From the NCBI RefSeq assembly GCF_000427965.1, contig NZ_ATZA01000003.1, positions 124,001-188,000 on the forward strand: DNA of 64,000 bases, in the 5' to 3' direction. Positions 1 through 64,000 of this stretch are shown here, piece by piece; the stretch's first letter is position 1, and each line of letters opens with the position of its first letter. The notes beneath the pieces are model-generated. The model saw only the letters and a list, made by a program, of their open reading frames with translations, did no database searches and was not told the origin of the DNA. Source of the stretch: Olivibacter sitiensis DSM 17696. Its GTDB lineage: Bacteria > Bacteroidota > Bacteroidia > Sphingobacteriales > Sphingobacteriaceae. Both the position numbers and the translations under genes were made by a program.

Positions 1-1150
1 GGGCTTCCATAGCCTGCTGAAAAGCACTGTCCTTATATTTATGTCGAAAGTGTTCATAGCCTTTTTGGGCCATGGTAGGCCACAATTCGCTTTGGCTCCA
101 CGCCCGTTCCCAAGTGGCATCCAAGGATTCCAGGCTAGATTCGCCCAAAAAGCCCGTTATGCCATCGCTTACCCACTCGCGAATAAGGCCCACATCGGTA
201 GCGATGACCATGCGGCATTTGGATATGGCTTCTATGGCTTCCATCGGATAGGCGCCTTCCCGGGCGGCCAATACGAGGGCATGGTGTCCTTCCAACGCCT
301 TAAGCAGGCCGTAGGAAGGAGGCAAAAACGTCACCTTATCCAATCGGTAAAAGGCGCATAGCTCTTTTAAGCCCTCCCAATTGGGACCTTCGCCCAAGAA
401 GCTGAGATACAATGGCCTATTGCGCCATTTCTCCAGCGCCATCAAATGGATAAGGAGATCGGGTCTGTTGTCAAATATATCCATTCTCCCCATACACAGC
501 AAATGCAGTTCGCCATTCGTTTCCGGCATGGGCAAAGACCTGCTGGGACTTTGCAGGGGCGTGAAAAACACGGCAGGCTCCGTGGCACTATAGTCGAGTT
601 GCGAGGCAGCGGCATGCTGCACGCTTGTAGAGGCAAAATAGATCTGCTGGGCGCCGTCAATGGCCTGCTGCATAAAAAAACGCTCCTGCGGCAATACCAT
701 TTTCTGTTCGTTCACCTGGTGGCAGAACAAGCTATAGGAAATCTGTAACTGTCTGCATATATAGGCATAGTCGAGCCCCGTCAAGCTGCAGCCTTGTGCG
801 ATGAGTACGCGCGCGGGGCGATGTGCCTTCAGCAAATGTGCCAGTGTCCACAATCGCTGGTTGTGCCGGTAGATCTCATGGCGATCGTATTCGGTGTCCA
901 GGACATGCCAGTTCAGATAGCCCTTCAGCTTTTGTCGGAACAAGAAGAAAGGGCTATAGTGCTGCTCACCCAAATGGAAGAACAAAAGGCCTTTTTTTTG
1001 CAATGCAACCTGTTTTTTGTTTTTATGAACTTTGCCGGGGTGTATGAGCGCCACCTGCTGTCCGTGACCGATCAAGCTTGCTGCCAATTGATATGCATAT
1101 ACATCGCAGGCATCGTCCGGTGAATAGCATGTATTGAGAATAAAGACCAT
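1..1150 (-). CDS. Glycosyltransferase, GT4-like (3' end cut by window edge)
   Basis: An open frame of about 383 codons runs leftward from an ATG near 1150 and is still open at base 1, so the C-terminus is missing. The N-terminus has the short hydrophobic strand and Rossmann start of a GT-B enzyme (MVFILNTCYSPDDACDVYAY). The second half has a GT4-like nucleotide-sugar domain, with LLCMGRMD, then LYLSFLGEGPNW, then REGAYPMEAIEA, where the Glu residues of the usual E-x7-E region fall. It probably transfers a sugar from a nucleotide donor in the cytoplasm. It lies 74 bp upstream of a UbiA-type gene on the same strand, so it may glycosylate the product of that cluster. The acceptor is unknown. Confidence 0.8.
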   Translation of the reverse strand, partial: MVFILNTCYSPDDACDVYAYQLAASLIGHGQQVALIHPGKVHKNKKQVALQKKGLLFFHLGEQHYSPFFLFRQKLKGYLNWHVLDTEYDRHEIYRHNQRLWTLAHLLKAHRPARVLIAQGCSLTGLDYAYICRQLQISYSLFCHQVNEQKMVLPQERFFMQQAIDGAQQIYFASTSVQHAAASQLDYSATEPAVFFTPLQSPSRSLPMPETNGELHLLCMGRMDIFDNRPDLLIHLMALEKWRNRPLYLSFLGEGPNWEGLKELCAFYRLDKVTFLPPSYGLLKALEGHHALVLAAREGAYPMEAIEAISKCRMVIATDVGLIREWVSDGITGFLGESSLESLDATWERAWSQSELWPTMAQKGYEHFRHKYKDSAFQQAMEA

Positions 1151-1224
1151 ATGCAATCTGCCTAGGCGCTTCTATAACCAAACGCCACGCAAAGATAATA
1201 CATTAATCTTTTTGTATGTCCGGC

Positions 1225-2244
1225 TCATCCCCATAGATAGCGGAAATAATGCCAAAAATCCCTCCCTACTACCCAGAGTGGCCGGTGAAATAGAACGAGG
1301 TGTGCCAGCAAGAGAAGATAGCCATATTGCCCGGCAAAGGTCACGCTTAGTAATAAAGCGACGGGCAGGAAAAACTGATAAAAGTCGAAAAGTAATATGC
1401 TATGCGCACTTCCCTTAGCACTTATTGCGTATACCAAACTATGCTTATACCTGAACTTGCGGATGTAGAGAAAAAACAAGTAAAGTGCCAAGAAGCAATA
1501 AACGGCAACCAAATTCAGCCAACAAAGCAACAATAAACAGGAGATGCATTCCAAAACGAATAGTATATATTGCACCCGCTTCAAAGACCGATCCGAAAGT
1601 GCCAACACCAATGTGCCGGTATTAGCATATGCGTCAGAGGCCTTGTCCTGATATTGGTGCCATAGGATAGCGCGTATGCCATAGCACCAGGAACAAAGTG
1701 CGACCAATAAATAAAGCGGACCAATAACGTCCACTTGTAACATGACTCCCATAAAATACAGTGAAAAAACGCTGGGTAGCATGCTTTCTCCCAAGGCTAC
1801 TACCAAAACACCCCAAATACCCCTGTCTTTTAAGCGGAAAGGCCGAACGGAATATAGGACAAAAGCCAGGTAATTGGTCAAAGCCAAGAGTATCGCTGTG
1901 CCGGTAGGCAATATCCGATTGCAAAACAGGGCAGCAAGCACCGTGACCGCGAGCAACAGACCGAAACGCTGGGAAGTCGACAGTCTTGCCATCATATTGG
2001 ATTTGCCAGCCAATCGATCGCTGCGTATATCTGTCAAGTCGTTGACCACACTGGCGAAAGAAGCTCCCAAAACAAAATAGACCAATAGCAAAAATATGCT
2101 ACAGAGCACTTTCGTGCCACCATAACCTGTATACGCTGGCAATAGGTAAGCCATGGCAAGTATGGATGGAATCTTATAGTTCCACCAATCTTTAAAACGA
2201 ACCAAACCTAGCAGTGCGGGCATTTTCATTTTTGTTGCTGTCAC
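1225..2244 (-). CDS. UbiA-superfamily prenyltransferase
   Basis: 339-residue polytopic membrane protein. The first Asp-rich motif NDLTDIRSD (residues 68-76) matches the NDxxDxxxD signature that binds Mg-prenyl diphosphate in UbiA enzymes. RPFRLKDRG near 134-142 and a second acidic patch, YQDKASD near 198-204, fit the second conserved loop. Several hydrophobic segments follow, as expected for the all-helical membrane fold. The family moves a polyprenyl group to an aromatic or phospho-sugar acceptor; neither substrate can be read here. The gene sits 20 bp downstream of an ABC exporter on the same strand and near two reductases of the geranylgeranyl-reductase family. This supports a role in making a prenylated compound rather than housekeeping quinone synthesis. 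Alternative: an MenA/UbiA quinone enzyme. Confidence 0.82.
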   Translation of the reverse strand: MTATKMKMPALLGLVRFKDWWNYKIPSILAMAYLLPAYTGYGGTKVLCSIFLLLVYFVLGASFASVVNDLTDIRSDRLAGKSNMMARLSTSQRFGLLLAVTVLAALFCNRILPTGTAILLALTNYLAFVLYSVRPFRLKDRGIWGVLVVALGESMLPSVFSLYFMGVMLQVDVIGPLYLLVALCSWCYGIRAILWHQYQDKASDAYANTGTLVLALSDRSLKRVQYILFVLECISCLLLLCWLNLVAVYCFLALYLFFLYIRKFRYKHSLVYAISAKGSAHSILLFDFYQFFLPVALLLSVTFAGQYGYLLLLAHLVLFHRPLWVVGRDFWHYFRYLWG

Positions 2245-2264
2245 GTTTTTGCCTTATGCATCTT

Positions 2265-4181
2265 TCAATTATTGGCACCGCTCTTTGTATCCCCCAGATC
2301 ACTTCGCAGAAAATCTGCATAAGCCCCCTCTTCATTTTTTAGCACCGAGGGGGTTCCTTCCTGCACGATGCATCCATCCCGTAGCACATAAATATAGTCG
2401 GCCTGCTCTATAGCCGATGGCCGATGGCTAATGAGCAGGATACCCTTGTCTCTATATTCGGCTTTCAAGAAGCGAAACAGGTCACGTTCAGCCTGCACAT
2501 CCAGCGCACTGGTCGCTTCGTCTAATACTAGAAATGGCGCATCGCTGTAAAAAGCCCTCGCGATGGCCATTTTTTGCCATTGCCCCATACTTACCTCGTG
2601 GCCATGTTCAAACAAACGCCCCATCTGCGCTTCGTAACTTTCGGGAAACTGCTCGATATACTGGTATGCACCGCTACTACGGGCCGCCCGGTGCATTTTC
2701 TTTTCATCCAGCTCACGCGCTATATCGCCCAAAGCGATATTTTCCTTCACAGTAAACTGGTAGCGCACAAAATCCTGAAACACCTGAGCGATCTGCTTGC
2801 GGTAGTTCTCAAGTGTATAGTTCCGAATATCCACTCCATCGTAAGTGATGGTTCCTTCCGTAGGGTCGTAAAGGCGGTGCAACAGCTTCACGAGCGAACT
2901 TTTGCCAGCACCGTTCAGCCCCACTATGGCAATGATCTTCCCTTGCGGCAAATATAGGTCAATCCCCTTCAGTACCCATTTATCCGTATCGGGATAATGG
3001 AAAGCTACCTGTCTGAAACTGATAACATGATCATTTCTCCCTCCTTTTTCTATCGGTTTCTCCCCCATTTGCATTTCGTTCTTTAGATCGAATAATTCAA
3101 ACAGGTTGCCCACCAAGATATGCTGATGGTATAAGGCAGAAAGAGAAGAAGCTAAGCCGATCAAAATGGTGAAACACTGAAAAAAGGCCACCAGGAAAAT
3201 GGTAATGTCTCCTATTCCCGTTTCGCGATGCACAATGGATTGAGCAATAATGGCCACGCAAATGAAGAAAGCTCCCGTGGTGAGAGAGGTGGTAAGCCAT
3301 TCGGCCCAGGCCCTTTTTCTCGTAAGTTGCAGACGCTCGGTTATCAGCTGCGTTTTTTTTTGCTTATAGCCTTCCTTGAAAAAAGTTCCCAACCCGTAGG
3401 TTCTTACTTCCTTTGCCGCCGCATTGGAGCTCAGCAGTTCGCCCAGGTATTGGGCTTCTCGCTCTAAATGGGTGTTTTTCAAATGCAGGCGGTATTGCAG
3501 ATCGGCATAATGGATACGCACCAACAAGGTGGGAATGACAAATATAGCCAGCACTGGCAGAAGCAGCCAATGGATGCTGATCAGTATCCATGCTATGGCC
3601 CCTAGAGACAGGACATGCTTTAGAATATCTACCAAGGTTCTAACTACCGCATTGGGATTGGCCGCCCTTGCCCGCATATACAGATCGTAGTAATACGCGC
3701 GTTCGAAATAGGCAAAATCCATGTTCATGGCATGGCTCTGCAGACGCTCATCCAATTCAAGCTCTACCATACTTGCCTGCTTGTCCGTGAGGTAGCTCGT
3801 GAAACTTCTCAAGCTCACGTAAACCACGCCAACTGCCGCAGTCAACAGCAGGTGCCAGTATAGGTCTTCGTTGCTCATGAGCGAACCTTGACTGATGGCC
3901 TCGGCAAGGTAGTCAATAAGGCCACGCAAAAGATATAGGGTGTAATAGAAACTGAGATTTTCCAACAAAATGAAAAACAACATCTTCCCGGTGAGTTGCG
4001 GGTTCAATTGCCAAACCATCTTTATGGTACGCCCCACCAATAGCAAGGTACGAAGTTTGGGCTCTTGCTGTTTAATAAATTGCTGCATATACTTCCGTCT
4101 CAGAATGTCTAAAAGTACCTCACGCACAGGTACCGGCATGTGTAATCGTAGACCTAACCGTATCCAATAAGCGGTTAACAC
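2265..4181 (-). CDS. ABC exporter, fused permease-ATPase, lantibiotic/peptide-exporter-like
   Basis: 638 residues from a GTG; ATG codons at residues 15 and 32 are alternative starts. An N-terminal six-helix transmembrane domain (about 60-350) is followed by a nucleotide-binding domain. Walker A is GLNGAGKSS (421-429). The signature is SMGQWQKMAIARAF (531-544), which departs from LSGGQ. Walker B is FLVLDEATSALD, and the H-loop is LLISHRP. The GQWQK form is typical of exporters such as those of lantibiotic clusters, where the ATPase and permease are fused without a peptidase domain; no C39 peptidase is seen. It probably exports or flips the product made by the neighbouring UbiA, glycosyltransferase and flavoprotein genes. 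The Leu/Gly loss in the signature is odd but common in this subgroup. Confidence 0.85.
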   Translation of the reverse strand: MLTAYWIRLGLRLHMPVPVREVLLDILRRKYMQQFIKQQEPKLRTLLLVGRTIKMVWQLNPQLTGKMLFFILLENLSFYYTLYLLRGLIDYLAEAISQGSLMSNEDLYWHLLLTAAVGVVYVSLRSFTSYLTDKQASMVELELDERLQSHAMNMDFAYFERAYYYDLYMRARAANPNAVVRTLVDILKHVLSLGAIAWILISIHWLLLPVLAIFVIPTLLVRIHYADLQYRLHLKNTHLEREAQYLGELLSSNAAAKEVRTYGLGTFFKEGYKQKKTQLITERLQLTRKRAWAEWLTTSLTTGAFFICVAIIAQSIVHRETGIGDITIFLVAFFQCFTILIGLASSLSALYHQHILVGNLFELFDLKNEMQMGEKPIEKGGRNDHVISFRQVAFHYPDTDKWVLKGIDLYLPQGKIIAIVGLNGAGKSSLVKLLHRLYDPTEGTITYDGVDIRNYTLENYRKQIAQVFQDFVRYQFTVKENIALGDIARELDEKKMHRAARSSGAYQYIEQFPESYEAQMGRLFEHGHEVSMGQWQKMAIARAFYSDAPFLVLDEATSALDVQAERDLFRFLKAEYRDKGILLISHRPSAIEQADYIYVLRDGCIVQEGTPSVLKNEEGAYADFLRSDLGDTKSGANN

Positions 4182-4399
4182 AGTCCAAAGGCATTAAAGT
4201 GTCACAAACATAAAAAAAATATTGGATGAATATCTGATTGACCCCGAAATACCCAAACAACAGAAAATATATCGCATTTTTATCACATAAACAAATAAAA
4301 ATACTTTAATCATATTTTTTTACCAAAAAATATTTGTCAATACGATCATTATTCCGTTTTTTTAACACTCAATCACGATAAACGGGAGTAGCGAGACCG
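4182..4399. promoter_or_regulatory. Divergent AT-rich intergenic region
   Basis: About 218 bp between the leftward exporter and the rightward flavoprotein genes. It is much richer in A/T than either flanking gene and must hold promoters for both directions. No convincing TAnnTTTG box with a -33 partner was identified, so no specific promoter is called. Confidence 0.4.
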
Positions 4400-5641
4400 A
4401 TGGACGGCAAGTATGTGGAGGTACTGATTATAGGTTGTGGACCTGCAGGGGCTACGGCCTCACTGGCGTTGAGCAAACACAATATAGCACATGTACTATT
4501 AGATAAGGCAGTATTCCCCCGCGACAAAGTATGTGGCGATTCATTCAGTTATAAGGGGATATCGGTGCTGCAACAAATAGACCCCGAATTGCTTCCCCGT
4601 TTTTTTGCGGAATACCCCTACTCTCCCATATACGGCCTACACGTCAGCAGTCCAGAAAACCCTGGTATCGATTTCACTTTCACTCCAGACGCCTTTAGCG
4701 GCATAGCTCCCGGCTTCATAGCCAAACGCGTCGATTTCGACTATTTTCTGTACAAATATGTGAAAGAAAAAGGGGCGACCGTGCACGAAGGTGTGGTGGT
4801 AAAAGAGATTAAACGGGAGTCGGACGGTCTCAGCGTGAGCTATATGAAAAACGGGATCTTATCTACTTACCGCTGCAAGGTGCTCATAGCGGCCGATGGC
4901 AATAAAGGTATCTGCCGTCAATTGCTCGAAAAAAAACGACAAAAACAGCAAGATTTGGTAGCTTTGAGGGGCTATTTTCAGGGTATTGACAACCCAGCGC
5001 CAGATAAGCTTATAGAACTTCATTTTGTAAAAGATATTTTGCCGGGATATTTATGGATTTTTCCTTTGCCCAATGGAGGAGCCAATGTGGGACTTGGCAT
5101 AGATCCTTCCGGACAAAAAAGCGATCAGCCATTGCGCGAGGTATTTCAGCATCAAATCGAGCAGCACCCGCTTTTTAGCGAACGCTTTCGCCATGCCCAG
5201 CTAGTGGGCCCTATAAAGGGCTGGAGCCTGCCTGTACATGCCACTATCAAGGAGTTCTGCGCAGATCGTGTATTATATACTGGCGATGCTGCCCAACTGG
5301 TAAACCCGCTGACCGGGGAAGGCCTCGGACAGGCAATACTAAGCGGCTATATGGCAGCCGAGGCAGTAGTGAAAGCCGTTCGTTCGCAATCTTTTGGCAA
5401 GTCTTTCTTTCACGCACATTATGCCCAACCCCTATGGAAAAAGCTACGGAAGGAAATCCTTATGAGTAGGTCGGCAGTCAAGTTTATGGAAAAATACCCT
5501 AAGCTATTTGGCCTAATAGGCAAAAAACTGTATAATAGTCCTACTTTTTACCGTTTTGCCGCAGACTTGGCGGACAACAAGCCTCAGCTTGCCAATCTGC
5601 TAAGGCCTTCTTTTTATTGGAAAGTATGGAAAAATAAATAA
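4400..5641 (+). CDS. FAD-dependent oxidoreductase, geranylgeranyl-reductase family (copy 1)
   Basis: 413 residues. The N-terminal dinucleotide-binding motif GCGPAGA (12-18) is followed by FPRDKVCGD (39-47), the Cys-containing loop typical of the geranylgeranyl-reductase/FixC group. The FAD ribityl-binding motif YTGDAAQLVNPLTGEGLGQA lies near 293-312. The family reduces isoprenoid double bonds or hydroxylates and halogenates related substrates. No Lys-containing halogenase WxWxIP motif was noticed. The stop codon abuts the ATG of the next gene with no spacer, so the pair is an operon and likely translationally coupled. Next to UbiA and an exporter, the simplest role is saturation or oxidation of a prenyl chain. 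The exact reaction is unknown. Confidence 0.82.
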   Translation: MDGKYVEVLIIGCGPAGATASLALSKHNIAHVLLDKAVFPRDKVCGDSFSYKGISVLQQIDPELLPRFFAEYPYSPIYGLHVSSPENPGIDFTFTPDAFSGIAPGFIAKRVDFDYFLYKYVKEKGATVHEGVVVKEIKRESDGLSVSYMKNGILSTYRCKVLIAADGNKGICRQLLEKKRQKQQDLVALRGYFQGIDNPAPDKLIELHFVKDILPGYLWIFPLPNGGANVGLGIDPSGQKSDQPLREVFQHQIEQHPLFSERFRHAQLVGPIKGWSLPVHATIKEFCADRVLYTGDAAQLVNPLTGEGLGQAILSGYMAAEAVVKAVRSQSFGKSFFHAHYAQPLWKKLRKEILMSRSAVKFMEKYPKLFGLIGKKLYNSPTFYRFAADLADNKPQLANLLRPSFYWKVWKNK

Positions 5642-6838
5642 ATGCGCATGCCCCATTTCAGCATTCCTATCGTCATTATTGGCAGTGGCCCAGCGGGCTG
5701 CACCTGTTCATTGCAACTCAGTAAACAGGGCATACATCATTGGCTAATGGATAAGGAGTCCTTTCCGCGCGACAAGGTCTGCGGAGATGGTTTTGGCTAT
5801 CGGGTAATGCGTACATTAAAGGAAATAGACGGGCTATTTCCTCAAAAATTTTTCCCTCAAACTTCTCATTCGCCCATAGCTGGTATACGGATTTTCGCTC
5901 CCAACCGCAAGTTCTTACAGTTTACCTTTCAGGAAGCGCTGGATCCCTTGATGCCTCCCGGCTTCACCTGCACCCGTAGGGATTTTGACAATTACCTATA
6001 CCAAAGCACCAGCAGCACCTATTGCAGCAAGAAAAACCCGGTTACGATAGTAGACATCCTTAAGCGCAACGAAGGTTATGAAATCACCTATAGAGAGGAG
6101 ACAGATTTGCTTCAACATGTGCGCTGCCAACTGCTGATTGCGGCAGATGGAGAGCAAGGGATTAGCCATAAATACATTGGCTCCAAAACGGTAAAGGCAC
6201 CGCTCATTGCGGCCAGAGCCTATTTTAAGGGGGTAGGTGGAATAGACAAGAGACTGATAGAGGTCCATTTCCTCAAGAAAAGCATTCCAGGATATGTATG
6301 GCTCTTTCCTCTTGAAGATGACAGGGTAAACGTAGGATTGATACTCCCACGGACGCTGGTGAAAGAGAAGGAAATCCATGTGCGGCAATTTCTGACCCGG
6401 TTGTTGCAAGAAGACCCCCTGTTTGCAGAGCGCTTTGCGCAGGCGCGCCCCATCAGCGGCACCAAGGGATGGAGCCTGGCCAGCAAATTTGTCCCATCGA
6501 GCTTATGCGGCGATCATTACCTTTTGGTGGGCGACCGTGCCAATCTCGTGGACCCCATCACTGGAGAAGGAATAGGCAATGCCGTGTGGAGCGGCTATCA
6601 GGCGGCCAAGGCCGCCAATGAAGCCCTGCAAAAGCAGGACTTTCGGGCGGCCTTCTTAAAACAGCATTATGCCGATATTATCGGTAAGCAACTGTCCAAA
6701 GAGTTTGCCTTCAGCAAAAAACTGGGATTCTTATTGCGCTATCCCTTTATCCTCAATATCATAGCCTCAAGCGCACAAAAACGAGGTTGGCTATACCGCT
6801 CGCTAATGAAGCTGTTTGGATATGGAAAGAGGGGGTAA
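5642..6838 (+). CDS. FAD-dependent oxidoreductase, geranylgeranyl-reductase family (copy 2)
   Basis: 398 residues and a clear paralogue of the gene upstream. It has GSGPAGC (14-20), then FPRDKVCGDG (41-50), then the GD motif in VGDRANLVDPITGEGIGNA near 300. Both copies share the C-terminal layout of short hydrophobic helices (LLRYPFILNI here), which may dock them on the membrane. The start directly follows the upstream TAA. Its last 36 bp overlap the convergent CHAP-domain gene, an unusual tail-to-tail overlap that suggests the downstream cassette arrived or shifted later. Two tandem copies may act on successive double bonds or form a heterodimer; this is inference. Confidence 0.8.
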   Translation: MRMPHFSIPIVIIGSGPAGCTCSLQLSKQGIHHWLMDKESFPRDKVCGDGFGYRVMRTLKEIDGLFPQKFFPQTSHSPIAGIRIFAPNRKFLQFTFQEALDPLMPPGFTCTRRDFDNYLYQSTSSTYCSKKNPVTIVDILKRNEGYEITYREETDLLQHVRCQLLIAADGEQGISHKYIGSKTVKAPLIAARAYFKGVGGIDKRLIEVHFLKKSIPGYVWLFPLEDDRVNVGLILPRTLVKEKEIHVRQFLTRLLQEDPLFAERFAQARPISGTKGWSLASKFVPSSLCGDHYLLVGDRANLVDPITGEGIGNAVWSGYQAAKAANEALQKQDFRAAFLKQHYADIIGKQLSKEFAFSKKLGFLLRYPFILNIIASSAQKRGWLYRSLMKLFGYGKRG

Positions 6839-7462
6839 CCAATCGGCCAGGGCATGGATGGTCTTGATTGGCCTGCGCTTGCGGTACACGCCATCGCCCT
6901 CGCGGCTACCAACCTCGTTGGTATTGCCCTCCACCGTGATGAGGGTGCTTCCCTCCACCCCGTCCACAAAGCCGCAATGGCCTATGCGCCCCAGCGAGGG
7001 GTAGTAGATGCCGAATACCAGGCCTAATGATTGTTGCGCGTTCTGTGTTGCGCCTTGCGAGGGCGAACGTGCGACCGAATGCCCACTGCCGATAGCCGAT
7101 AGCTGTACCTGTTTTGCCTTGGGGAAAAGGGCGGCGGCCCAGGCCGTTCTTGGTTCCTTCAAGCCCGCCTGGCCGTATACCCAGCTCACGAAGGCCGCGC
7201 ACCAGGCATTGCCCTTGCCCAGGCCGCAGTAGCGCAGGTATGCCTCCACCCTGCTCCCATCGTTCTTGCCAGTGGCCTCGCGCACGCCTATCTCGGCCGT
7301 GTAGATGTCCCTGATCTTTTGCTGGAGGGGGTTTTGGGGCGAATGGCTATTGGGCGAATGGCTATTCGCCCTTACTACTACTACGGTGTAGTGGGGTTGG
7401 GCTCCGCCCAAGGCTATGCCGAGACCTAGCAGGACATAGCTTATCATGATTATTGCTTTCAT
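6803..7462 (-). CDS. Secreted CHAP-domain peptidoglycan amidase/endopeptidase
   Basis: 219 residues starting with a hydrophobic signal segment (1-20) that ends near GGAQ. The CHAP (NlpC/P60-like) domain shows the catalytic Cys in NAWCAAFVSWVY (Cys88), His in GRIGHCGFV (His162) and a following Asn in TVEGNTNEVG (Asn180), a complete Cys-His-Asn set. Enzymes of this family cut peptide or amide bonds in the cell wall. Short tandem repeats (NSHSP twice near 33-42) form a linker after the signal. The gene follows a small membrane protein, a lipoprotein and DUF6266-like genes on the same strand, a set resembling a phage lysis module. It could also be an ordinary cell-wall hydrolase. Confidence 0.82.
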   Translation of the reverse strand: MKAIIMISYVLLGLGIALGGAQPHYTVVVVRANSHSPNSHSPQNPLQQKIRDIYTAEIGVREATGKNDGSRVEAYLRYCGLGKGNAWCAAFVSWVYGQAGLKEPRTAWAAALFPKAKQVQLSAIGSGHSVARSPSQGATQNAQQSLGLVFGIYYPSLGRIGHCGFVDGVEGSTLITVEGNTNEVGSREGDGVYRKRRPIKTIHALADWLPPLSISKQLH

Positions 7463-7926
7463 TAGTTGTACGTTTTAGGGTGTAAGTTTTCTGGCGCAGC
7501 ACGATGGCCCAGTAAAGGCACGAGATTTTGTACCTCTACGGGCAACCCATTTCCCCACGCTCTTTCCCTTCCGGCCCTCAAGCCGGGCCAGGGCTTTTAC
7601 TTTCTTTGCAAGCGCGAAAGAAAGTAAACAAAGAACGCTTTTGCGGCTGGGGAAAGTTTGCTGGATTCTGGTGGCCTCTACCAGATGGACGCTAGGCTTC
7701 GCTGCATCCATCCCTTTGACCCGCAAGCCACCAAAATCCCGAGACGCAAACTTTCCAAGGCCGCCCTGCATAGTGCCGCCTGCCTGCGCCGCAATTTCTA
7801 CCGTCCGCAAGCTCCTATACATGTTCCCCCTCCCCGCGCCCAGTGCCACCGCGCCCCTCCCGTTTTGACGGGACAGGCTCTCCAAAGGGGACAGTATAGT
7901 GCAGGCGCAAGATTTTGCGCCTGTAC
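7463..7926. repeat. Non-coding palindromic repeat region
   Basis: About 460 bp with no credible gene. It is built of inverted repeats: TTTACTTTCTTT at 7596-7607 pairs perfectly with 7617-7628 around a 9-nt loop. GGAAAGTTTGC at 7651-7661 pairs with 7746-7756, and inside that arm GGATT (7663) and TGGTGGC (7669) pair with 7735 and 7727. A nested GATGGA/TCCATC pair lies at 7684 and 7707. The design resembles a non-autonomous palindromic element (MITE- or REP-like) or a transcribed long hairpin. A long frame crossing it on the minus strand has atypical composition and is not accepted as a gene. Confidence 0.6.
7651..7756. repeat. Long imperfect inverted repeat
   Basis: The arms match over three blocks: an 11-bp end block, a 5-bp block and a 7-bp block, separated by a short internal loop of unequal length. 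The central part is about 50 nt and holds its own short hairpin. It lies between the CHAP gene and the small membrane-protein gene, downstream of the latter. Confidence 0.6.
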
Positions 7927-8280
7927 TTACAGCAAAGCGGCCAAGGCTGCCACAAAGGCATAGAGCAGCAGCACGAATAGGGCAAAGTAGATAACCACTT
8001 TTTGCCAGCTGAGCAGGGACTTGAAATTGCGTTCCAGGTGCTCGCTGGCATACTCGCCCAGCACGGGCCAGTGCCGATGCAGCAGCCAAAGGCTCAGCAG
8101 TATGAAGCTGCATACCGAAATGGCCGCCAGCAGGATGGCGCTCAGTATGCCGGGGTCTATGGGTGCCGAGGTGATGTCTACCATGCGCACCACCGGCGGG
8201 AAGATGAAATACCCTACCATCATTAGAGAGAACAGCAGCACTATGCTGTGTTTTTTGATGTCTATTTGTAATTGTTCCAT
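7927..8280 (-). CDS. Small membrane protein, holin-like in context
   Basis: 117 residues with three or so hydrophobic segments: about 13-31 (SIVLLFSLMMVGYFIFPPVV region), 44-68 (ILSAILLAAISVCSFILLSL) and 95-117 (VVIYFALFVLLLYAFVAALA). A charged loop near 70-92 lies between the last two. The product sits in the inner membrane. I do not recognise a named family. Size, topology and position between a small lipoprotein and a CHAP hydrolase suggest a holin-like role, letting the hydrolase or another protein cross the membrane. That function is inference. Composition is richer in G/C than the later parts of the window. Confidence 0.65.
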   Translation of the reverse strand: MEQLQIDIKKHSIVLLFSLMMVGYFIFPPVVRMVDITSAPIDPGILSAILLAAISVCSFILLSLWLLHRHWPVLGEYASEHLERNFKSLLSWQKVVIYFALFVLLLYAFVAALAALL

Positions 8281-8401
8281 TTTTTTTAGATATGAGATGT
8301 GCGATATGAGATATGAGACTAGAGCGAACGCCCGACTTGTAGGTCTTAAGTTTTAAAAATTCCAAGTGGCTATGCCACATCCCCGATTTACAACTTACTA
8401 C

Positions 8402-8866
8402 TTACAACTTCTCACTTATAGTCCGTAGGCGGATCTTCCGGGCTAGCCAGGTGAGAAGGGCCAGCCCCGCCAGCCAGCTCCACCAGGGCAGGGCCCTTGG
8501 CTGGCTTTGCCTTTGCTCGTGCAGCAGCAGGCTGCTGCTATCGCTCCGGGCAATGGTGGTGACTAGGCTATCTCGTGCCCTTTGGCTGCCCTGTCCGGTG
8601 AGCAACGTGCTGCTGTCCCTGATGTACAGGTAGGCCTCCTCGCCGCGCAGGCCGCTGTCGCGGTGGTAGCTGTAGCCGCCACGCAGCCATAACCATAGGC
8701 TATTATTGGCCTGCTGCCATTGCCACAGGCTGTCGCGGCTATGCTCTTGCAGGGCTACGGTGCTGCTGTCCGAAGCACTATAGCTGTTTTGCTGCCTGTG
8801 TAGTTGCTTTTGCCTACTGCCGCAGCCCGGCTGCAGCAGGAACAGGATGATGATGACTCTTTTCAT
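8402..8866 (-). CDS. Small lipoprotein with C-terminal membrane segment
   Basis: 154 residues from the ATG that shares four bases (ATGA) with the stop of the upstream DUF6266-like gene, so translation is probably coupled. The N-terminus MKRVIIILFLLQPGCGS looks like a lipoprotein signal, with Cys in LQPGC. The middle is polar, rich in Ser/Asp/Gln/Trp, and likely helical. A hydrophobic stretch near 128-145 (LPWWSWLAGLALLTWLA) is followed by basic residues. A protein anchored at both ends, by lipid at the N-terminus and a membrane helix at the C-terminus, is reminiscent of a unimolecular spanin in phage lysis cassettes. No family could be named. Confidence 0.6.
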   Translation of the reverse strand: MKRVIIILFLLQPGCGSRQKQLHRQQNSYSASDSSTVALQEHSRDSLWQWQQANNSLWLWLRGGYSYHRDSGLRGEEAYLYIRDSSTLLTGQGSQRARDSLVTTIARSDSSSLLLHEQRQSQPRALPWWSWLAGLALLTWLARKIRLRTISEKL

Positions 8867-9426
8867 GGTATGTTTCTTGAGGGGTACCTTCCCAGGTAAT
8901 GGGAGTTCGAGAATTTCTTGTACTGCCGGCAATGGGCAAAAATGTAGAGGTCTACCTCCTTATCGCGCAACTGCGGTGGCAAGGTAAGCTGTACCTTGCC
9001 ATCCTCGCGGCAGGCCTTTTGCTCGTTGATACCGGCAATGCGTATGGCCGCATTGTGCGCGCAGAGCACAACACCGTCGTCGGCATTGCCATAAATACCC
9101 CTATGGGGTATGAAATCTACCGTGATACGGTCATCTTTGCGCCGCACGTCCAAGTGGTAGACCGGCGGCAGCGTGCCGCTGCTGAGGGTCACCCTAGCGG
9201 GGTCGACCCATAACTGTGGGTATTGGCCCTGTATGCCGCCATCGAGCAATATCTGCACCGCCTTGGCAAAGGCCTGCACTTTATTGAGTCTATAGCCGAA
9301 ACCCCTGCCTATGATCTTTCGCATAGGTCCCAGGTACCTATTTGCCAGCGCAAAGCGTTCGCGCACGATGATCCTGCCATCTATATCGTCTTTTTTCCTG
9401 GCTATTTTTGATGATATCAGTAACAT
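8863..9426 (-). CDS. DUF6266-like protein (divergent copy)
   Basis: 187 residues. Its layout follows the DUF6266 protein encoded just upstream. A basic N-terminal segment contains a GFGYRLNKVQAFAKAVQ block that corresponds to the IGYGQKRANTHTAMNMAVK block of the neighbour. Next come YPQLWVDPARVTLSSG versus YPDYALDYGRVKLSAG, then a beta-rich part ending in VDLYIFAHCRQYKKFSNSHY versus AHVWLFYGERKLKELSDTVY. The two are therefore paralogues, although the N-terminal signature region of this copy has diverged. Function is unknown. It is the first gene of a unit of its own, because a terminator lies just upstream, and it has an unusually good ribosome-binding site. Confidence 0.65.
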   Translation of the reverse strand: MLLISSKIARKKDDIDGRIIVRERFALANRYLGPMRKIIGRGFGYRLNKVQAFAKAVQILLDGGIQGQYPQLWVDPARVTLSSGTLPPVYHLDVRRKDDRITVDFIPHRGIYGNADDGVVLCAHNAAIRIAGINEQKACREDGKVQLTLPPQLRDKEVDLYIFAHCRQYKKFSNSHYLGRYPSRNIP

Positions 9427-9433
9427 GATTTTT

Positions 9434-9439
9434 CCTCCT
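9434..9439 (-). promoter_or_regulatory. Canonical Shine-Dalgarno AGGAGG
   Basis: On the minus strand AGGAGG stands seven bases before the ATG of the divergent DUF6266-like gene. Strong Shine-Dalgarno motifs are rare in Bacteroidota and absent from most starts in this window. Confidence 0.7.
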
Positions 9440-9462
9440 TTCGATGTATAAGAATTGGTGTT

Positions 9463-9508
9463 GAAAAAGGAGCCGTGCCGCAGTGGCCAGCAGCGGCACG
9501 GCCCTCCT
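9463..9508 (-). terminator. Rho-independent terminator after the DUF6266 gene
   Basis: The minus strand carries GCGGCACGGC-type arms (9472-9481 with 9493-9502), extended by AGGA/TCCT. The hairpin is followed by a run of five T on the minus strand. It lies 11 bp past the DUF6266 stop codon and separates that gene from the following cassette. Confidence 0.8.
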
Positions 9509-9518
9509 GAAGGCGATA

Positions 9519-10160
9519 CTAGGCAATGGTCACCTCACCGACATACACGGTGTCTGAGAGTTCCTTTAGCTTGCGCTCACCATAAAATAGCCACACATGG
9601 GCGGCACCGCCCGCCCAGTTGACCGGAAGGTTGATTTCCACGCTCCCCTCGCTCCTAATGGGCAACACATTGGCCGTGGTAAACTGCCCGCTGCCGGGAT
9701 GGTACACCACGGTGTACACCCCGTCGTCATCTTCACCGCTCACCGGATTCTTTAAGGGATTCCAGCTTATGCTGAGCGTGCGACCATCCAAGGCCATCGC
9801 CTCGTCGCCCGCCGTGAAGAGTCCGCCGGCACTGAGTTTTACACGGCCGTAGTCTAGTGCATAGTCGGGGTAGTTGCCCACCACGGCCTGCACGATATTG
9901 TCCTTGACGGCCATGTTCATGGCCGTGTGCGTATTGGCGCGCTTTTGGCCGTAGCCTATGCGTATGAGCGCCTTGATGGGGAAGAGAAACTTGGTGACCA
10001 GGCCAAATTTTGCCTGCTGCATCAACTGCTCTTCCGTGGCGGGCTTGCTGCGTTTCTTGTAGAGCCCCTTGATGTAGTGGATGCCCTTCCAGCTGCTGCC
10101 TATTATACTTCCCGCTTTTCCTTTGAAGCCTCCATTGGCTCCGTTTCTGATAGTTCCCAT
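9519..10160 (-). CDS. DUF6266 family protein
   Basis: 213 residues from the ATG giving MGTIRNGANGGFKGKAGSII, the Gly-rich start I associate with DUF6266 proteins of Sphingobacteriaceae and relatives. A basic, helical N-terminal part leads to a beta-rich C-terminal part in which ISWNPLKNP and VYTVVYHPGSGQF look like repeated beta-sandwich strands. No signal peptide or membrane segment is seen. The family has no established function that I know of. Multi-copy occurrence and proximity to cell-wall hydrolase and membrane genes suggest a phage-derived or structural protein. An upstream in-frame ATG would add 26 residues of atypical sequence and is not preferred. Confidence 0.75.
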   Translation of the reverse strand: MGTIRNGANGGFKGKAGSIIGSSWKGIHYIKGLYKKRSKPATEEQLMQQAKFGLVTKFLFPIKALIRIGYGQKRANTHTAMNMAVKDNIVQAVVGNYPDYALDYGRVKLSAGGLFTAGDEAMALDGRTLSISWNPLKNPVSGEDDDGVYTVVYHPGSGQFTTANVLPIRSEGSVEINLPVNWAGGAAHVWLFYGERKLKELSDTVYVGEVTIA

Positions 10161-10521
10161 AATTGAAAAAATTAAAAATTTAAACCTATCAACAAAGCTT
10201 GCTATACCGGTATATTGCCGTGATGACGATGCAAACATAGGACGCTAATTTTCAAATACCTATAGCCAGATACTGGTTGACGGGCATGTGACGGGCATGT
10301 ATCGGTTTATTGACGGATAAGTGAAGGCTGAGGGGAGATTAGCGACCAAAGGCCCATGCTTAAATCTACACCAAAAGCATGCCTTCTTCGTCCAATCACT
10401 GGGCGTAGGTGCCATCTGCATCGGTTTTGCAAGGCATTGAATGGCCTTCAAAACCGATACTAAAGGGATAAAAACAGGATGGATGGGCGAAATTGCCGGG
10501 CAATTGGTCAGCTATTGGCTG
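10161..10521. other. Non-coding stretch with an 11-bp tandem duplication
   Basis: About 360 bp between the HTH gene and the DUF6266 gene, both leftward. The only clear structure is TGACGGGCATG repeated twice head to tail at 10278-10299. No promoter is convincing and no gene is supported. Confidence 0.4.
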
Positions 10522-10848
10522 CTATTCCAAGCTCCAATAGATCTTGCGCAGGTGCTCCACGTCCTCGTCGCGGTAGTATTTTTTCTTGTTTACGATCTTG
10601 GCCACTTTTATGAGCCCCTTATGCTTGCAGCGCAACAAGGTGCTTTCGCTGATACCCACGCGGTTCTGCACGTATTCCGTGCTGCGATAGATGGTTTCTT
10701 TCTCTCTATGGCACAAGATGGCATGGAGCATTTCGCCCAATTGGCCCTTCACTTCCAATAGGTGGTTTATGATGACATCGTGCGAACTGGCCACGGGGCA
10801 ACTGGCGCAAGAGAGCGGAGGACTGAGCTTGTCTTGATCGTTCATCAT
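10522..10848 (-). CDS. Helix-turn-helix DNA-binding protein
   Basis: 108 residues from the first of two adjacent ATGs; an upstream ATG would add nine residues. The C-terminal half (about 55-108) reads TEYVQNRVGISESTLLRCKH, then a basic stretch, then YYRDEDVEHLRKIYW. This is the pattern of a MerR/excisionase-like winged helix in which the last helix carries a Y-x-DEDVE motif. The N-terminal third contains two Cys in CASCPV. Such proteins (helix-turn-helix domain group of Bacteroidota) often regulate mobile or phage-like genes, which fits the downstream DUF6266 and lysis-like cassette. Target sites are unknown. Confidence 0.7.
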   Translation of the reverse strand: MMNDQDKLSPPLSCASCPVASSHDVIINHLLEVKGQLGEMLHAILCHREKETIYRSTEYVQNRVGISESTLLRCKHKGLIKVAKIVNKKKYYRDEDVEHLRKIYWSLE

Positions 10849-10991
10849 TAGGAAAAGATTGGCACACAGAACCATGCTCTTTTCAAAATATCGCTACTCG
10901 CTACCCAAGTTCTGTGCTAATGATTGAAAATCAGTTGTTTTTTTGCTAATATAACATGTAAAAAAGACAATAGCTGCTTTATTTTCAAATT

Positions 10992-11029
10992 ACCATAAGT
11001 ATGGCATAGCTCCTTATGTTCCTTATGGT
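10992..11029. promoter_or_regulatory. Inverted repeat in divergent promoter region
   Basis: ACCATAAG (10992-10999) and CTTATGGT (11022-11029) form an 8-bp inverted repeat with 22 bp between the arms. It lies about 50 bp upstream of the lipoprotein start, in the region divergent from the HTH gene. It could be an operator; this is inference from position only. Confidence 0.35.
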
Positions 11030-11078
11030 TATTTTTGCTATATCTCAACTAACAAAAGTTAACTTAAATAACACAAAC

Positions 11079-11597
11079 ATGAAGAAGAACTTTATCTTTA
11101 GCCTTGCCGCACTGGCACTTTCATTCCTTGGATGCGAACAATTGGAAAGCCAGCTGGGCGCACAGGCCTCCACCATGATGGCAACCGTCGAAGACAGCCG
11201 CATCAGCCTAGACGAAGCGAGAACGCTGGTGGCCAATTATGGCCGCGCATACGGGCAGGAAGGCCTAGCCAACTTGCAAGCAGCAGATACAGAGACTAGG
11301 GCGGTATTCATGCCGCGCCGGCAGCTGGAGCAGCTGGTGGCCGACATGGAAGCCACGGACGGTGATGGCGTGCGCTTTTACTTCGCGCGGTATGACAGCG
11401 GCAGTCCCAAGAATACGCTGGTAATAGTGCCTACCAAGGCTGCTACGATCAATGGCGTGGCCATGCATCGGGATGTATATGGGGAGACGGACACGGCGGG
11501 CAATATCACGCAATCATACATCCAGAACAGGATGCATCCTTGCCCCCCTTGTGATGATGCCGACCTAGTGGAAGGAGAAGAAGATCAAAACGGCTGA
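11079..11597 (+). CDS. Exported lipoprotein of unknown function
   Basis: 172 residues from the ATG giving MKKNFIFSLAALALSFLGC. The signal segment ends in the lipobox FLGC, so the mature N-terminal Cys should be lipidated. The mature part is acidic and ends with HPCPPCDDADLVEGEEDQ, a CPPC pair within an acidic tail. This tail may be redox-active, bind metal, or sit at the surface. I do not recognise a family. The next gene starts two bases after the stop, so this is the first gene of the membrane protein - kinase - response regulator group. It is a candidate sensor or output of that system. Confidence 0.7.
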   Translation: MKKNFIFSLAALALSFLGCEQLESQLGAQASTMMATVEDSRISLDEARTLVANYGRAYGQEGLANLQAADTETRAVFMPRRQLEQLVADMEATDGDGVRFYFARYDSGSPKNTLVIVPTKAATINGVAMHRDVYGETDTAGNITQSYIQNRMHPCPPCDDADLVEGEEDQNG

Positions 11598-11599
11598 CC

Positions 11600-12253
11600 A
11601 TGCTAGACCTAGTGCCCCTTATTGCCTGCTTCATTGCCAGCTTGGTCTTCCTAAAGAGCGACCAAGAGCGGCACTGGAGCATTTTGCGGCTATTCCTTGC
11701 CTTCACCGTGCTGACGGAACTATTTGCTTTATATATCGGCCACTGGCTAAGGCATAGCAACCTCTATGTTTACAATACCTACATGCTGGTAGAAGGCTTG
11801 GCCATGCCTACCCTGCTGTACTTTATGAACCCCATTAGGAAGCGTTCCTGGCTACCTTATGGCAGCTTATTGGCATTGTGGCTCTTGGGGTATAGCCTTT
11901 TTTACGCTTGGTATATATGGAAAAAGGGGCTATCTGACCCTGCCGATCCCTTGATAGATAAACTGTGCTTTTTTATCCTATTCTATGCCGTTGCCTATTA
12001 TGTGGGGCTGCTGTTGTCCAATTATCGGCCAGATCTGCTCAGGCAGGCACACTTCTGGTGGGTGAACGGGGTCCTGTTCTTCTATTTTGGCAACACGGTG
12101 CTCAACGTACTGAGCAAATACCTCAATATGGAGATGTGGCCAGGAATGTCGGCACGGCATTTCCTATTTATTTTACTGAACATTTTACTTTATGGACTAT
12201 GGACGCTTTCATTCTACTTGAGGTATCGCCAATGCCGCAGGGCAATATCGTAG
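11600..12253 (+). CDS. Polytopic membrane protein, possible sensor partner
   Basis: 217 residues with six or seven hydrophobic helices, beginning LVPLIACFIASLVFL and ending LLNILLYGLWTLSFYL, with a short basic cytoplasmic tail. Layout recalls membrane proteins of unknown function found next to short histidine kinases in Sphingobacteriaceae. It could supply the input domain missing from the following kinase, which has only one membrane helix. The kinase gene starts inside the last 22 bp of this gene, which supports coupled expression. No enzymatic motif is visible. Confidence 0.7.
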   Translation: MLDLVPLIACFIASLVFLKSDQERHWSILRLFLAFTVLTELFALYIGHWLRHSNLYVYNTYMLVEGLAMPTLLYFMNPIRKRSWLPYGSLLALWLLGYSLFYAWYIWKKGLSDPADPLIDKLCFFILFYAVAYYVGLLLSNYRPDLLRQAHFWWVNGVLFFYFGNTVLNVLSKYLNMEMWPGMSARHFLFILLNILLYGLWTLSFYLRYRQCRRAIS

Positions 12254-13005
12254 TGCTGGTGACACTCATGCTGCTATTGGTGCCACTCATGTTCATCGTG
12301 TGCGTACTCTATGGCCAAAGCCAGTACTTGGCCAAAGAACGGGAGCTGGAGCGGCAAAGGAAACGATTTGAGCAGGAAAAGCTACAGATAGCCATGGAGG
12401 CCACGCAGCAGTTTGGCAACCGGGTATCCAAAAAGCTGCACGACCACATAGGCCATAGGCTCACCCTGGCCGAGCGCACCCTAGGTACCATCCTGCCCAA
12501 TACGCTGCCCGAAAAAGCGCGGCGGCGACTGGGGCAGGCCATGGATTATCTGAGCGACTCACTGGACGACCTGAAGCGGATAAGCAATACCATGGTACAG
12601 TACCAAGAGCTGCCCGCCAGCCTGGACGAAATACTGCGGCAGGAGCTGGCCGCCCTGGAGAGCGCCACGTCGGTGAGAGGCATCTATGAGGGAGCAGGAG
12701 AAGCCTGGGCGGTGCCGGCGCAGATAGATTTTGCCCTTTACCGGGTGTACCAGGTATTGGTGAGCAATACGCTGCAACATGCCTCTGCCAGCGAAGTGCG
12801 GGTATGCACCCAGCTCGAGAAGGAACAGCTGCACCTGGTCTATGCGGATAACGGCATCGGCTTTGACTATGAGGAGGCAAAGGGCAAGGGCGGCCTGGGC
12901 TTGGCCCACGCCCGCCAGATGGTGGGCCAGCAGGGTGGCCACATAAGCTTTGAGAGCAGGGCGGGCAAGGGCATGGTGGCAAGCATAGTCATTCCCCTAC
13001 CCTGA
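12232..13005 (+). CDS. Short sensor histidine kinase (HisKA_3/NarX type)
   Basis: About 258 residues from an ATG overlapping the upstream gene; an ATG 11 codons earlier is possible. One N-terminal membrane helix (about 7-27) is followed by a charged coiled coil (33-60) and the phospho-acceptor region KKLHDHIGHRL (His70). The ATPase domain shows SNTLQHASASEV (N box), DNGIGFD (G1) and GKGGLGLAHARQ (G2). There is no extracellular sensing domain, so sensing must come from the helix or from the neighbouring membrane protein. The NarL-type regulator gene 37 bp downstream is the obvious partner. Confidence 0.88.
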   Translation: MPQGNIVVLVTLMLLLVPLMFIVCVLYGQSQYLAKERELERQRKRFEQEKLQIAMEATQQFGNRVSKKLHDHIGHRLTLAERTLGTILPNTLPEKARRRLGQAMDYLSDSLDDLKRISNTMVQYQELPASLDEILRQELAALESATSVRGIYEGAGEAWAVPAQIDFALYRVYQVLVSNTLQHASASEVRVCTQLEKEQLHLVYADNGIGFDYEEAKGKGGLGLAHARQMVGQQGGHISFESRAGKGMVASIVIPLP

Positions 13006-13042
13006 GGCCACCTTTTGCAGATGACAATAAAAAGAGTATAGC

Positions 13043-13678
13043 ATGATAGAGATAGCCATTATAGACGATCAGGCCAATACGGCCCTGGGCACGGCAGAGC
13101 TGCTGACCGATTACCCGGATATTCGCACCTTATTCTGGGCCACTTCTGGCCAGGAGATGATAGCGCGGCTAGAAGCGGGCCCGCGGCCGCAGGTGCTGCT
13201 CACGGACGTGAACATGGAAGGCATGAACGGCATGGCCTGCGCACGGTGGCTCAGGGAGCATCACCCCGATATAGCGGTCATAGGTACCAGCTACTTCAAC
13301 GACCGCTATTTTATGGAGAACATGTTGATGGCCGGCGCAAAGGCCTTCCTGCACACACGTACGCCCATGGACAAAATGGCCGAGGCCATACGCACCGTAC
13401 ACAAGGGACAGTATTTTCTGTACGACCTAGTGACGCAAGAAACGCTGGACCGCCTGTTTTCCAAGAAGGCTAGGGCCAGCGTGGCCATACCGCAACGGCA
13501 GATGGAGTGCTTGCAGCTGTTGGTACGGGGACTAAGCGACCAAGAAATAGCCGATAGGCTGCATATATCCGTCAGTTCGTTGCCCTACCACAAGAAAGTG
13601 CTCTTCAGGCGGCTGGAAGTACACAAAATGGAGGACCTAGTTCGCAAGGCCCTGTACATGGGTCTAGTAGAAAGTTGA
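13043..13678 (+). CDS. NarL/LuxR-type response regulator
   Basis: 211 residues. The receiver domain starts MIEIAIIDDQ, with the acidic pair at 8-9 and the phospho-acceptor Asp55 in LLTDVNMEGM. The C-terminal LuxR helix-turn-helix (about 150-208) reads MECLQLLVRGLSDQEIADRL followed by HISVSSLPYHKKVLFRRL. The usual conserved Lys after beta-strand 5 is not evident, since the segment reads AFLHTRTPMDKM where K is expected. Phospho-switching may therefore differ from the standard. It should be phosphorylated by the kinase encoded upstream and is followed six bases later by a Crp/Fnr gene. Targets are unknown. Confidence 0.9.
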   Translation: MIEIAIIDDQANTALGTAELLTDYPDIRTLFWATSGQEMIARLEAGPRPQVLLTDVNMEGMNGMACARWLREHHPDIAVIGTSYFNDRYFMENMLMAGAKAFLHTRTPMDKMAEAIRTVHKGQYFLYDLVTQETLDRLFSKKARASVAIPQRQMECLQLLVRGLSDQEIADRLHISVSSLPYHKKVLFRRLEVHKMEDLVRKALYMGLVES

Positions 13679-13684
13679 ACAGGC

Positions 13685-14272
13685 ATGGACATCAACATTT
13701 TTTTGGACAATCTGCAGCAGCGCTACCGACTGGACGAGGGCGAGCGCCAATTTTTGAGCGAGCACATGCAGCGCAAGCGCCTTGCTGCCCTAAAGAAGCT
13801 GCACGAGGCGGGCGAAGTGCCGAAGAGGGTCTATTTTCTGTATGACGGCATTGTGCGCGGATGCCGCAGGGAGCTCTCCAAGCCTGCCGGCGAAGAGCGC
13901 ATGGTAACTACCTGGTTTTGCCACAAGCAGCGCCTGGTGGGCAATATACAGGATGTGGTGCTAGGCCGCAGGCTGCAAGAACATGTGGAGACCTGCACCC
14001 CCTGCACATTCTATTACCTGAGCAGGGAAGACATCAGCCTGCTCATGGCCCGCTCTGCCAATCTTATCTCCCTGTACAACCGCCTGATTCGCGGCTATAT
14101 CAGGCTACTCACCTGCCGTAGCGAATGCAGCGCCCCCCTGCGCGGCGAGGATCGGGTGCGGCGCTTTATGGAGCTGCTGCCCCATTGCATACACCGTGTA
14201 CCGCAGGAGCATGCAGCCTCCTACCTGGGAATGACACGCGAAACGCTCAATCGCATACTCAATAAAAAATAA
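13685..14272 (+). CDS. Crp/Fnr-family transcription regulator
   Basis: 195 residues. The N-terminal part is a cyclic-nucleotide-binding-like beta barrel (KRVYFLYDGIVRGCRREL near 47-64). The last 25 residues form the Crp-type helix-turn-helix VPQEHAASYLGMTRETLNRI. No Fnr-like N-terminal Cys cluster is present, though CTPCTF and CRSEC pairs occur mid-protein. It follows the response regulator by six bases. Immediately beyond its stop codon lie two sites matching the classical Crp consensus, so it may regulate the next transcript or itself. Whether it binds cAMP cannot be judged from sequence. Confidence 0.88.
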   Translation: MDINIFLDNLQQRYRLDEGERQFLSEHMQRKRLAALKKLHEAGEVPKRVYFLYDGIVRGCRRELSKPAGEERMVTTWFCHKQRLVGNIQDVVLGRRLQEHVETCTPCTFYYLSREDISLLMARSANLISLYNRLIRGYIRLLTCRSECSAPLRGEDRVRRFMELLPHCIHRVPQEHAASYLGMTRETLNRILNKK

Positions 14273-14283
14273 CGTATCCTCCT

Positions 14284-14299
14284 TGTGATTTTGGTCACA
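14284..14299. promoter_or_regulatory. Crp-type operator 1 (TGTGA-N6-TCACA)
   Basis: TGTGA and TCACA half-sites separated by exactly six bases, a perfect match to the Crp consensus. It lies 12 bp after the Crp/Fnr stop codon and about 60 bp before a TAnnTTTG box. Confidence 0.7.
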
Positions 14300-14312
14300 A
14301 GCCCTCCCCATC

Positions 14313-14328
14313 TGTGACCATCATCACA
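14313..14328. promoter_or_regulatory. Crp-type operator 2 (TGTGA-N6-TCACA)
   Basis: A second perfect TGTGA-N6-TCACA site, 29 bp centre to centre from the first, so on nearly the same helical face plus about three turns. Its centre is roughly 43 bp upstream of the start predicted from the -7 box, close to a class II activator position. Confidence 0.7.
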
Positions 14329-14350
14329 AACTAGCGCCAAGACCACCTGC

Positions 14351-14358
14351 TACTTTTG
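14351..14358 (+). promoter_or_regulatory. Bacteroidota -7 box TACTTTTG
   Basis: Matches TAnnTTTG. It follows the two Crp-type sites and precedes the small exported-peptide gene. No clear -33 TTTG is present, as expected for an activator-dependent promoter. Confidence 0.55.
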
Positions 14359-14432
14359 TATGAAGGCCGGCCGCTGTGGGTAGCTGGCTGTCTTGATAGT
14401 TGTGTCTTGATACTTGATACTAAAAAGAAGAA

Positions 14433-14570
14433 ATGGACAGGAAAACGACATATCGCTTCAGTAGGCCCAGGGGGCTACATGCACAGCAGCTATGTCTTAC
14501 TTTGGTTCAACCTGTTCTTTATCTCAATGAGCGGGATGGGCATTTATATATCGAAATTACAGCGAAGTAG
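14433..14570 (+). CDS. Possible 45-residue leader ORF
   Basis: An ATG-initiated frame of 45 codons plus stop lies in the roughly 300-nt leader between the predicted promoter and the exported-peptide gene. It starts MDRKTTYRFSRP and ends HLYIEITAK. It has no signal peptide, no recognised motif and no Shine-Dalgarno. It may be a leader peptide, a relic or chance; the interval otherwise contains nothing I can name. Confidence 0.2.
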   Translation: MDRKTTYRFSRPRGLHAQQLCLTLVQPVLYLNERDGHLYIEITAK

Positions 14571-14669
14571 CAACGCAGGAAGCGCAGCTATCTAGGGCGA
14601 GTCGGCCAAAAGACGACATACATTATGAACGAAGAAAACAATTTTTTATTTACTCAAATTTCTAAGACT

Positions 14670-14999
14670 ATGAAAATTTTGAAAATCATTTTAACAGGAC
14701 TTTTTGCCATCGTGTTAGGCTTTATGGTAATGTCTTTTCAGAAAGATCGAATGGAAGGCATAAAAGAGGTTCGGACAGATACTTGGCATTACCAAGGAGG
14801 TAGCGGAACCGGACAAATCCTTAACAACGATAATTGGGTTCGTGCCTCTGATGGGGGAACTCCTCATCAACAATGTGGAAACGGAAGTGCTCTTCCATGT
14901 ACAATCACCGGACCTCAGGATCCTGATGAATTCCAGGATCATTTGGAATATCTCGGCGTTAGTGGAGTCATGTTAGCAAGTCCAAACAAGCGTCCATAG
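14670..14999 (+). CDS. Small exported peptide, DUF6520-like
   Basis: 109 residues from the ATG giving MKILKIILTGLFAIVLGFMV, a strong signal segment. The mature part has a Gly-rich stretch (YQGGSGTGQ) and two Cys in PHQQCGNGSALPCTITG, followed by an acidic region. This layout resembles the small exported DUF6520/NVEALA-type proteins of Bacteroidota, whose function is unknown. An earlier in-frame ATG would add 15 polar residues and spoil the signal. The gene follows the two Crp-type sites and a promoter box and ends before a strong hairpin terminator. It is therefore probably a regulated monocistronic transcript. Confidence 0.6.
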   Translation: MKILKIILTGLFAIVLGFMVMSFQKDRMEGIKEVRTDTWHYQGGSGTGQILNNDNWVRASDGGTPHQQCGNGSALPCTITGPQDPDEFQDHLEYLGVSGVMLASPNKRP

Positions 15000-15040
15000 C
15001 TTTTTGCCATCATAGCAATGGAGGCTTTTAGGAAGCAAAA

Positions 15041-15075
15041 AAAGCGGGAAAAACTATGATAGTTTTTCCCGCTTT
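15041..15075. terminator. Bidirectional terminator hairpin
   Basis: A perfect 17-bp inverted repeat (AAAGCGGGAAAAACTAT at 15041-15057 with 15059-15075) has A-rich and T-rich flanks, so it can end transcription from both sides. It lies between the convergent exported-peptide gene and the SusD gene. Confidence 0.9.
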
Positions 15076-15092
15076 CTTAAACCAAAACTGCG

Positions 15093-16445
15093 TTATTTAA
15101 GATATCCCAAAAGGTCATCCGGTAAAGGAAGTGCAAATCTTGGAGAGTTTGCGGGAAGTGTATATATCTCATCCTTGAGAGTCCGTACCAATGAAATGTT
15201 TGCATCCTCTTTGTTCAGCCTCTTAATGTCCATCCATCTATGGCCCCTGAACAGTAGTTGCTTTCTTCTTTCTTCTAAAATTATTGCTAAAGCTTCGTTG
15301 GATGATGTGGCAGCTACCTGAGTGAAAGAGCCTTTTAACCAGCGTTTCTCAAGAAAGGTATTCAGAACTTGAATTGCTTCATTAATATTGCTATCTCGCG
15401 CTAAGCATTCAGCTTTAGTTAGGTATATTTCATCTGTAACGATACCTGAGACTATCCCCGCAAATCCCAAGTATGAACCTTTAAAAGTAATCTGATCATC
15501 ACTTTCTTTCTGAAAAAATATTTCTCTTCTAAGATCTTCTTCATCGAAAGAAAGATAGATTGATAAGGGAATTTTTGCGCGACTTGAAGTAAGCACTTGT
15601 CCTAAGTCGGTCCAACGTTCGAATATAACTTCAGGATTATGGCGAGGTATAGGAAAGGCGGTAGAGGGAATCAGATCATTATAGTCCAATAGTTCATCAG
15701 TCACCATTAAGCAAGAGTCAGCATAACGCAAAGCGTTAGAATAATCACGCATCCATAGGTAGGTCCTTGATAAAAGACCATAAGCCGCAGGTTTAGATGG
15801 TCTATTCTTTGCGACTGGATTGACTGGTAATAATGGTATGGATTCTTTTAAATCGTCAATTATTTGATTGTAGGTTTCCTGTAACGTCGCCCTATTTGAA
15901 GGGATATTAAAGTCCGATTGGAGGCGAAGAGGAATACCTAATTCTGTTTCGGCGGTTGACGCATCATAGGCAGCGCACCAAATCTGTGCTGCATCCAAAA
16001 AACAGGTCGCCCTAAATGTTAAAGCCTGACCTTTAATATCCTGCCATTTTAGATTATTGCTTTGGCTCCTTTCGATATTTAATAAATGTTCGAGTACAGT
16101 GTTAGCATAATACACGGGTTGGTAGATTCGTGTCCAATCATTCAATTCAATTCCTGGTTGGAACACATTATTTTCAGCCCAGATATACATATTTTTATCT
16201 GTTTCAAGCTCAAGTGATTCCCAACCGTCGTCGGTAAGGTAATAATTATCAGCACTGATCTCTGGCGCTAACGGCGAACTATTCATCATTGTGTGATCAA
16301 GCAATGCCTGTAGGTCTTCAAGGTTTGTAATTATCGCTAAACTCTTGTTTGAAGGTTCATTCAAGTACTTCTCACAAGATGTGATTAGGAACGAAGTAAC
16401 TGCTGTTATAGCAATTAAGGGAAATTTTTTGACTGTCTTTTTCAT
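15093..16445 (-). CDS. SusD/RagB-family outer-membrane lipoprotein
   Basis: 450 residues. The signal segment ends in ITSCEKYLNEPSN, giving a lipidated Cys. The mature protein has the SusD layout, with TPR-like helices (AYGLLSRTYLWMRDYSNALR near 222-241) and a C-terminal RagB/SusD signature (EERRKQLLFRGHRWMDIKRL). SusD proteins sit on the outer membrane as a lid over the SusC transporter and bind the nutrient. The gene is last in a TlpA - SusC - SusD operon and is followed by the bidirectional terminator. With no glycosidase nearby, the substrate may be a peptide, metal complex or other non-glycan. Confidence 0.9.
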   Translation of the reverse strand: MKKTVKKFPLIAITAVTSFLITSCEKYLNEPSNKSLAIITNLEDLQALLDHTMMNSSPLAPEISADNYYLTDDGWESLELETDKNMYIWAENNVFQPGIELNDWTRIYQPVYYANTVLEHLLNIERSQSNNLKWQDIKGQALTFRATCFLDAAQIWCAAYDASTAETELGIPLRLQSDFNIPSNRATLQETYNQIIDDLKESIPLLPVNPVAKNRPSKPAAYGLLSRTYLWMRDYSNALRYADSCLMVTDELLDYNDLIPSTAFPIPRHNPEVIFERWTDLGQVLTSSRAKIPLSIYLSFDEEDLRREIFFQKESDDQITFKGSYLGFAGIVSGIVTDEIYLTKAECLARDSNINEAIQVLNTFLEKRWLKGSFTQVAATSSNEALAIILEERRKQLLFRGHRWMDIKRLNKEDANISLVRTLKDEIYTLPANSPRFALPLPDDLLGYLK

Positions 16446-16506
16446 GTTTCTTTAAATGACTGAACGGTTATTAACCGTTGAAATATTTAAAATACTATTT
16501 CTGTTC

Positions 16507-19500
16507 CTACAAATTTGCCCGTACACCAAAGGCATATATTGCAGGGGGAGCGGTTCGATTTGTGCCGAAGTAATGATCGGGATCAATGCCTCTTTTATTT
16601 GCCCGCCATACGATACCCAAGTTGCTTGCATTAACAAATAGAGCCAGGTTATCGAACGGCAGCTTTCCACGATTAGCTTTACCGAAATCGTAACTTAGGT
16701 TAAGGTATTGTAATCGGATATGATCAGCTCGTTCCACCAATACCTCCGAACCAGCATAGAAGTTGTTTTTGTTGGCTGCCGTGGGGTACACAAACGCCGG
16801 TACATCAGTAATAATCTCATCACCAGCATGTTGCCAACGGTTTTCGAAATCTGAATGTCCTACCCAATTAGTGAATAACTGTTGATAGTTAATAGATTGC
16901 CTGCGGAAATAGTGTCCGAACTTGTACACGAATGCGAAATCCAAGGAAAGGCTTTTATAGGCCAATGAATTCCCAAGTGAGCCGTAGACCGTGGGATTTG
17001 CTGGCCCATGGTAGACAAGGTCTTTCAGTTGGGAACCGGCACCGGTCAACTGAGAATAGTTGGTGCTTACCTCTTCGTTCAGATATCCCCTTGGTTCGCC
17101 AGTTGAAGGATCAAGTCCTGCCCAACGGTATGAATAGATAGCATACACAGGCTTGCCTTTCACTCCAGATATCCTTGCCAAAGAAGAAGTACTGATAAAA
17201 TTGCTACCGTTCAGATTTGAAAGATGATATTCGACAACTTCATCCTTCACCATGCTAAGATTTAGGTTGGTAAACCAACTAAATTCAGTTCGTCTTATAT
17301 TTTGCGTTTTCAGCCCAACGTCCACACCTCTTCCTTTCATATCTGCAACATTCTTTATCTTTGTTGCACCAATCCCTCCGGTATAGTCCAATACTGCAGT
17401 GCCAAAAAGGTCTGTGCTTTTTTTAAGGAAAACATCGATGCTTCCCGATACTCGTTGGTTAAGCAATCGAAAATCAAGACCGAAATTGGCCATATTGGTC
17501 TGTTCCCATCGGAGTCCGGAATCGTAAAAATTGTTAATATAGGCAATCGGGCTTTGTGTGAACATATTTGTTCCAACATACTGGATAGTTGTTGCGGCCA
17601 CCATCGATGGGTTTATATTTCCTGAAGAACCGTACGTGGCTCGCAATTTTAGATATGAGACAAAACGATTCGTAAAGAAAGATTCCTCGGACAGGTTCCA
17701 ACTTGCACCCAATGACCAAAATGGGTTCCATTGGTCGTTAGTACGCAAGCCGAACAGATTGGAAGCGTCGCGCCTGCCACTTGCAGAGATAGAATACTTT
17801 TCTTTAAAAGTGTACGATGCGTTTGCAAAGTAAGATAGAAAATTGGTCGTATTGTCAGAAATCCCGGTGTTATCGTCAATAAATTGAGATACCACGCCGT
17901 TCAGTATCGGATATGTACGTGTAAAATCTACATGGCCGAATGTCAGGTTTTCGTTGTTATATCCATATAGGCGTGACCAGTTGCTGGAAGTGTTTGAGCG
18001 CCTCAATTCCCATCCCGCTATAGCTGTGAAATGATGGGCGGCCCAGCTCTTGTAAAAATTAGATTGTAGTCGAAGGTTATTTGCCTGCAACACACTATTT
18101 GAGCGGTCCAAAATGCCTCCATAAGGAACAATATGAACTATATTACCGTCTTCACCTACTTGGGAAAAGCGGTTTATCATATTCCTTGCTACATAACTTT
18201 GGTCGTTAAAGTATCCTCGGACAATATTCGATTGTCTCTCAAAAAGATACTTCAGGTCTAAATGTAAACCTGGCAGGGGATTATAATTAACTCCCAGATT
18301 CAGCAGTATATCGTCTAATTTCGCCCCGCGATCGACGTTTTTATAGTCTTCAGATGGATAATACATCCAATCAAGTACCCCACTATTGCCGATGCTTTTT
18401 GCCCACGACTCACGGACATCAATGGAGAGACCCTGTGGATTCCCATCATCGTCAGTAAATCTTGCATAAGGATATATGTATTGATTATTTCTTCCTATTT
18501 CTCCATAGGCAGGACGACCATTGATGCTTTTGCTATGGGTGTATTGAATATTACTAGACAATATCAGCTTGTCAAAAGGTTTGTATGTGTTGTTTAATCG
18601 GATGTTGTATCGTTGAAATCTTTCATCAAGATTTCCAGTATTGTTATCCAGCCCGGCAGATGCTGTCCATGCCAAGCGATCGCTGCCTCCCCTTAGGCCT
18701 AACGAATATTGCTGATCAACAGAACCACGGTACATATGTCGACTAAATTCATCTCGAATATCATACATCCTCAATTGATTTATTAGCTGGTCAATTTCTT
18801 CGATTTCAGTGGGAGTGGCTTCTTGCCGTTTGATTAGTAATTCTACTACGGGAGAGAGTGCTGATCTATTTGCGGAATTGATTTGGCTGTTGTAATAGTT
18901 GCTCGAAAAAAGCGTCTGCTCTACATCAATGAAATCGCTGGACGACATCTGCTGAACGTACGATAAATCGGGAACTTTGCCCACTCGGATGTTGGAGTTG
19001 AAGTCAACGTTGATGGGTTGATTGAAACTGCCTTTTTTTGTTGTGATCACGATTACCCCATTTGCGGCTCTGGCTCCCCAAATCGAAGCGGCAGCGGCAT
19101 CCTTTAGAATTGTGATGTTCTCCACATCGTTAGGGTTGATATTTTCAATAGCCCCATCGTAAGGAAAATTGTCTATTACAATAAGCGGGCCCATCATATC
19201 AGACCGCAAGGTATTGATACCTCTTATGCTTATTCGACCATTGCTATTGGTTCCTCTGTCCACAGTCAAACTGTTAGATACGGCTTCTAAGCGGCTCAAA
19301 ATATCGGTGCTAACCTGTTTGTTGAAAGTCTCGTTATCAATATGATCAAACGCCCCCGTTGAACGCTCCCGCGGTAGCGCTTCATAACCTGTTGATATAA
19401 CGATTTCTTCCATTTGCGTTGTACTTTCTTTGAGGCGTACATGTAACGCCTTTGTGTTACCAAACACGGAAAGTTGCATGGTCTCGTAACCTATATTACT

Positions 19501-19713
19501 GATTTCAAGCTCCCCTTTAGGGGAAAGAAAGACAAGTCTAAATTCGCCATTTTCATTTGTGCTAACCAATATGTCGGAGTTTAAGACACGAACTGTCGCT
19601 CCAATAACAGGTTGGTTATCGCTATCTCTAACAACTTTGCCCCAAATGGCGTTTTGTGCTTGAACATGTATTATTGATGCGTAGAATATTAATATAAACC
19701 AAAGTGATTTCAT
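16507..19713 (-). CDS. SusC/RagA TonB-linked outer-membrane transporter
   Basis: 1068 residues from the ATG giving MKSLWFILIFYASIIHVQAQ, a signal peptide. Earlier in-frame starts would overlap the upstream gene. No STN domain is present. A carboxypeptidase-D-like regulatory domain (GKVVRDSDNQPVIGATV) leads to a TonB plug with ISIRGINTL, LIVIDNFPYDG and DAAAASIWGARAANGVIVIT, then a long beta barrel. It imports a SusD-captured substrate with TonB energy. Lack of an STN domain means it probably does not signal to a FecR/sigma pair, and none is adjacent; the divergent XRE regulator may serve instead. Confidence 0.93.
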   Translation of the reverse strand: MKSLWFILIFYASIIHVQAQNAIWGKVVRDSDNQPVIGATVRVLNSDILVSTNENGEFRLVFLSPKGELEISNIGYETMQLSVFGNTKALHVRLKESTTQMEEIVISTGYEALPRERSTGAFDHIDNETFNKQVSTDILSRLEAVSNSLTVDRGTNSNGRISIRGINTLRSDMMGPLIVIDNFPYDGAIENINPNDVENITILKDAAAASIWGARAANGVIVITTKKGSFNQPINVDFNSNIRVGKVPDLSYVQQMSSSDFIDVEQTLFSSNYYNSQINSANRSALSPVVELLIKRQEATPTEIEEIDQLINQLRMYDIRDEFSRHMYRGSVDQQYSLGLRGGSDRLAWTASAGLDNNTGNLDERFQRYNIRLNNTYKPFDKLILSSNIQYTHSKSINGRPAYGEIGRNNQYIYPYARFTDDDGNPQGLSIDVRESWAKSIGNSGVLDWMYYPSEDYKNVDRGAKLDDILLNLGVNYNPLPGLHLDLKYLFERQSNIVRGYFNDQSYVARNMINRFSQVGEDGNIVHIVPYGGILDRSNSVLQANNLRLQSNFYKSWAAHHFTAIAGWELRRSNTSSNWSRLYGYNNENLTFGHVDFTRTYPILNGVVSQFIDDNTGISDNTTNFLSYFANASYTFKEKYSISASGRRDASNLFGLRTNDQWNPFWSLGASWNLSEESFFTNRFVSYLKLRATYGSSGNINPSMVAATTIQYVGTNMFTQSPIAYINNFYDSGLRWEQTNMANFGLDFRLLNQRVSGSIDVFLKKSTDLFGTAVLDYTGGIGATKIKNVADMKGRGVDVGLKTQNIRRTEFSWFTNLNLSMVKDEVVEYHLSNLNGSNFISTSSLARISGVKGKPVYAIYSYRWAGLDPSTGEPRGYLNEEVSTNYSQLTGAGSQLKDLVYHGPANPTVYGSLGNSLAYKSLSLDFAFVYKFGHYFRRQSINYQQLFTNWVGHSDFENRWQHAGDEIITDVPAFVYPTAANKNNFYAGSEVLVERADHIRLQYLNLSYDFGKANRGKLPFDNLALFVNASNLGIVWRANKRGIDPDHYFGTNRTAPPAIYAFGVRANL

Positions 19714-19771
19714 TGTGATAAAGACTAAGTTATTCAAGTAATTTGGGTGCATATGTACCCATATGGTATCG

Positions 19772-21187
19772 TCAGTGTTGAGCAACAGACTTGTCCTCAA
19801 TTATGAACATGGCAACGGTTCGATAATCCTCCGATAAATCAAGGCCTTGTCTATTTAGGTCTTTTTTCAATTCCTTTAATTCAACTTCGCCAGAAAATAG
19901 CAGATCTACTTTTTCTTCGTATCCAGTCTCATCTACTACAAGGAAAGGAATCTCGGGATAGTCATTTAATCGCCTTATTAACGATTTTAGGGGGTAGTTC
20001 CTCAAAATTGATGGATGTTTGAAGAAGAGACTATTTTCTTTTTTTCCGCCTTTCGATTTTATTTTCTTTAAATCGGCATTTTTGGTAAGAATTAGGCATT
20101 TAATTTCACGGTTTTCAACGTACCCTTGATAGTTTGTGTATCGGTTTAAGTCTTTTAACATGTACGAATACAAAGAGTCTGCAAGATGAACTGGAACAAT
20201 TATCTCATAGTTAAGTAAGCTATCGGCAATACTGTTAACTTTTTTAGTCAGTGATTCAGATGTATCCGTAACATTAATTATAAGTCTCTTTTCATTAAAA
20301 CTTTCCCTGCGTTGTTCAAATAACTGGTATGCAGCTACTCTATATATATCCAATATGGATGAATTGGTTATTGCTCGTCCTCTGACTACCCCGTTCTCGT
20401 TCCTTAATCGGTTGCCAGAAGGTAGGCCATCATATTTACCTTTTGTAAAGACTGAATAATAGGCTAAGTCATCTAAATCGATCACGTCCGAAATAAATAA
20501 CGGTCTTTCCGTGTCTATTTCTTTCTTCATAGTTATTTTTGACTGTTCGCCAGCCAAGAATAATTGTATATTTTGTGGGTTTACTCGTTCTGCGGTCGTA
20601 GTAGCTCCTAATTCACCCTTTGGGGATATCCACGCGTAATGAGGTACCATCCTATGATGGAAGACTACTTTAAGTAACTTGTCTTCTGTGACGGAATAAA
20701 GACTAAGAGGCTCTACGGTCTTGTTTGTGAATAAAAATGTTCCCACCTTGTCAGATGGCTCGTCGCTGATCGGTATCACCACCATGTCTTCGCTATACTC
20801 TTTCTCCACCTCATGGGTTTCGGGCATGGCTGCAATGCAACTACTACACCAAGTAGCCCAAAAATCCAGTATGATCAGCTTGCCCCGGTAGTCATTGAGC
20901 GTAATGGTATCCTTTCTCTCTGGATGGTTGACCACCCGTAATGGCAAATGCCACAGGGCTTCGGGGATGGTATCGCCTATCTGAAGCGGTTTGATGCTGT
21001 CCATAGAAAAGCCTTGGCCAGCTCCCAATTGCTCGGGAGTCTGCGCCGCGGCTGGACACACAGACAAGGTTGTAATAGCTATGTATATGAAAATTCCGGT
21101 AAAATACAAGCGTTTCGGAATTGCTTTTTTTGCCTTGCAAAGCGTATATTTGGGACATAGGAATGCCCTTGGGTAATTTTTGTTCAC
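19772..21187 (-). CDS. Periplasmic TlpA-like thioredoxin-fold protein with C-terminal extension
   Basis: 471 residues. A hydrophobic segment at about 28-48 ending in AAAQ exports or anchors it. The TlpA/AhpC-like domain includes KLIILDFWATWCSSCIAAMP with the redox pair Cys114/Cys117. Beyond about 210 residues it carries a long polar extension of unknown fold with many Asp/Lys and IDLDDLAYYSVFTKG. The family reduces disulfides or recycles proteins at the envelope. It is the first gene of a unit with SusC and SusD, a gene order seen repeatedly in Sphingobacteriaceae. It may process or reduce the imported ligand; this is inference. Confidence 0.82.
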   Translation of the reverse strand: MNKNYPRAFLCPKYTLCKAKKAIPKRLYFTGIFIYIAITTLSVCPAAAQTPEQLGAGQGFSMDSIKPLQIGDTIPEALWHLPLRVVNHPERKDTITLNDYRGKLIILDFWATWCSSCIAAMPETHEVEKEYSEDMVVIPISDEPSDKVGTFLFTNKTVEPLSLYSVTEDKLLKVVFHHRMVPHYAWISPKGELGATTTAERVNPQNIQLFLAGEQSKITMKKEIDTERPLFISDVIDLDDLAYYSVFTKGKYDGLPSGNRLRNENGVVRGRAITNSSILDIYRVAAYQLFEQRRESFNEKRLIINVTDTSESLTKKVNSIADSLLNYEIIVPVHLADSLYSYMLKDLNRYTNYQGYVENREIKCLILTKNADLKKIKSKGGKKENSLFFKHPSILRNYPLKSLIRRLNDYPEIPFLVVDETGYEEKVDLLFSGEVELKELKKDLNRQGLDLSEDYRTVAMFIIEDKSVAQH

Positions 21188-21327
21188 CTTAAACTAAAAT
21201 TTTAAATGGAAAAATTTATTTGATTGATTCAGGAAGAATTGGGCAAGGCTAGGTTCGGCCAGTCAGTATGCCGATTTGGCAATCCAATGGATTGTCAAGA
21301 AATTGCCCAATAGAAGATATCAGAAAA

Positions 21328-21462
21328 TTATTCGGGCGCAGAAATAACGCGAATAATGGGGTTTTGTAGGGATTGGCCGAATGCCGCAAGGGCAAAAGGC
21401 ATTTGAGCGTTCCCTACGACGACGCTAAAGGTGGTTTTTGAAATATGGTTGATATGTTTCAT
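21328..21462 (-). CDS. Possible 44-residue peptide in the operon leader
   Basis: A 44-codon frame with ATG start lies in the long leader of the TlpA-SusC-SusD operon. It begins MKHINHISKTTF, continues VVVGNAQMPFALAAFGQS and ends IRVISAPE. The middle is hydrophobic and Ala/Phe-rich after a basic start, so it could be a short export signal, a leader peptide or a small secreted factor. No family is recognised. It is 140 bp upstream of the TlpA start on the same strand. Chance cannot be excluded at this length; codon conservation between relatives would decide. Confidence 0.4.
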   Translation of the reverse strand: MKHINHISKTTFSVVVGNAQMPFALAAFGQSLQNPIIRVISAPE

Positions 21463-21580
21463 GTTACCGTTGATTTTTGAACGGTATAGGAAACGCAAGA
21501 GGTCTAGAGGAGAGGATGATAATCCAGTATTTTGGATGAAAAAATTATGGATTGGATACTACCTCCCCGCCACTTGAGTT

Positions 21581-21685
21581 CCCACACGAGCGCGGATCAA
21601 CAGCAGTACCCTCTCCATAACAGTAGACAAATATAGTCTTTTGCACGGATAGGGCATAATACCTGCTGTCTCACGCTCGTGTGGG
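21581..21685. repeat. Structured inverted-repeat element in the operon leader
   Basis: CCCACACGAGCG (21581-21592) and its exact complement at 21674-21685 enclose about 80 nt. Inside, ACAGCAG (21600-21606) pairs with CTGCTGT (21663-21669), and CCCT (21609) with AGGG (21651). The arms nest in order, so a long three-part stem could form in RNA. A TATATTTG box on the minus strand lies within the loop at 21628-21635. Confidence 0.55.
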
Positions 21686-21770
21686 ATATTGCGTGGTGAG
21701 ACGTTAAATGCTTTCACCTATACCAATTTAATATGTATCAATTCATTTTATGTCATAAGCATTCTATTCT

Positions 21771-21788
21771 TTTTAGATATATCTAAAA
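21771..21788. promoter_or_regulatory. 18-bp perfect palindrome, candidate operator of the XRE regulator
   Basis: TTTTAGATA followed by its exact complement. It lies 55 bp before the XRE start and just downstream of the leftward promoter. This is where a dimeric helix-turn-helix protein could control both directions. Confidence 0.5.
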
Positions 21789-21810
21789 CTGTTCAACAAC
21801 ATAAGTAATA

Positions 21811-21841
21811 CAAAGATAGAAAAACAACGGTAAATTCCAAA
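21811..21841 (-). promoter_or_regulatory. Leftward Bacteroidota promoter (TTTG-N19-TATCTTTG)
   Basis: On the minus strand TTTG (21838-21841) is separated by 19 bp from TATCTTTG (21811-21818), a full match to the -33/-7 pattern. It would start an RNA running through the palindrome, the structured element and the 44-codon ORF into the TlpA operon. The leader would be about 0.6 kb. Confidence 0.65.
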
Positions 21842-21842
21842 T

Positions 21843-22397
21843 ATGGAACTAAATAAAATTAAAAAATCTTTTCTTTTCTCCTCCCAAAGCGACCATTTGT
21901 TCATTAAGGCATCAAACAGGCTTAAAGAGATAAGGGCTACTCTGGCTTTGTCATTGTATACTGTTTCAAAATATTCAAAGATACCTCGCAATACGATAGA
22001 TAGAATTGAAAACGGGGAAGTCTCTCCATCATTTGATACCTTAGTCCCTTTGATACTTTTTTATGGTTTTACTCTTGGAGATTTTTTCGACTTTGAAACT
22101 CCGCTTCCTGAATTCGAAGACTTAAAAGTAAAAATGAAAACCTTCTATGAAGAAAATGGGTACGATATCCTTGAGATGGTCTTTTCAAATCCAAACCTTA
22201 TGGATCTCATACCTGAAAACCTAATTCCCAACGGATATTTTGATGAATACCGCACTGTAGCTGAAACTACTGATTACTGCGAAACCGAATACGGATATAC
22301 CTATGGAAATGCCACAAATACGCTAAATAATGCGGTCAAAAAGGGCTGGCTCATCCGGGATGACAAATCCAAACCGAAAAGGTATAGGAAAAAGTAG
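21843..22397 (+). CDS. XRE-family helix-turn-helix regulator
   Basis: 184 residues. An XRE-type DNA-binding domain occupies about 21-80, where LKEIRATLALSLYTVSKYSK leads to IPRNTIDRIENGEVSPSFDT. The DNA recognition helix falls in IPRNTIDRIE. The C-terminal 100 residues are unusual, with an acidic part and a basic end (KKGWLIRDDKSKPKRYRKK) that could be a second winged helix. It is divergent from the TlpA-SusC-SusD operon, with a palindrome and a promoter between them, so it probably controls that operon and itself. Confidence 0.82.
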   Translation: MELNKIKKSFLFSSQSDHLFIKASNRLKEIRATLALSLYTVSKYSKIPRNTIDRIENGEVSPSFDTLVPLILFYGFTLGDFFDFETPLPEFEDLKVKMKTFYEENGYDILEMVFSNPNLMDLIPENLIPNGYFDEYRTVAETTDYCETEYGYTYGNATNTLNNAVKKGWLIRDDKSKPKRYRKK

Positions 22398-22650
22398 CGA
22401 TAGTTGAACCCGGAAGAAACAGAAAGGACACTGTAATCTTCCCCTAGCTAGCTACCGTAGTAGAGCGTCCATCTAATGAAGTTGACCTGTGCGATACGAT
22501 TACAATTGAAGTTTAGTTCAATGAATTACTTTTTTTATTCTCACTATTAAGAACATTTGAACCCCGCATAGTGGGGTTTGACGTTTATGAGGGTAGTTAT
22601 TTACGGGTTCCCGTAATTTATTACCGATTTATTGGAATATGTTTGTCGAC

Positions 22651-23247
22651 CTACCCCTCAACCAGCTTAGGCATTGTAATGGATATCCTTGGCAACACCA
22701 ATCGAACGTATTGTTGATATTCCAATCCCGTTTCATCGCAGGCTTTTATAAGCAGCAAATCTCTATTGCCAATACCTGTTGGTTTAATATATGAATGAGA
22801 AAAAACTAAACCGGGCATTAAAAGTTCTTCATCCAACAACTTTATCTCTGGATTTACAATTTTCCCATGGTAGTCTGTACGCCAAATTTTAATATTCATA
22901 GCGCTGGCATTACCAAGATGTAATTCGAATCTAAACTCATGCTGAACCTCCTTTTCTAGATTGCCCAAACCAACCATTCGTACTAGAAATAACGGCCTTA
23001 GACTTAATCTTTCTTTTGTGAGTAATAGTTTATTTAAAAGATCTTGATTTTGGTTCAACGCTATTTGAACCTTGTTAAATTTACTTTGCTCACCAAAGGT
23101 TTTTCTTAGGTAAAAAAGCGAAAACACGCCTAATACAACAGTTGAAAAATCAAATACCGTACCCCACACTTCTGATTTAAACGGGTAACAAGAAAGGTCT
23201 CCTAGTATATTTTCCATATTCAAACAAGCAATAAATATCGATCGCAT
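22651..23247 (-). CDS. Membrane protein of unknown function
   Basis: 198 residues. One hydrophobic helix lies near 31-46 (FDFSTVVLGVFSLFYL), followed by a helical polar region and a beta-rich C-terminal domain. It is likely a single-span membrane protein. Its start codon overlaps the stop of the upstream gene by one base (TAATG), which supports this start and coupled translation; an internal ATG at residue 11 is an alternative. No family is recognised. The pair sits among a SusC relic, an AbiE module and IS elements, so it may belong to accessory DNA. Confidence 0.6.
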   Translation of the reverse strand: MRSIFIACLNMENILGDLSCYPFKSEVWGTVFDFSTVVLGVFSLFYLRKTFGEQSKFNKVQIALNQNQDLLNKLLLTKERLSLRPLFLVRMVGLGNLEKEVQHEFRFELHLGNASAMNIKIWRTDYHGKIVNPEIKLLDEELLMPGLVFSHSYIKPTGIGNRDLLLIKACDETGLEYQQYVRLVLPRISITMPKLVEG

Positions 23248-23591
23248 TATCCAAAAATAATTTTGTGGTCTTCAACCGTATAATCTCTATATTTATCTTC
23301 CGCTGATTTTTTAAATCTTTTCATTTCAGCAGGTAAAAATGCTTCGCTATTTAATCCATCGGGTATTTTACAAAAAGCGCTTTCGTTTATTTGAAATTCA
23401 AGTTTCAAATCTTCATCGTTTACCAAATAATAAACTACAGGTTCGCCGAGAACTTCGGAATAATAAAGGCCGATTCCGTTCTGATTGCTAACTTTTATTT
23501 CATATGCCAAGAAGTTATAGGCATTCCCTTCCACCATATATTTGTTAATCGCGTTTTTTTGAATCAGAGATAATTGTTTAAAAATATACAT
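23247..23591 (-). CDS. Hypothetical protein
   Basis: 114 residues with no signal or membrane segment. The middle is mixed charge and beta-rich (IGLYYSEVLGEPVVYYLVND). It could be a small alpha/beta domain but no family is recognised. It is translationally coupled to the following membrane-protein gene by a one-base overlap. Confidence 0.55.
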   Translation of the reverse strand: MYIFKQLSLIQKNAINKYMVEGNAYNFLAYEIKVSNQNGIGLYYSEVLGEPVVYYLVNDEDLKLEFQINESAFCKIPDGLNSEAFLPAEMKRFKKSAEDKYRDYTVEDHKIIFG

Positions 23592-23739
23592 ATTGTTAAA
23601 ATCGTTTTACACAAATAACCGACATTGGTTATCATAATGCAATATTAAGTATTTGAAAGGAGGTATTATTCCAGGGGTGCAAGGTGGATACGAATTGTGC
23701 ACATGGCATACTAAGGAAAAGGCCAGCTTTGAGCCATAT

Positions 23740-24001
23740 TTACCATTTTTGGTAGTGATCACGATAACGCCGTTTCCCAATCGGGCCCCCAAATGGAAGC
23801 GGCTGCCGCATCTTTGAGCACCGTAACGGAAGCGATGTCGTTTGGGTTGATATTGGTCAGGTCTCCTTCGTAGGGAAAATTGTCGAGCACAACCAGGGGC
23901 TGCGCCCCCTCCATGAAAATCGGTCCCTCTGTTGGCGCACGAACCGAGCGGAGCGAGCTCTCCAAGGGAAATCCCTTCGTGTGGCTATTATAGAATGGCA
24001 A
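23740..24001 (-). pseudogene. Relic of a SusC/RagA plug domain
   Basis: Two minus-strand frames together spell the most conserved part of a SusC plug. The first gives PLVVLDNFPYEGDLTNINP and VTVLKDAAAASIWG; after a frame change near 23790 the second gives ARLGNGVIVITTKNGKYG. Only about 60-70 recognisable codons remain. The barrel, signal and regulatory domain are missing. The sequence resembles the plug of the intact SusC encoded on the same strand 4 kb away but is not identical, so it is probably the remains of another transporter gene. Confidence 0.8.
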
Positions 24002-24146
24002 ACCATCAAAAGAGTACGGTCATAAAAAACGAAACCCGGAAGTTTGAATTGCTTCGGGGGCTACCGGGAATAAGGTATTACAAATATAATACAATAATAT
24101 TATGTACGAAGACCAAGACTAATGAGATCGGGGTTTCTCGTTATTT

Positions 24147-24176
24147 TGTCCAGTTTTTTATTAAATAAACTGGACA
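24147..24176. promoter_or_regulatory. AbiE operator (10-bp inverted repeat)
   Basis: TGTCCAGTTT and its exact complement AAACTGGACA are separated by 10 bp, directly upstream of the -7 box and 31 bp before the antitoxin start. Known AbiEi antitoxins repress their own promoter by binding inverted repeats, so this is the likely autoregulatory site. Confidence 0.65.
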
Positions 24177-24181
24177 TTCAC

Positions 24182-24189
24182 TATCTTTG
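24182..24189 (+). promoter_or_regulatory. -7 box TATCTTTG of the abiE operon
   Basis: Perfect TAnnTTTG match, six bases after the inverted repeat and 17 bases before the ATG, so a very short leader is expected. Confidence 0.6.
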
Positions 24190-24206
24190 CAGTCAGCAAA
24201 TAAAGA

Positions 24207-24932
24207 ATGAAAGTATCCAAATACATATCATTTAGCATAGACAGGTTGCCAAAGGGTTATGTTTTTACCTATTCCGACTTCGACGCAGAAGCAAATAGCA
24301 AGGAGGCTATTATCAAAGCCCTCAACCGTTTGGCGACTTCTGGCAAAATTGTAAAGCTGTCAAAAGGCAAGTTTTACAAACCCGAAACAACGCCGTTCGG
24401 GAAGTTACAGCCCAACCAAGCCCAAATTGTAAAAGACCTTTTGGAAACAGACGGAAAAGTAACAGGCTATTTGACTGGTTACAGTATTTACAGTCAGTTG
24501 GGTTTGACAACACAAATCAGCAACACCATACAAATAGGCAAAAATGAAATTCGTCCTGCGTTCAAAAGAGAACGCTACACCATTTCATTTGTCAAACAAA
24601 AGAATATCATTACTAAAGAAAACATTCCTTTGCTTCAGCTTTTGGACGCTGTTCGTTACATCAAAAAGATTCCCGACACAACGGTTACTTCGGCCTGTAA
24701 ACGATTTTTAGCCATTCTCAAAGAATTGTCCGAAAAAGATAAAAGCACTTTGGTAAGATTGGCATTGAAATATCCACCTGCAACAAGGGCGTTATTGGGA
24801 ACATTATTAGAAGAAACAGGAAATATTGGATTGACAGAACCTTTACGAAAATCACTAAACCCGATTACGGCTTACCAACTTTCAGGGATAAATAAAATTC
24901 TGCCTGTTGCTGAAAAATGGAATATAAAATGA
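24207..24932 (+). CDS. abiEi: AbiEi-type antitoxin (DUF6088-like)
   Basis: 241 residues. The N-terminal winged helix (about 1-60: FTYSDFDAEANSKEAIIKAL then GKIVKLSKGKFY) is the DNA-binding part used for autorepression. The C-terminal domain (about 75-240) should neutralise the partner toxin. The gene overlaps the next by 16 bp, which fixes the pair as one operon. In type IV systems the antitoxin acts on the toxin's effect and on transcription rather than by complex formation. An inverted repeat and a -7 box lie just upstream. AbiE systems protect against phage and stabilise mobile DNA. Confidence 0.85.
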   Translation: MKVSKYISFSIDRLPKGYVFTYSDFDAEANSKEAIIKALNRLATSGKIVKLSKGKFYKPETTPFGKLQPNQAQIVKDLLETDGKVTGYLTGYSIYSQLGLTTQISNTIQIGKNEIRPAFKRERYTISFVKQKNIITKENIPLLQLLDAVRYIKKIPDTTVTSACKRFLAILKELSEKDKSTLVRLALKYPPATRALLGTLLEETGNIGLTEPLRKSLNPITAYQLSGINKILPVAEKWNIK

Positions 24933-25909
24933 GATTACACGAAAATAAACAGTTGTTCAGACAAGCCGTGCAATTTACCGCACAGGAAAAGGACATTCGC
25001 GAAATTTATGTAGAAAAGGATTATTGGGTAACTTATGCTTTGCATACCATTTTCAATCATAAAATTGGCGAAGAAGCCGTATTCAAAGGCGGAACGGCAC
25101 TACTAAAGTGTTATGATTTGATACAACGATTTTCAGAAGATATTGATTTGGTTGTGCTAAGACGTGAAGGCGAAAGCAACAATAAGTTGACTACGAAAAT
25201 CAGGCAAATTAGCGGTATTGTAAATACTGTTTTGCCCGAAGTGGACATACTCGAAGTAACACAGAAAATGGGAATGAACCGCAAAACGGCTCACACTTAC
25301 GCAAAGGAATTTAATGGCGATTACGGACAGGTAAGAGATGTGATAATTGTTGAAGCGACTTGGTTGGGTTATTACGAACCATACACGACAAAAGCCGTAA
25401 ATTCTTTCATTTACGAAATGATGATAAAAACAGGTCAGGAAGTATTGATAGCCGAATACGGCTTGCAACCTTTTGAAGTGAAAGTATTAGAACCTAAACG
25501 GACTTTGTGCGAAAAAATAATGAGCTTGGTAAGATTTTCCTACACCGAAAAACCGTTGGACGACTTAAAAGCAAAAATCCGCCACACTTATGACTTGCGC
25601 CAACTTTTGAAGGACAAAGAACTTTCTGATTTCTTGCATTCATCTGCGTTTGACGAAATGCTTTTAAAAGTTGCCAACGATGATGTTGTAAGTTTTAAGA
25701 ACAACAATGACTGGTTAATTCATCACCCAAACGAAGCATTGATGTTTCGTGAATTAGAAACAGTTTGGGGCGAATTACAACCAATCTACAGCGGTGATTT
25801 CAAAAAATTGGTATTTGCTGATTTTCCAAAAGACATAGACGTTTTAGCTACTTTGCAACAAATAAAACAACGATTGACTTCTGTTAAGTGGACAATAAAA
25901 GTAGACTAA
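24917..25909 (+). CDS. abiEii: AbiEii-type nucleotidyltransferase toxin
   Basis: 330 residues. The nucleotidyltransferase core shows EKDYWVTYAL (33-42), FKGGTALLK (56-64) and FSEDIDLVV (72-80) with the D-x-D metal-binding pair, all hallmarks of the AbiEii/AbiGii family. A later conserved region, EVKVLEPKRTLCEKIMSL, also fits. The family adds nucleotides to RNA such as tRNA and arrests growth until the antitoxin counters it. It appears full length with all motifs, so the module is probably active. An IS21 element begins only about 35 bp after its stop. Confidence 0.9.
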   Translation: MEYKMRLHENKQLFRQAVQFTAQEKDIREIYVEKDYWVTYALHTIFNHKIGEEAVFKGGTALLKCYDLIQRFSEDIDLVVLRREGESNNKLTTKIRQISGIVNTVLPEVDILEVTQKMGMNRKTAHTYAKEFNGDYGQVRDVIIVEATWLGYYEPYTTKAVNSFIYEMMIKTGQEVLIAEYGLQPFEVKVLEPKRTLCEKIMSLVRFSYTEKPLDDLKAKIRHTYDLRQLLKDKELSDFLHSSAFDEMLLKVANDDVVSFKNNNDWLIHHPNEALMFRELETVWGELQPIYSGDFKKLVFADFPKDIDVLATLQQIKQRLTSVKWTIKVD

Positions 25910-26033
25910 CCCAACCCAAGAAAAATTAAAAAGCAAAAATTCCCTGCATATTCCGGGGATGTTGACCCCATTCCGGAGATGTTGACCCCCTGATTTTGGT
26001 TCAAGGGTTGTCATTACCAATGACCTGACAATA

Positions 26034-26771
26034 TTACCTTTTTTTTCTTAGACTTTCTCCTTTAAGTTCAATACGGTGGGATACATGTACAATCCTATCG
26101 AGTATGGCATCTGCAATGGTATCCTCACCGATTATATCATACCAATTTGCCACAGGTAGCTGACTGGCTATGATGGTCGCTTTTCTACCATGTCTGTCCT
26201 CAAAGATCTCCATCAGATCCAGGCGTTGCTGCTGTTCCAACCGCACGATACCAAAGTCATCCAGTATGAGAAGATCCGTTTTTGCCAGTCTGTCCATAAG
26301 TTTTTGTAGGCTTCCTTCCAGTCTTGCCATTTTCGAGCGTTGCAGCAGCTTCTGTAAGTTGTAATAAGCTACTCTTTTGCCCTGTGCACAGGCCTTCAAT
26401 CCGAAGGCAGAGGCCATAAAAGATTTACCACAGCCAGCGGCACCTGTAATGATAATGGGTTCGGCTTTTTCGATGTATCCTCCGGTAGCAAGATCGGTAA
26501 TGAGGGTGTGGTCAATGCCTCTGAGCGGATCCATATTGATTTCTTCAATGGAAGCCTGATAGCGGAATGCTGCATTCTTTTTCAGCCTGTCATAGCGCTT
26601 ACTGTCACGGTCGTCAATCTCGGACTGTAACAACATCCCCAGTCCCTGTTCAAAGCTCAGTGTGCCATGCTGGCGTGTCTCTTTCATCGCTTTCCAGTGT
26701 TGCTCCATACCGTTCAGACGAAGCATTTTTAGGTGTTTTTCAATGTTCATTTTTATTTCTGTTTTTATCAT
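26034..26771 (-). CDS. istB: IstB-like ATPase helper of element A
   Basis: 245 residues with a P-loop GAAGCGKS (about 110-117), Walker B LLILDDFG and sensor GRKATIIASQLPV, the standard IstB/DnaC-like AAA ATPase layout. IstB cooperates with the IstA transposase in target capture. It lies 12 bp after the istA C-terminal part. It should be intact, although its partner istA is split. Confidence 0.9.
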   Translation of the reverse strand: MIKTEIKMNIEKHLKMLRLNGMEQHWKAMKETRQHGTLSFEQGLGMLLQSEIDDRDSKRYDRLKKNAAFRYQASIEEINMDPLRGIDHTLITDLATGGYIEKAEPIIITGAAGCGKSFMASAFGLKACAQGKRVAYYNLQKLLQRSKMARLEGSLQKLMDRLAKTDLLILDDFGIVRLEQQQRLDLMEIFEDRHGRKATIIASQLPVANWYDIIGEDTIADAILDRIVHVSHRIELKGESLRKKR

Positions 26772-26783
26772 TTAATGGTTCTG

Positions 26784-27497
26784 TTAACTGTAATACCCCG
26801 CACCTCGGATATTGGTGTGCTGTGGCATTGGTACTTCACTTTCCTCTGGCTCCGTCCATCCGGACAATCCACTGGCCAGCATATTACCGATAGATCTGGA
26901 GCTGAACATTCTGTTTTCTACAGCAATGTTGCAGGCCTTATCGAACAATGGCCCGGCATAGGTTCGCTGTAGACGGAACAGTCCGTCACAGGTACGGTAG
27001 AGCTGCTCGGGGTAACGTCCCTTCTGCTCGAAGATCGCTGTGATAAGCTGTCCAAATGAAGGGGATATCCCGGAAGCTTTCTTCCTGTATTTTTCGGGAC
27101 TGATGTCCATGTATTCACGGTGACTGGATTCCAGGTGTTCCGGATTGGTGCTATAGGAGTTTGCACGCTGGCTACGCTGGTGTACCGCTACCTGATTGCC
27201 CTGTACAAAGATATAGACCATCCGATCGGTGTATACGACCTGTGCCTTCTGCCTGCGGTGGATATAGGGTACACTATAAGAATGGCGGTCGCGCCCCAGG
27301 TAGATATGGCCGTTGTCAGCGACCTTAAGCTCGGCATAGTGCTTCAACTCAAAGCGATCCACAGGAAGTTTGCCCAATAGATGTTTTTCACTGCTGATAA
27401 AGCGTTCCTGACGGCAGTAGCTACGGTTCTGCATTCGTGTCTGGTTGAGCTTGTCTACGCACGAGGTAATGGCTTCATTAAGCGATTCCAGGTCAAA
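26784..27497 (-). pseudogene. istA: C-terminal part of istA of element A (split by element B)
   Basis: About 237 codons of the IstA C-terminus, beginning FDLESLNEAITSCVDKLNQT at the junction and ending in NIRGAGYYS. Joined to the N-terminal part on the other side of element B, with the 3-bp duplicated TTT counted once, it gives 517 codons. That is the same length as the intact istA inside element B. The split gene cannot yield a complete transposase. Confidence 0.88.
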
Positions 27498-27582
27498 GTG
27501 GGTATTTCGGAGTGATGATGCCAGTGGTTTCGGTCAAACCGTGCCACTCAAAAGATCATACAATTATATAAAAAAGCCGTGA

Positions 27583-28320
27583 TTATTCCTTTTTCAATAT
27601 TCCTTTTCTTAGGGATTCACCTTTCAGGTCTATCCTGTGCGAGGAGTTTACTATCCGGTCCAGTATTGCATCAGCAATAGTTCCTTCACCACCGATGATT
27701 TCATACCAGGCGGATACCGGTATCTGGGAAGATATTATGGTTGATCTTTTGCCATGTCGGTCGTCTATGATATCCATCAATGTTTCCCGATCCTGGTTAT
27801 CAAAGGCCTGCAGGCCGAAGTCATCAAGTATCAACAGCTCCGCCTTGGCCAGTTTTTCCAGCTCCTTGAGATATGTCCCGTCGACTTTGCTCAATTTCAA
27901 CCGCTTAATGATCCTGGCAGTTACGGTGTAGAGTGTTTTTATTCCTGTGAGACAGGCCTGATGCCCGAGTGCCTGCGATAGATAACTTTTTCCTGTGCCG
28001 GAGGCACCGCAGATGATGATGTTTTCTTTCCGTTGCACAAAGTCAAGGGTACCAAGACGCGCAAACATGTTTTTGTCCAGATTTCTTTCGCTGGCGTAGT
28101 TTATATCGCCAAGACTGGCGCTCTGCCTAAAGCCCGCCTGTTTGAGCAACCTGTCGATCTTGTTGTTTTCGCGGTCTTCCCATTGGTGATCGGTCAGTAA
28201 TGCAAGGTATTCGTCGCATGTAAGACCTTCGAACCTGTTTTCCTTAACGTACTGTTGGTGCAACTGTGCCATGGCACCAAGACGCATGTTACGTAGTTTT
28301 TCAACTGTCTGATTGTTCAT
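27583..28320 (-). CDS. istB: IstB-like ATPase helper of element B
   Basis: 245 residues with P-loop GASGTGKS, Walker B LLILDDFG and the GKRSTIISSQIPV segment. It has the same length as the IstB of element A but is clearly divergent in sequence, so the two elements are different IS21 types rather than copies. It follows istA by 20 bp. Confidence 0.9.
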   Translation of the reverse strand: MNNQTVEKLRNMRLGAMAQLHQQYVKENRFEGLTCDEYLALLTDHQWEDRENNKIDRLLKQAGFRQSASLGDINYASERNLDKNMFARLGTLDFVQRKENIIICGASGTGKSYLSQALGHQACLTGIKTLYTVTARIIKRLKLSKVDGTYLKELEKLAKAELLILDDFGLQAFDNQDRETLMDIIDDRHGKRSTIISSQIPVSAWYEIIGGEGTIADAILDRIVNSSHRIDLKGESLRKGILKKE

Positions 28321-28340
28321 TTTCTGATTTTTGATTGTTA

Positions 28341-29894
28341 TTATTCATAAGCGGAAGCTCCGCGTATATTACTATGGAATGGTATGTGGGGCTGTATCTG
28401 TTGGGAGAACCCATCCTGCAGAGGGACTCTGTCCATATTGTTCTTCAGGATGTTCTTTATCCGCAGGTACGAACATGCATCGGTATCCAGCGCTCTTTTG
28501 CACGCATTATTGAGGCGCTGCGAACCATAGGCACGGTGCAACTGGATGATGCCCAGAGAGCGTTTGTAGCTTATTTCGGGATAGTCCTGTGATGCCAGTA
28601 TCTTTTCAATACAGGCCAAGACATATTCACCATGGGGCTGTGCTTTTTTCTTGAAGAACTCCGGGTTCCACTCCGAGTAGAACCTGTGGGTACTGCTCAG
28701 GTGATCGGTATTCGTTATGTAGCTCCCTTTTATCAGATTACGCCGGTGCAGCGCAATCCTTTCATGACTGTAGAAGACCTCAACCCGGCTTTTGGTATAG
28801 TGGATGGTGGTTTCTTTTCCAATATAACGGTATGGCACGCTATAATAGCTCTTATCAGGAGAAAAGTACACATAGCCCATCTTCTGCACCTTCGCTCTTT
28901 TATAGTCCTTAAGCTCATAGGTGCCGGCAGGTAGATCTTTGAGATACTGTCTTTCGGTGCGCTGGAACAGTTCTATACGACTGGACTCTTTCCGTTTGAA
29001 CAGCAGGTTGTTGTACCGCTCCAATAAAATGGTAATTTCCCTGTTGAGATCTTCCAATGAGAAAAAGGTCATCTCGCGCAACGGATAATAGATACGTTGA
29101 TACGCCAGGTGGACCGCATTCTCAACCAATGCCTTGTCTTGGGGAGAGTACCCCCGGGTTGGATTGATGACACAGTTGTAATGGCGCGCAAAGTCTTTAA
29201 AGCTACGGTTGATTTCGGGTTCATATCTGCTCGATCTATTGACAGCCGACTTTAGATTGTCCGATACTATAGCTTTGGGTACACCTCCATAGAAACGCAG
29301 GGCATTACTGCAGCAGGATATCATATCTGCACGTTTTTGGCTTGTGCAGGCCTCGACATAGGTATACTGACTGCATGGAAGTATGGCGACAAATACCTCA
29401 ACAGGAATAATCTCTCCGCTATGCCTATCAATGACATGTAGCTTCTTGCCTGCAAAGTCAATAAACATTTCTTCACCGGCTATGTGCTGAAGTTTCATCG
29501 AGCCCTTTTCTTTTGGGTATTTACGGCGGTAATGCTCCAGGAACTGGGTATAGCTGTAGGGTTCTGCCGCCAGCTCGACGTATTGCTGATAGTGGTATAG
29601 AAAAGTGAAGCCGGGATGATTGCGGGCTTTGTTGACCCCTTCGAAATAAAGCATGAGCTCATTGTGCCGTGCTGTGTCCAAAGTGGTATGCGATGAGAAC
29701 AGCTCGCTTAAAGCGACCATATCGAAGCCCAGAAGTTCCTTAAAGGAGTATTCGCTGCCTGCAAACAGCTGCATATACGTGTTGACCGTATTACGGGAAA
29801 TACCAAGTACGGAACCTATTTTACGGTTACTGTAGCCGTCTAGATGCAATGTAAGTATTTGTTTTAAGTCCATCGGATCAAGTGTGTTGGCCAT
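28341..29894 (-). CDS. istA: IstA-like transposase of element B
   Basis: 517 residues. The N-terminal helix-turn-helix (about 10-40: ILTLHLDGYSNRKIGSVLGI then SRNTVNTY) precedes a DDE integrase core. Core landmarks are EMFIDFAGKKLHVID (first Asp), VSDNLKSAVN (second Asp) and DKALVENAVH (Glu). The full DDE set is present, so the enzyme should be competent for cut-and-paste or replicative transposition with its IstB. Confidence 0.92.
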   Translation of the reverse strand: MANTLDPMDLKQILTLHLDGYSNRKIGSVLGISRNTVNTYMQLFAGSEYSFKELLGFDMVALSELFSSHTTLDTARHNELMLYFEGVNKARNHPGFTFLYHYQQYVELAAEPYSYTQFLEHYRRKYPKEKGSMKLQHIAGEEMFIDFAGKKLHVIDRHSGEIIPVEVFVAILPCSQYTYVEACTSQKRADMISCCSNALRFYGGVPKAIVSDNLKSAVNRSSRYEPEINRSFKDFARHYNCVINPTRGYSPQDKALVENAVHLAYQRIYYPLREMTFFSLEDLNREITILLERYNNLLFKRKESSRIELFQRTERQYLKDLPAGTYELKDYKRAKVQKMGYVYFSPDKSYYSVPYRYIGKETTIHYTKSRVEVFYSHERIALHRRNLIKGSYITNTDHLSSTHRFYSEWNPEFFKKKAQPHGEYVLACIEKILASQDYPEISYKRSLGIIQLHRAYGSQRLNNACKRALDTDACSYLRIKNILKNNMDRVPLQDGFSQQIQPHIPFHSNIRGASAYE

Positions 29895-29940
29895 ATCGCT
29901 TCAATTATTAGAGCGACAAGGTAAGTTCTTGATCTTTTAA

Positions 29941-30120
29941 AGCGGCACTAAACGAACCGTAACCCTGATGGTGTTTCGGGTATTAGAGTATCGTAATACG
30001 AATGGCACAAAACGAACCGTAAAACTCTAATCCAAATATTCTAAAATGGCACGTTTTGAACCGTAATAGATGGCATCAACTGACCGAAATAACTGGCACT
30101 AATCGATCCGTAATATCCAC
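29941..30120. repeat. Subterminal repeats of element B
   Basis: Five related units of about 20 bp beginning GGCAC or GGCAT and ending near CCGTAA or CCGAAAT lie between the istA start and the end of element B (starts near 29944, 30005, 30049, 30072 and 30106). IS21 transposases bind such multiple end repeats. The opposite end has two. Confidence 0.65.
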
Positions 30121-30963
30121 AAAGAACCTACGGTTGCGCAATCGTGCGAATACCTGTGTATAGACGATTTTGACATGGTTCTCAACAGCACTTTTGTCTC
30201 TTGGCTTTCCTGCCCGGGCAGGAACCACAACGGTATCGTAGTGATTGGCCAGATCTTCCATACTTCTGTTGATATCAGGTTCATAGCGGTCACTCTTTGT
30301 TACGGCCGACTTTAGATTATCCGGTACCAGTGCCTTGGGAACTCCGCCCAGGAACCACAGGCAATCATTCAGCGCTCCAATAAAATTAGGGATTGTTTGG
30401 CTACGTACAGCCTTTGCATAACAGTAATTGGAATAAGGAAGACAGGCGACAAATACCTCGCAATTAATAAGCTCACCTGTCTCGATATCAATATAATGCA
30501 ACTTCTTACCAGAGAAATCGATATAGAGTTTGTCTGCAGGTTCATGTTGCATTACCATGGTTCCTGAACGGGCAGAAACACTAAGTTGGGAAAAGTGATA
30601 ACAGAACTGGGAGTAACCATATCCCTGGGGATAAGATACTTTGTATTCTTCCCAAAGCAGTTTACGCGTTACGCCAACTCTTTTAAGTTCTTTCTCCAGA
30701 TGGGGCAAACGCTCTTTGAGATCCTCAAATCTGGGGTCACGATAGGCCGGATTACCTGAATGCAGCAGACCTTCCAGAACTGGATCCTCCAAAGCCAAAA
30801 GGTCGGTCATGTTCAACTTTGCCTCACCTATCTTGTAGAGGTAGGACTTTACGGTATTCTTACTTATACTGAGACTGCGGGCTATTGCTTTGATGGCATA
30901 GCCCTGTTGGTGCAGCCTGATCATCTGTTTTATCTGACTCATGGGTCTGGTTTTTCCGGCCAT
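30121..30963 (-). pseudogene. istA: N-terminal part of istA of element A (split by element B)
   Basis: 281 codons from MAGKTRPMSQIKQMIRLHQQ to ARLRNRRFF at the junction. It keeps the N-terminal helix-turn-helix (YAIKAIARSLSISKNTVKSY) and the DDE landmarks YIDFSGKKLHYID, VPDNLKSAVT and DKSAVENHV. After the junction the frame reads into element B and stops. A truncated protein of about 295 residues could be made and might bind element A ends without transposing them. Confidence 0.88.
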
Positions 30964-31211
30964 TGGGTAATATCATTTTCCCAAAAGTAAAACCAAAATC
31001 AGCACCCAGACAAGGGGGCAACATCTTCCGGAATCTAAGAGCTCCCTTAAATACTAAAGGGGTCAATATTCTCCGGAATATATTACTTACTGTATGAAAC
31101 AGTAGAGGGGTCAGCATCTGACGGAATGCCATGCGATAGCAGTGCTTAAACAAACATGGTATACCTAAACTAAGTCCGGAATTAGGGGGTCAGCATGCTC
31201 CGGTCTATGCA

Positions 31212-31436
31212 GCACGGTGTGTTCATGCTGTCCAACGTACTGAAAAGTGAACAGGCTATAACGATGAGCATCCGTATAATCGACATCTTCGTCAAATTGT
31301 GAAGCCTTAACACAGCATATCAAACTGAGATTGGAAATCGAGCAGATTAAAAACGCTATTTCCAAGCAAAGCAAAAGGCTAGAGAACCAAGACAAAAAAC
31401 ATCGAGCTGCTCTGACTAGGAGAGCTTGTCCATAGC
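31212..31436 (+). pseudogene. C-terminal relic of an ORF6N-domain protein
   Basis: Immediately right of element A the plus strand reads HGVFMLSNVLKSEQAITMSI followed by RIIDIFVKL and a stop. One frame over it continues EALTQHIKLRLEIEQIKNAI, then a charged coiled-coil tail. ORF6N (KilA-N type) proteins have this order of a GV-x-MLS-x-VL block then a helical tail. The conserved N-terminal domain is absent and is not found on the other side of the IS element. At least one frameshift is present. ORF6N proteins are typical of phages and mobile islands. Confidence 0.7.
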
Positions 31437-31483
31437 TAACTAAGGGAAGATTACACTGTATTTCGAAAATAACCTCATCCATG

Positions 31484-32455
31484 TCAAAATGAAAAAAATC
31501 TCATCATCTTTTTCTTAAGTTCGAAAATTTTTAATGCATTATCCGTTCCAATGTAATTCGCGATTTTTTTAAAAGTTTTTCCACCATGAGCATTTGGGGT
31601 AGAATATCCTAATTTTTTCATATGCTCTTTACATTTTTTTAATAAATCGGGATGATTAGGATATGAACTGCAATAATAGACACTTAAGGCTTTCCAGCCC
31701 AGTTCATTCGCGGTATTGTTATCAAATGATTTTTTAAAATTATCTACGTAGGATAAATAAGAATAAAGCCAACTTTCAAAAATGGCTTTATTTCTTTTCT
31801 TACTAACACTATCTTTTACATCTCTCCTATAATAAAAGTTAGATTTTTCACAATAAATAATGCCTTTGCTTTGAAGTATAACCCGCATCATATACTCTCC
31901 ATCTTGATTCAGCTTAATTTTTTCGTCCCACCCATTAATAGAATGAACAATTCTGGATGGTATAAGCCAAGCTCCTGTTGTGAGATATTTACCAAACTGA
32001 TTTACCAAATTTCGGAAATATGCCTTTGGTTCGAAATCTTGTTGATAAAGTTCATATCCTTCATCTATTGTAAAGGCATTTCCCTTTACTGTGCCCATGT
32101 TCGAACTATACACATACTCGTCTCCATATTCTCTATATTTTAAAAGCTGAAAATGAATTTTGTCTTTGTCTAATACATCATCAGCGTCCAAAAACTGAAC
32201 AACTTCTCCACGTGCATGACTTATCCCTAAATTTCTAGCTACGCAGGCGCCACTGTTGTCAATCTTAAAATATCTTATCCTGTCATCTACAAATTGGGAC
32301 ACGACACTTTCACCCTTATCTGTGCTGCCATCATTCACGATAATGACCTCTATATTGTCATAGGTTTGATTCAAGCAAGACAACAGCGTATCCTTAATCA
32401 AATTCTCTGAATTAAACATAGGAATTATAATGCTTACTAATGGATGGCGATTCAT
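31484..32455 (-). CDS. GT2-family glycosyltransferase
   Basis: 323 residues. The GT-A start PLVSIIIPMFNSENLIKDTL is followed by IIVNDGSTD (nucleotide binding), GACVARNLGISHARGEVVQF and the DxD-type metal site LDADDVLD near 91-98. No membrane helices are evident, so it is a cytoplasmic or peripheral enzyme. It is the last gene of the polysaccharide operon and probably adds one sugar to the repeat unit. Sugar specificity cannot be read. Confidence 0.9.
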   Translation of the reverse strand: MNRHPLVSIIIPMFNSENLIKDTLLSCLNQTYDNIEVIIVNDGSTDKGESVVSQFVDDRIRYFKIDNSGACVARNLGISHARGEVVQFLDADDVLDKDKIHFQLLKYREYGDEYVYSSNMGTVKGNAFTIDEGYELYQQDFEPKAYFRNLVNQFGKYLTTGAWLIPSRIVHSINGWDEKIKLNQDGEYMMRVILQSKGIIYCEKSNFYYRRDVKDSVSKKRNKAIFESWLYSYLSYVDNFKKSFDNNTANELGWKALSVYYCSSYPNHPDLLKKCKEHMKKLGYSTPNAHGGKTFKKIANYIGTDNALKIFELKKKMMRFFSF

Positions 32456-32494
32456 TTGAAGTAAAATGAGTTTGTATAATCGGATTTTATTTAA

Positions 32495-33616
32495 TTAATT
32501 AACCATAAGTTTTAAATGGTGTATATAATTTTTAGATGCTTGTTCCGCTATAACATCCCAATGATAGTTTCTTGTAATCAAAGATAATTCCCTTCTTTTC
32601 TCTGCTAAATAATCCTCATCGTCTAAAAGCAAATGTAGTTTCTTGGCTAATTCCTTTCTATTGCCAATAGGCACTTTTAAATCCTCCAAGAGGAAATCAC
32701 AAGGACCAGGCGAATTATAGCCAACCACGGGAAGACCAGCAGCCATCATCTCCAATGCACCAAAACCGAAACTTTCTACGTAGGAAGGAAACACACCCAC
32801 TTTACAATCAGCCAGTAAATTTGGAAGGTTGTTTGGTTCAAACGATGGTACAACTTCGAGAAATGAATGAAATTTCTTTGGAAAGAAATTCAAGACCTCC
32901 TTTTCAGTTTTTAACAGCCCTTTTGTTCCTAACAATTTCATCTTTATGCCCTCCTTTCTGGAAAGAAGATATTTAAGGACATAAGGAAAATCCATGGCTC
33001 CTTTTCTGAAATCAAAAGTGCCAACAAATGCTATTTTGTCCTCTTTGGCTACGTTTAAAACTGATGCATCGGTAAAATGGCTAAATCTTTCCTCTGTAAT
33101 CCCATTAGGGACAACTACTATATTCCTCCCATCATACCCTTTTTTTACAAGAAGATCTTTGTCCATATGATTTTGAACCTGAATAAGATCGCAATTCATC
33201 AATGTTTTTTCTATGTTCTTATAATTGTCCTGTCTGACCTTATCCTGCCTCCTGACTATTTTATTCAATTTGGCTCTGAAATTCAATGGTATTTTTATAT
33301 TGTCCAAATGATAAGATAACAAGGCAGGGCGGGCAACAAAAAGCGTTTCTCTGGAAAAAAGTGATCTATCAAAAGGCAAGGTATCGTACTCGTATAATAC
33401 AACATCGTACAAATGGGCATGTTTAATAAGGAAATTCTTCAAAGCCTGCCTGTATATTTCTCTATTTACCCTTGGTTGCTCGAGTCCGATTTCCAAATTA
33501 CCCATTACATCTGTCTCCCATCCGTACTTCTTTAGGGAGGCGGCTAATTCTATTCGGTTTTTAGTAGCACCAAAGCGTAAAGAAACAATACCAGGCGCTA
33601 TTAGAGCAATTTTCAT
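32495..33616 (-). CDS. GT4-family glycosyltransferase
   Basis: 373 residues with a GT-B fold. The N-terminal MKIALIAPGIVSLRFGATKN is followed by a mid-protein VVVPNGI. The donor site segment IAFVGTFDFRKGAMDF leads to FPSYVESFGFGALEMMAAGL and PVVGYNSPGP, the E-x7-E region of retaining GT4 enzymes. It likely acts in the cytoplasm on a lipid-linked oligosaccharide. Spacing of about 20-40 bp to the neighbours on both sides fits one operon. Confidence 0.9.
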   Translation of the reverse strand: MKIALIAPGIVSLRFGATKNRIELAASLKKYGWETDVMGNLEIGLEQPRVNREIYRQALKNFLIKHAHLYDVVLYEYDTLPFDRSLFSRETLFVARPALLSYHLDNIKIPLNFRAKLNKIVRRQDKVRQDNYKNIEKTLMNCDLIQVQNHMDKDLLVKKGYDGRNIVVVPNGITEERFSHFTDASVLNVAKEDKIAFVGTFDFRKGAMDFPYVLKYLLSRKEGIKMKLLGTKGLLKTEKEVLNFFPKKFHSFLEVVPSFEPNNLPNLLADCKVGVFPSYVESFGFGALEMMAAGLPVVGYNSPGPCDFLLEDLKVPIGNRKELAKKLHLLLDDEDYLAEKRRELSLITRNYHWDVIAEQASKNYIHHLKLMVN

Positions 33617-33634
33617 ACAAAATCAATTAGATAG

Positions 33635-34543
33635 CTAGTCAAAGAGTCGCTTTAAATCAACTTTAAATAGCGAATATAATCCATGAACCTTGTTTTTCAT
33701 AGGCACATCTAAATTCAACTCCTTTAATTTGCTTCTGATATAACTAGGAGCAAAACGATAATGAGGAATTAAAATATTGTAAATAAACAGATGTATTGCC
33801 TTTTTCCTTTCTGAAGTCAATTGCCCATTCTTTTTCAAGAAATTTAGTATACTTATTCTTAATCCTATTCGACTCTCTACTAACTTAATGATTTTAGCCT
33901 CTCCTCCTACACGGGATAAAGAACTAGATGTAATATGGATAATCGAATTAATAGTAGGGTCAAGGCAAATATTGGAATCCTTTTTCATGATTCTGAACAT
34001 AAGATCATATTCGTGAGATGCCGCAAGGTCTTCGGTCCAGCCGTTTACCATTTCAACAGCCTTCTTATTCCATAAATTAGCACTCGTTATACCCAAACGT
34101 GATTGTATCAAGCCAATCCATGGATCATTTTCCTCCAAAGGTCGGATTTTCTGGAATTTTTTATCCTTTTTATAACCAACCATTAAATAGGGATTAGCCA
34201 CAAATGCAATACTTTTGCCTTCAACTAAATTCATTTGTTTTCCTAATTTATCGGGCAACAACTCATCATCGGCATCTAAAAACTGAATCCAGTCACCTTT
34301 TGCCTCTCCCAATCCCTTATTCCTAGCAGCACATGCACCTTTCTTGGTTTCTGCAATACTCTTTACTTTATCTGGAAACTCTTGCTGATATTTATCTATA
34401 ATACATTTAGTATTATCAGTTGAGTTATTATCTACTAAAATCAATTCCCAATCCTTGAAAGATTGGTTGAAAACACTATCTACAGCCCGATGCAGATACT
34501 GCTCACAATTATGACAAGGAATAACGACTGAAATTAAGATCAT
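33635..34543 (-). CDS. GT2-family glycosyltransferase
   Basis: 302 residues. It begins ILISVVIPCHNCEQYLHRAV, with LILVDNNSTDN and ACAARNKGLGEAKGDWIQF leading to the metal-binding LDADDELL near 91-98. The C-terminal part has acceptor-specific helices. It belongs to a run of four GT2 genes plus one GT4 gene, which sets a repeat unit of perhaps five or six sugars. Specificity is unknown. Confidence 0.9.
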   Translation of the reverse strand: MILISVVIPCHNCEQYLHRAVDSVFNQSFKDWELILVDNNSTDNTKCIIDKYQQEFPDKVKSIAETKKGACAARNKGLGEAKGDWIQFLDADDELLPDKLGKQMNLVEGKSIAFVANPYLMVGYKKDKKFQKIRPLEENDPWIGLIQSRLGITSANLWNKKAVEMVNGWTEDLAASHEYDLMFRIMKKDSNICLDPTINSIIHITSSSLSRVGGEAKIIKLVESRIGLRISILNFLKKNGQLTSERKKAIHLFIYNILIPHYRFAPSYIRSKLKELNLDVPMKNKVHGLYSLFKVDLKRLFD

Positions 34544-34560
34544 GTTGAAATTTTATCATT

Positions 34561-35427
34561 CTACGAATTAATTAGCATGCTTTTTTCCTTCACAAAGATC
34601 AAATAATGTCTTAGAGCAAATACATATAACCTGCCGAGGAACGGTGCATCAGTCAACTTTTGTTTTATCTCTTCCCAAATATACATTTTGGGTTTTATTG
34701 AGAAATAGAATATTTTCAGCTTCAATTTCGGCGAAAGCTTTTTATGTTCCAAGAAATTCCTTTTACCTAACCCGACTCTCTTTTCTTTTTTAATAAGTTC
34801 TTTCAACGAACTCCGAGCCGGATGTCTTACAATAACATCTTTAGCAAAAGCAATGCTATATCCCCTGCTATTGGCTTTAATTCCCCACCTATTATCCCCA
34901 CCTGACATCAAGGAATCGTCAAATTCACCTATATCGTCGAATATCTTCTTATAAGCAAACATATTACCTGTTACCGCAAAACCATTTCGAACATACTTTT
35001 CCTGCGGAAATGCAAATGCAAAATCATACATCTCTACCCAGGTAGGTTTATCTTCCTTAGAGAAAATTTTCAACGGTCCTCCAATCCTATCCAATGTATG
35101 ATCTCGTTCAAAAGCATTAAAGGCATTTACAATCCAATCGCTATCAGGTATACAATCCGAGTCGGTAAAACCTATTATCCGCCCCTTCGCTATTTTTAAA
35201 GCTGCATTTCTTGCGGCATATGAGCCCGATTTATTTTCTTCAATTATGCTGCAATTTATGGGCACCACTAAGTCTTGCGGTTGCGAATCTTTTGGATCAT
35301 TATTCACTACAATGATTTCAAAAGAATCGGTTGGAAATGATTGTTTGGTAAGTGCATCCAGACATACACTCAATCTATGCCAATCGTGGAATGTTGGTAT
35401 GATGATACTAACGTCTTTCATACTCAT
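34561..35427 (-). CDS. GT2-family glycosyltransferase
   Basis: 288 residues. The GT-A core has VSIIIPTFHDWHRLSVCLDA, IIVVNNDPKDS, GSYAARNAALKIAKGRIIGF and the metal site TDSDCIPD near 92-99. A later MSGGDNRWGIKANSRGYSI contains the catalytic-base-like Asp region. Its ATG overlaps the stop of the upstream gene by four bases (ATGA), so the two are coupled. Confidence 0.9.
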   Translation of the reverse strand: MSMKDVSIIIPTFHDWHRLSVCLDALTKQSFPTDSFEIIVVNNDPKDSQPQDLVVPINCSIIEENKSGSYAARNAALKIAKGRIIGFTDSDCIPDSDWIVNAFNAFERDHTLDRIGGPLKIFSKEDKPTWVEMYDFAFAFPQEKYVRNGFAVTGNMFAYKKIFDDIGEFDDSLMSGGDNRWGIKANSRGYSIAFAKDVIVRHPARSSLKELIKKEKRVGLGKRNFLEHKKLSPKLKLKIFYFSIKPKMYIWEEIKQKLTDAPFLGRLYVFALRHYLIFVKEKSMLINS

Positions 35428-36305
35428 CGAATAAGTTTCTTAAGTATTCTTAATGCCAAACGTCCTGAAATCAATCTCCTTCTATAAAGTCCATAAATAA
35501 AAAGAGCCTTCCTATTTCCTCTTAAATGAGAGATAAAAATATCTTCTTGCGGACTATCTCTTAATAAATTAAACACCGAAAGGCATGATCTTATCAGAAT
35601 ATTCGACGAGTCTATATTAAGCAGAGTACCCTTTTCTGCAAGTTCTATCCCGAGCTTAACATAAAACTTCTGTTCTATCCTTTTTTTGGGATTCTTAGTT
35701 ACACCGTTCTCGAAATGAATTCTCCTATATAACACTTCATTAACAAACGCAGACTCGCTTATCTTTAGCAGTTCTAATTTTAATATGGTAAACTGTCCAT
35801 ATTTAAACAATGAATTATACCCGCCTACTTCATAATACAAAGATTTGCGATACATCACTTCGCCTTGAGTAAAGTGACTTTTATTGCTTCCATCAATCGG
35901 GGAATGTATTTTTGTTCCTTCTCGAGAAACGTCTTCTAAAAGACATCCTACAATACCCACTTGTGGGTTTTTCTCCAACAAGTCAACCTGTTTGGCTATT
36001 CTTTCTGGAAATGAGACGTCGCCAGCCCCATGAATAGCGATCAACTCACCTTTACTTTCCGCGATTGCAGCTATTATTCCCTTTGTAAATCCAATATTTC
36101 TTTTGTGCTTTATGACGCGTAAACGAGGATGTGCAAATTCATCAATTAATTCAGAAGTACCATCCGTAGAGCAATCATCAAAAACAATATATTCAAAATT
36201 TGGATAGGTTTGCTCCAATACGCTTTGAATAGACTCCTTGAGATTCTCTTTTCGATTATAATATCCGGTAATGATACTTACTAAAGGTTTTTCCTGCCTG
36301 TCCAT
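35424..36305 (-). CDS. GT2-family glycosyltransferase
   Basis: 293 residues. GT-A landmarks are PLVSIITGYYNRKENLKESI, FEYIVFDDCSTDGTSELI and ELIAIHGAGDVSFPERIAKQ. The usual DxD is weakened to GAGD near 93-96, so metal binding may differ. The C-terminal region has basic residues. It overlaps the following GT2 gene by four bases and sits three bases after murB. Confidence 0.86.
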   Translation of the reverse strand: MDRQEKPLVSIITGYYNRKENLKESIQSVLEQTYPNFEYIVFDDCSTDGTSELIDEFAHPRLRVIKHKRNIGFTKGIIAAIAESKGELIAIHGAGDVSFPERIAKQVDLLEKNPQVGIVGCLLEDVSREGTKIHSPIDGSNKSHFTQGEVMYRKSLYYEVGGYNSLFKYGQFTILKLELLKISESAFVNEVLYRRIHFENGVTKNPKKRIEQKFYVKLGIELAEKGTLLNIDSSNILIRSCLSVFNLLRDSPQEDIFISHLRGNRKALFIYGLYRRRLISGRLALRILKKLIR

Positions 36306-36308
36306 AAG

Positions 36309-37160
36309 CTATATTATCCTTTGTTCGACTTCCAATTCCACGTTATACTTTTCTCTTACTTTTTCCTGTGCATGCGCAATGATGGATAATATATCCTCTC
36401 CTGTTGCATGATTAAAATTAACGATAAACCCACCATGCTTTTCAGAGATCTTAGCACCACCCACCGTATATCCTTTCAGGTCCAATTCATCCATTAACGC
36501 GCCAACGAAGTAACCTTTTGGTCTTTTAAAGACGCTTCCTGCATTTGGAAATTCCTTGGGCTGCTTAGCCCATCTAGTTTGCTTATTACGTTCCATTTTC
36601 TCATGTATCGCAGACTTATCCCCTTTTCTTAATCGGAGCCATGCTTTTACAATGATCAGATGGGGGTTGCGTTGGAAGAAACTATTGCGGTATTCAAATC
36701 CCATTTCGGCCTGATTAATCTCAGCAAATTGATCAACAATGGGATCATAATAGCGTACTTTCACCAATAAATCCTTAATCTCCTCGCCACTAGCACCCGC
36801 ATTCATGACCACGGCGCCGCCTAGAGAACTGGGAATATCATAAAACAATTCCAAGCCAGCTAGCTGATAGTCCAAGGCCTTTACACTAAGATCGTACATC
36901 GATACGCCTGCCTCTGCTGCTATTTCTTCTTCGTCAATGACCACTTGATCAAAATTCCCCGAGAAAATCACAAAATCATCCTCATAAAAAGACCGGGCAA
37001 GAATAACATTGTGCCCGCTACCCAAGATGATTTTATTTCCTTCTTTTCTAAAGATCTCTTGAATATCAGTTTCCGAATCCGGGAAATAAGCTTTCCTGCA
37101 TACAGCGTGCAATCTGTAAGAGTTATAAGGGGTCAAATCCAATTGCTCTACGACTTTCAT
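36309..37160 (-). CDS. murB: UDP-N-acetylenolpyruvoylglucosamine reductase (MurB-like)
   Basis: 283 residues with the FAD-binding segment GSGHNVI (about 48-54), SLGGAVVMNAGASGEEI, the catalytic Ser in PNAGSVFKRP and the closing GGAKISEKHGGFIVNF. The shorter length and lack of an extra loop fit type II MurB. It reduces the enolpyruvyl ether of UDP-GlcNAc to UDP-MurNAc in the cytosol using NADPH and FAD. Here it directly follows a MurA gene inside a polysaccharide operon and not a dcw cluster. It may therefore be a second copy that feeds a surface polymer with a MurNAc-type sugar. Confidence 0.88.
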   Translation of the reverse strand: MKVVEQLDLTPYNSYRLHAVCRKAYFPDSETDIQEIFRKEGNKIILGSGHNVILARSFYEDDFVIFSGNFDQVVIDEEEIAAEAGVSMYDLSVKALDYQLAGLELFYDIPSSLGGAVVMNAGASGEEIKDLLVKVRYYDPIVDQFAEINQAEMGFEYRNSFFQRNPHLIIVKAWLRLRKGDKSAIHEKMERNKQTRWAKQPKEFPNAGSVFKRPKGYFVGALMDELDLKGYTVGGAKISEKHGGFIVNFNHATGEDILSIIAHAQEKVREKYNVELEVEQRII

Positions 37161-37173
37161 CCGCTATTGTCAT

Positions 37174-38469
37174 TTAAACAGCCAAACCAGCTTCTACCTC
37201 AATCTGCACACCAAGGTTTTTCAATTTTTGTTCTAGGTTATTGTATCCTCTCAATGCCATTTCCACATTATAGATAGTCGAATCCCCTACGGCCAACAAA
37301 GCAGCCATTACTACCGCCATACTACCTCTTAAATCCGTAGAATTGGCCACTGCTGCATGTATAGGTTTGCCTCCATCAATGGTAATGGCTCCCGTTTTAT
37401 AAGACAGGGCATTCGAATAGAACTTGTTCAATTCATCGCAATACTTCATACGTTCTGGATAACGGTAATCGAATATGCGACTAATGCCGTCGGCATGGAG
37501 CGCCAATAAAGTATAAAAAGGTTGCATATCAGAGATGATGCCGGGGTGTGTACCACAAGCCAACTCGAAAGGTTGCACACTGCCATTCACTAAACATTCT
37601 GGAGATACAATGACATTCTTTGAATTTCGATATAAGTCAATACCAGCATGTTGGAGATGAATCAAAGGAATCTCCATGGTATCAAAAGGCACATCTTCTA
37701 CAGTGATGTTTCCACCTGAAATAATCCCATAGACAATCCAAGTAATGGCTTCAATACGGTCTGGCATCACCTGAAACAAGGAGCCACGCAGGTAATCCGC
37801 TCCTTCCACTTTGATAAAACTGTTGCCAACAACCTCAATCTTTGCCCCCAAGGTCCTCAAAAAAGCGATCAGACTCTCTATTTCCGGGCTGATATAAGCA
37901 TTCTTGATAATCGTTTCGCTCTTGATAATAGAAGCAGATATTAAGGCATTCTCTGTGCCACCTATGGTGGAAATCGGGAAATTAATCTCTCCTGGAGAGA
38001 AGCCTTTTGGAGCGCGCACTTCGATATAATCTGGCTTTTCCTCCACTTCGGCACCCAACGCTTTCCACACCATGATATGTAAATCATAGCCTCGATCACC
38101 AATCTTGCAACCACCGGGATAAGGAATACGGGCAATACCCGATCGCTTTATTAGGCCTGGTACCAACAAATAAGTTGTTCGAATAGGAAAGTCATAGCTT
38201 TCCAGAGACTTATTATCCAAATCCTTGGCATCGATTTCTACGGTCTCCGCAATGACATCCACTTTAACCTTTCCGCCATTTTTGCGGATAAAATCAATTT
38301 TATATTGGGCATCCACCAATTCAGTTGGGAAGTTGGTTAGTACCACCGTCTCATCGGCAATCAATGCGGCCGCAAGTAATCGCGTACTGGCGTTTTTGGC
38401 GCCGCTTACTTTCACTCGACCATGTGGAATTTGTCCCCCTTGGATTTTTGCTGTTATATTTTTTTTCAT
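37174..38469 (-). CDS. murA: UDP-N-acetylglucosamine 1-carboxyvinyltransferase (MurA-like)
   Basis: 431 residues with the EPSP-synthase-like double domain. Key sites are SGAKNAS (Lys and Asn of the UDP-GlcNAc site, residues 23-29), IPYPGGCKIGDRGYDLHI with the Cys that meets phosphoenolpyruvate and fosfomycin, and SDMQPFYTLL with the general-base Asp. It forms enolpyruvyl-UDP-GlcNAc, the substrate of MurB encoded 13 bp downstream. Length is normal. As with MurB, its place amid glycosyltransferases and an exporter suggests it supplies the polysaccharide; it could also be the sole housekeeping copy. Confidence 0.9.
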   Translation of the reverse strand: MKKNITAKIQGGQIPHGRVKVSGAKNASTRLLAAALIADETVVLTNFPTELVDAQYKIDFIRKNGGKVKVDVIAETVEIDAKDLDNKSLESYDFPIRTTYLLVPGLIKRSGIARIPYPGGCKIGDRGYDLHIMVWKALGAEVEEKPDYIEVRAPKGFSPGEINFPISTIGGTENALISASIIKSETIIKNAYISPEIESLIAFLRTLGAKIEVVGNSFIKVEGADYLRGSLFQVMPDRIEAITWIVYGIISGGNITVEDVPFDTMEIPLIHLQHAGIDLYRNSKNVIVSPECLVNGSVQPFELACGTHPGIISDMQPFYTLLALHADGISRIFDYRYPERMKYCDELNKFYSNALSYKTGAITIDGGKPIHAAVANSTDLRGSMAVVMAALLAVGDSTIYNVEMALRGYNNLEQKLKNLGVQIEVEAGLAV

Positions 38470-38489
38470 CGTTTTTAGACAAAAATGTG

Positions 38490-40286
38490 TTAACTCATAT
38501 TCTGTAAAGATACCATACGGTGAAAACGATTGGAACTTTGCACCAGTTCATCAAAATTCCCTTGTCCGCTGATTTTTCCATCTTCCAATAAATAGATACG
38601 ATCGGCATGCTTGATGGTAGACAAGCGGTGGGCTATGATAATCATGGTATACTCTCCTTTCAATTTATTGATACTTTCCTGAATGTAATTCTCCGTTTCC
38701 GAATCCAATGCCGAAGTGGCTTCATCCATGATCAAGATCTCCACATTTTTGTACAGTTCTCGGGCAATGGAGATCCGTTGTTTCTGCCCTCCGGAGATCA
38801 ACATGCCATTATCGCCTAATAAGGTATTTTCTTGATTTGCCATATTAGTTACAAATTCCTTCATGGCCACCTTTTCGAGGATTTGCCAAAAGCGACTGAC
38901 ATTCTCTACACTGGGCTCCGACCAAAATGTGACATTGTTAAAAACCGTATCACTAAAAATAATCGGCTCCTGGGTAATGTATCCTATTTGCTCACGATAA
39001 CTGTCAAGATGAAAGTCAAAAGGCGATTTACCATCCACCCATAGTTTGCCTGATTGGGGAACTATTAAGGCACAAATGATATTTGCCAATGTAGACTTTC
39101 CAGATCCGCTCTCACCAACAAAGGCAATGGTTTCGTTTTTGTGTAAAATCAAATCGATATTTCTTAGCACCAATTTATCACCGTATGAAAAGTTGAGCTT
39201 TTCCAATACGATTTGCGTCTGAAATGTAGGAAACGTCTCTTTATTATCTCTTTCCCGATATTGTTTCATTGATTCTGACAGATCCGCCACCGACTGCAAA
39301 GCTCCTACGTTTTGCATGAAACTTTGCCAAGAATTTTGCACGACCACCAATCCGTTTAAAGCACGGTAAAAAAGTAGTAAACTCAGCAAAATCGAGCCTA
39401 AACTAGCTCCCAAATAATTAGTTTGTAACAAAATAACCACAGCTACAATAAATATAATTACCGGCTCTCGGCTACTTGAAGTGATGGCTTGACTTTTGCC
39501 AATCTTTCTGTTAAGCCCTTCCACCTCATTTATTACATTGAGCAGCTTATTTGCATAACGGGTGAAATAACTTGTCGCTTTCAAATACTTGAAGTGATGT
39601 ATGCATTGGATCATAAACCCATTAAATAGATTCCCCCTTCTCGAAATTTCAATAGAGGACGTTTTGACGGATTCTACGATCCTGCGATAAAGAAAATTCG
39701 ACAAATAGCCCCCTACTAGGATAAATATCGCAAATTGCCAATTGGCCAAAAAAGCAAGTACAATGTAAGATATTAAAATAATCAATGATTTAGTAGTGCC
39801 AAGAAACTGAATCATTGCTTGTAGGTTTTTCCCAACCTCAGCCGTAATTGCATTTTGAATCCGACCAGCGTCTAACTTTAAAAACCCTTGATAACTTAAA
39901 GCTTGTAACTGATTTATTTGTCTTTGGCGGAGCTTAACCATATATTTTTGCCTCAAATCGATTTGCTCCATACTTAACCAATAGTTGAGCAAGCCCTTGA
40001 CTGTAAAAATGATGACCATCAAAGTCAACACACTGGAGAGTGTAACTGGAACACCTACCTGAGCAAAACTTTTTAATATGAATGCCATGCCTCCCATACT
40101 CTCACCTGAGCCAATGCTAGAGGCATCGTTCACAAACTGGAGCAGAGGAATGAACAAAGCTAAACCTATACCATCCAACAAACCCAGGATAACGGCCAAG
40201 ACCACATTGAAAATAAGCTTATTTCCCATATAGCTATAGAAATAGCTAAAATAGCCTAAGGGAGTGTGTTTTAATTGTTTTTTCAT
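38490..40286 (-). CDS. ABC exporter, fused permease-ATPase, lipid/polysaccharide flippase type
   Basis: 598 residues. Six transmembrane helices (about 25-300) precede the ATPase domain with Walker A GESGSGKST, the canonical signature ISGGQKQRISIARE, Walker B ILIMDEATSALD and the H-loop IIAHRLSTI. MsbA/PglK-type fused exporters flip lipid-linked sugars or lipids across the inner membrane. No Wzx flippase or Wzy polymerase was seen in the window, so this may be the only flippase of the locus, as in PglK-type pathways. Its start overlaps the stop of the SGNH-like gene by four bases. Confidence 0.88.
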   Translation of the reverse strand: MKKQLKHTPLGYFSYFYSYMGNKLIFNVVLAVILGLLDGIGLALFIPLLQFVNDASSIGSGESMGGMAFILKSFAQVGVPVTLSSVLTLMVIIFTVKGLLNYWLSMEQIDLRQKYMVKLRQRQINQLQALSYQGFLKLDAGRIQNAITAEVGKNLQAMIQFLGTTKSLIILISYIVLAFLANWQFAIFILVGGYLSNFLYRRIVESVKTSSIEISRRGNLFNGFMIQCIHHFKYLKATSYFTRYANKLLNVINEVEGLNRKIGKSQAITSSSREPVIIFIVAVVILLQTNYLGASLGSILLSLLLFYRALNGLVVVQNSWQSFMQNVGALQSVADLSESMKQYRERDNKETFPTFQTQIVLEKLNFSYGDKLVLRNIDLILHKNETIAFVGESGSGKSTLANIICALIVPQSGKLWVDGKSPFDFHLDSYREQIGYITQEPIIFSDTVFNNVTFWSEPSVENVSRFWQILEKVAMKEFVTNMANQENTLLGDNGMLISGGQKQRISIARELYKNVEILIMDEATSALDSETENYIQESINKLKGEYTMIIIAHRLSTIKHADRIYLLEDGKISGQGNFDELVQSSNRFHRMVSLQNMS

Positions 40287-41236
40287 TTTTTGGAGATGAT
40301 GTTGTCGATTGCATTATGCGCTGGAAGAAGCTGTAGAATTTGTTTGTTATAAACGTCAACGCCATATTGGTTCAAATGGGAATCATCCGCAAACAAACTA
40401 TCCGACCACAGTACATGCTTATTGAAATTGATATAATTGGTGTCCAACCCTGCCATTAACGAATCTATATGTTCAACATTAGTTGCTTTGGCATACCTAC
40501 CAGGCAAAACAGGGGCTTGAAATATCCTAAACGGTATGGATCTTACTGTCAGTTCACGCTTTATTCCCAATAAGGCCTCGTATTGGTTCTCATTTAACTG
40601 GTACTTATTTGCTTTTAAACTATTGTACGGCAGCGTAATCACTTTAAAAGTTTCCACATAGCCGCCCTCCACATAAGTATCAACCCCATCATATCTAGAC
40701 TGTTCCTGTATTTCTTCGCTTAATAGCTTTTTAAAAAGAGAGAAAACGAATGTATTATAAACACGAATATCGTTTACCGTCAACGCAAGGCGCATCCAAG
40801 AAAAGTCTATCGGTGCATTGGTCATTAAATCAAGCGTCGACTCCACGCCGTCCGAATTTAGCAAAACAGGATAAATATCCAACACAACCAATTTGGGTTG
40901 AAATCGATCTATGTATTTTCTTAACAGGAATAAGGTCTGAACAGGCGTCTGGGAGCTAGATCCAAGATTAAAAGATGAGAAGCCAGCCTTCTCGAAAATC
41001 CTAGGATCGTAGCCTCTATAGGCATGGGAAGAGCCTAAAAATAAAACGTCTTTTTGGGTTGTAGACTCTGCTTCTCTATATCTAGTATAAGAAAAACCAT
41101 TTCGCCTTTCAAAACCTGCAGGAAGATTTGGTTTTAAATAGGTTGGCGCCAACTTGCCAACAATCAAAAGAGACGCAATATAAATGATGCTTGCGAAGCA
41201 ACTAAACAAGGTCGAATTCAACAAAAATTTCTTCAT
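40283..41236 (-). CDS. SGNH-like protein paired with MBOAT acyltransferase (copy 1)
   Basis: 317 residues with an N-terminal membrane anchor (about 5-30) and a periplasmic domain. FLGSSHAYRGYDPRIFEKAG supplies the nucleophile Ser (GSSHA) and Asn-bearing blocks follow (FNLGSSSQ). The C-terminal DDSHLNQYG gives Asp and His, completing an SGNH-type triad. DltD/AlgX-like proteins of this type transfer acyl groups handed over by an MBOAT to a polymer outside the membrane. It starts 8 bp after the MBOAT gene, so the pair likely acetylates the polysaccharide. Confidence 0.82.
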   Translation of the reverse strand: MKKFLLNSTLFSCFASIIYIASLLIVGKLAPTYLKPNLPAGFERRNGFSYTRYREAESTTQKDVLFLGSSHAYRGYDPRIFEKAGFSSFNLGSSSQTPVQTLFLLRKYIDRFQPKLVVLDIYPVLLNSDGVESTLDLMTNAPIDFSWMRLALTVNDIRVYNTFVFSLFKKLLSEEIQEQSRYDGVDTYVEGGYVETFKVITLPYNSLKANKYQLNENQYEALLGIKRELTVRSIPFRIFQAPVLPGRYAKATNVEHIDSLMAGLDTNYINFNKHVLWSDSLFADDSHLNQYGVDVYNKQILQLLPAHNAIDNIISKK

Positions 41237-41244
41237 TTATATAC

Positions 41245-42699
41245 TCAAAACTGAAAATAGATAAATTCCGTACCTCCCGTATGCATATACATGCCGACAA
41301 TAAACAAGCATAGAGCATATAGCACCCATCTCAATACCCTTGGCCACCGGAAGCCCAGAGTCTCTATGGCATAATTGTTCTCCCGGCCAAGCCACTCAAC
41401 TAGTATGAATGGGATAAGTAATAACAAGCATAATTTACTTCCCTTCAATTCAGCATAATGAAAAGGATTGTAATCACTCTCTAAAAGAAAGATTCTACCT
41501 ATATAATCAAAAGCATGACTCAAACTCTCTGCACGGAAGAATATCCATGCAAAAGTGGCCAATGCAAAAGTAAGCAACAGTTGTCCTGTTTCTTTTAATG
41601 AAGGCAACAATCGGCCTTCTGCCACGGTTATAGTAGACTTATTTTTGCTCTTCCAGATGACCGATGGCATGATAAACAGTGCATTCAAACCTCCCCACAC
41701 TACAAAGGTCCAGTTGGCTCCGTGCCAAAAGCCGCTTACCAAGAAAATGATAAAGGTATTGCGTACCGTCATCCACAGCCCTTTCCTGCTCCCGCCCAAA
41801 GGAATATACAAGTAATCCCTAAACCAAGAGGATAGCGAGATATGCCAGCGCTTCCAAAACTCGGCAATATTGCGGGAAAAATAGGGATAGTTAAAGTTTT
41901 TCAGTAGTTCAAAGCCAAACAAGCGCGCCGTGCCCAAGGCCATATCGGTATAGCCAGCAAAGTCGCCGTAGATTTGAAATGCAAATAAGATGGCTCCCCA
42001 GACCAGTACTCCTCCCGAATACTGATCGGAGTTATTGAATATCTGATTGGCATATTCCGCACAGTTGTCGGCTATCACCACTTTCTTGATAAGGCCCCAG
42101 AGAAACTGCTTCAAGCCATCCACGGCCTGATGGTATTTGAAAACACGTGGCCGTTCTACTTGGGGCAATAAGTGCGTGGCCCGCTCTATGGGACCGGCTA
42201 CCAGCAATGGGAAGAAACTTACGAAAAGGGAATACTGCACCCAATTTGTTGTTGGTTTTATACGATCGTAATAGATATCAATCACATAGGAAAGTCCATG
42301 AAAGGTATAGAACGAAATCCCCACTGGCAAAACAATGTTTAACGTGGTAATATTGGGTCGGAAGCCAAATACCTGAATAAAATCAGCAAATGACTCAACG
42401 AAAAAGTTGTAATATTTAAAGAAACCCAGGAAACCCAGATTGATCCCCACGCTAATGGCTAGCCAGATTTTCTTCCATCTGATATTCTTTGCCTCGTAGA
42501 TCTTTAAACCTGTGAAAAAATCCAATGCGGTGGAAAAGGCCAACAGAAATAGAAAACGCCAATCCCAACAACTATAGAAATAATAACTGGCTAAAAGCAG
42601 CAAGCAATTCTGTGCCTTCAAAGACCTGTTTGTGACAAACCAATACAGAATAAAGACAATGGGAAGAAAAATCAGGAAGCTCGTAGAATTGAATAACAT
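41245..42699 (-). CDS. MBOAT-family O-acyltransferase, AlgI-like (copy 1)
   Basis: 484 residues with about ten membrane helices. Characteristic blocks are WHISLSSWFRDYLYIPLGGS and the catalytic His in SGFWHGANWTFVVWGGLNAL. The C-terminus ends EFIYFQF, an aromatic motif containing the Tyr proposed as the acyl-transfer residue in DltX-like and MBOAT C-termini. It would move an acetyl or similar acyl group from cytoplasmic donor to the outer face, then to the SGNH-like partner. A small ORF lies about 310 bp upstream on the same strand. Confidence 0.92.
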   Translation of the reverse strand: MLFNSTSFLIFLPIVFILYWFVTNRSLKAQNCLLLLASYYFYSCWDWRFLFLLAFSTALDFFTGLKIYEAKNIRWKKIWLAISVGINLGFLGFFKYYNFFVESFADFIQVFGFRPNITTLNIVLPVGISFYTFHGLSYVIDIYYDRIKPTTNWVQYSLFVSFFPLLVAGPIERATHLLPQVERPRVFKYHQAVDGLKQFLWGLIKKVVIADNCAEYANQIFNNSDQYSGGVLVWGAILFAFQIYGDFAGYTDMALGTARLFGFELLKNFNYPYFSRNIAEFWKRWHISLSSWFRDYLYIPLGGSRKGLWMTVRNTFIIFLVSGFWHGANWTFVVWGGLNALFIMPSVIWKSKNKSTITVAEGRLLPSLKETGQLLLTFALATFAWIFFRAESLSHAFDYIGRIFLLESDYNPFHYAELKGSKLCLLLLIPFILVEWLGRENNYAIETLGFRWPRVLRWVLYALCLFIVGMYMHTGGTEFIYFQF

Positions 42700-43008
42700 A
42701 GTATCAGATCACGGGGTTTAGCATGACAACAAAAGCAATTAAAAAAGAATATAACAGCAACCTCATTAACAAGCTATCAACAATACTTTCCAACAATTAC
42801 AAATAAATCAAGCATTTCCTTGCATTTTATCGGTATTCTCATCAACAAAGATAGCCGATTTTTTCAGATTCTAACATACTGCTCACATTAAATTTTTGCT
42901 ATGCCCCTACTTACCGAGGCATAACCGGACAAACGGCCGGTATTTCAACATGAATTAAAACGATAAGCAAGACACAAAATTATGCCTCGCAAAAACGGAA
43001 TTCTTGCC
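42700..43008. other. Non-coding AT-rich spacer
   Basis: About 310 bp between the MBOAT gene and the small ORF. Strongly AT-rich with no gene and no clear promoter. It may carry the start signal of the polysaccharide operon. Confidence 0.35.
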
Positions 43009-43197
43009 CTAGTTCAACAGATACAGCGACAGGCAATAAACAAGCAGGATCAAAAAAAGCAGCGAGATGCTAGCCCGGATAATTTCTGAACGTGTCATAT
43101 AGCTTTTGAGATTTTTTAAGATTAAAAGCGGTAAGGTAATGCTTTTTCTGGCCAATAGGTGCCTGACATAGATGAACGGCATGTTTTGATATGCAAA
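43007..43197. repeat. 191-bp direct repeat, copy 1
   Basis: Matches the segment at 46056-46246 at 189 of 191 positions by eye. It contains the small membrane-protein ORF. Both copies lie upstream of an MBOAT gene on the same strand, about 3.05 kb apart. Confidence 0.85.
43009..43182 (-). CDS. Small membrane protein in the MBOAT module (copy 1)
   Basis: 57 residues from the ATG shared with the second copy; a GTG 14 codons earlier would give 71 residues. A basic, Arg/Lys-rich first half (RHLLARKSITLPLLILKNLK) is followed by one C-terminal membrane helix (SLLFLILLVYCLSLYLLN). It differs from the second copy at two residues only (PL versus RF after ITL). Function is unknown. A conserved small single-helix partner recalls DltX beside DltB/DltD, but it lacks an aromatic C-terminal motif. 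Confidence 0.55.
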   Translation of the reverse strand: MPFIYVRHLLARKSITLPLLILKNLKSYMTRSEIIRASISLLFLILLVYCLSLYLLN

Positions 43198-43224
43198 TGG
43201 AGTAGCCTTTGGCAACCTAACCAA

Positions 43225-43433
43225 AACAGTTTTTTAGCCCACTCTCTCTGATATCACACCTACCAAAGATTTACATGAACTGCAAAAATTAATTTTCCTT
43301 AACTTTATTTTGTTTTTCTCACCCAGAGATCGTTTTTTTAGGAAAAGCTAAGTTTACCATGCCATCAATCGCCGTCATCAACTTAATGATAAAGGAAAGT
43401 ATGTTATAATAGTTTTTAACTCTGTCGATTAAA
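43225..43433. other. Short intergenic spacer
   Basis: About 210 bp between the small ORF and the second SGNH-like gene. AT-rich, with no recognised gene or hairpin. Confidence 0.3.
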
Positions 43434-44393
43434 TCACTCACCTCCAATCTGCTCCTTCACTATAGGCAGTAAAAATTCGCTAAATTGTTCTGCTCCCTTG
43501 CCATTCAAATGCAAAACATCACGAAAACTAGTTTTCGGAAAGTCTAATTTATTGTTTGCATCAACATAATGGCCCAAATGTGCGAAATAATTTTCACCCA
43601 TTTGGATTGCTTTTTCACGATCCAGATGAAGAAAATCTAGCACACTGGAATTAAAAGGAGACTGCACTAAAAGAAAATTTATGTTCTGTGTTTCCAAATA
43701 GTCAATTAAACAGCTAAGGGATCTCATTTGCAAATTGGTAGGCTTTTGAGCTATCAATTCCTTATTCAAACCAAATGTATTGGTAATATTTGTGGTATCT
43801 GTAAATACATAGCCTCCTTTTATGTATTCATCGCCATTGATAGTATTTCGTTGCTCTTTTTTTTCAATGATTTCAGAATGTGTCAAACCAAGACTTTTCA
43901 ACAAAAATGCGTTGATGGACATCACGCTTGTCTCTCTCCAAATTAGCTCTAAGTCATAGATGCTAGAAGAACTATTAAGCAATATATCCACCACATCTAT
44001 TGGCCTATCACGCAGCAATAACAAGGGATTGACGTCTAAGATCACTAGTCTGGGTTTCATTTGGTTCACATATCGCTTGGCCAAGATGTAAGTAGTACTC
44101 GGCTTCTGACTACTGGTGCCCAAGGTGAAGACTTTGTAACCAACAGAATCAAAAACCCGTGTATCATAATTGCGATAAGCCAAACTAGAACCAAGGATCA
44201 AAACATCTACCTGACGCGTGGTATCGGCCTCTGCCAATCGCCGGGCCGTAAATCCCGCCGACTTGTATTTTCTATTTGGTATATTGGTTTTCAAGAATTG
44301 CAATGGGGAGTAGTAGATAACAATCGTTGAAAGCAGATAGAGCGCGACAAATAACGAAACAAAGCACGCAAACCTGAAAACAAGCTTTTTCAT
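43434..44393 (-). CDS. SGNH-like protein paired with MBOAT acyltransferase (copy 2)
   Basis: 319 residues, clearly a paralogue of the first SGNH-like protein but well diverged. It has an N-terminal anchor (about 5-28), the nucleophile block LILGSSLAYRNYDTRVFDSV, TLGTSSQKPST and the C-terminal RDVLHLNGKGAEQF with Asp and His. It follows the second MBOAT by seven bases. The divergence from copy 1 suggests a different acyl group, position or acceptor sugar. Confidence 0.82.
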   Translation of the reverse strand: MKKLVFRFACFVSLFVALYLLSTIVIYYSPLQFLKTNIPNRKYKSAGFTARRLAEADTTRQVDVLILGSSLAYRNYDTRVFDSVGYKVFTLGTSSQKPSTTYILAKRYVNQMKPRLVILDVNPLLLLRDRPIDVVDILLNSSSSIYDLELIWRETSVMSINAFLLKSLGLTHSEIIEKKEQRNTINGDEYIKGGYVFTDTTNITNTFGLNKELIAQKPTNLQMRSLSCLIDYLETQNINFLLVQSPFNSSVLDFLHLDREKAIQMGENYFAHLGHYVDANNKLDFPKTSFRDVLHLNGKGAEQFSEFLLPIVKEQIGGE

Positions 44394-44400
44394 AACCTTA

Positions 44401-45843
44401 TCAAAATTGAAAATAAATAAATTCTTCCTGCTCCTGAGGCATAAATAAGGCCATCAACAACAACAAAATAAGATAAAAGCCCCACCTTAAGGAATTGGGC
44501 CACCCCATTCCTATCTTTTCTAGGATATGGCGATCGTACCTGCCAAACCACTCGATAGTCAGCATAAAGAAAATAAGAAAAGCCAAGGGAAGAGAGAAAT
44601 AGCTTGGCCATTGAACGTGTAACCTGGTAAAAATGCCGTGGAAGTAAAGGCCCGTTTTATATAGATTCTCATTCCTAAACAGGATGGAGAGAACAGATGC
44701 TGCCGTCAGATTGAGACCTATGGCTACCAGGTTTCCGATGGACGGAATAAAGTTCTTCCTCTCCGATCTGGCCATTATTTTTTTTGCGCTGCCCCTAATA
44801 AGCAAAGCTAAGATTACGAAACATGCAGCGATCAATCCCACGAAGATATAAGTCCACCGAGCGCCATGCCAAAAACCGCTTATCAAAAAAATAAGGAACA
44901 CGAAAAAATATTTCCTTGCCGTACTAGAATTCGCTTTGATAGCGGGCTTATAAATATAGTACTTAAACCAAGTGGACAACGATATATGCCACCGGCCTAC
45001 AAATTCGGCCAAATCCTTGGCAAAAAAAGGCGTGGCAAAATTCTTCATCAGTTCAATCCCCAACATTCTGGCCGTGCCCAATGCCATGTCGGAATAGCCG
45101 GAGAAGTCCGTATAGACTTGAAAAGTGAATAAAAAAGCGCCATAAATCAGCGTCATGCCCGATTGCTGTTCGGGCATGTCAAAAATACGGTTTACCAAGG
45201 GAGCACAGTTATCGGCAATGATTACTTTCTTAAATAATCCCCAGAGGAACTGCCGCATGCCATCCACCACCTTATGGTAGTTAAACGCATGCGTTGAGGT
45301 AATTTGGGGCAACAAATGCGGCGCCCGCTCGATAGGCCCAGCCAGCAGCATAGGAAAAAAACAAACAAACAAAGCGTAATTAACAAAATCTCCCGTAGCT
45401 TTAAACTTCCCAAAGTAAACATCTAACACATAGCTGAGTCCATGGAAGGTATAGAACGAAATACCTATGGGCAAGACGATATTTAATGTATTCACATGGA
45501 CTTGGAAACCCAAAGTGGTTAGCAGATCAACGAAGCTGTCGATGAAAAAATTGACATATTTGAAGTACATCAAGAAGCCCACGTTCACACATATACTTGT
45601 CCAAAGCCACCATTTCTTCCGTACCTTTGAGGAAGCATTGGCTATCAATAAGCCAGAGACAAAATCCAAAACAGTGGAAAACAAAAGCAAAAAACAGAAG
45701 CGCCAGTCCCATTGAGCGTAAAAGTAGTAACTAGCGAACAAAAGCAAAACATTGCGGCATCGTCCATTCTCCTTAGGAATGGACCAATAGATCATAAAAA
45801 TGACAAGGAAAAAAACAAGGAAGTGTATAGAATTGAACAACAT
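44401..45843 (-). CDS. MBOAT-family O-acyltransferase, AlgI-like (copy 2)
   Basis: 480 residues. It has the AlgI-like blocks WHISLSTWFKYYIYKPAIKA and the catalytic His in SGFWHGARWTYIFVG, and ends EEFIYFQF like copy 1. The PLGGSRKG block of copy 1 is replaced by KPAIKANSS, so the acyl-donor or partner loop differs. The N-terminus matches copy 1 closely (MLFNSIHFLVFFLVIFMIYW). With the SGNH-like protein and small ORF it forms a second acylation module for the same or a related polysaccharide. Confidence 0.92.
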   Translation of the reverse strand: MLFNSIHFLVFFLVIFMIYWSIPKENGRCRNVLLLFASYYFYAQWDWRFCFLLLFSTVLDFVSGLLIANASSKVRKKWWLWTSICVNVGFLMYFKYVNFFIDSFVDLLTTLGFQVHVNTLNIVLPIGISFYTFHGLSYVLDVYFGKFKATGDFVNYALFVCFFPMLLAGPIERAPHLLPQITSTHAFNYHKVVDGMRQFLWGLFKKVIIADNCAPLVNRIFDMPEQQSGMTLIYGAFLFTFQVYTDFSGYSDMALGTARMLGIELMKNFATPFFAKDLAEFVGRWHISLSTWFKYYIYKPAIKANSSTARKYFFVFLIFLISGFWHGARWTYIFVGLIAACFVILALLIRGSAKKIMARSERKNFIPSIGNLVAIGLNLTAASVLSILFRNENLYKTGLYFHGIFTRLHVQWPSYFSLPLAFLIFFMLTIEWFGRYDRHILEKIGMGWPNSLRWGFYLILLLLMALFMPQEQEEFIYFQF

Positions 45844-46055
45844 ATGTTGACTTTATTTTATTTATCAACGTCTTCTATGTCTGCCATTTCATAAAAAATA
45901 CTTCTATTAATAAGCTGATAATGCAAAAATTCAGTTAAAAAAAAATAGATTTAGTAAGTAACGTTGATATTTATTCGGTAAACAAAGTTATATGTTTTTA
46001 TTTGTTGATCCTAATACTTTTAACGCAAAAAAAGCCTCATATCCGCCGTTGAACA

Positions 46056-46246
46056 CCCTAGTTCAACAGATACAGCGACAGGCAATAAACAAGCAGGATC
46101 AAAAAAAGCAGCGAGATGCTAGCCCGGATAATTTCTGAACGTGTCATATAGCTTTTGAGATTTTTTAAGATTAAAAACCGTAAGGTAATGCTTTTTCTGG
46201 CCAATAGGTGCCTGACATAGATGAACGGCATGTTTTGATATGCAAA
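46056..46246. repeat. 191-bp direct repeat, copy 2
   Basis: Near-identical to the segment at 43007-43197; the two bases that differ lie together in the coding part of the small ORF. Sequence diverges abruptly on both sides. Confidence 0.85.
46058..46231 (-). CDS. Small membrane protein in the MBOAT module (copy 2)
   Basis: 57 residues starting MPFIYVRHLLARKSITLRFL and ending in the same hydrophobic helix as copy 1. The frame is kept between copies and the two base changes give two conservative-to-moderate substitutions. An in-frame stop lies 12 codons upstream of the ATG. Position upstream of the second MBOAT gene mirrors copy 1, so it is probably a real partner and not chance. Confidence 0.55.
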   Translation of the reverse strand: MPFIYVRHLLARKSITLRFLILKNLKSYMTRSEIIRASISLLFLILLVYCLSLYLLN

Positions 46247-46320
46247 CGACGAGCCTTTTGGCTACTTGGCGAAGTGTTGCTTGCTTTAACAATTGATTTC
46301 ACGCCAAGCTCATGGAATCA

Positions 46321-46364
46321 AAAACGGCACTGCCGGCTCCTTTCGAGAGGAGCCAGCAGTGCCG
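46321..46364 (-). terminator. Terminator of the GH88 polysaccharide utilisation locus
   Basis: A 17-bp-class hairpin: CGGCACTGC (46325-46333) pairs with GCAGTGCCG (46356-46364), then GGCTCCT with AGGAGCC, around a short loop. It is followed on the minus strand by five T. It sits about 70 bp past the GH88 stop codon and closes the SusC-SusD-GH88 unit. Confidence 0.85.
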
Positions 46365-46434
46365 CCCGATACCGCAGCGCACATTATTGCGCCCCTTGCT
46401 ATCGCTGGACTGAGGGACTATGATGAAAACATCT

Positions 46435-47646
46435 TTATTGCAGCATCTTTTTATACCTATTAAGCGCTTCTAAGTAATAATAATCGCCATAGTTTATTGA
46501 TGCATCTATTTCGTATCCGCCAGGATAATTGCCCGTACAGTGCAACAAAAATGAAGGCTTTGTATCCCGGCTTTGATACCGTGCGGAAGAGAGCGATTCC
46601 AACATGTTCGATGCTGCAATCCTATATTTCTTCGCTTTCTTTTCATCGTCCTCCAACTGAGACAACTCAAGCAGTGCCGATGCTGCAATTGCCGCCGCGG
46701 ACGCATCTTTTGGAGCATTAGGGATATCGGGATCGTCGAAATCCCAAAAAGGGACATGATCTTCTGGTAGTTGCTGTAGGTAGCGATCGATAATTTTCTC
46801 GGCAAACCGAAGAAATTCCTTGTCACTTGTTTCTCTGTATACCATGGTGAATCCGTAAATGGCCCAAGCCTGGCCCCTTGCCCACATCGAACTATCATTT
46901 ATACCTTGGTTGGTAACGCCCTTTATAAATTCACCGCCAATGGTATCGTATACTGCAACGTGGTAACTGGATCCATCTTGCCGGAAAGAATGGTCTTTCG
47001 TTTTCCGGGCATGGTTCAGCGCTATTTCGTAGTATTTCCTATCTCCTCCATTTTTTGAGGCCCAAAAAAGAATTTCGAGATTCATCATGTTATCTATGAT
47101 GGTATTGTGAGGCCAGCTCATTCTCTCTACCATATTGGGCCAAGATAGAATGGTGCCTACAACTGGATTATAGAGCCTTGATAGCTTTTCTGCACTTTGG
47201 AGAACTCGCTCTTTATATGCTTCATTTCCCGTCATGCGGTAAGCATTTCCATAACTGCTTAAGATTTGAAATCCTATATCGTGATCGCCTAGGGGTTCGG
47301 ATTTAGTCAATGGCTCTAGGCATTCTGTATATTTGATTGCTTGTTCTTTAATGTTTTCATTGGTCGTGTTTTCATAAACGTACCAGAGTATTCCGGGCCA
47401 AAAACCACTTGTCCAATCATAAATATTGACTAAATGCCATTTAGAATCCTTGCTATCTATGCTTCTCGGCATCAAGCAGGTATCCCCTATCTGGGCTAAT
47501 GTCTCATTAACCTGTTCTTCGCAATATGACAGTTGTTTCTCTACATCCAAATCATCAGTCGGTTTCGTGCCGCCGCATGCATAGAGCAAAAATCCTGACG
47601 TCATATACGCAAGTATATGGTTCAAGCTATTTATTTTAATTTTCAT
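46435..47646 (-). CDS. GH88-family unsaturated glucuronyl hydrolase, exported lipoprotein
   Basis: 403 residues. The signal ends in LLYACGGTKPT, a lipobox, so it is a lipoprotein. The (alpha/alpha)6 barrel shows GFWPGILWYVYE, GDHDIGFQ, TIIDNMMNLEILFWAS with the catalytic Asp region, and SSMWARGQAWAIYGF. GH88 enzymes hydrate the vinyl ether of unsaturated uronyl oligosaccharides released by polysaccharide lyases, such as those from glycosaminoglycans, ulvan or xanthan. No lyase gene is in the window, so the polymer cannot be named. It follows SusD by about 80 bp and ends before a strong terminator. Confidence 0.88.
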   Translation of the reverse strand: MKIKINSLNHILAYMTSGFLLYACGGTKPTDDLDVEKQLSYCEEQVNETLAQIGDTCLMPRSIDSKDSKWHLVNIYDWTSGFWPGILWYVYENTTNENIKEQAIKYTECLEPLTKSEPLGDHDIGFQILSSYGNAYRMTGNEAYKERVLQSAEKLSRLYNPVVGTILSWPNMVERMSWPHNTIIDNMMNLEILFWASKNGGDRKYYEIALNHARKTKDHSFRQDGSSYHVAVYDTIGGEFIKGVTNQGINDSSMWARGQAWAIYGFTMVYRETSDKEFLRFAEKIIDRYLQQLPEDHVPFWDFDDPDIPNAPKDASAAAIAASALLELSQLEDDEKKAKKYRIAASNMLESLSSARYQSRDTKPSFLLHCTGNYPGGYEIDASINYGDYYYLEALNRYKKMLQ

Positions 47647-47728
47647 GCTTTTACTTTATCGTGTATAATTTTTTTTTATAAATCAGGTAATTGGGATGAA
47701 GCGCATGTCGTCTTGTCCCTCGCTAAAT

Positions 47729-49240
47729 CTAATATCCCGGATTCTGGGGCAGCAGATTTGGATTTCGGTCCAACTCGTCTTGTGGAAGAGGCAGCAGTAG
47801 ATTCCGATCCTGAAAATTGGGACGCGGCTCATAGGAATCTGTGCCGGTAAAGGCTTCTTTGGCAATGCCCCAGCGCACCAAATCATACCACCTCTTCCAC
47901 TCAAAAGCAAGCTCTATACGTCTTTCTTCACGGACTGCCGCACGAAATTCTTGCTGCGACATCCCTGGCTGCAGATCCGCCGGAAAGCTAACAGCTGTTC
48001 CCCCATAATTTCGTGCCCTTGCACGCACGGCGTTAATATATGCATAGGCATTGGCATTTGGTGCGCCCTGTGCCTCGTTGATGGCTTCTGCCGCTATTAG
48101 CAGCACCTCGGCATAGCGGAAAATATTATAGTTGTGATCAGACAGTGTGCCATCTTCAGTAGCATTGGACCCGGGGTACAAACACCATTTGGCAATATGG
48201 ATACGGGGCCACCGCCACCCGGTATAAGGCGTCATGACACCATTCACCGGCGTTTCTATCAGGAAACTAACTTTCTTACGGTAATCCCGATCATCGAAGC
48301 TATCATAAACGCCCGGGGAAGCAACCACGACACTCCACCCGTTCATATCCGCATCGCGGACTCCTGTAATGGGCGCCATAAAATCAACGTTCTGCGGATA
48401 GTTGGGCCCTTGTATTCCTCCCTTGAAATCTACAGCCCACACTTGCTCCTTATGATCGCCCAGATCCGCACGCCATAAGTCTTGGTAGTCTTCCATCAGC
48501 CCATACCCATATGTCCCTGCATTGTTTATGACGCTCTCGGCCTGTTGGAGAGCCTTTTCATAATCTTTCATGGTGAGGTACAGGGAAGCCAACAGCGTCT
48601 GCGCCGTTCCCTTTGTAGGCCTACTTCTCACATTGCTGGAATAGGCATTTGGCAGGTAGCGTATTCCGTCCTCGCAGTCGGCAATGATATGATTGTACAC
48701 TTCAGCTACCGGTGTTTTCGAAATGGAAGAGATCTTACTGGGATCAGAAACAAATTCCCCAATATAAGGTATATCGCCCCATAGCTGCACCAGATGATAA
48801 TAGCACAAAGCACGCAGCATTTTTGCCTCGGCAATCAACTGGTTCTTATAATCTTCGTCCATTTCAACGTTGGGGATGCCATCTATAGCTGCATTTGCCG
48901 CCCCTATCACTTGGTAAAAATACGGCCATAAGGTAGTAACAATTCCATTGTTGCCGTCAATCTGAAAGTTATTTAGCTGTACCCGCTCAGATGCTGTGCC
49001 GATATCGCCAATATCGCACATATCACTTAGGAGCTGTAAGCCAATGAGTAATCTCCTACCGTATAGGTACTCACTGGCAATCCATGAATATCCTCCCATC
49101 ACGGCAGCTTCGGCATCAGCCTGGGTCTTGAAAAAAGATTCTGGTGCCAATATACCCACTGGGTTTTCTTCCAGATCGGTACAGGCCACTGGTGTCAATG
49201 CCGCCAAAACGGCAAGTAAATAGTTTATAAAGCGTTTCAT
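47729..49240 (-). CDS. SusD/RagB-family outer-membrane lipoprotein of the GH88 locus
   Basis: 503 residues from the ATG giving MKRFINYLLAVLAALTPVAC. An earlier start would add 50 odd residues. Cys in TPVAC starts the lipoprotein. SusD landmarks are AKMLRALCYYHLVQLWGDIP and the C-terminal EERRIELAFEWKRWYDLVRW. It caps the SusC partner and binds an oligosaccharide with uronic acid content if the GH88 neighbour is a guide. It starts 17 bp after the SusC gene on the same strand. Confidence 0.93.
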   Translation of the reverse strand: MKRFINYLLAVLAALTPVACTDLEENPVGILAPESFFKTQADAEAAVMGGYSWIASEYLYGRRLLIGLQLLSDMCDIGDIGTASERVQLNNFQIDGNNGIVTTLWPYFYQVIGAANAAIDGIPNVEMDEDYKNQLIAEAKMLRALCYYHLVQLWGDIPYIGEFVSDPSKISSISKTPVAEVYNHIIADCEDGIRYLPNAYSSNVRSRPTKGTAQTLLASLYLTMKDYEKALQQAESVINNAGTYGYGLMEDYQDLWRADLGDHKEQVWAVDFKGGIQGPNYPQNVDFMAPITGVRDADMNGWSVVVASPGVYDSFDDRDYRKKVSFLIETPVNGVMTPYTGWRWPRIHIAKWCLYPGSNATEDGTLSDHNYNIFRYAEVLLIAAEAINEAQGAPNANAYAYINAVRARARNYGGTAVSFPADLQPGMSQQEFRAAVREERRIELAFEWKRWYDLVRWGIAKEAFTGTDSYEPRPNFQDRNLLLPLPQDELDRNPNLLPQNPGY

Positions 49241-49257
49241 CTTTTTCTTTTTTTTAT

Positions 49258-52200
49258 TTAAAAACCTACACGAACGCCCAATGTCCATGATTTTACATTG
49301 GGATAACTTCCATAGTCCAAACCCACCCTGGTATTGGAATCCAGAAAGCTCACTTCCGGATCGTAGCCCGAATAGTTGGTAATGGTCCATATGTTCTGTG
49401 CACTGATATATACCCTCAAGGTAGCCACTCCCAGTTTTCGCAAGCCGTCTTCTTGAAAATTATAGCCAATTGCCAGGTTCTTCAAACGTACATAGGATCC
49501 GTCTTCCACAATGCGGGATGACACTTCCGATTTATGTCCTCCCGAAGCTCTAGGCACATTCGTATCGGTATTAGTGGGAGTCCACCGATTCAGCGCATCA
49601 ATGGTAGCATTGCTTTTGCCTGCCATCCAATCCAGTTCCAGCCGCGTATAGTTCATCATGTCGTTGCCTACACTTCCCTGAAAAAAAATGTTTAAGTCGA
49701 AGTTATTGAATCGAAAGTCGTTATTGAAACCAAACACGAAATCTGGATGTGGGTTGCCTATAATCTGACGATCGTCATTGTTCACCACCCCATCGGGCAC
49801 ATAGGTTAAGTTACCATTGGCATCCCTCCCGGTAATGTCGAGATAACGGACATCGCCGGGCTTTTTGTGGGGTTCGGCGCTGAAATTATCGTCCATTTGA
49901 TAAATACCGCCGAACATCCAGCCATAAAAGGCTCCGATTACTTCACCTTCCCTCAGGATTTGCGAATCCGTAGACAGCAGGTGTCCAGGAGCGGTGGAGT
50001 ACAGCAAATCGCCGCCGGCTAATTGAAGGATCTTGTTTCGGTTAAAGGAAATATTGAAGTCGGTATTCCACTTAAAGCCACGATCGAGGTTTATGGTAGA
50101 CAAGGCAAATTCCCATCCCTTATTTCGCATACTCCCGATATTCTGCAATGAGGTAGTATAGCCAGAGTATTCCGGGAGTGGCACATTGTAAAGCAAATGC
50201 ATTGTTTTCTTGTAGTAATAATCTGCCGTGAGGGACAAGCGCCCACCGAAGAAGCTTACGTCTACCCCTATATCACTCTGCCGGGTACTTTCCCACGTAA
50301 GGTTGAAATTGGCCACATCCGTAGGCAATACCGCATTGACGGGATTGCCGTCGATAATCGTAAACGAAGGAGAAAACTTGGCCAGTGAACTGTAAGATCC
50401 AATTTCCGTATTCCCGGTCTCGCCATAGCTTGTCCTTAACTTCAATAGGGATAACACATCGACATGCTGGAGGAAAGGTTCTTCCTTTATGTTCCATGCA
50501 ACGGCCCCAGAAGGGAAAAACGCCCACTTATTGTGCGCCCCGAAACGCGATGACCCGTCATATCGCCCAGTAAAGGTAAGCAGGTACCGGTCTTTGAGAT
50601 TGTAGTTTAGTCGACCGTAGAACGAGGAAAGCACCCACTCCGTGAGGCTCGATGAGGCACTTTGATAGTTGGATCCGCCCGCGAGATTCCAATAGGAAAA
50701 CGAGTTGGTAACGAAATTCTGATTGGCGGCTCTCCAAGCCTCACTTCTGGAGAACTGGTAAGAATACCCGCCCATCACCGTAAACCGATGCGACTCGTTT
50801 ATATTCTTATCATAAGTTAGATAGTTTTCGTTGATTACCATGGTTCGTTTCTCTGCGGCGATAGAACCAATTCCCCCGTAGTTTCGCCCGAGGTTGAGTG
50901 TGGTGGGAATGTATTCGCCTGCCCTGTTGTTATTGGTTTGAATACCAAAGGTAGACCTGAATTTCAGATCGCGCCATAGGTCCAATTCTGCATAGGCATT
51001 GCCTTGAAACAAATCGGTTATCGTGCCGCTTTCGCGCTCCCTGGCGACGGCCGCTGGGTTGTCGTGCGGATCGCCAACTTGCGAGAGCGTATACTTTCCA
51101 TCTTGACCGAATATGCCTTGAACGGGCTCAAACTTCAGTGCAGCCATAATGACGCCCGTGCCAGTTGAACCGCCACTAGGTTCTTGTGTCAAAACGCCAT
51201 CGCGCTTTGAACGCAGATAGAACATTTTTGTACCGAACGTGACGCGATCATTCATCCTAATATCCAGGTTGGACATGCCGGATATACGATTAAACCTTGA
51301 ATTCGTTATTATTCCTTTATTGTCGAAATAATCGACAGAGGTATAAAACTTAATTCCATCTGTGCCGCCGCTGGCGGAAAGCTGACTGCTTCCCAGTCCG
51401 CCCGTCCTGAAGATCGCATCTTGCCAATCTGTACCTACGCCATATTGCTCCGGATTGGGATAAGGTACAATGGACGATCCATCGTTTTGATAGATCTCGT
51501 TGATGTACTGGGCAAATTGCTGTCCATTAAGTAGCTCTAATTTCTTGCCCACTTCCTGCATGGAATAAGATGTGTTAAAGCCAACTTGAGTTTTGCCTGC
51601 TTTGCCACTTTTTGTGGTAATCAACACAACGCCGTTGGCCCCTCGAGAGCCGTAGATTGCCGTAGCGGAAGCATCTTTCAGGATTTCCATCGACTGAATA
51701 TCTTCCGGAGGAGGAGGCGCACCGCCAGCAAAACCGTCAACTACGTATAGTGGTTCGCTGCTTGCATTTATTGACGTACCTCCGCGTATGCGTATACGTG
51801 GGGCCTGACCGGGCTCGCCGTTTACGCTCGATACCGCAACCCCCGGCGCTCTTCCTTGCAATGCCTGAACGGCTCCCGCAGCGGGGTACGCGGTAAGCTG
51901 ATCGCCGGTAACCGAGGAAACCGAGCCCGTAAGGTCTCTCTTACGTTGACTTCCATATCCTACCACCACTACCTCATTCAAATCACCTATTGATGCTTTC
52001 ATGGTAATGTTGATAACCAATCGGCTACCTATCGGCTGCTCTTGTGTCTCGAATCCAACATTGCTGAACACCAAGACGCCATCTCCATTTGGAATGACTA
52101 TCCGATAGCCGCCTTGTGCGTTGGTTCCAGTTCTTATATTTGTCCCTTTCTGGGTGACAGTCACCCCTTCCAACGGTGTTCCCAACTCGTCGGTAACCGT

Positions 52201-52620
52201 TCCAGTAAGCTCTCGTTGCTGTACAGAGGCATGCGGTTGGTCTGTGTTTAAAAGATGGGGGGCCTTTTCTTTGTTTTTGATAATAATGGTCTTATCCACC
52301 ATGTACCAATAGAGGTCCCGATGAGCCAAGATTGCCGTCATCGCTTCAGCCAGCTCTACTTGGTTTACCTGCACGTTGACTCGCGTTAAGGCAATATGCT
52401 CGCCCAAAAAGAAAAAAGAGTAGCCCTGCTGTTTCTGTATTTCTTCCATCACTTCCTGTAAAGTGCTGTTTCGTGCCGTCAATGTCAGTTTTTGGGCATT
52501 GCTACTTGCAATAGCCTGAAATAGGAACGTTAGGGTTAAAAAAACCGTTAACTTCATAATTAGGATAAACCGGTATGTAAAGGGATACGATTCCCTGTTC
52601 ACACATTGTGCAAAACTCAT
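49258..52620 (-). CDS. SusC/RagA TonB-dependent transporter with N-terminal STN domain
   Basis: 1120 residues. The first 43 form a long signal region; an inner ATG at residue 22 (MKLTVFLTLT) is possible, but long leaders are usual for this group. An STN domain (about 45-110: LTARNSTLQEVMEEIQKQQG) shows that it can signal to the FecR protein encoded upstream. The carboxypeptidase-D-like domain (GTVTDELGTPLEGVTV) and plug (VVVGYGSQRKRDLTGSVSSV; SIEILKDASATAIYGSRGAN-like region) precede the barrel. It imports the ligand that also induces the locus through FecR and the sigma factor. Confidence 0.95.
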   Translation of the reverse strand: MSFAQCVNRESYPFTYRFILIMKLTVFLTLTFLFQAIASSNAQKLTLTARNSTLQEVMEEIQKQQGYSFFFLGEHIALTRVNVQVNQVELAEAMTAILAHRDLYWYMVDKTIIIKNKEKAPHLLNTDQPHASVQQRELTGTVTDELGTPLEGVTVTQKGTNIRTGTNAQGGYRIVIPNGDGVLVFSNVGFETQEQPIGSRLVINITMKASIGDLNEVVVVGYGSQRKRDLTGSVSSVTGDQLTAYPAAGAVQALQGRAPGVAVSSVNGEPGQAPRIRIRGGTSINASSEPLYVVDGFAGGAPPPPEDIQSMEILKDASATAIYGSRGANGVVLITTKSGKAGKTQVGFNTSYSMQEVGKKLELLNGQQFAQYINEIYQNDGSSIVPYPNPEQYGVGTDWQDAIFRTGGLGSSQLSASGGTDGIKFYTSVDYFDNKGIITNSRFNRISGMSNLDIRMNDRVTFGTKMFYLRSKRDGVLTQEPSGGSTGTGVIMAALKFEPVQGIFGQDGKYTLSQVGDPHDNPAAVARERESGTITDLFQGNAYAELDLWRDLKFRSTFGIQTNNNRAGEYIPTTLNLGRNYGGIGSIAAEKRTMVINENYLTYDKNINESHRFTVMGGYSYQFSRSEAWRAANQNFVTNSFSYWNLAGGSNYQSASSSLTEWVLSSFYGRLNYNLKDRYLLTFTGRYDGSSRFGAHNKWAFFPSGAVAWNIKEEPFLQHVDVLSLLKLRTSYGETGNTEIGSYSSLAKFSPSFTIIDGNPVNAVLPTDVANFNLTWESTRQSDIGVDVSFFGGRLSLTADYYYKKTMHLLYNVPLPEYSGYTTSLQNIGSMRNKGWEFALSTINLDRGFKWNTDFNISFNRNKILQLAGGDLLYSTAPGHLLSTDSQILREGEVIGAFYGWMFGGIYQMDDNFSAEPHKKPGDVRYLDITGRDANGNLTYVPDGVVNNDDRQIIGNPHPDFVFGFNNDFRFNNFDLNIFFQGSVGNDMMNYTRLELDWMAGKSNATIDALNRWTPTNTDTNVPRASGGHKSEVSSRIVEDGSYVRLKNLAIGYNFQEDGLRKLGVATLRVYISAQNIWTITNYSGYDPEVSFLDSNTRVGLDYGSYPNVKSWTLGVRVGF

Positions 52621-52659
52621 ATATTTGTCCTGTTTGGATGGTTAAAAATTGGTTAAATG

Positions 52660-52725
52660 CCAGCGTAGCTATACGCTGGGGCTTTCCAGACATTTATTCC
52701 GGATGGTGCTCGCTACACCATCCGG
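52660..52725. promoter_or_regulatory. Two hairpins in the FecR-SusC intergenic leader
   Basis: CCAGCGT/ACGCTGG (52660-52679) and CCGGATGGTG/CACCATCCGG (52699-52725) form two stable stems about 20 bp apart, between the FecR stop and the SusC start. Neither has a long T tract on the coding (minus) strand. They may set relative expression or RNA stability of susC. Confidence 0.5.
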
Positions 52726-52853
52726 TTTTATCTGCTTATCGTTATTCTTATTTCCTGTTTTTCCGTTACCCTGCTCTTGCTTTCATAATTTTTTGATTTT
52801 TAATTGGCTTATTAATTGGAATTTTTGGTTTATAATTATTCTTTGCTAGGCAA

Positions 52854-54041
52854 CTATTCTTTCCCCACGATCAAGGTGATGGCATCTCCTGACGATACGA
52901 CATCAAATTCAAACCCGGCAGTCTGCAGGATATTCAACAGTGATCCTAAGGACTTATTTCGTTCGACCTTGCCAAAGAACTGGACAATAGGTACCTTTCG
53001 CCGATAGACTACGTTGATATCGTACCATCTCCCCAATTGTTCAAAGGCCTCCTGTGGAGAATGTCCGTTGAAATAGAAAAAACCCTCTTTCCATGCGGTA
53101 TACTGCGAGGTATTTACCTGTTTTACGCTAATAGCCTCCCCTTGGTAGGTAGCTTGATCGCCAGGATTGAGCAACGCGGAATCCTTATCTGCCGAGACCT
53201 TTACTCGTCCAGCAACCAGTGTGGTTCTTGTTTCTCCTTCATCGGCATATGCGGAAATGTTGAATTGGGTACCGAGAACCTCGACTTGCTGTCCTCGACT
53301 GATAACCTTAAAAGGCCGGCGCTCCCCTTTCTGCTTAACAATTTGGAAAAAGGCTTCGCCAGATAGCTCCACCACCCGATCCTTGCCTTTGAACCTGCTG
53401 GGATATTTGAGTTGCGAAGCAGCATTGAGCCATATCTTAGAACCGTCTGAAAGGGTAATCTGGTATTGTCCTCCACGGGGCGTCGTGAGGGTCAACATTT
53501 CCAACGGGATGGAAGTCTCACGTTCGTCCAACCGCAATACTGACATAGCGCCATCTTGATAGGTGATACTGCCATCATTGATAACTATTCCGGATTGCTC
53601 CATGCTCAGGTTGATAGTGCGTCCGTCGGCAAGTGTGAGCGTAGCTCGATTGCCTCCCGGAGCGATGTCATTTGATTGCAGATCTACGGCTTTGGATTCT
53701 AAACTTAGGTATTCTCCAAAGTGAAGCCAGGTAATGGTGGTAGCCAGAATCAATAGGATAGCCGCTGCATAGGGCAGCCAACGCGATATCGGCCAAGGTC
53801 TAGCAGATCTGGTTTCTTGCAGCACAGTATTATCCATCCGCCCCATAATACTTAACAGGCGATCGTTGTCCATGTTTTCGGGTACTGGTTGGTTAAATTG
53901 TTCTCGAATGAGGTTTCTTAGTAAATCAGAATACTCGTCATCGCCAAAATGATCCAACAACTCATCCAGTTCCGACTTGCTGATAGAACATTCTAGGTAT
54001 TTCCTGAACAATTCATTGATATATGCGTCGTTGTTGCTCAA
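52854..54041 (-). CDS. FecR-family anti-sigma factor
   Basis: 395 residues. A cytoplasmic N-terminus (about 1-85) for sigma binding is followed by one membrane helix (WLPYAAAILLILATTITWL, about 88-106). The periplasmic FecR domain has LTLTTPRGGQYQITLSDGSK and IWLNAASQLKYPSRFKGKDR, and the C-terminal DUF4974-like part ends in LNILQTAGFEFDVVSSGDAI. It receives the signal from the STN domain of the SusC transporter and releases the sigma factor encoded about 100 bp upstream. Confidence 0.93.
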   Translation of the reverse strand: MSNNDAYINELFRKYLECSISKSELDELLDHFGDDEYSDLLRNLIREQFNQPVPENMDNDRLLSIMGRMDNTVLQETRSARPWPISRWLPYAAAILLILATTITWLHFGEYLSLESKAVDLQSNDIAPGGNRATLTLADGRTINLSMEQSGIVINDGSITYQDGAMSVLRLDERETSIPLEMLTLTTPRGGQYQITLSDGSKIWLNAASQLKYPSRFKGKDRVVELSGEAFFQIVKQKGERRPFKVISRGQQVEVLGTQFNISAYADEGETRTTLVAGRVKVSADKDSALLNPGDQATYQGEAISVKQVNTSQYTAWKEGFFYFNGHSPQEAFEQLGRWYDINVVYRRKVPIVQFFGKVERNKSLGSLLNILQTAGFEFDVVSSGDAITLIVGKE

Positions 54042-54138
54042 AATTTCAGAAGTTTACAGGCAATACAATCCGTAGGAAAAAATTAGTGACAAGCAAATCA
54101 AAAAAAATCAGAAACAACTGATTTTCAAAAAGATAAAA

Positions 54139-54729
54139 TCAAATTGACTGAACAACAAGCAGCGCCAATAGAAGTTCGGGGTGGTTTAGCAATTGTTCAC
54201 GGAGAAAGCTACTGGCCCGTTTGATGTGGGTATTTATGGTATTGGGAGAAATGTGCAGCTGTTCGCTGATCTCGGCATAGCTATAGCCCTCAATTTTGGC
54301 CATACGAAATACTTGTCGCTGTTTTTCTGGCAATAGGGACAGCAAGGAATGAAGCAACTCCAGGTGTTCCTTTTGGAAGATGTATTCCTCTACCTGGTTT
54401 ACAGCCTGCTGTAAGGCCAGTTGCAAGCCCAGCCTTGTCTTTTCATCTTTACCAGCCTTCCGGAATAGGTTGTAAGCATTATTGGTAGCAATGGTAAACA
54501 GATATGCCTTAAAAGACTTATGCTCGTCCAGCTGCGCCCTGCTTTCCCAAACCTTGATAAAAGTATCTTGTGCAATATCCTGCGCGAGCCCTTCGTCATG
54601 GAACAAGTTCAGTAAATGGCCAACGATAAGCCTTTTATAACGATGGTATAACTGCTCGAATGCCTTGTGGCTCCCATTTCGCAATCCAACCAGGAGCGTA
54701 TCTTCATCAATGGCTTTTTTTAGTATCAT
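54139..54729 (-). CDS. ECF RNA polymerase sigma factor (SusC/FecR partner)
   Basis: 196 residues from the ATG giving MILKKAIDEDTLLVGLRNGS. Region 2 reads FEQLYHRYKRLIVGHLLNLF then AQDIAQDTFIKVWE. Region 4 reads LPEKQRQVFRMAKIEGYSYA then EISEQLHISPNTINTHIKRA. The hydrophobic C-terminus (LLLALLVVQSI) is common in Bacteroidota ECF factors. It directs transcription of the SusC-SusD-GH88 genes when the FecR protein is triggered. A longer start would add 27 residues and is not preferred. Confidence 0.92.
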   Translation of the reverse strand: MILKKAIDEDTLLVGLRNGSHKAFEQLYHRYKRLIVGHLLNLFHDEGLAQDIAQDTFIKVWESRAQLDEHKSFKAYLFTIATNNAYNLFRKAGKDEKTRLGLQLALQQAVNQVEEYIFQKEHLELLHSLLSLLPEKQRQVFRMAKIEGYSYAEISEQLHISPNTINTHIKRASSFLREQLLNHPELLLALLVVQSI

Positions 54730-54992
54730 CGCTAGATTTCCATAATCAGGTATTCCGCAATTGTGCGGTATTGGTTTATCGTACTCATCGATCACATCAT
54801 GGCATGACACCTACTCGGCAGCCCATGTCAACAAGTTTCTCCAGATTGTTCCTTGATATTTCACCTAGCGACTCCACGGCTTGCCGCTCTCCATCTTCGA
54901 TTCATATTCATCGCCTTTGTTCTAGCTTTTTCCGGAAGCTTTGCAAACTTATTAGGAACTTTCTGGTTACGAGGCGAAGATAATGATTTTAT

Positions 54993-55000
54993 CAAATATA
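54993..55000 (-). promoter_or_regulatory. Possible -7 box TATATTTG for the sigma-factor gene
   Basis: A TAnnTTTG match on the minus strand about 260 bp upstream of the sigma-factor start. No good -33 partner is seen, so this is tentative. Confidence 0.3.
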
Positions 55001-55057
55001 GCCTATAATTTTTGGGTATGCCCCCTGTCCTTATTTCGTCAGGCTATCTGCTTTACG

Positions 55058-55450
55058 TTATTTCCGTCTGGCCAACAAATACAAGAGCAGCCCAACGGTC
55101 GCAAGCGCCGATTCGACTGTGATCCACTGCTGGCCGAAAGGTCCCAGTGCCCCATCTACTCCCCAGGTATATGCCCGCGCCAAAGCATAAAGCCCCCAGA
55201 ATAGGACCAGGAATAGAACGGCTTTCCGTAAATCGCTTTTGGCCAGGTACGCTAAAAGTAGTACCAGAAAAAGACCAACTGCACCGTATACGCCGCGTAT
55301 CGAGCTTAGCGCATCGGTATTGTCCAGCCTTGTCCGTACCAACTCCATCACCTGCTGCGGACTAAGCCAGGCCATCAACGACACCGCCAATAAACACAGT
55401 AAAGAGAAGCCTACATAGGCATAAGAAAGAATTCTAAGCAATTTATTCAT
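55058..55450 (-). CDS. Small membrane protein, DUF4345-like
   Basis: 130 residues with four hydrophobic helices, including YAYVGFSLLCLLAVSLMAWL and AVGLFLVLLLAYLAKSDL, and the GVYGAVGLF block that recalls DUF4345. Residues RGVYGAVGLFL and AYTWGVDGALGPFGQQW are conserved-looking loops. No enzymatic site is visible and the function of the family is unknown. It is divergent from the serine hydrolase gene, sharing about 290 bp of upstream DNA. Confidence 0.7.
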   Translation of the reverse strand: MNKLLRILSYAYVGFSLLCLLAVSLMAWLSPQQVMELVRTRLDNTDALSSIRGVYGAVGLFLVLLLAYLAKSDLRKAVLFLVLFWGLYALARAYTWGVDGALGPFGQQWITVESALATVGLLLYLLARRK

Positions 55451-55764
55451 TGGATAACAAAAATTTCAATTAGCATCTTTTGCAAAGATGGAACATCGGA
55501 GTTATTTGCAATAACTTTATCGACAAAGGTTATAAAAGACTAGACAAACCGTTTATATGGGAGGCCAAACAGTGAATTTTGCGTTGGCGACAATATTGCA
55601 ATCTGGTACAGAGTGGAAACAGCGCCGCAAACATACAAAAGTCTCTCAAAGCTATATCTCGCATCAAAAGCTTTTTATTGGAACATGACATTTTTTAGTT
55701 CGGTTGGATAACAAGGAACTAAAATAAAAAGGGACGTATGTACTTTGACAAAAAAACAACGACA

Positions 55765-57657
55765 ATGAACAAACGTATAACATCAATTTTAACCCTATTT
55801 TTCATGGTATTATTATGCAACATGGTCAAAGCTCAAGTGCAGCATGATGATTCTCTAACACCTGCAATCGACCAATTGCTCAAAAAAATCGACACAGTTC
55901 TGCAAAAAGAACGCATGCCTGGATTGATGATTTCCATCGTAAACAAGGACAGCATCTTGTTTTCGGGTGGATTGGGATATGCCGATCTGGAACAAAAAAA
56001 ACCTGTTGACGGCACAACCCAATTTCATTTAGCATCCGTCACAAAATTTTTCGTGGCCATGGGCATCCAAAAATTAATAGCAGAAGGTAAATTAAACCTC
56101 AATGACCGATTGCAGGCAATTGCACCCGAAATTCCATATACCAACAAATGGGAGTCTACGCATCCTATAAGGCTCGTACATATCTTGGAACACACGGCAG
56201 GCTTCGAAGATATCTCGTTGAATAAGATGGTCAATATGACAGGAAAGCCCTTAACCGGAATTGAAGCGGTACAAGCCATAGAAAACTCGCTTAATTCCCG
56301 CTGGAAACCCGGCAAGATGATGTCATACTCCAATCCCGGATATAATGTTTTAGGACACATTATAGAGCAAGTTTCCGGCATCCCTTGGGATGCGTATATC
56401 CAACAGACGCTGTTTAAACCCTTAGCGATGAATAGCACCCTATTTGATCTAAGTGGCGAAAGTCGGCAAACCTATGCTAAAGGGTATGATTTTAGGAATG
56501 GAAGCTATACATTATTACCGCTTTATATGCCAAGTAGCAACGGAGCCTCAAGCGCGCTGGTATCAAATGCATCTGATATGGCTAAATTTATGCATTACCT
56601 CCTAAATGCTGACAAAAACAGCAACGTTGATTTACTTAATGGAAATGATATTTTAGAGATGGAAAAAGTCCACAGCACATTAGCTAGCCAGAACGGATTA
56701 CAGACGGGATATGCACTGGGCAACGATCTGTTTCCAAACAACAAAAAAGTAACATTTAGAGGCCATAATGGCAAAGGTGAGGGCTTTGGCTCCTGGATAT
56801 TTTTTAACAGGGAGGCTGGTTTGGCATATGCCATTTCCACCAATTGCAATACAAACCTATGGCCAGTATCCCAAGTTATTGAAGGTTTTCTAACGAAAAA
56901 TAGGGAAGCGCCCAAAATGCGCACTGTAAAAATAGATAAGTCGAAAATAGAACCCATGCTGGGATATTACCAATTCATGAATCCCAAGAATGAGCGATGG
57001 GAGTTTCACAGGAGAATATTCGGGGGGATTAAACTTTTGTCCATTGACGAGGACAAGCTTATTGTCGATAGAGGAAACGGACAAATAGATTCCTTAATGC
57101 ATATGGAAAATGGCATATTTAGATTGAAAGGAGATATAATTCCTTCATGTGTTATTGGGCATGACAATGAGGGGCACCCCTTCTTTCAGGGTTATGGCAA
57201 TAGTTTTTACAGTAAAACAATTTATCTACCAATTCTATTACAAAAGATCCCTATTTACCTCGGGTTGATTGCTGCCCTACTGTCTATCATCTACGCGATT
57301 TTCGGGATACCCTTAGCCTTATTTAAAAAAATAAAAATAGCAGACCTTTGCTTAGTACTTTTACCCTCCCTAGGCATTGTCTGTTTTCTGGCTTCCTATC
57401 GCCTATTGGGGGTGACTGATGCGGTCCACAAGGAACTGTTTACTTCCGTAAATGCCACAAGTATCTCCATTTTCGCAGGCATGCTTTTTTTCGGAGTGAG
57501 CGTTATAATCGCAGCGTATTTATTGTATAGACGCTGGCCGCAAATAAATAAAAAATGGGTCAAGTTTCCGTTGGTTTTTAACATCCTATTTTTGCTTTAT
57601 CTGGTCGTGATACTGTCTATACATGGATGGATTGGGGTGCCTATCTGGAGCATGTAA
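55765..57657 (+). CDS. Serine hydrolase, beta-lactamase/PBP class C type, with C-terminal membrane domain
   Basis: 630 residues from the ATG giving MNKRITSILTLFFMVLLCNM, a signal peptide ending near VKAQ. The S-x-x-K motif is SVTK (Ser91-Lys94), the Y-x-N motif is YSN (188-190) and a HxG-like GHNGKGEGFG follows near 338. The N-terminal hydrolase domain (about 30-360) is joined by a beta-rich linker to four or five C-terminal helices (about 490-625). Such proteins hydrolyse peptides or esters at the envelope; no specific substrate is known. An AraC regulator follows within about 50 bp and may control it. Confidence 0.82.
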   Translation: MNKRITSILTLFFMVLLCNMVKAQVQHDDSLTPAIDQLLKKIDTVLQKERMPGLMISIVNKDSILFSGGLGYADLEQKKPVDGTTQFHLASVTKFFVAMGIQKLIAEGKLNLNDRLQAIAPEIPYTNKWESTHPIRLVHILEHTAGFEDISLNKMVNMTGKPLTGIEAVQAIENSLNSRWKPGKMMSYSNPGYNVLGHIIEQVSGIPWDAYIQQTLFKPLAMNSTLFDLSGESRQTYAKGYDFRNGSYTLLPLYMPSSNGASSALVSNASDMAKFMHYLLNADKNSNVDLLNGNDILEMEKVHSTLASQNGLQTGYALGNDLFPNNKKVTFRGHNGKGEGFGSWIFFNREAGLAYAISTNCNTNLWPVSQVIEGFLTKNREAPKMRTVKIDKSKIEPMLGYYQFMNPKNERWEFHRRIFGGIKLLSIDEDKLIVDRGNGQIDSLMHMENGIFRLKGDIIPSCVIGHDNEGHPFFQGYGNSFYSKTIYLPILLQKIPIYLGLIAALLSIIYAIFGIPLALFKKIKIADLCLVLLPSLGIVCFLASYRLLGVTDAVHKELFTSVNATSISIFAGMLFFGVSVIIAAYLLYRRWPQINKKWVKFPLVFNILFLLYLVVILSIHGWIGVPIWSM

Positions 57658-57709
57658 ATTAGGAGTTTTGAGCAAATACAGTAAATTTGGAAACAGCGCA
57701 AATTATCTG

Positions 57710-58822
57710 ATGTCCGACATAAATATATTAGCTATTTTTTATGCATTTTCTGGAGGAGCGTTATGGCTGCTTGGATCGCTATCTTTCCTCGGTGTCAATC
57801 GGGTAAATGCCAGAGCCGACAAATGGCTTGGGGTATTCTATTGTATCCTTGCCTGCACGTTTACCCAACTTTTTCTGGAAGGATTTGGGATTGGAGGAAG
57901 TTTCCTTATCCATCTACTTGAACTGCCAAGATGGGCTATGCTCCCATGCCTATATATGGCGGTAAACTATTACGTATCGCCTTCTTTACCCAAAAAGGAT
58001 TGGCTTCTCCATTTCGTGCCTTTCCTGCTTTTCCTTCTATTTTCCCTGGTCTACTTAATGCCAAATCTCTTTCATAAGGAAAACCATCTACCCGAATTAC
58101 CTCCGTGGATAGGGTTTATCGTCCGGTATTTTTTCTTTGGCCAGATGGTTTATTATTGGATCGCTTGTTTCGCTCTGCTCCGTCGTCACCAAAAGAACTT
58201 AAAAATGGTGGCTTCGTTTACAGAAAAAATAGATCTGGAATGGCTAAGATATCTATTGATTTCCGTGTTATTCTTGATTTTCATCCGTATACTAAGTATA
58301 TCCAACATTCACGTAACTTATTATTCCCCTATCCTCTACTTTTTGGGGATAATCCTTTTGGCCTATTCAACGCTAACTCAAAAATCAATTTATGCTATCG
58401 AAACTTATCAGCCAGCGGAAAACGACGAAATAGCACCCAAAAAGACACTCAATGAACGCCTTAGCACTGAACAGGTCGACGAACTCAAATATACGGTGCT
58501 GCGGAAAACAGTCGACGAAAAACTGTATCTCGACCCAAGCCTCACACTTTCGGTACTTTCAGATAAGATAGGTATCAGCACACATGAACTATCCTACGTC
58601 CTTAATAATGGATTGGGTAAGAACTTTTATCAGTTTATCAATGAGTTGCGTACCGAGGAAGCAAAATTACTGCTATTATCGGAAGACACCAAGCATTTAG
58701 ATATGTTCGGTGTGGCTATCAGGGCGGGCTTCAACTCCAAAACCACATTTTATACCACCTTTAAAAAGGCAACTAAGCTCACTCCTAAAGAATATATTAA
58801 GGCAAATTCAGAGGCTACTTGA
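57710..58822 (+). CDS. Membrane-anchored AraC-family regulator
   Basis: 370 residues. The first half holds seven or so membrane helices (LAIFYAFSGGALWLLGSLSF onward). The C-terminal third is an AraC-type double helix-turn-helix: LSVLSDKIGISTHELSYVLN, FYQFINELRTEEAKLLLL, then RAGFNSKTTFYTTFKKATKL. Signals are probably sensed in or at the membrane. Such regulators are common in Bacteroidota next to hydrolase genes. It follows the serine hydrolase by 52 bp on the same strand, and a small secreted protein gene follows it. Confidence 0.88.
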   Translation: MSDINILAIFYAFSGGALWLLGSLSFLGVNRVNARADKWLGVFYCILACTFTQLFLEGFGIGGSFLIHLLELPRWAMLPCLYMAVNYYVSPSLPKKDWLLHFVPFLLFLLFSLVYLMPNLFHKENHLPELPPWIGFIVRYFFFGQMVYYWIACFALLRRHQKNLKMVASFTEKIDLEWLRYLLISVLFLIFIRILSISNIHVTYYSPILYFLGIILLAYSTLTQKSIYAIETYQPAENDEIAPKKTLNERLSTEQVDELKYTVLRKTVDEKLYLDPSLTLSVLSDKIGISTHELSYVLNNGLGKNFYQFINELRTEEAKLLLLSEDTKHLDMFGVAIRAGFNSKTTFYTTFKKATKLTPKEYIKANSEAT

Positions 58823-58900
58823 CCTCAATTTTGTGCATTTGCATCCATTCGAACTTCTTCTAATTTCTGGAGTTTATCATTGCATCAAAAAAAGATAGTT

Positions 58901-59590
58901 ATGAAAACAATGAACTCATTCAAGTCTGCAATCGCCACCGAAATCGGGATGGCCATCGGCAGCATCTTATTGGTAAACACGCTTCTTTCAACGAACTGTT
59001 TTGCAGAAGCACCCGCTCATGCAGGTATTATTACACGAGGAGATAGCCAGCAATCCGAAACAGTACCTCTGGAAAAGTTCACAGGATATTACCAGCTTCC
59101 CGATAAAGCATCTTTTATTCAATTTGAGCTAAAAGACAACATCCTTTTGGCCCAATGGGACAACAAAGAATATCCGCTTATTCAGATCAGTGAAACAAAC
59201 TTCGAATCAAAAGAAGAAGGTTACAAAGTCGAATTCCTGAAAGACAGTTCCGGACAGTTTGCCTACGCTAAGATACTGGGAAGAATCACAACGGTAAAAG
59301 TAGGATTTGATCCCAAAACAATCCAACAGCTATCGCTAGCACAACTTAAACGACTTGAAGGAACATATATCTTCAAGGATGACAATAGCTTTAAGATCAA
59401 TATCCAGTCTTCGGCAAACGGATTGACATTAAAACAGCTATGGGACAATAAAGAGATAACCTTTACGCCCAGATCGGAAACTTTTTTCCTGAACGAGGAT
59501 GGTACTTTCCCGCTGACATTCTTATTGAGCGATGGAGAAGCCGTGCAGGTCACCTGTTTTGAGGACGATGTATGGCTAAGAGCAAAATAG
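58901..59590 (+). CDS. Secreted protein with two beta-barrel-like repeats (DUF3471-like)
   Basis: 229 residues with an N-terminal signal-like stretch (about 10-35: TEIGMAIGSILLVNTLLS then FAEAP). Two internal repeats follow, starting LEKFTGYYQLPDKASFIQFE and LKRLEGTYIFKDDNSFKINI. Each is about 75 residues and rich in beta strands, with similar layouts (a G-Y-F/Y block, then LTLKQLWDNKE or LAQWDNKE). This resembles lipocalin-like DUF3471 domains that occur C-terminal to serine hydrolases. It may cooperate with the upstream hydrolase. Confidence 0.7.
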   Translation: MKTMNSFKSAIATEIGMAIGSILLVNTLLSTNCFAEAPAHAGIITRGDSQQSETVPLEKFTGYYQLPDKASFIQFELKDNILLAQWDNKEYPLIQISETNFESKEEGYKVEFLKDSSGQFAYAKILGRITTVKVGFDPKTIQQLSLAQLKRLEGTYIFKDDNSFKINIQSSANGLTLKQLWDNKEITFTPRSETFFLNEDGTFPLTFLLSDGEAVQVTCFEDDVWLRAK

Positions 59591-59948
59591 GCCGTTAGGA
59601 TACCAATGCTCAAGGCAAAGAGATCATCGCCATGACATATAATGTGGTAACAAAATGCCTCATTTTTAGATTGCCAGAAATAGATTAATTGCCCATAAAG
59701 CTCCGAAAACACAAACATAAATTCAATACCCATCTTTGGGTATTTTTTATTTTTGTACACCATGTATACCACCACTCTTTCTGAAACCATAAACAGAGCT
59801 TTTTCTACACAACGAGCCTGTTATAAACATTCTGTAACCATTAGCATTTCTATTTTTATCCTGCCATAAAAGGGCTGAAAACTAAATTAATTAGTATGGT
59901 TTGCGCAAATTTGCTCATATTTGCAAAAATTGATCTTACTGGCCAAGG
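59591..59948. other. Intergenic region with terminator
   Basis: About 360 bp between the secreted protein gene and the methyltransferase relic. Apart from the terminator at 59725-59750 it holds nothing I can name; it is AT-rich near the methyltransferase start. Confidence 0.4.
59725..59750 (+). terminator. Rho-independent terminator
   Basis: AATACCC (59725-59731) pairs with GGGTATT (59738-59744), followed by a T run. It closes the hydrolase-AraC-secreted protein unit. Confidence 0.6.
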
Positions 59949-60857
59949 ATGGAAACAGCACGTATGGAACTAAAATATTCGGATATTAGAAAGCATTTGC
60001 ACGTAGAGAAACTCAATGGCACGGCAGAAGATGTCGCCTCCCTAACGCACTATTTGCAAAACAGTTTTCACAAAGAGGCGGAGACTTACTACCAGAGGGC
60101 AAGTGATTTCTATAATGAGTTGCAACTAAAGGTGCCAGAGCTGGAGCAGATCTCTTTGCAACAACTACTCCCACTGCGGTGGGATGTACCGTTTCCCAGA
60201 CCAAACGATTATCGTTTTACCTTCATAGACCTATTTGCTGGGATTGGAGGATTTAGGCTTGCGTTTCAAAACCTGGGAGGCAAATGTGTTTTTACCAGCG
60301 AGTGGGACGAACAGGCCAAACGTACCTATGATGCCAATTTTGGCGAAGTGCCTTTCGGAGACATTACCAAGGAATCTACCAAAAGCTTCATTCCTCATCA
60401 GTTTGATGTGCTGTGTGCTGGCTTTCCTTGCCAAGCTTTTTCCATAGCGGGCAAGCGGGGCGGTTTTGAGGACACACGGGGCACGCTGTTCTTCGATGTA
60501 GCAGAAATCATCAGGAGGCATAGGCCACGTGCTTTCTTTCTTGAAAACGTAAAAGGCCTGCGCAACCACGATAAGGGAAAGACACTGGCCACTATACTGA
60601 ACGTCTTACGCAACGAACTGGGTTATTACGTTCCGGAACCGCAAATCATCAATGCAAAAAACTTTGGCGTGCCGCAAAACAGGGAACGCATATTTATCGT
60701 GGGGTTTTCACAAGGATGAGGGGATAGAGCACTTTGACTATCCCGAGCCGACTGGCAGGCCTATAAACAGTTTGGAAACTCGGTGGCCGTACCAGCCATA
60801 CAGGCAACGGCAGAGAAAGTACTTGAAAAAATAGGACTTGTTGAGCCTTTTGCTTGA
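59949..60857 (+). pseudogene. C5-cytosine DNA methyltransferase, frameshifted and lacking its target-recognition region
   Basis: The first 256 codons contain a 90-residue leader and motifs I (FIDLFAGIGGFRLAF), IV (CAGFPCQAFSIAGKRGGFED, catalytic Cys), VI (FFLENVKGL) and VIII (PQNRERIF). The frame then breaks: a shifted frame gives HKDEGIEHFDYPEPTG, and a third frame gives motif X as QAYKQFGNSVAVPAIQATAE and ends with a stop at 60855-60857. Between DYPEPTG and QAYKQFGN the roughly 100 residues of the variable target-recognition region are missing. Two lesions make an inactive gene. It is paired with an HpaII-like endonuclease relic downstream. Confidence 0.88.
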
Positions 60858-60969
60858 ATATAGCGGCCTTATCAATCCTGCTAGCACAAAATTCGGCTAT
60901 GGAACAGCATATGAATTGAATGGCAAATCATATATTAAGCTCAATGTTCAAATATGCTGCTAGTATAAT

Positions 60970-61128
60970 ATGTCATTATCAGGAAATAAAGGCGAATGGA
61001 GCGAGTTATATACCTTGTTCAAGCTATTGGCCGATGGCAAGCTCTTTGCCGGGGATGCCGATCCGCCCGCTGTCTTTGCATTCTTTCAATTGCATGAAGA
61101 TGCTAAAAATAAATTTTTGTGCCCCTGA
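60970..61128 (+). pseudogene. N-terminal relic of an HpaII-like restriction endonuclease
   Basis: A 52-codon frame starts MSLSGNKGEWSELYTLFKLL and continues ADGKLFAGDAD, which matches my recollection of the start of HpaII-family endonucleases (GNKGEWSE-type block). After about 31 residues it joins unrelated sequence (PPAVFAFFQLHEDAKNK) and stops, so over nine tenths of the normal roughly 350 residues is gone. It lies just after the methyltransferase relic in the order expected of a type II restriction-modification operon. The identification rests on a short stretch. Confidence 0.6.
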
Positions 61129-61187
61129 CATAGGGCTGTCACTTTACCATCTTACTTTCGTTATATCAGTAACTAAAAACAAGTAAG

Positions 61188-61610
61188 ATGGAAAGGAAAC
61201 ATGTTTTAAGAGGCTTGGCAACGGTTAACTTTTATGCAACTGACCACGCAGGAGCAAAAAAATGGTATAGCGAATTTTTGGGCATTGAACCCTACTTCAA
61301 TGTGCCGGGTTATACCGAGTTTCGTATTGGCGACTATCAACACGAATTAGGAATAATTGATAGCAGTTATGCTCCAGAGGGTTATTCTACAAAACCCTCT
61401 GGAGCTATCGCATATTGGCACGTTGACGATTTAAAAGGGACACTTGACAAGCTTATTCTGATGGGAGCAACAGAATATCAACCTATCACGGACCATAGTC
61501 AGGGAAAAGGGACTTTTGTAACGGCATCTGTAATTGACCCTTTTGGCAATATACTTGGCATCATGACTAATGTCCATTACCTCGAAATTTTAAACCAAAA
61601 GAAAGCATAA
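61188..61610 (+). CDS. VOC/glyoxalase-like protein
   Basis: 140 residues with the beta-alpha-beta-beta-beta pattern of the vicinal-oxygen-chelate fold: TVNFYATDHAGAKKWYSEFL at the start, a HELGIIDSSY strand, YWHVDDLKG and a final VIDPFGNILGIMT. Metal-ligand-like residues are His in HELG and Glu near the second half. Most such proteins are metal-dependent lyases, isomerases or resistance proteins; a specific role cannot be assigned. It seems intact, unlike the genes on both sides. Confidence 0.8.
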   Translation: MERKHVLRGLATVNFYATDHAGAKKWYSEFLGIEPYFNVPGYTEFRIGDYQHELGIIDSSYAPEGYSTKPSGAIAYWHVDDLKGTLDKLILMGATEYQPITDHSQGKGTFVTASVIDPFGNILGIMTNVHYLEILNQKKA

Positions 61611-61616
61611 CGTATT

Positions 61617-61991
61617 ATGGAAACGAAAGATGGAAAACAAGCTGTCTATGCCATATCGAGAGCGGAGTGGCGAAAATGGTTAGAACAAAACAGCCAAACG
61701 GAAAGATCCGTTTGGTTAATTCTGTACCACAAAAAAAGCAAGGTACAAAGTGTCAATCTCAACGATGCTACGGAAGAAGCGCTTTGTTTTGGATGGATAG
61801 ACAGCTTGTGTAAAAAAAGAGACGCCGAAAGTTTCTACTTAACCTTTACGCCTCGCAATCCAAAGAAAAGCAAATGGAGCAAACCCAACATAGCCCGAGC
61901 AGAAAGAATGATAGAGCATGGTCTAATGACCCAACAAGGGCAACTTCTTATAGACATCGCAAAAGAGGCAGGACGGTGGGAAACCTTATGA
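61617..61991 (+). CDS. YdeI/OmpD-associated-like protein, C-terminally truncated
   Basis: 124 residues. The N-terminal block EWRKWLEQNSQTERSVWLIL and CFGWIDSLCKKRD, then FTPRNPKKSKWSKPNIARAE, match the YdeI group (bacteriocin-protection-like proteins of about 190 residues). The frame stops at GRWETL, just where the conserved C-terminal third should begin. No continuation was found nearby, so a deletion has probably removed it and joined the next relic. It starts six bases after the VOC gene. Likely non-functional or altered. Confidence 0.7.
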   Translation: METKDGKQAVYAISRAEWRKWLEQNSQTERSVWLILYHKKSKVQSVNLNDATEEALCFGWIDSLCKKRDAESFYLTFTPRNPKKSKWSKPNIARAERMIEHGLMTQQGQLLIDIAKEAGRWETL

Positions 61992-62007
61992 CGAAAAAAG
62001 AAGCGCA

Positions 62008-62318
62008 ATGATCTACAAAACATCTGAGACTGAAAGGTTAGTCATACAACCCATTACAAAAAATGATTCAGAATTCATTTTTCAACTTTTTAATACACCT
62101 AATTGGCTCAACTTTATAGGCAATAGAAACATTAAATCAGTTGAAGATGCTGAACAATATATTGAAAGTAAGATGATTCCGCAACTTAAGAGATTGGGAT
62201 ATTCAAATTATACGCTGATAAGGAAAGAGGGAAGGAAAAACTTGGATTAAAATTTGTCGGAACAATAATGCTCCCAAATGGGAATGAAGAGCTACTTCAG
62301 TATAGAATTAATAAATAA
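62008..62318 (+). pseudogene. RimJ/RimL-type GNAT acetyltransferase with internal deletion and frameshift
   Basis: The first 75 codons read TSETERLVIQPITKNDSEFIF and YIESKMIPQLKRLGYSNYTLI, the N-terminal part of a RimJ/RimL-like acetyltransferase. A shift of frame near 62230 then gives GKEKLGLKFVGTIMLPNGNE and ELLQYRINK, the C-terminal end. The acetyl-CoA-binding middle (about 80-90 residues) is absent. The gene therefore lost its core by deletion with a frame change and cannot be active. Confidence 0.8.
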
Positions 62319-62340
62319 AAACTGCGTGCCACAAGACCTT

Positions 62341-62805
62341 ATGCCTATAATCCACCAAATACACCTCTCGGAATCGCATAAGTCGCAATTGCTTGACCTA
62401 TGGAACGATGAATATCCGGAAAGGCTTGCCTATACAAACATCGAAGAATTAAACCACTACATACATGGACTGGCAAACTGCGAGCACTATTTAATTATAG
62501 AGAATAATCTTGTCAGAGCTTGGGCATTCAAGTTCACGAGAGACGGCGAGAGGTGGTTTGCCATCATTCTCTCGAGCTCGCTGCATGGCAAGGGCCTTGG
62601 TTCTCGTCTCCTAAGCAAGCTAAAGGAAGATGAATCCGAGCTCAACGGCTGGGTGATAGATCATGACCATGACTTCAAAAGAAATGGTGAACCCTACCCC
62701 TCGCCCATTGAATTCTATACCAAGAACGATTTCAAGACCCTGCCCTCCCAGCGACTGGAATCGAAAAACTTGTCCGCCGTGAGAATAAAATGGACATTGT
62801 CATAA
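62341..62805 (+). CDS. GNAT-family N-acetyltransferase-like protein
   Basis: 154 residues from the ATG giving MPIIHQIHLSESHKSQLLDL; an earlier start would reach into the preceding relic. The GNAT core shows AYTNIEELNHYIHGLANCEH, then WAFKFTRDGERWFAIILSSS, then the acetyl-CoA pyrophosphate loop LHGKGLGSRLLSKLKED (Q/R-x-x-G-x-G/A-like) and a final IEFYTKNDFK. It appears complete. The acceptor substrate is unknown. Confidence 0.75.
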   Translation: MPIIHQIHLSESHKSQLLDLWNDEYPERLAYTNIEELNHYIHGLANCEHYLIIENNLVRAWAFKFTRDGERWFAIILSSSLHGKGLGSRLLSKLKEDESELNGWVIDHDHDFKRNGEPYPSPIEFYTKNDFKTLPSQRLESKNLSAVRIKWTLS

Positions 62806-62985
62806 TTGAAATCACCCAAATTCGGGCTAATTGGGCAATAAGCCGGAACAAAGTGCCTCTGACAACAACTGAACTTTACGCGATATTTCAATAGCGGTTT
62901 TTCTATCAACTTTCAGAAAAAATCACTGTCGGTCAATCATTCAAACGACAGCTAAATAAAAAAAACAATAAAAATTTGCGTAGCT

Positions 62986-63015
62986 AAATGACTACAAATA
63001 TATTTGTAGTCATTT
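62986..63015. promoter_or_regulatory. 30-bp perfect palindrome, candidate ArsR operator
   Basis: AAATGACTACAAATA at 62986-63000 followed immediately by its exact complement at 63001-63015. It lies about 60 bp upstream of the ArsR-type gene. The inner CTACAAATA/TATTTGTAG arms look like a dimer-binding site, so this is probably the autoregulatory operator. Confidence 0.65.
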
Positions 63016-63076
63016 GGCTACATGACAAAACGACGCATCATGGTGTGAAGGCCTATAAAAAACAACAATATAAAGA

Positions 63077-63397
63077 ATGAATTTAAGACGAGATGTTTTT
63101 CAAGCTATTGCCGACCCGACAAGACGGGCAATATTGCTATTGGTTGCTTCGCAATCCATGACGGCAGGTGCCATTGCCTCAAACTTTGACACGGCAAGAC
63201 CGACCGTTTCAAAGCACCTGCAAATTCTCACCGAGTGCGAATTGCTCAAACAAGAGCAAAACGGCAGGGAAATTCACTATCATATCAATGCCAAGAAAAT
63301 GAAAGAAGTAGCCGACTTTGTTGAACCTTTCCGACAAATGTGGGACGACCGGTTCAACAAACTGGAAGCTGTAATGAAAAAGTATCAAAAGAAATAA
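63077..63397 (+). CDS. ArsR-family regulator
   Basis: 106 residues with the ArsR winged helix: [40 protein letters not shown] (recognition helix) and [20 protein letters not shown]. The C-terminal helix [19 protein letters not shown] is typical of the metal-independent group that is paired with SRPBCC proteins. No Cys/His metal site is apparent. The next gene follows by one base and a perfect palindrome lies upstream, so it likely represses this small operon. Confidence 0.9.
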
Positions 63398-63398
63398 A

Positions 63399-63872
63399 AT
63401 GGAACAAAAAACAAAAGTCAATGCCGAAGAGGGCAAACAGGAAATCATCATCACAAGGGAATTTGATCTGCCTCTGGAATTGCTTTTTAAGGCTTATGAA
63501 GAACCCGAACTGTTTGAACAATGGATGGGAACGAAAGTGCTGAAAATGGAAAACAAGAAACACGGTTCCTATTCGTTTGAAACATCTCATGACGGAAAAG
63601 TAGTTTTTCGGGCAAACGGAACAATACACGAATTTGTACCGAACCAAAAGATTACACGAACTTTTGAAATGGAAAACATGCCCTTCCCTGTTCAGCTTGA
63701 ATACTTGGAATTTGAAAAACTAACGGACGAAACAAGTAAACTGACTATGCACATCTTGTTTAAATCCGTTGCTTTCAGAAACCAACTGATGCAAATGCCT
63801 TTTGCCCAGGGCATCCATATGGCACACAACCGTCTGCAAGAAATCGTCAGCAAAAAAAATAACGAGATATGA
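63399..63872 (+). CDS. SRPBCC/AHSA1-domain protein
   Basis: 157 residues. The START-like fold starts IIITREFDLPLELLFKAYEE, followed by PELFEQWMG, GTIHEFVPNQKITRTFEM and LTMHILFKSVAFRNQL. Such proteins bind hydrophobic ligands, although some act in stress responses. ArsR-SRPBCC pairs are common and usually co-transcribed. It starts one base after the regulator and overlaps the next gene by four bases. Confidence 0.88.
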   Translation: MEQKTKVNAEEGKQEIIITREFDLPLELLFKAYEEPELFEQWMGTKVLKMENKKHGSYSFETSHDGKVVFRANGTIHEFVPNQKITRTFEMENMPFPVQLEYLEFEKLTDETSKLTMHILFKSVAFRNQLMQMPFAQGIHMAHNRLQEIVSKKNNEI

Positions 63873-64000
63873 CGAAGCAAACCGAGCTAGCAAGCTCAAC
63901 AAAATTAAAGACAGTCATCTATTGGATTGCAACTGTTTGGCTGGCATTGGGAATGACATCGACAGGCATCGTCCAACTTATGAAAATGAAAGAAGAAGTC
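63869..64000 (+). CDS. DoxX-like membrane protein (5' part, cut by window edge)
   Basis: 44 codons are in the window, starting MTKQTELASSTKLKTVIYWI and continuing ATVWLALGMTSTGIVQLMKM. The long hydrophobic segment and the G-x-x-Q spacing suit the first helix of DoxX/DoxD-like proteins, a frequent neighbour of ArsR-SRPBCC pairs. The ATG overlaps the SRPBCC stop (ATGA), so it is the third gene of that operon. The remainder lies outside the window. Confidence 0.6.
   Translation, partial: MTKQTELASSTKLKTVIYWIATVWLALGMTSTGIVQLMKMKEEV

Follow-up and report, generated by a model that had tools for sequence, protein, structure and literature searches.

A near-identical 191-bp direct repeat before two diverged MBOAT-SGNH modules in a polysaccharide locus of Olivibacter sitiensis: a probable footprint of recombination

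The repeat, its edges and its copy number

A surface-polysaccharide locus of Olivibacter sitiensis DSM 17696 holds two modules, A and B, each composed of a gene for an MBOAT-family acyltransferase and a gene for an SGNH-like protein. Upstream of each gene pair stands a copy of a 191-bp segment; the two copies are almost identical, next to genes that are well diverged. How did the two copies come to be so alike? The question was addressed in a window of 64 kb (the whole stretch of DNA analysed, 64,000 nucleotides) and in the genomes of relatives. Copy A (46056..46246, minus strand) lies 5' of MBOAT_A and copy B (43007..43197, minus strand) lies 5' of MBOAT_B; they have the same (direct) orientation, with a start-to-start distance of 3049 bp, and a gapless pairwise alignment gives 189 equal bases out of 191. 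The segment closely frames a small open reading frame of 57 codons, starting 15 bp 5' of its ATG and ending 2 bp 3' of its stop. Both base differences are non-synonymous (R18P and F19L, from A to B), so that the alignment confirms the preliminary description of a repeat with 189 of 191 identical bases and two changes that alter the peptide. When the window is compared with itself, no repeat is stronger than this one, and the match extends to 43007-43213 and 46056-46262 (96.6% over 208 columns); the two remaining rows are a match of 74.5% over 153 columns in the coding parts of the MBOAT genes and one of 78.7% over 75 columns.

The two edges of the repeat differ. The edge facing the MBOAT genes is abrupt, with 1521 of 2000 shuffles equally good over the first 20 bases, and the spacers between repeat and MBOAT gene (212 and 307 bp) are 56% identical in alignment. 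Past the far edge a weak similarity continues for 20-30 bp; here the shuffles that did equally well numbered 5 (20 bases), 7 (30), 17 (40) and 24 (60) out of 2000, in a modest test that was run at these four lengths on both sides. The far side thus looks as if the tract ended within an older, diverged match. Two octamers fit TAnnTTTG, the -7 consensus of the Bacteroidota: TAACTTTG (45983..45990, minus strand), 147 bp before MBOAT_A, and TATCTTTG (42846..42853, minus strand), 154 bp before MBOAT_B. A further one occurs at 42982, in the spacer of MBOAT_B, and an upstream TTG at the searched spacing is absent for all three. The motifs before MBOAT_A and MBOAT_B are both downstream of the repeat, which, judging from this arrangement, does not have to belong to the MBOAT leader.

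The preliminary description had proposed counting the repeat genome-wide. The assembly of the strain (5.05 Mb, 110 contigs) contains two copies, both within this locus, and the segment is thus not a scattered mobile unit. A DNA search of 99 relatives with the 191-bp segment returned a single match of 39 nt at 85% (in genome G061), and phage DNA and plasmid DNA gave none. No strain or relative carrying the repeat was found in the collections searched, nor, among the relatives, a genome whose locus was empty or contained one repeat only.

The modules and the polysaccharide locus

Both acyltransferases, MBOAT_A (44401..45843, minus strand) and MBOAT_B (41245..42699, minus strand), match PF03062 (3.1e-25 and 6.3e-28) with 89.6 and 98.5 bits, well above the gathering score of 27. 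MBOAT_A also matches DltB (6bug, 6.4e-21), and the two proteins score 138.4 and 154.3 bits with the NCBIfam DltB equivalog, under its cut-off of 375. Each ends in FIYFQF, a form of the FXYXXF acyl-shuttle motif. The C-terminus fits this motif in 34 of 40 compared MBOATs, A and B included, which are a subset of the matches gathered with MBOAT_A as query; five distant ones have PIYLQF and one is cut by a frame break. Among MBOATs from the class the motif is C-terminal in 12 of 12. Elsewhere in the O. sitiensis genome (contig C79, L020/L023, 2304-3736) an MBOAT gene is interrupted by a frame break around residue 410.

SGNH hydrolase-fold enzymes are recognised by a nucleophilic serine in a G-x-S block and a D-x-x-H motif near the C-terminus. 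In SGNH_A (43434..44393, minus strand), which has an N-terminal hydrophobic segment, these are G68 S69 S70, D292 and H295, and the G-S-S and D-x-x-H residues are invariant over eight aligned rows; SGNH_B (40283..41236, minus strand) aligns with these rows and is 38-43% identical to SGNH-like proteins in relatives. Neither Pfam nor NCBIfam recognises the SGNH proteins, a search of PDB profiles at E <= 0.1 was negative, and for SGNH_A no relatives were found in genome_contigs. With a low-confidence structure model of SGNH_A (pLDDT 50.8), the first 20 Foldseek rows (all E >= 3e-3) comprise 15 SGNH/GDSL-type hydrolases or DltD and five designed scaffolds.

From their families, each MBOAT would load an acyl group onto the tyrosine of its own FIYFQF and hand it to the SGNH enzyme, which would then acylate the surface polysaccharide of this cluster. 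The consulted part of PMC12148441 describes such a pathway, in which PatA self-acetylates the tyrosine of a C-terminal FXYXXF and feeds the SGNH protein PatB; according to the same part, MBOAT-SGNH pathways with FXYXXF operate without a DltX-like microprotein. The modules resemble PatA/PatB in gene order, in the hydrophobic N-terminus of the SGNH-like protein and in the FXYXXF end of the MBOAT; they differ in being two unlike modules in tandem, and in their setting among the ABC transporter and glycosyltransferase genes of a surface-polysaccharide cluster. From DltB/DltD/DltX (teichoic acid D-alanylation), to whose DltB the MBOATs are distantly related, they are set apart by scores below the DltB cut-off and by a nearby small ORF that lacks a C-terminal FXYXXF.

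Downstream (3') of SGNH_B follow genes for an ABC transporter (38490..40286, minus strand; 75% identical to its counterpart in G031 and 64% to that in G263), MurA-like (EPSP synthase family) and MurB-like proteins, and glycosyltransferase-like proteins (one of them searched in Pfam); the locus is a surface-polysaccharide cluster. The cluster's glycosyltransferase end adjoins IS21-type IstB and transposase-like ORFs (window 26034-30963, minus strand), two of the latter being short (216 and 295 aa against 517). The window further contains DUF6088/AbiEi-like and AbiEii genes, a type IV toxin-antitoxin by Pfam (24207-25909, plus strand), and an ORF of 256 aa for a C5-cytosine methylase (59949-60719, plus strand) that matches positions 1-163 of the 324 of the Pfam model, its first half only.

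Homologues of the ABC gene (E <= 1e-160) are present in 18 of 389 genomes of the family, that of O. sitiensis included, and the module content around them varies. MBOAT-SGNH genes lie within a few kb upstream of the ABC gene in three of these 18, namely O. sitiensis, G263 and G125. G263 has two MBOATs, two SGNH_B-like genes and two more ORFs before the ABC gene; its MBOATs are in tandem (L056, 3772-8642), with 81% DNA identity over about 1185 bp, upstream of a like ABC-MurA-MurB-glycosyltransferase cluster. G125 has one module and, between it and the ABC gene, a 708-bp copy of the MBOAT start at 93.8% (L088, 7710-8420), which begins at the MBOAT ATG and whose copied frame hits a stop after 236 residues; its ABC gene is 45% identical and may, at this distance, not be an orthologue. 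In G420 and G406, where the search had already shown an MBOAT and both sides were read, one module is found about 19 kb from the ABC gene. The other 13 genomes (among them G031, G356 and G184) have no MBOAT-SGNH genes in the 14-19 kb read, and some have MBOATs elsewhere: G034 (same contig, about 30 kb off), G179 and G239. As O. sitiensis, G263 and G125 show, tandem or partial MBOAT copies recur at such loci. Among titles and abstract beginnings on MBOAT/SGNH acylation or polysaccharide-locus conversion in Bacteroidetes or Sphingobacteriaceae, nothing concerned this locus.

Age and ancestry of the two modules

The preliminary description had called the MBOAT and SGNH copies well diverged, and the protein identities bear this out: 232 of 478 residues (49%) for MBOAT_A and MBOAT_B, and 93 of 302 (31%) for SGNH_A and SGNH_B. 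In codons for conserved four-fold degenerate residues, the third base is equal in 25 of 73 cases for the MBOAT pair and in 5 of 25 for the SGNH pair, which is about chance agreement; these sites are saturated. By this measure the modules appear to predate the repeat by far. As selection at the protein level cannot hold synonymous sites at 99%, the segment must have been recently copied or converted. The gene conversion or separate copying that had been put forward at the outset is thus needed, the repeat being recent relative to the modules.

Whether the modules are also duplicates of each other is less clear. All 38 other MBOATs compared, and all 12 from the class, score higher in bits with MBOAT_B than with MBOAT_A. 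MBOAT_B is 81% and 73% identical to genes of two genus-mates and, in a tree of 38 rows (two short rows omitted), is placed with these and further genes of the family in an eight-member clade (97/99). MBOAT_A falls outside that clade on a long branch, in a placement that the program flagged as unsure. A sister relationship of MBOAT_A and MBOAT_B is narrowly rejected (p-AU 0.043), while a grouping of MBOAT_A with MBOAT_B and the genes of the two genus-mates is not (p 0.084). In 399 family and 395 class genomes the nearest full-length MBOATs are 51% identical to MBOAT_A, with none above this value among the 395 class genomes; a partial MBOAT of O. sitiensis itself reaches 53% over 410 residues. 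MBOAT_A is at a similar distance from all the others and may represent either a lineage that was not sampled or a duplicate that evolved fast. Of the duplicated modules first described, two MBOAT-SGNH modules, each with its repeat, stand; that they are mutual duplicates is doubtful, given the rejected sister pairing and the outlying position of A, and a plain local duplication appears doubtful likewise.

Origin of the repeat and the role of its small ORF

Gene conversion or homologous insertion leaves short direct repeats, and the present case is like these in its near-identical tract, diverged borders and direct orientation, with nothing clearly different. We consider it probable that the repeat is a segment copied or converted recently, when a module was gained or rearranged, in other words an ordinary recombination footprint. 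The identity of the copies against the saturation of the linked coding DNA, their number of two and the variable module content in relatives support this reading. On this view recombination would have placed a copy of one 191-bp stretch on top of, or next to, the other. This may have been a short tract converted between the two module leaders; alternatively, module A would have been inserted at the 191-bp site, or brought beside it by a rearrangement, and the direct repeat is what remained. The copies differ at two bases today, and the two diverged modules stand in tandem at a polysaccharide locus that gains and loses such modules. The available sequences do not tell conversion apart from an insertion or rearrangement of module A. 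Against a mere footprint speak the close coincidence of the repeat with the ORF, which a random footprint need not show, and the rarity by chance of an ORF of 57 codons; nor did any relative display the route through a locus that is empty or has a single repeat.

Repeats of at least 50 bp and at least 90% identity were also collected as a baseline from 420,839 bases of the same genome (the window and 20 further stretches). Eleven rows were obtained, that of the 191-bp repeat included. Two tRNA-Lys genes account for one; two more fall within pairs of similar ORFs in stretch L135 (by eye, SusC- and FecR-like); L125 and L126 contribute four, all close tandem copies; and the last three come from L133, where a 370-bp pair is comparable. 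These direct repeats (10421-10788 and 12478-12847 of L133, contig C1; 97%) bracket an ORF of 333 aa, which looks like an Rpn/PD-(D/E)XK nuclease, and a small ORF has its 3' end inside the first copy. Since this pair too brackets an ORF, such an anatomy is not peculiar to the locus studied here.

One particular form of the recombination footprint is unlikely taken singly: module A may have arrived as a circle or linear piece with its own 191-bp copy and entered by a single cross-over at the resident copy, the repeats then being the two ends of a 3049-bp insert. It would explain why the direct repeats bracket exactly one module and why MBOAT_A belongs to an outlier lineage. Against it, no donor of the segment was found in relatives, genome_contigs, viral_contigs, plasmid or phage DNA, and no integrase or transposase ORF was recognised in the insert.

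That the unit is instead a functional micro-gene for a membrane peptide, whose two copies are homogenised by repeated conversion because the peptide matters, is quite unlikely. In its favour, the repeat fits the ORF (copy A, 46058..46231; copy B, 43009..43182; both minus strand, the frame of copy B being open from a TTG at 43224) almost exactly. A closed ATG ORF of at least 57 codons occurred in only 91 of 20,000 simulated sequences (191 bases, first-order random, same make-up), which makes the frame unusual. The C-terminal segment is hydrophobic (KD19 2.51), and at 57 aa the peptide falls under 60 aa, within the size and hydrophobicity of type I toxins. Possible variants are a partner of the MBOAT or a hydrophobic peptide like a type I toxin. 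Against such a gene stands its codon usage, at 0.06 bits per codon on the level of off-frame sequence (1 of 113 real in-frame blocks is as low, and 32% of 339 off-frame blocks are as high), which looks non-coding; both differences between the copies, moreover, change the protein. TAnnTTTG is absent from both strands of the repeat and from the 236-254 bp scanned upstream of it, and the RNA fold of the segment is not unusually stable (z +0.81 and +0.67). A structured RNA was discarded on the same fold values and for want of an Rfam family, the sole match, which falls outside the repeat, being to a worm snoRNA (E 0.75; 21 bits against 65).

The search for relatives of the peptide likewise speaks against a gene. 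No family was recognised in Pfam or NCBIfam, and PHROGs gave one match (E 0.19). In 300 other genomes of the family there are four weak matches only (E 0.0016-0.0074 per genome, 27-41% identity); a peptide pattern and tblastn found no relative in genome_contigs and none in viral_contigs, and a translated search of plasmids likewise gave none. Two of the weak matches (G204 and G276; 41%, E 0.006 per genome) fall in the membrane part of a histidine-kinase-domain protein. In the pairwise comparison with that one kinase, which had been picked among the best of about 300 genomes, no shuffle out of 1000 scored as high; with the kinase of O. sitiensis itself, 58 of 1000 did equally well. That the ORF is a fragment of a sensor kinase is unproven, as, scored with a profile built from 31 kinases of the family, it ranks only 33rd of 1999, the other scored sequences being its own block-shuffled versions.

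A role as DltX-like partner was likewise rejected. The peptide ends in LYLLN and lacks FXYXXF, while both MBOATs already carry, as FIYFQF, the motif that DltX supplies to DltB according to the consulted part of PMC12148441. That the unit is a micro-gene peculiar to this lineage and coding for a hydrophobic peptide, for instance a type I toxin-like stabiliser of the acyltransferase modules kept alike by conversion, is very unlikely. Duplicated type I toxin-antitoxin loci are known, as in LDR. Type I toxins are typically below 60 aa, and a duplicated locus is described (PMC11264685, PMC3919570). The zorO/zorP pair (PMC3919570, in part) likewise combines a near-identical repeat with a short hydrophobic ORF, whereas the repeat studied here has no promoter motif on either strand, a match that ends 2 bp after the stop and no relatives. 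The consulted part of PMC12390103 places type I toxin-antitoxins hitherto only in Proteobacteria, Firmicutes and Tenericutes, and proposes them for Cyanobacteria; this reported phylum range would lend the orphan peptide greater interest, should the cell produce it.

An assembly artefact, conceivable in a draft of 110 contigs, is highly improbable: the copies differ at two bases, have different flanks and lie in the interior of a contig of 204.7 kb. Least probable of all is a small MITE-like element inserted twice, which would suit the one sharp edge but is opposed by the occurrence of two copies only, at equivalent places and in one orientation, and by edges that, read by eye, show no terminal inverted repeats and no clear target duplication.

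The locus, then, probably bears the footprint of recent recombination at a place where modules for the acylation of a surface polysaccharide turn over. From the direct orientation of the repeats, a homologous exchange between the two copies would lead to deletion or duplication of module A, and inversion is not expected. The predicted deletion, with its loss of module A, could change the cell surface.
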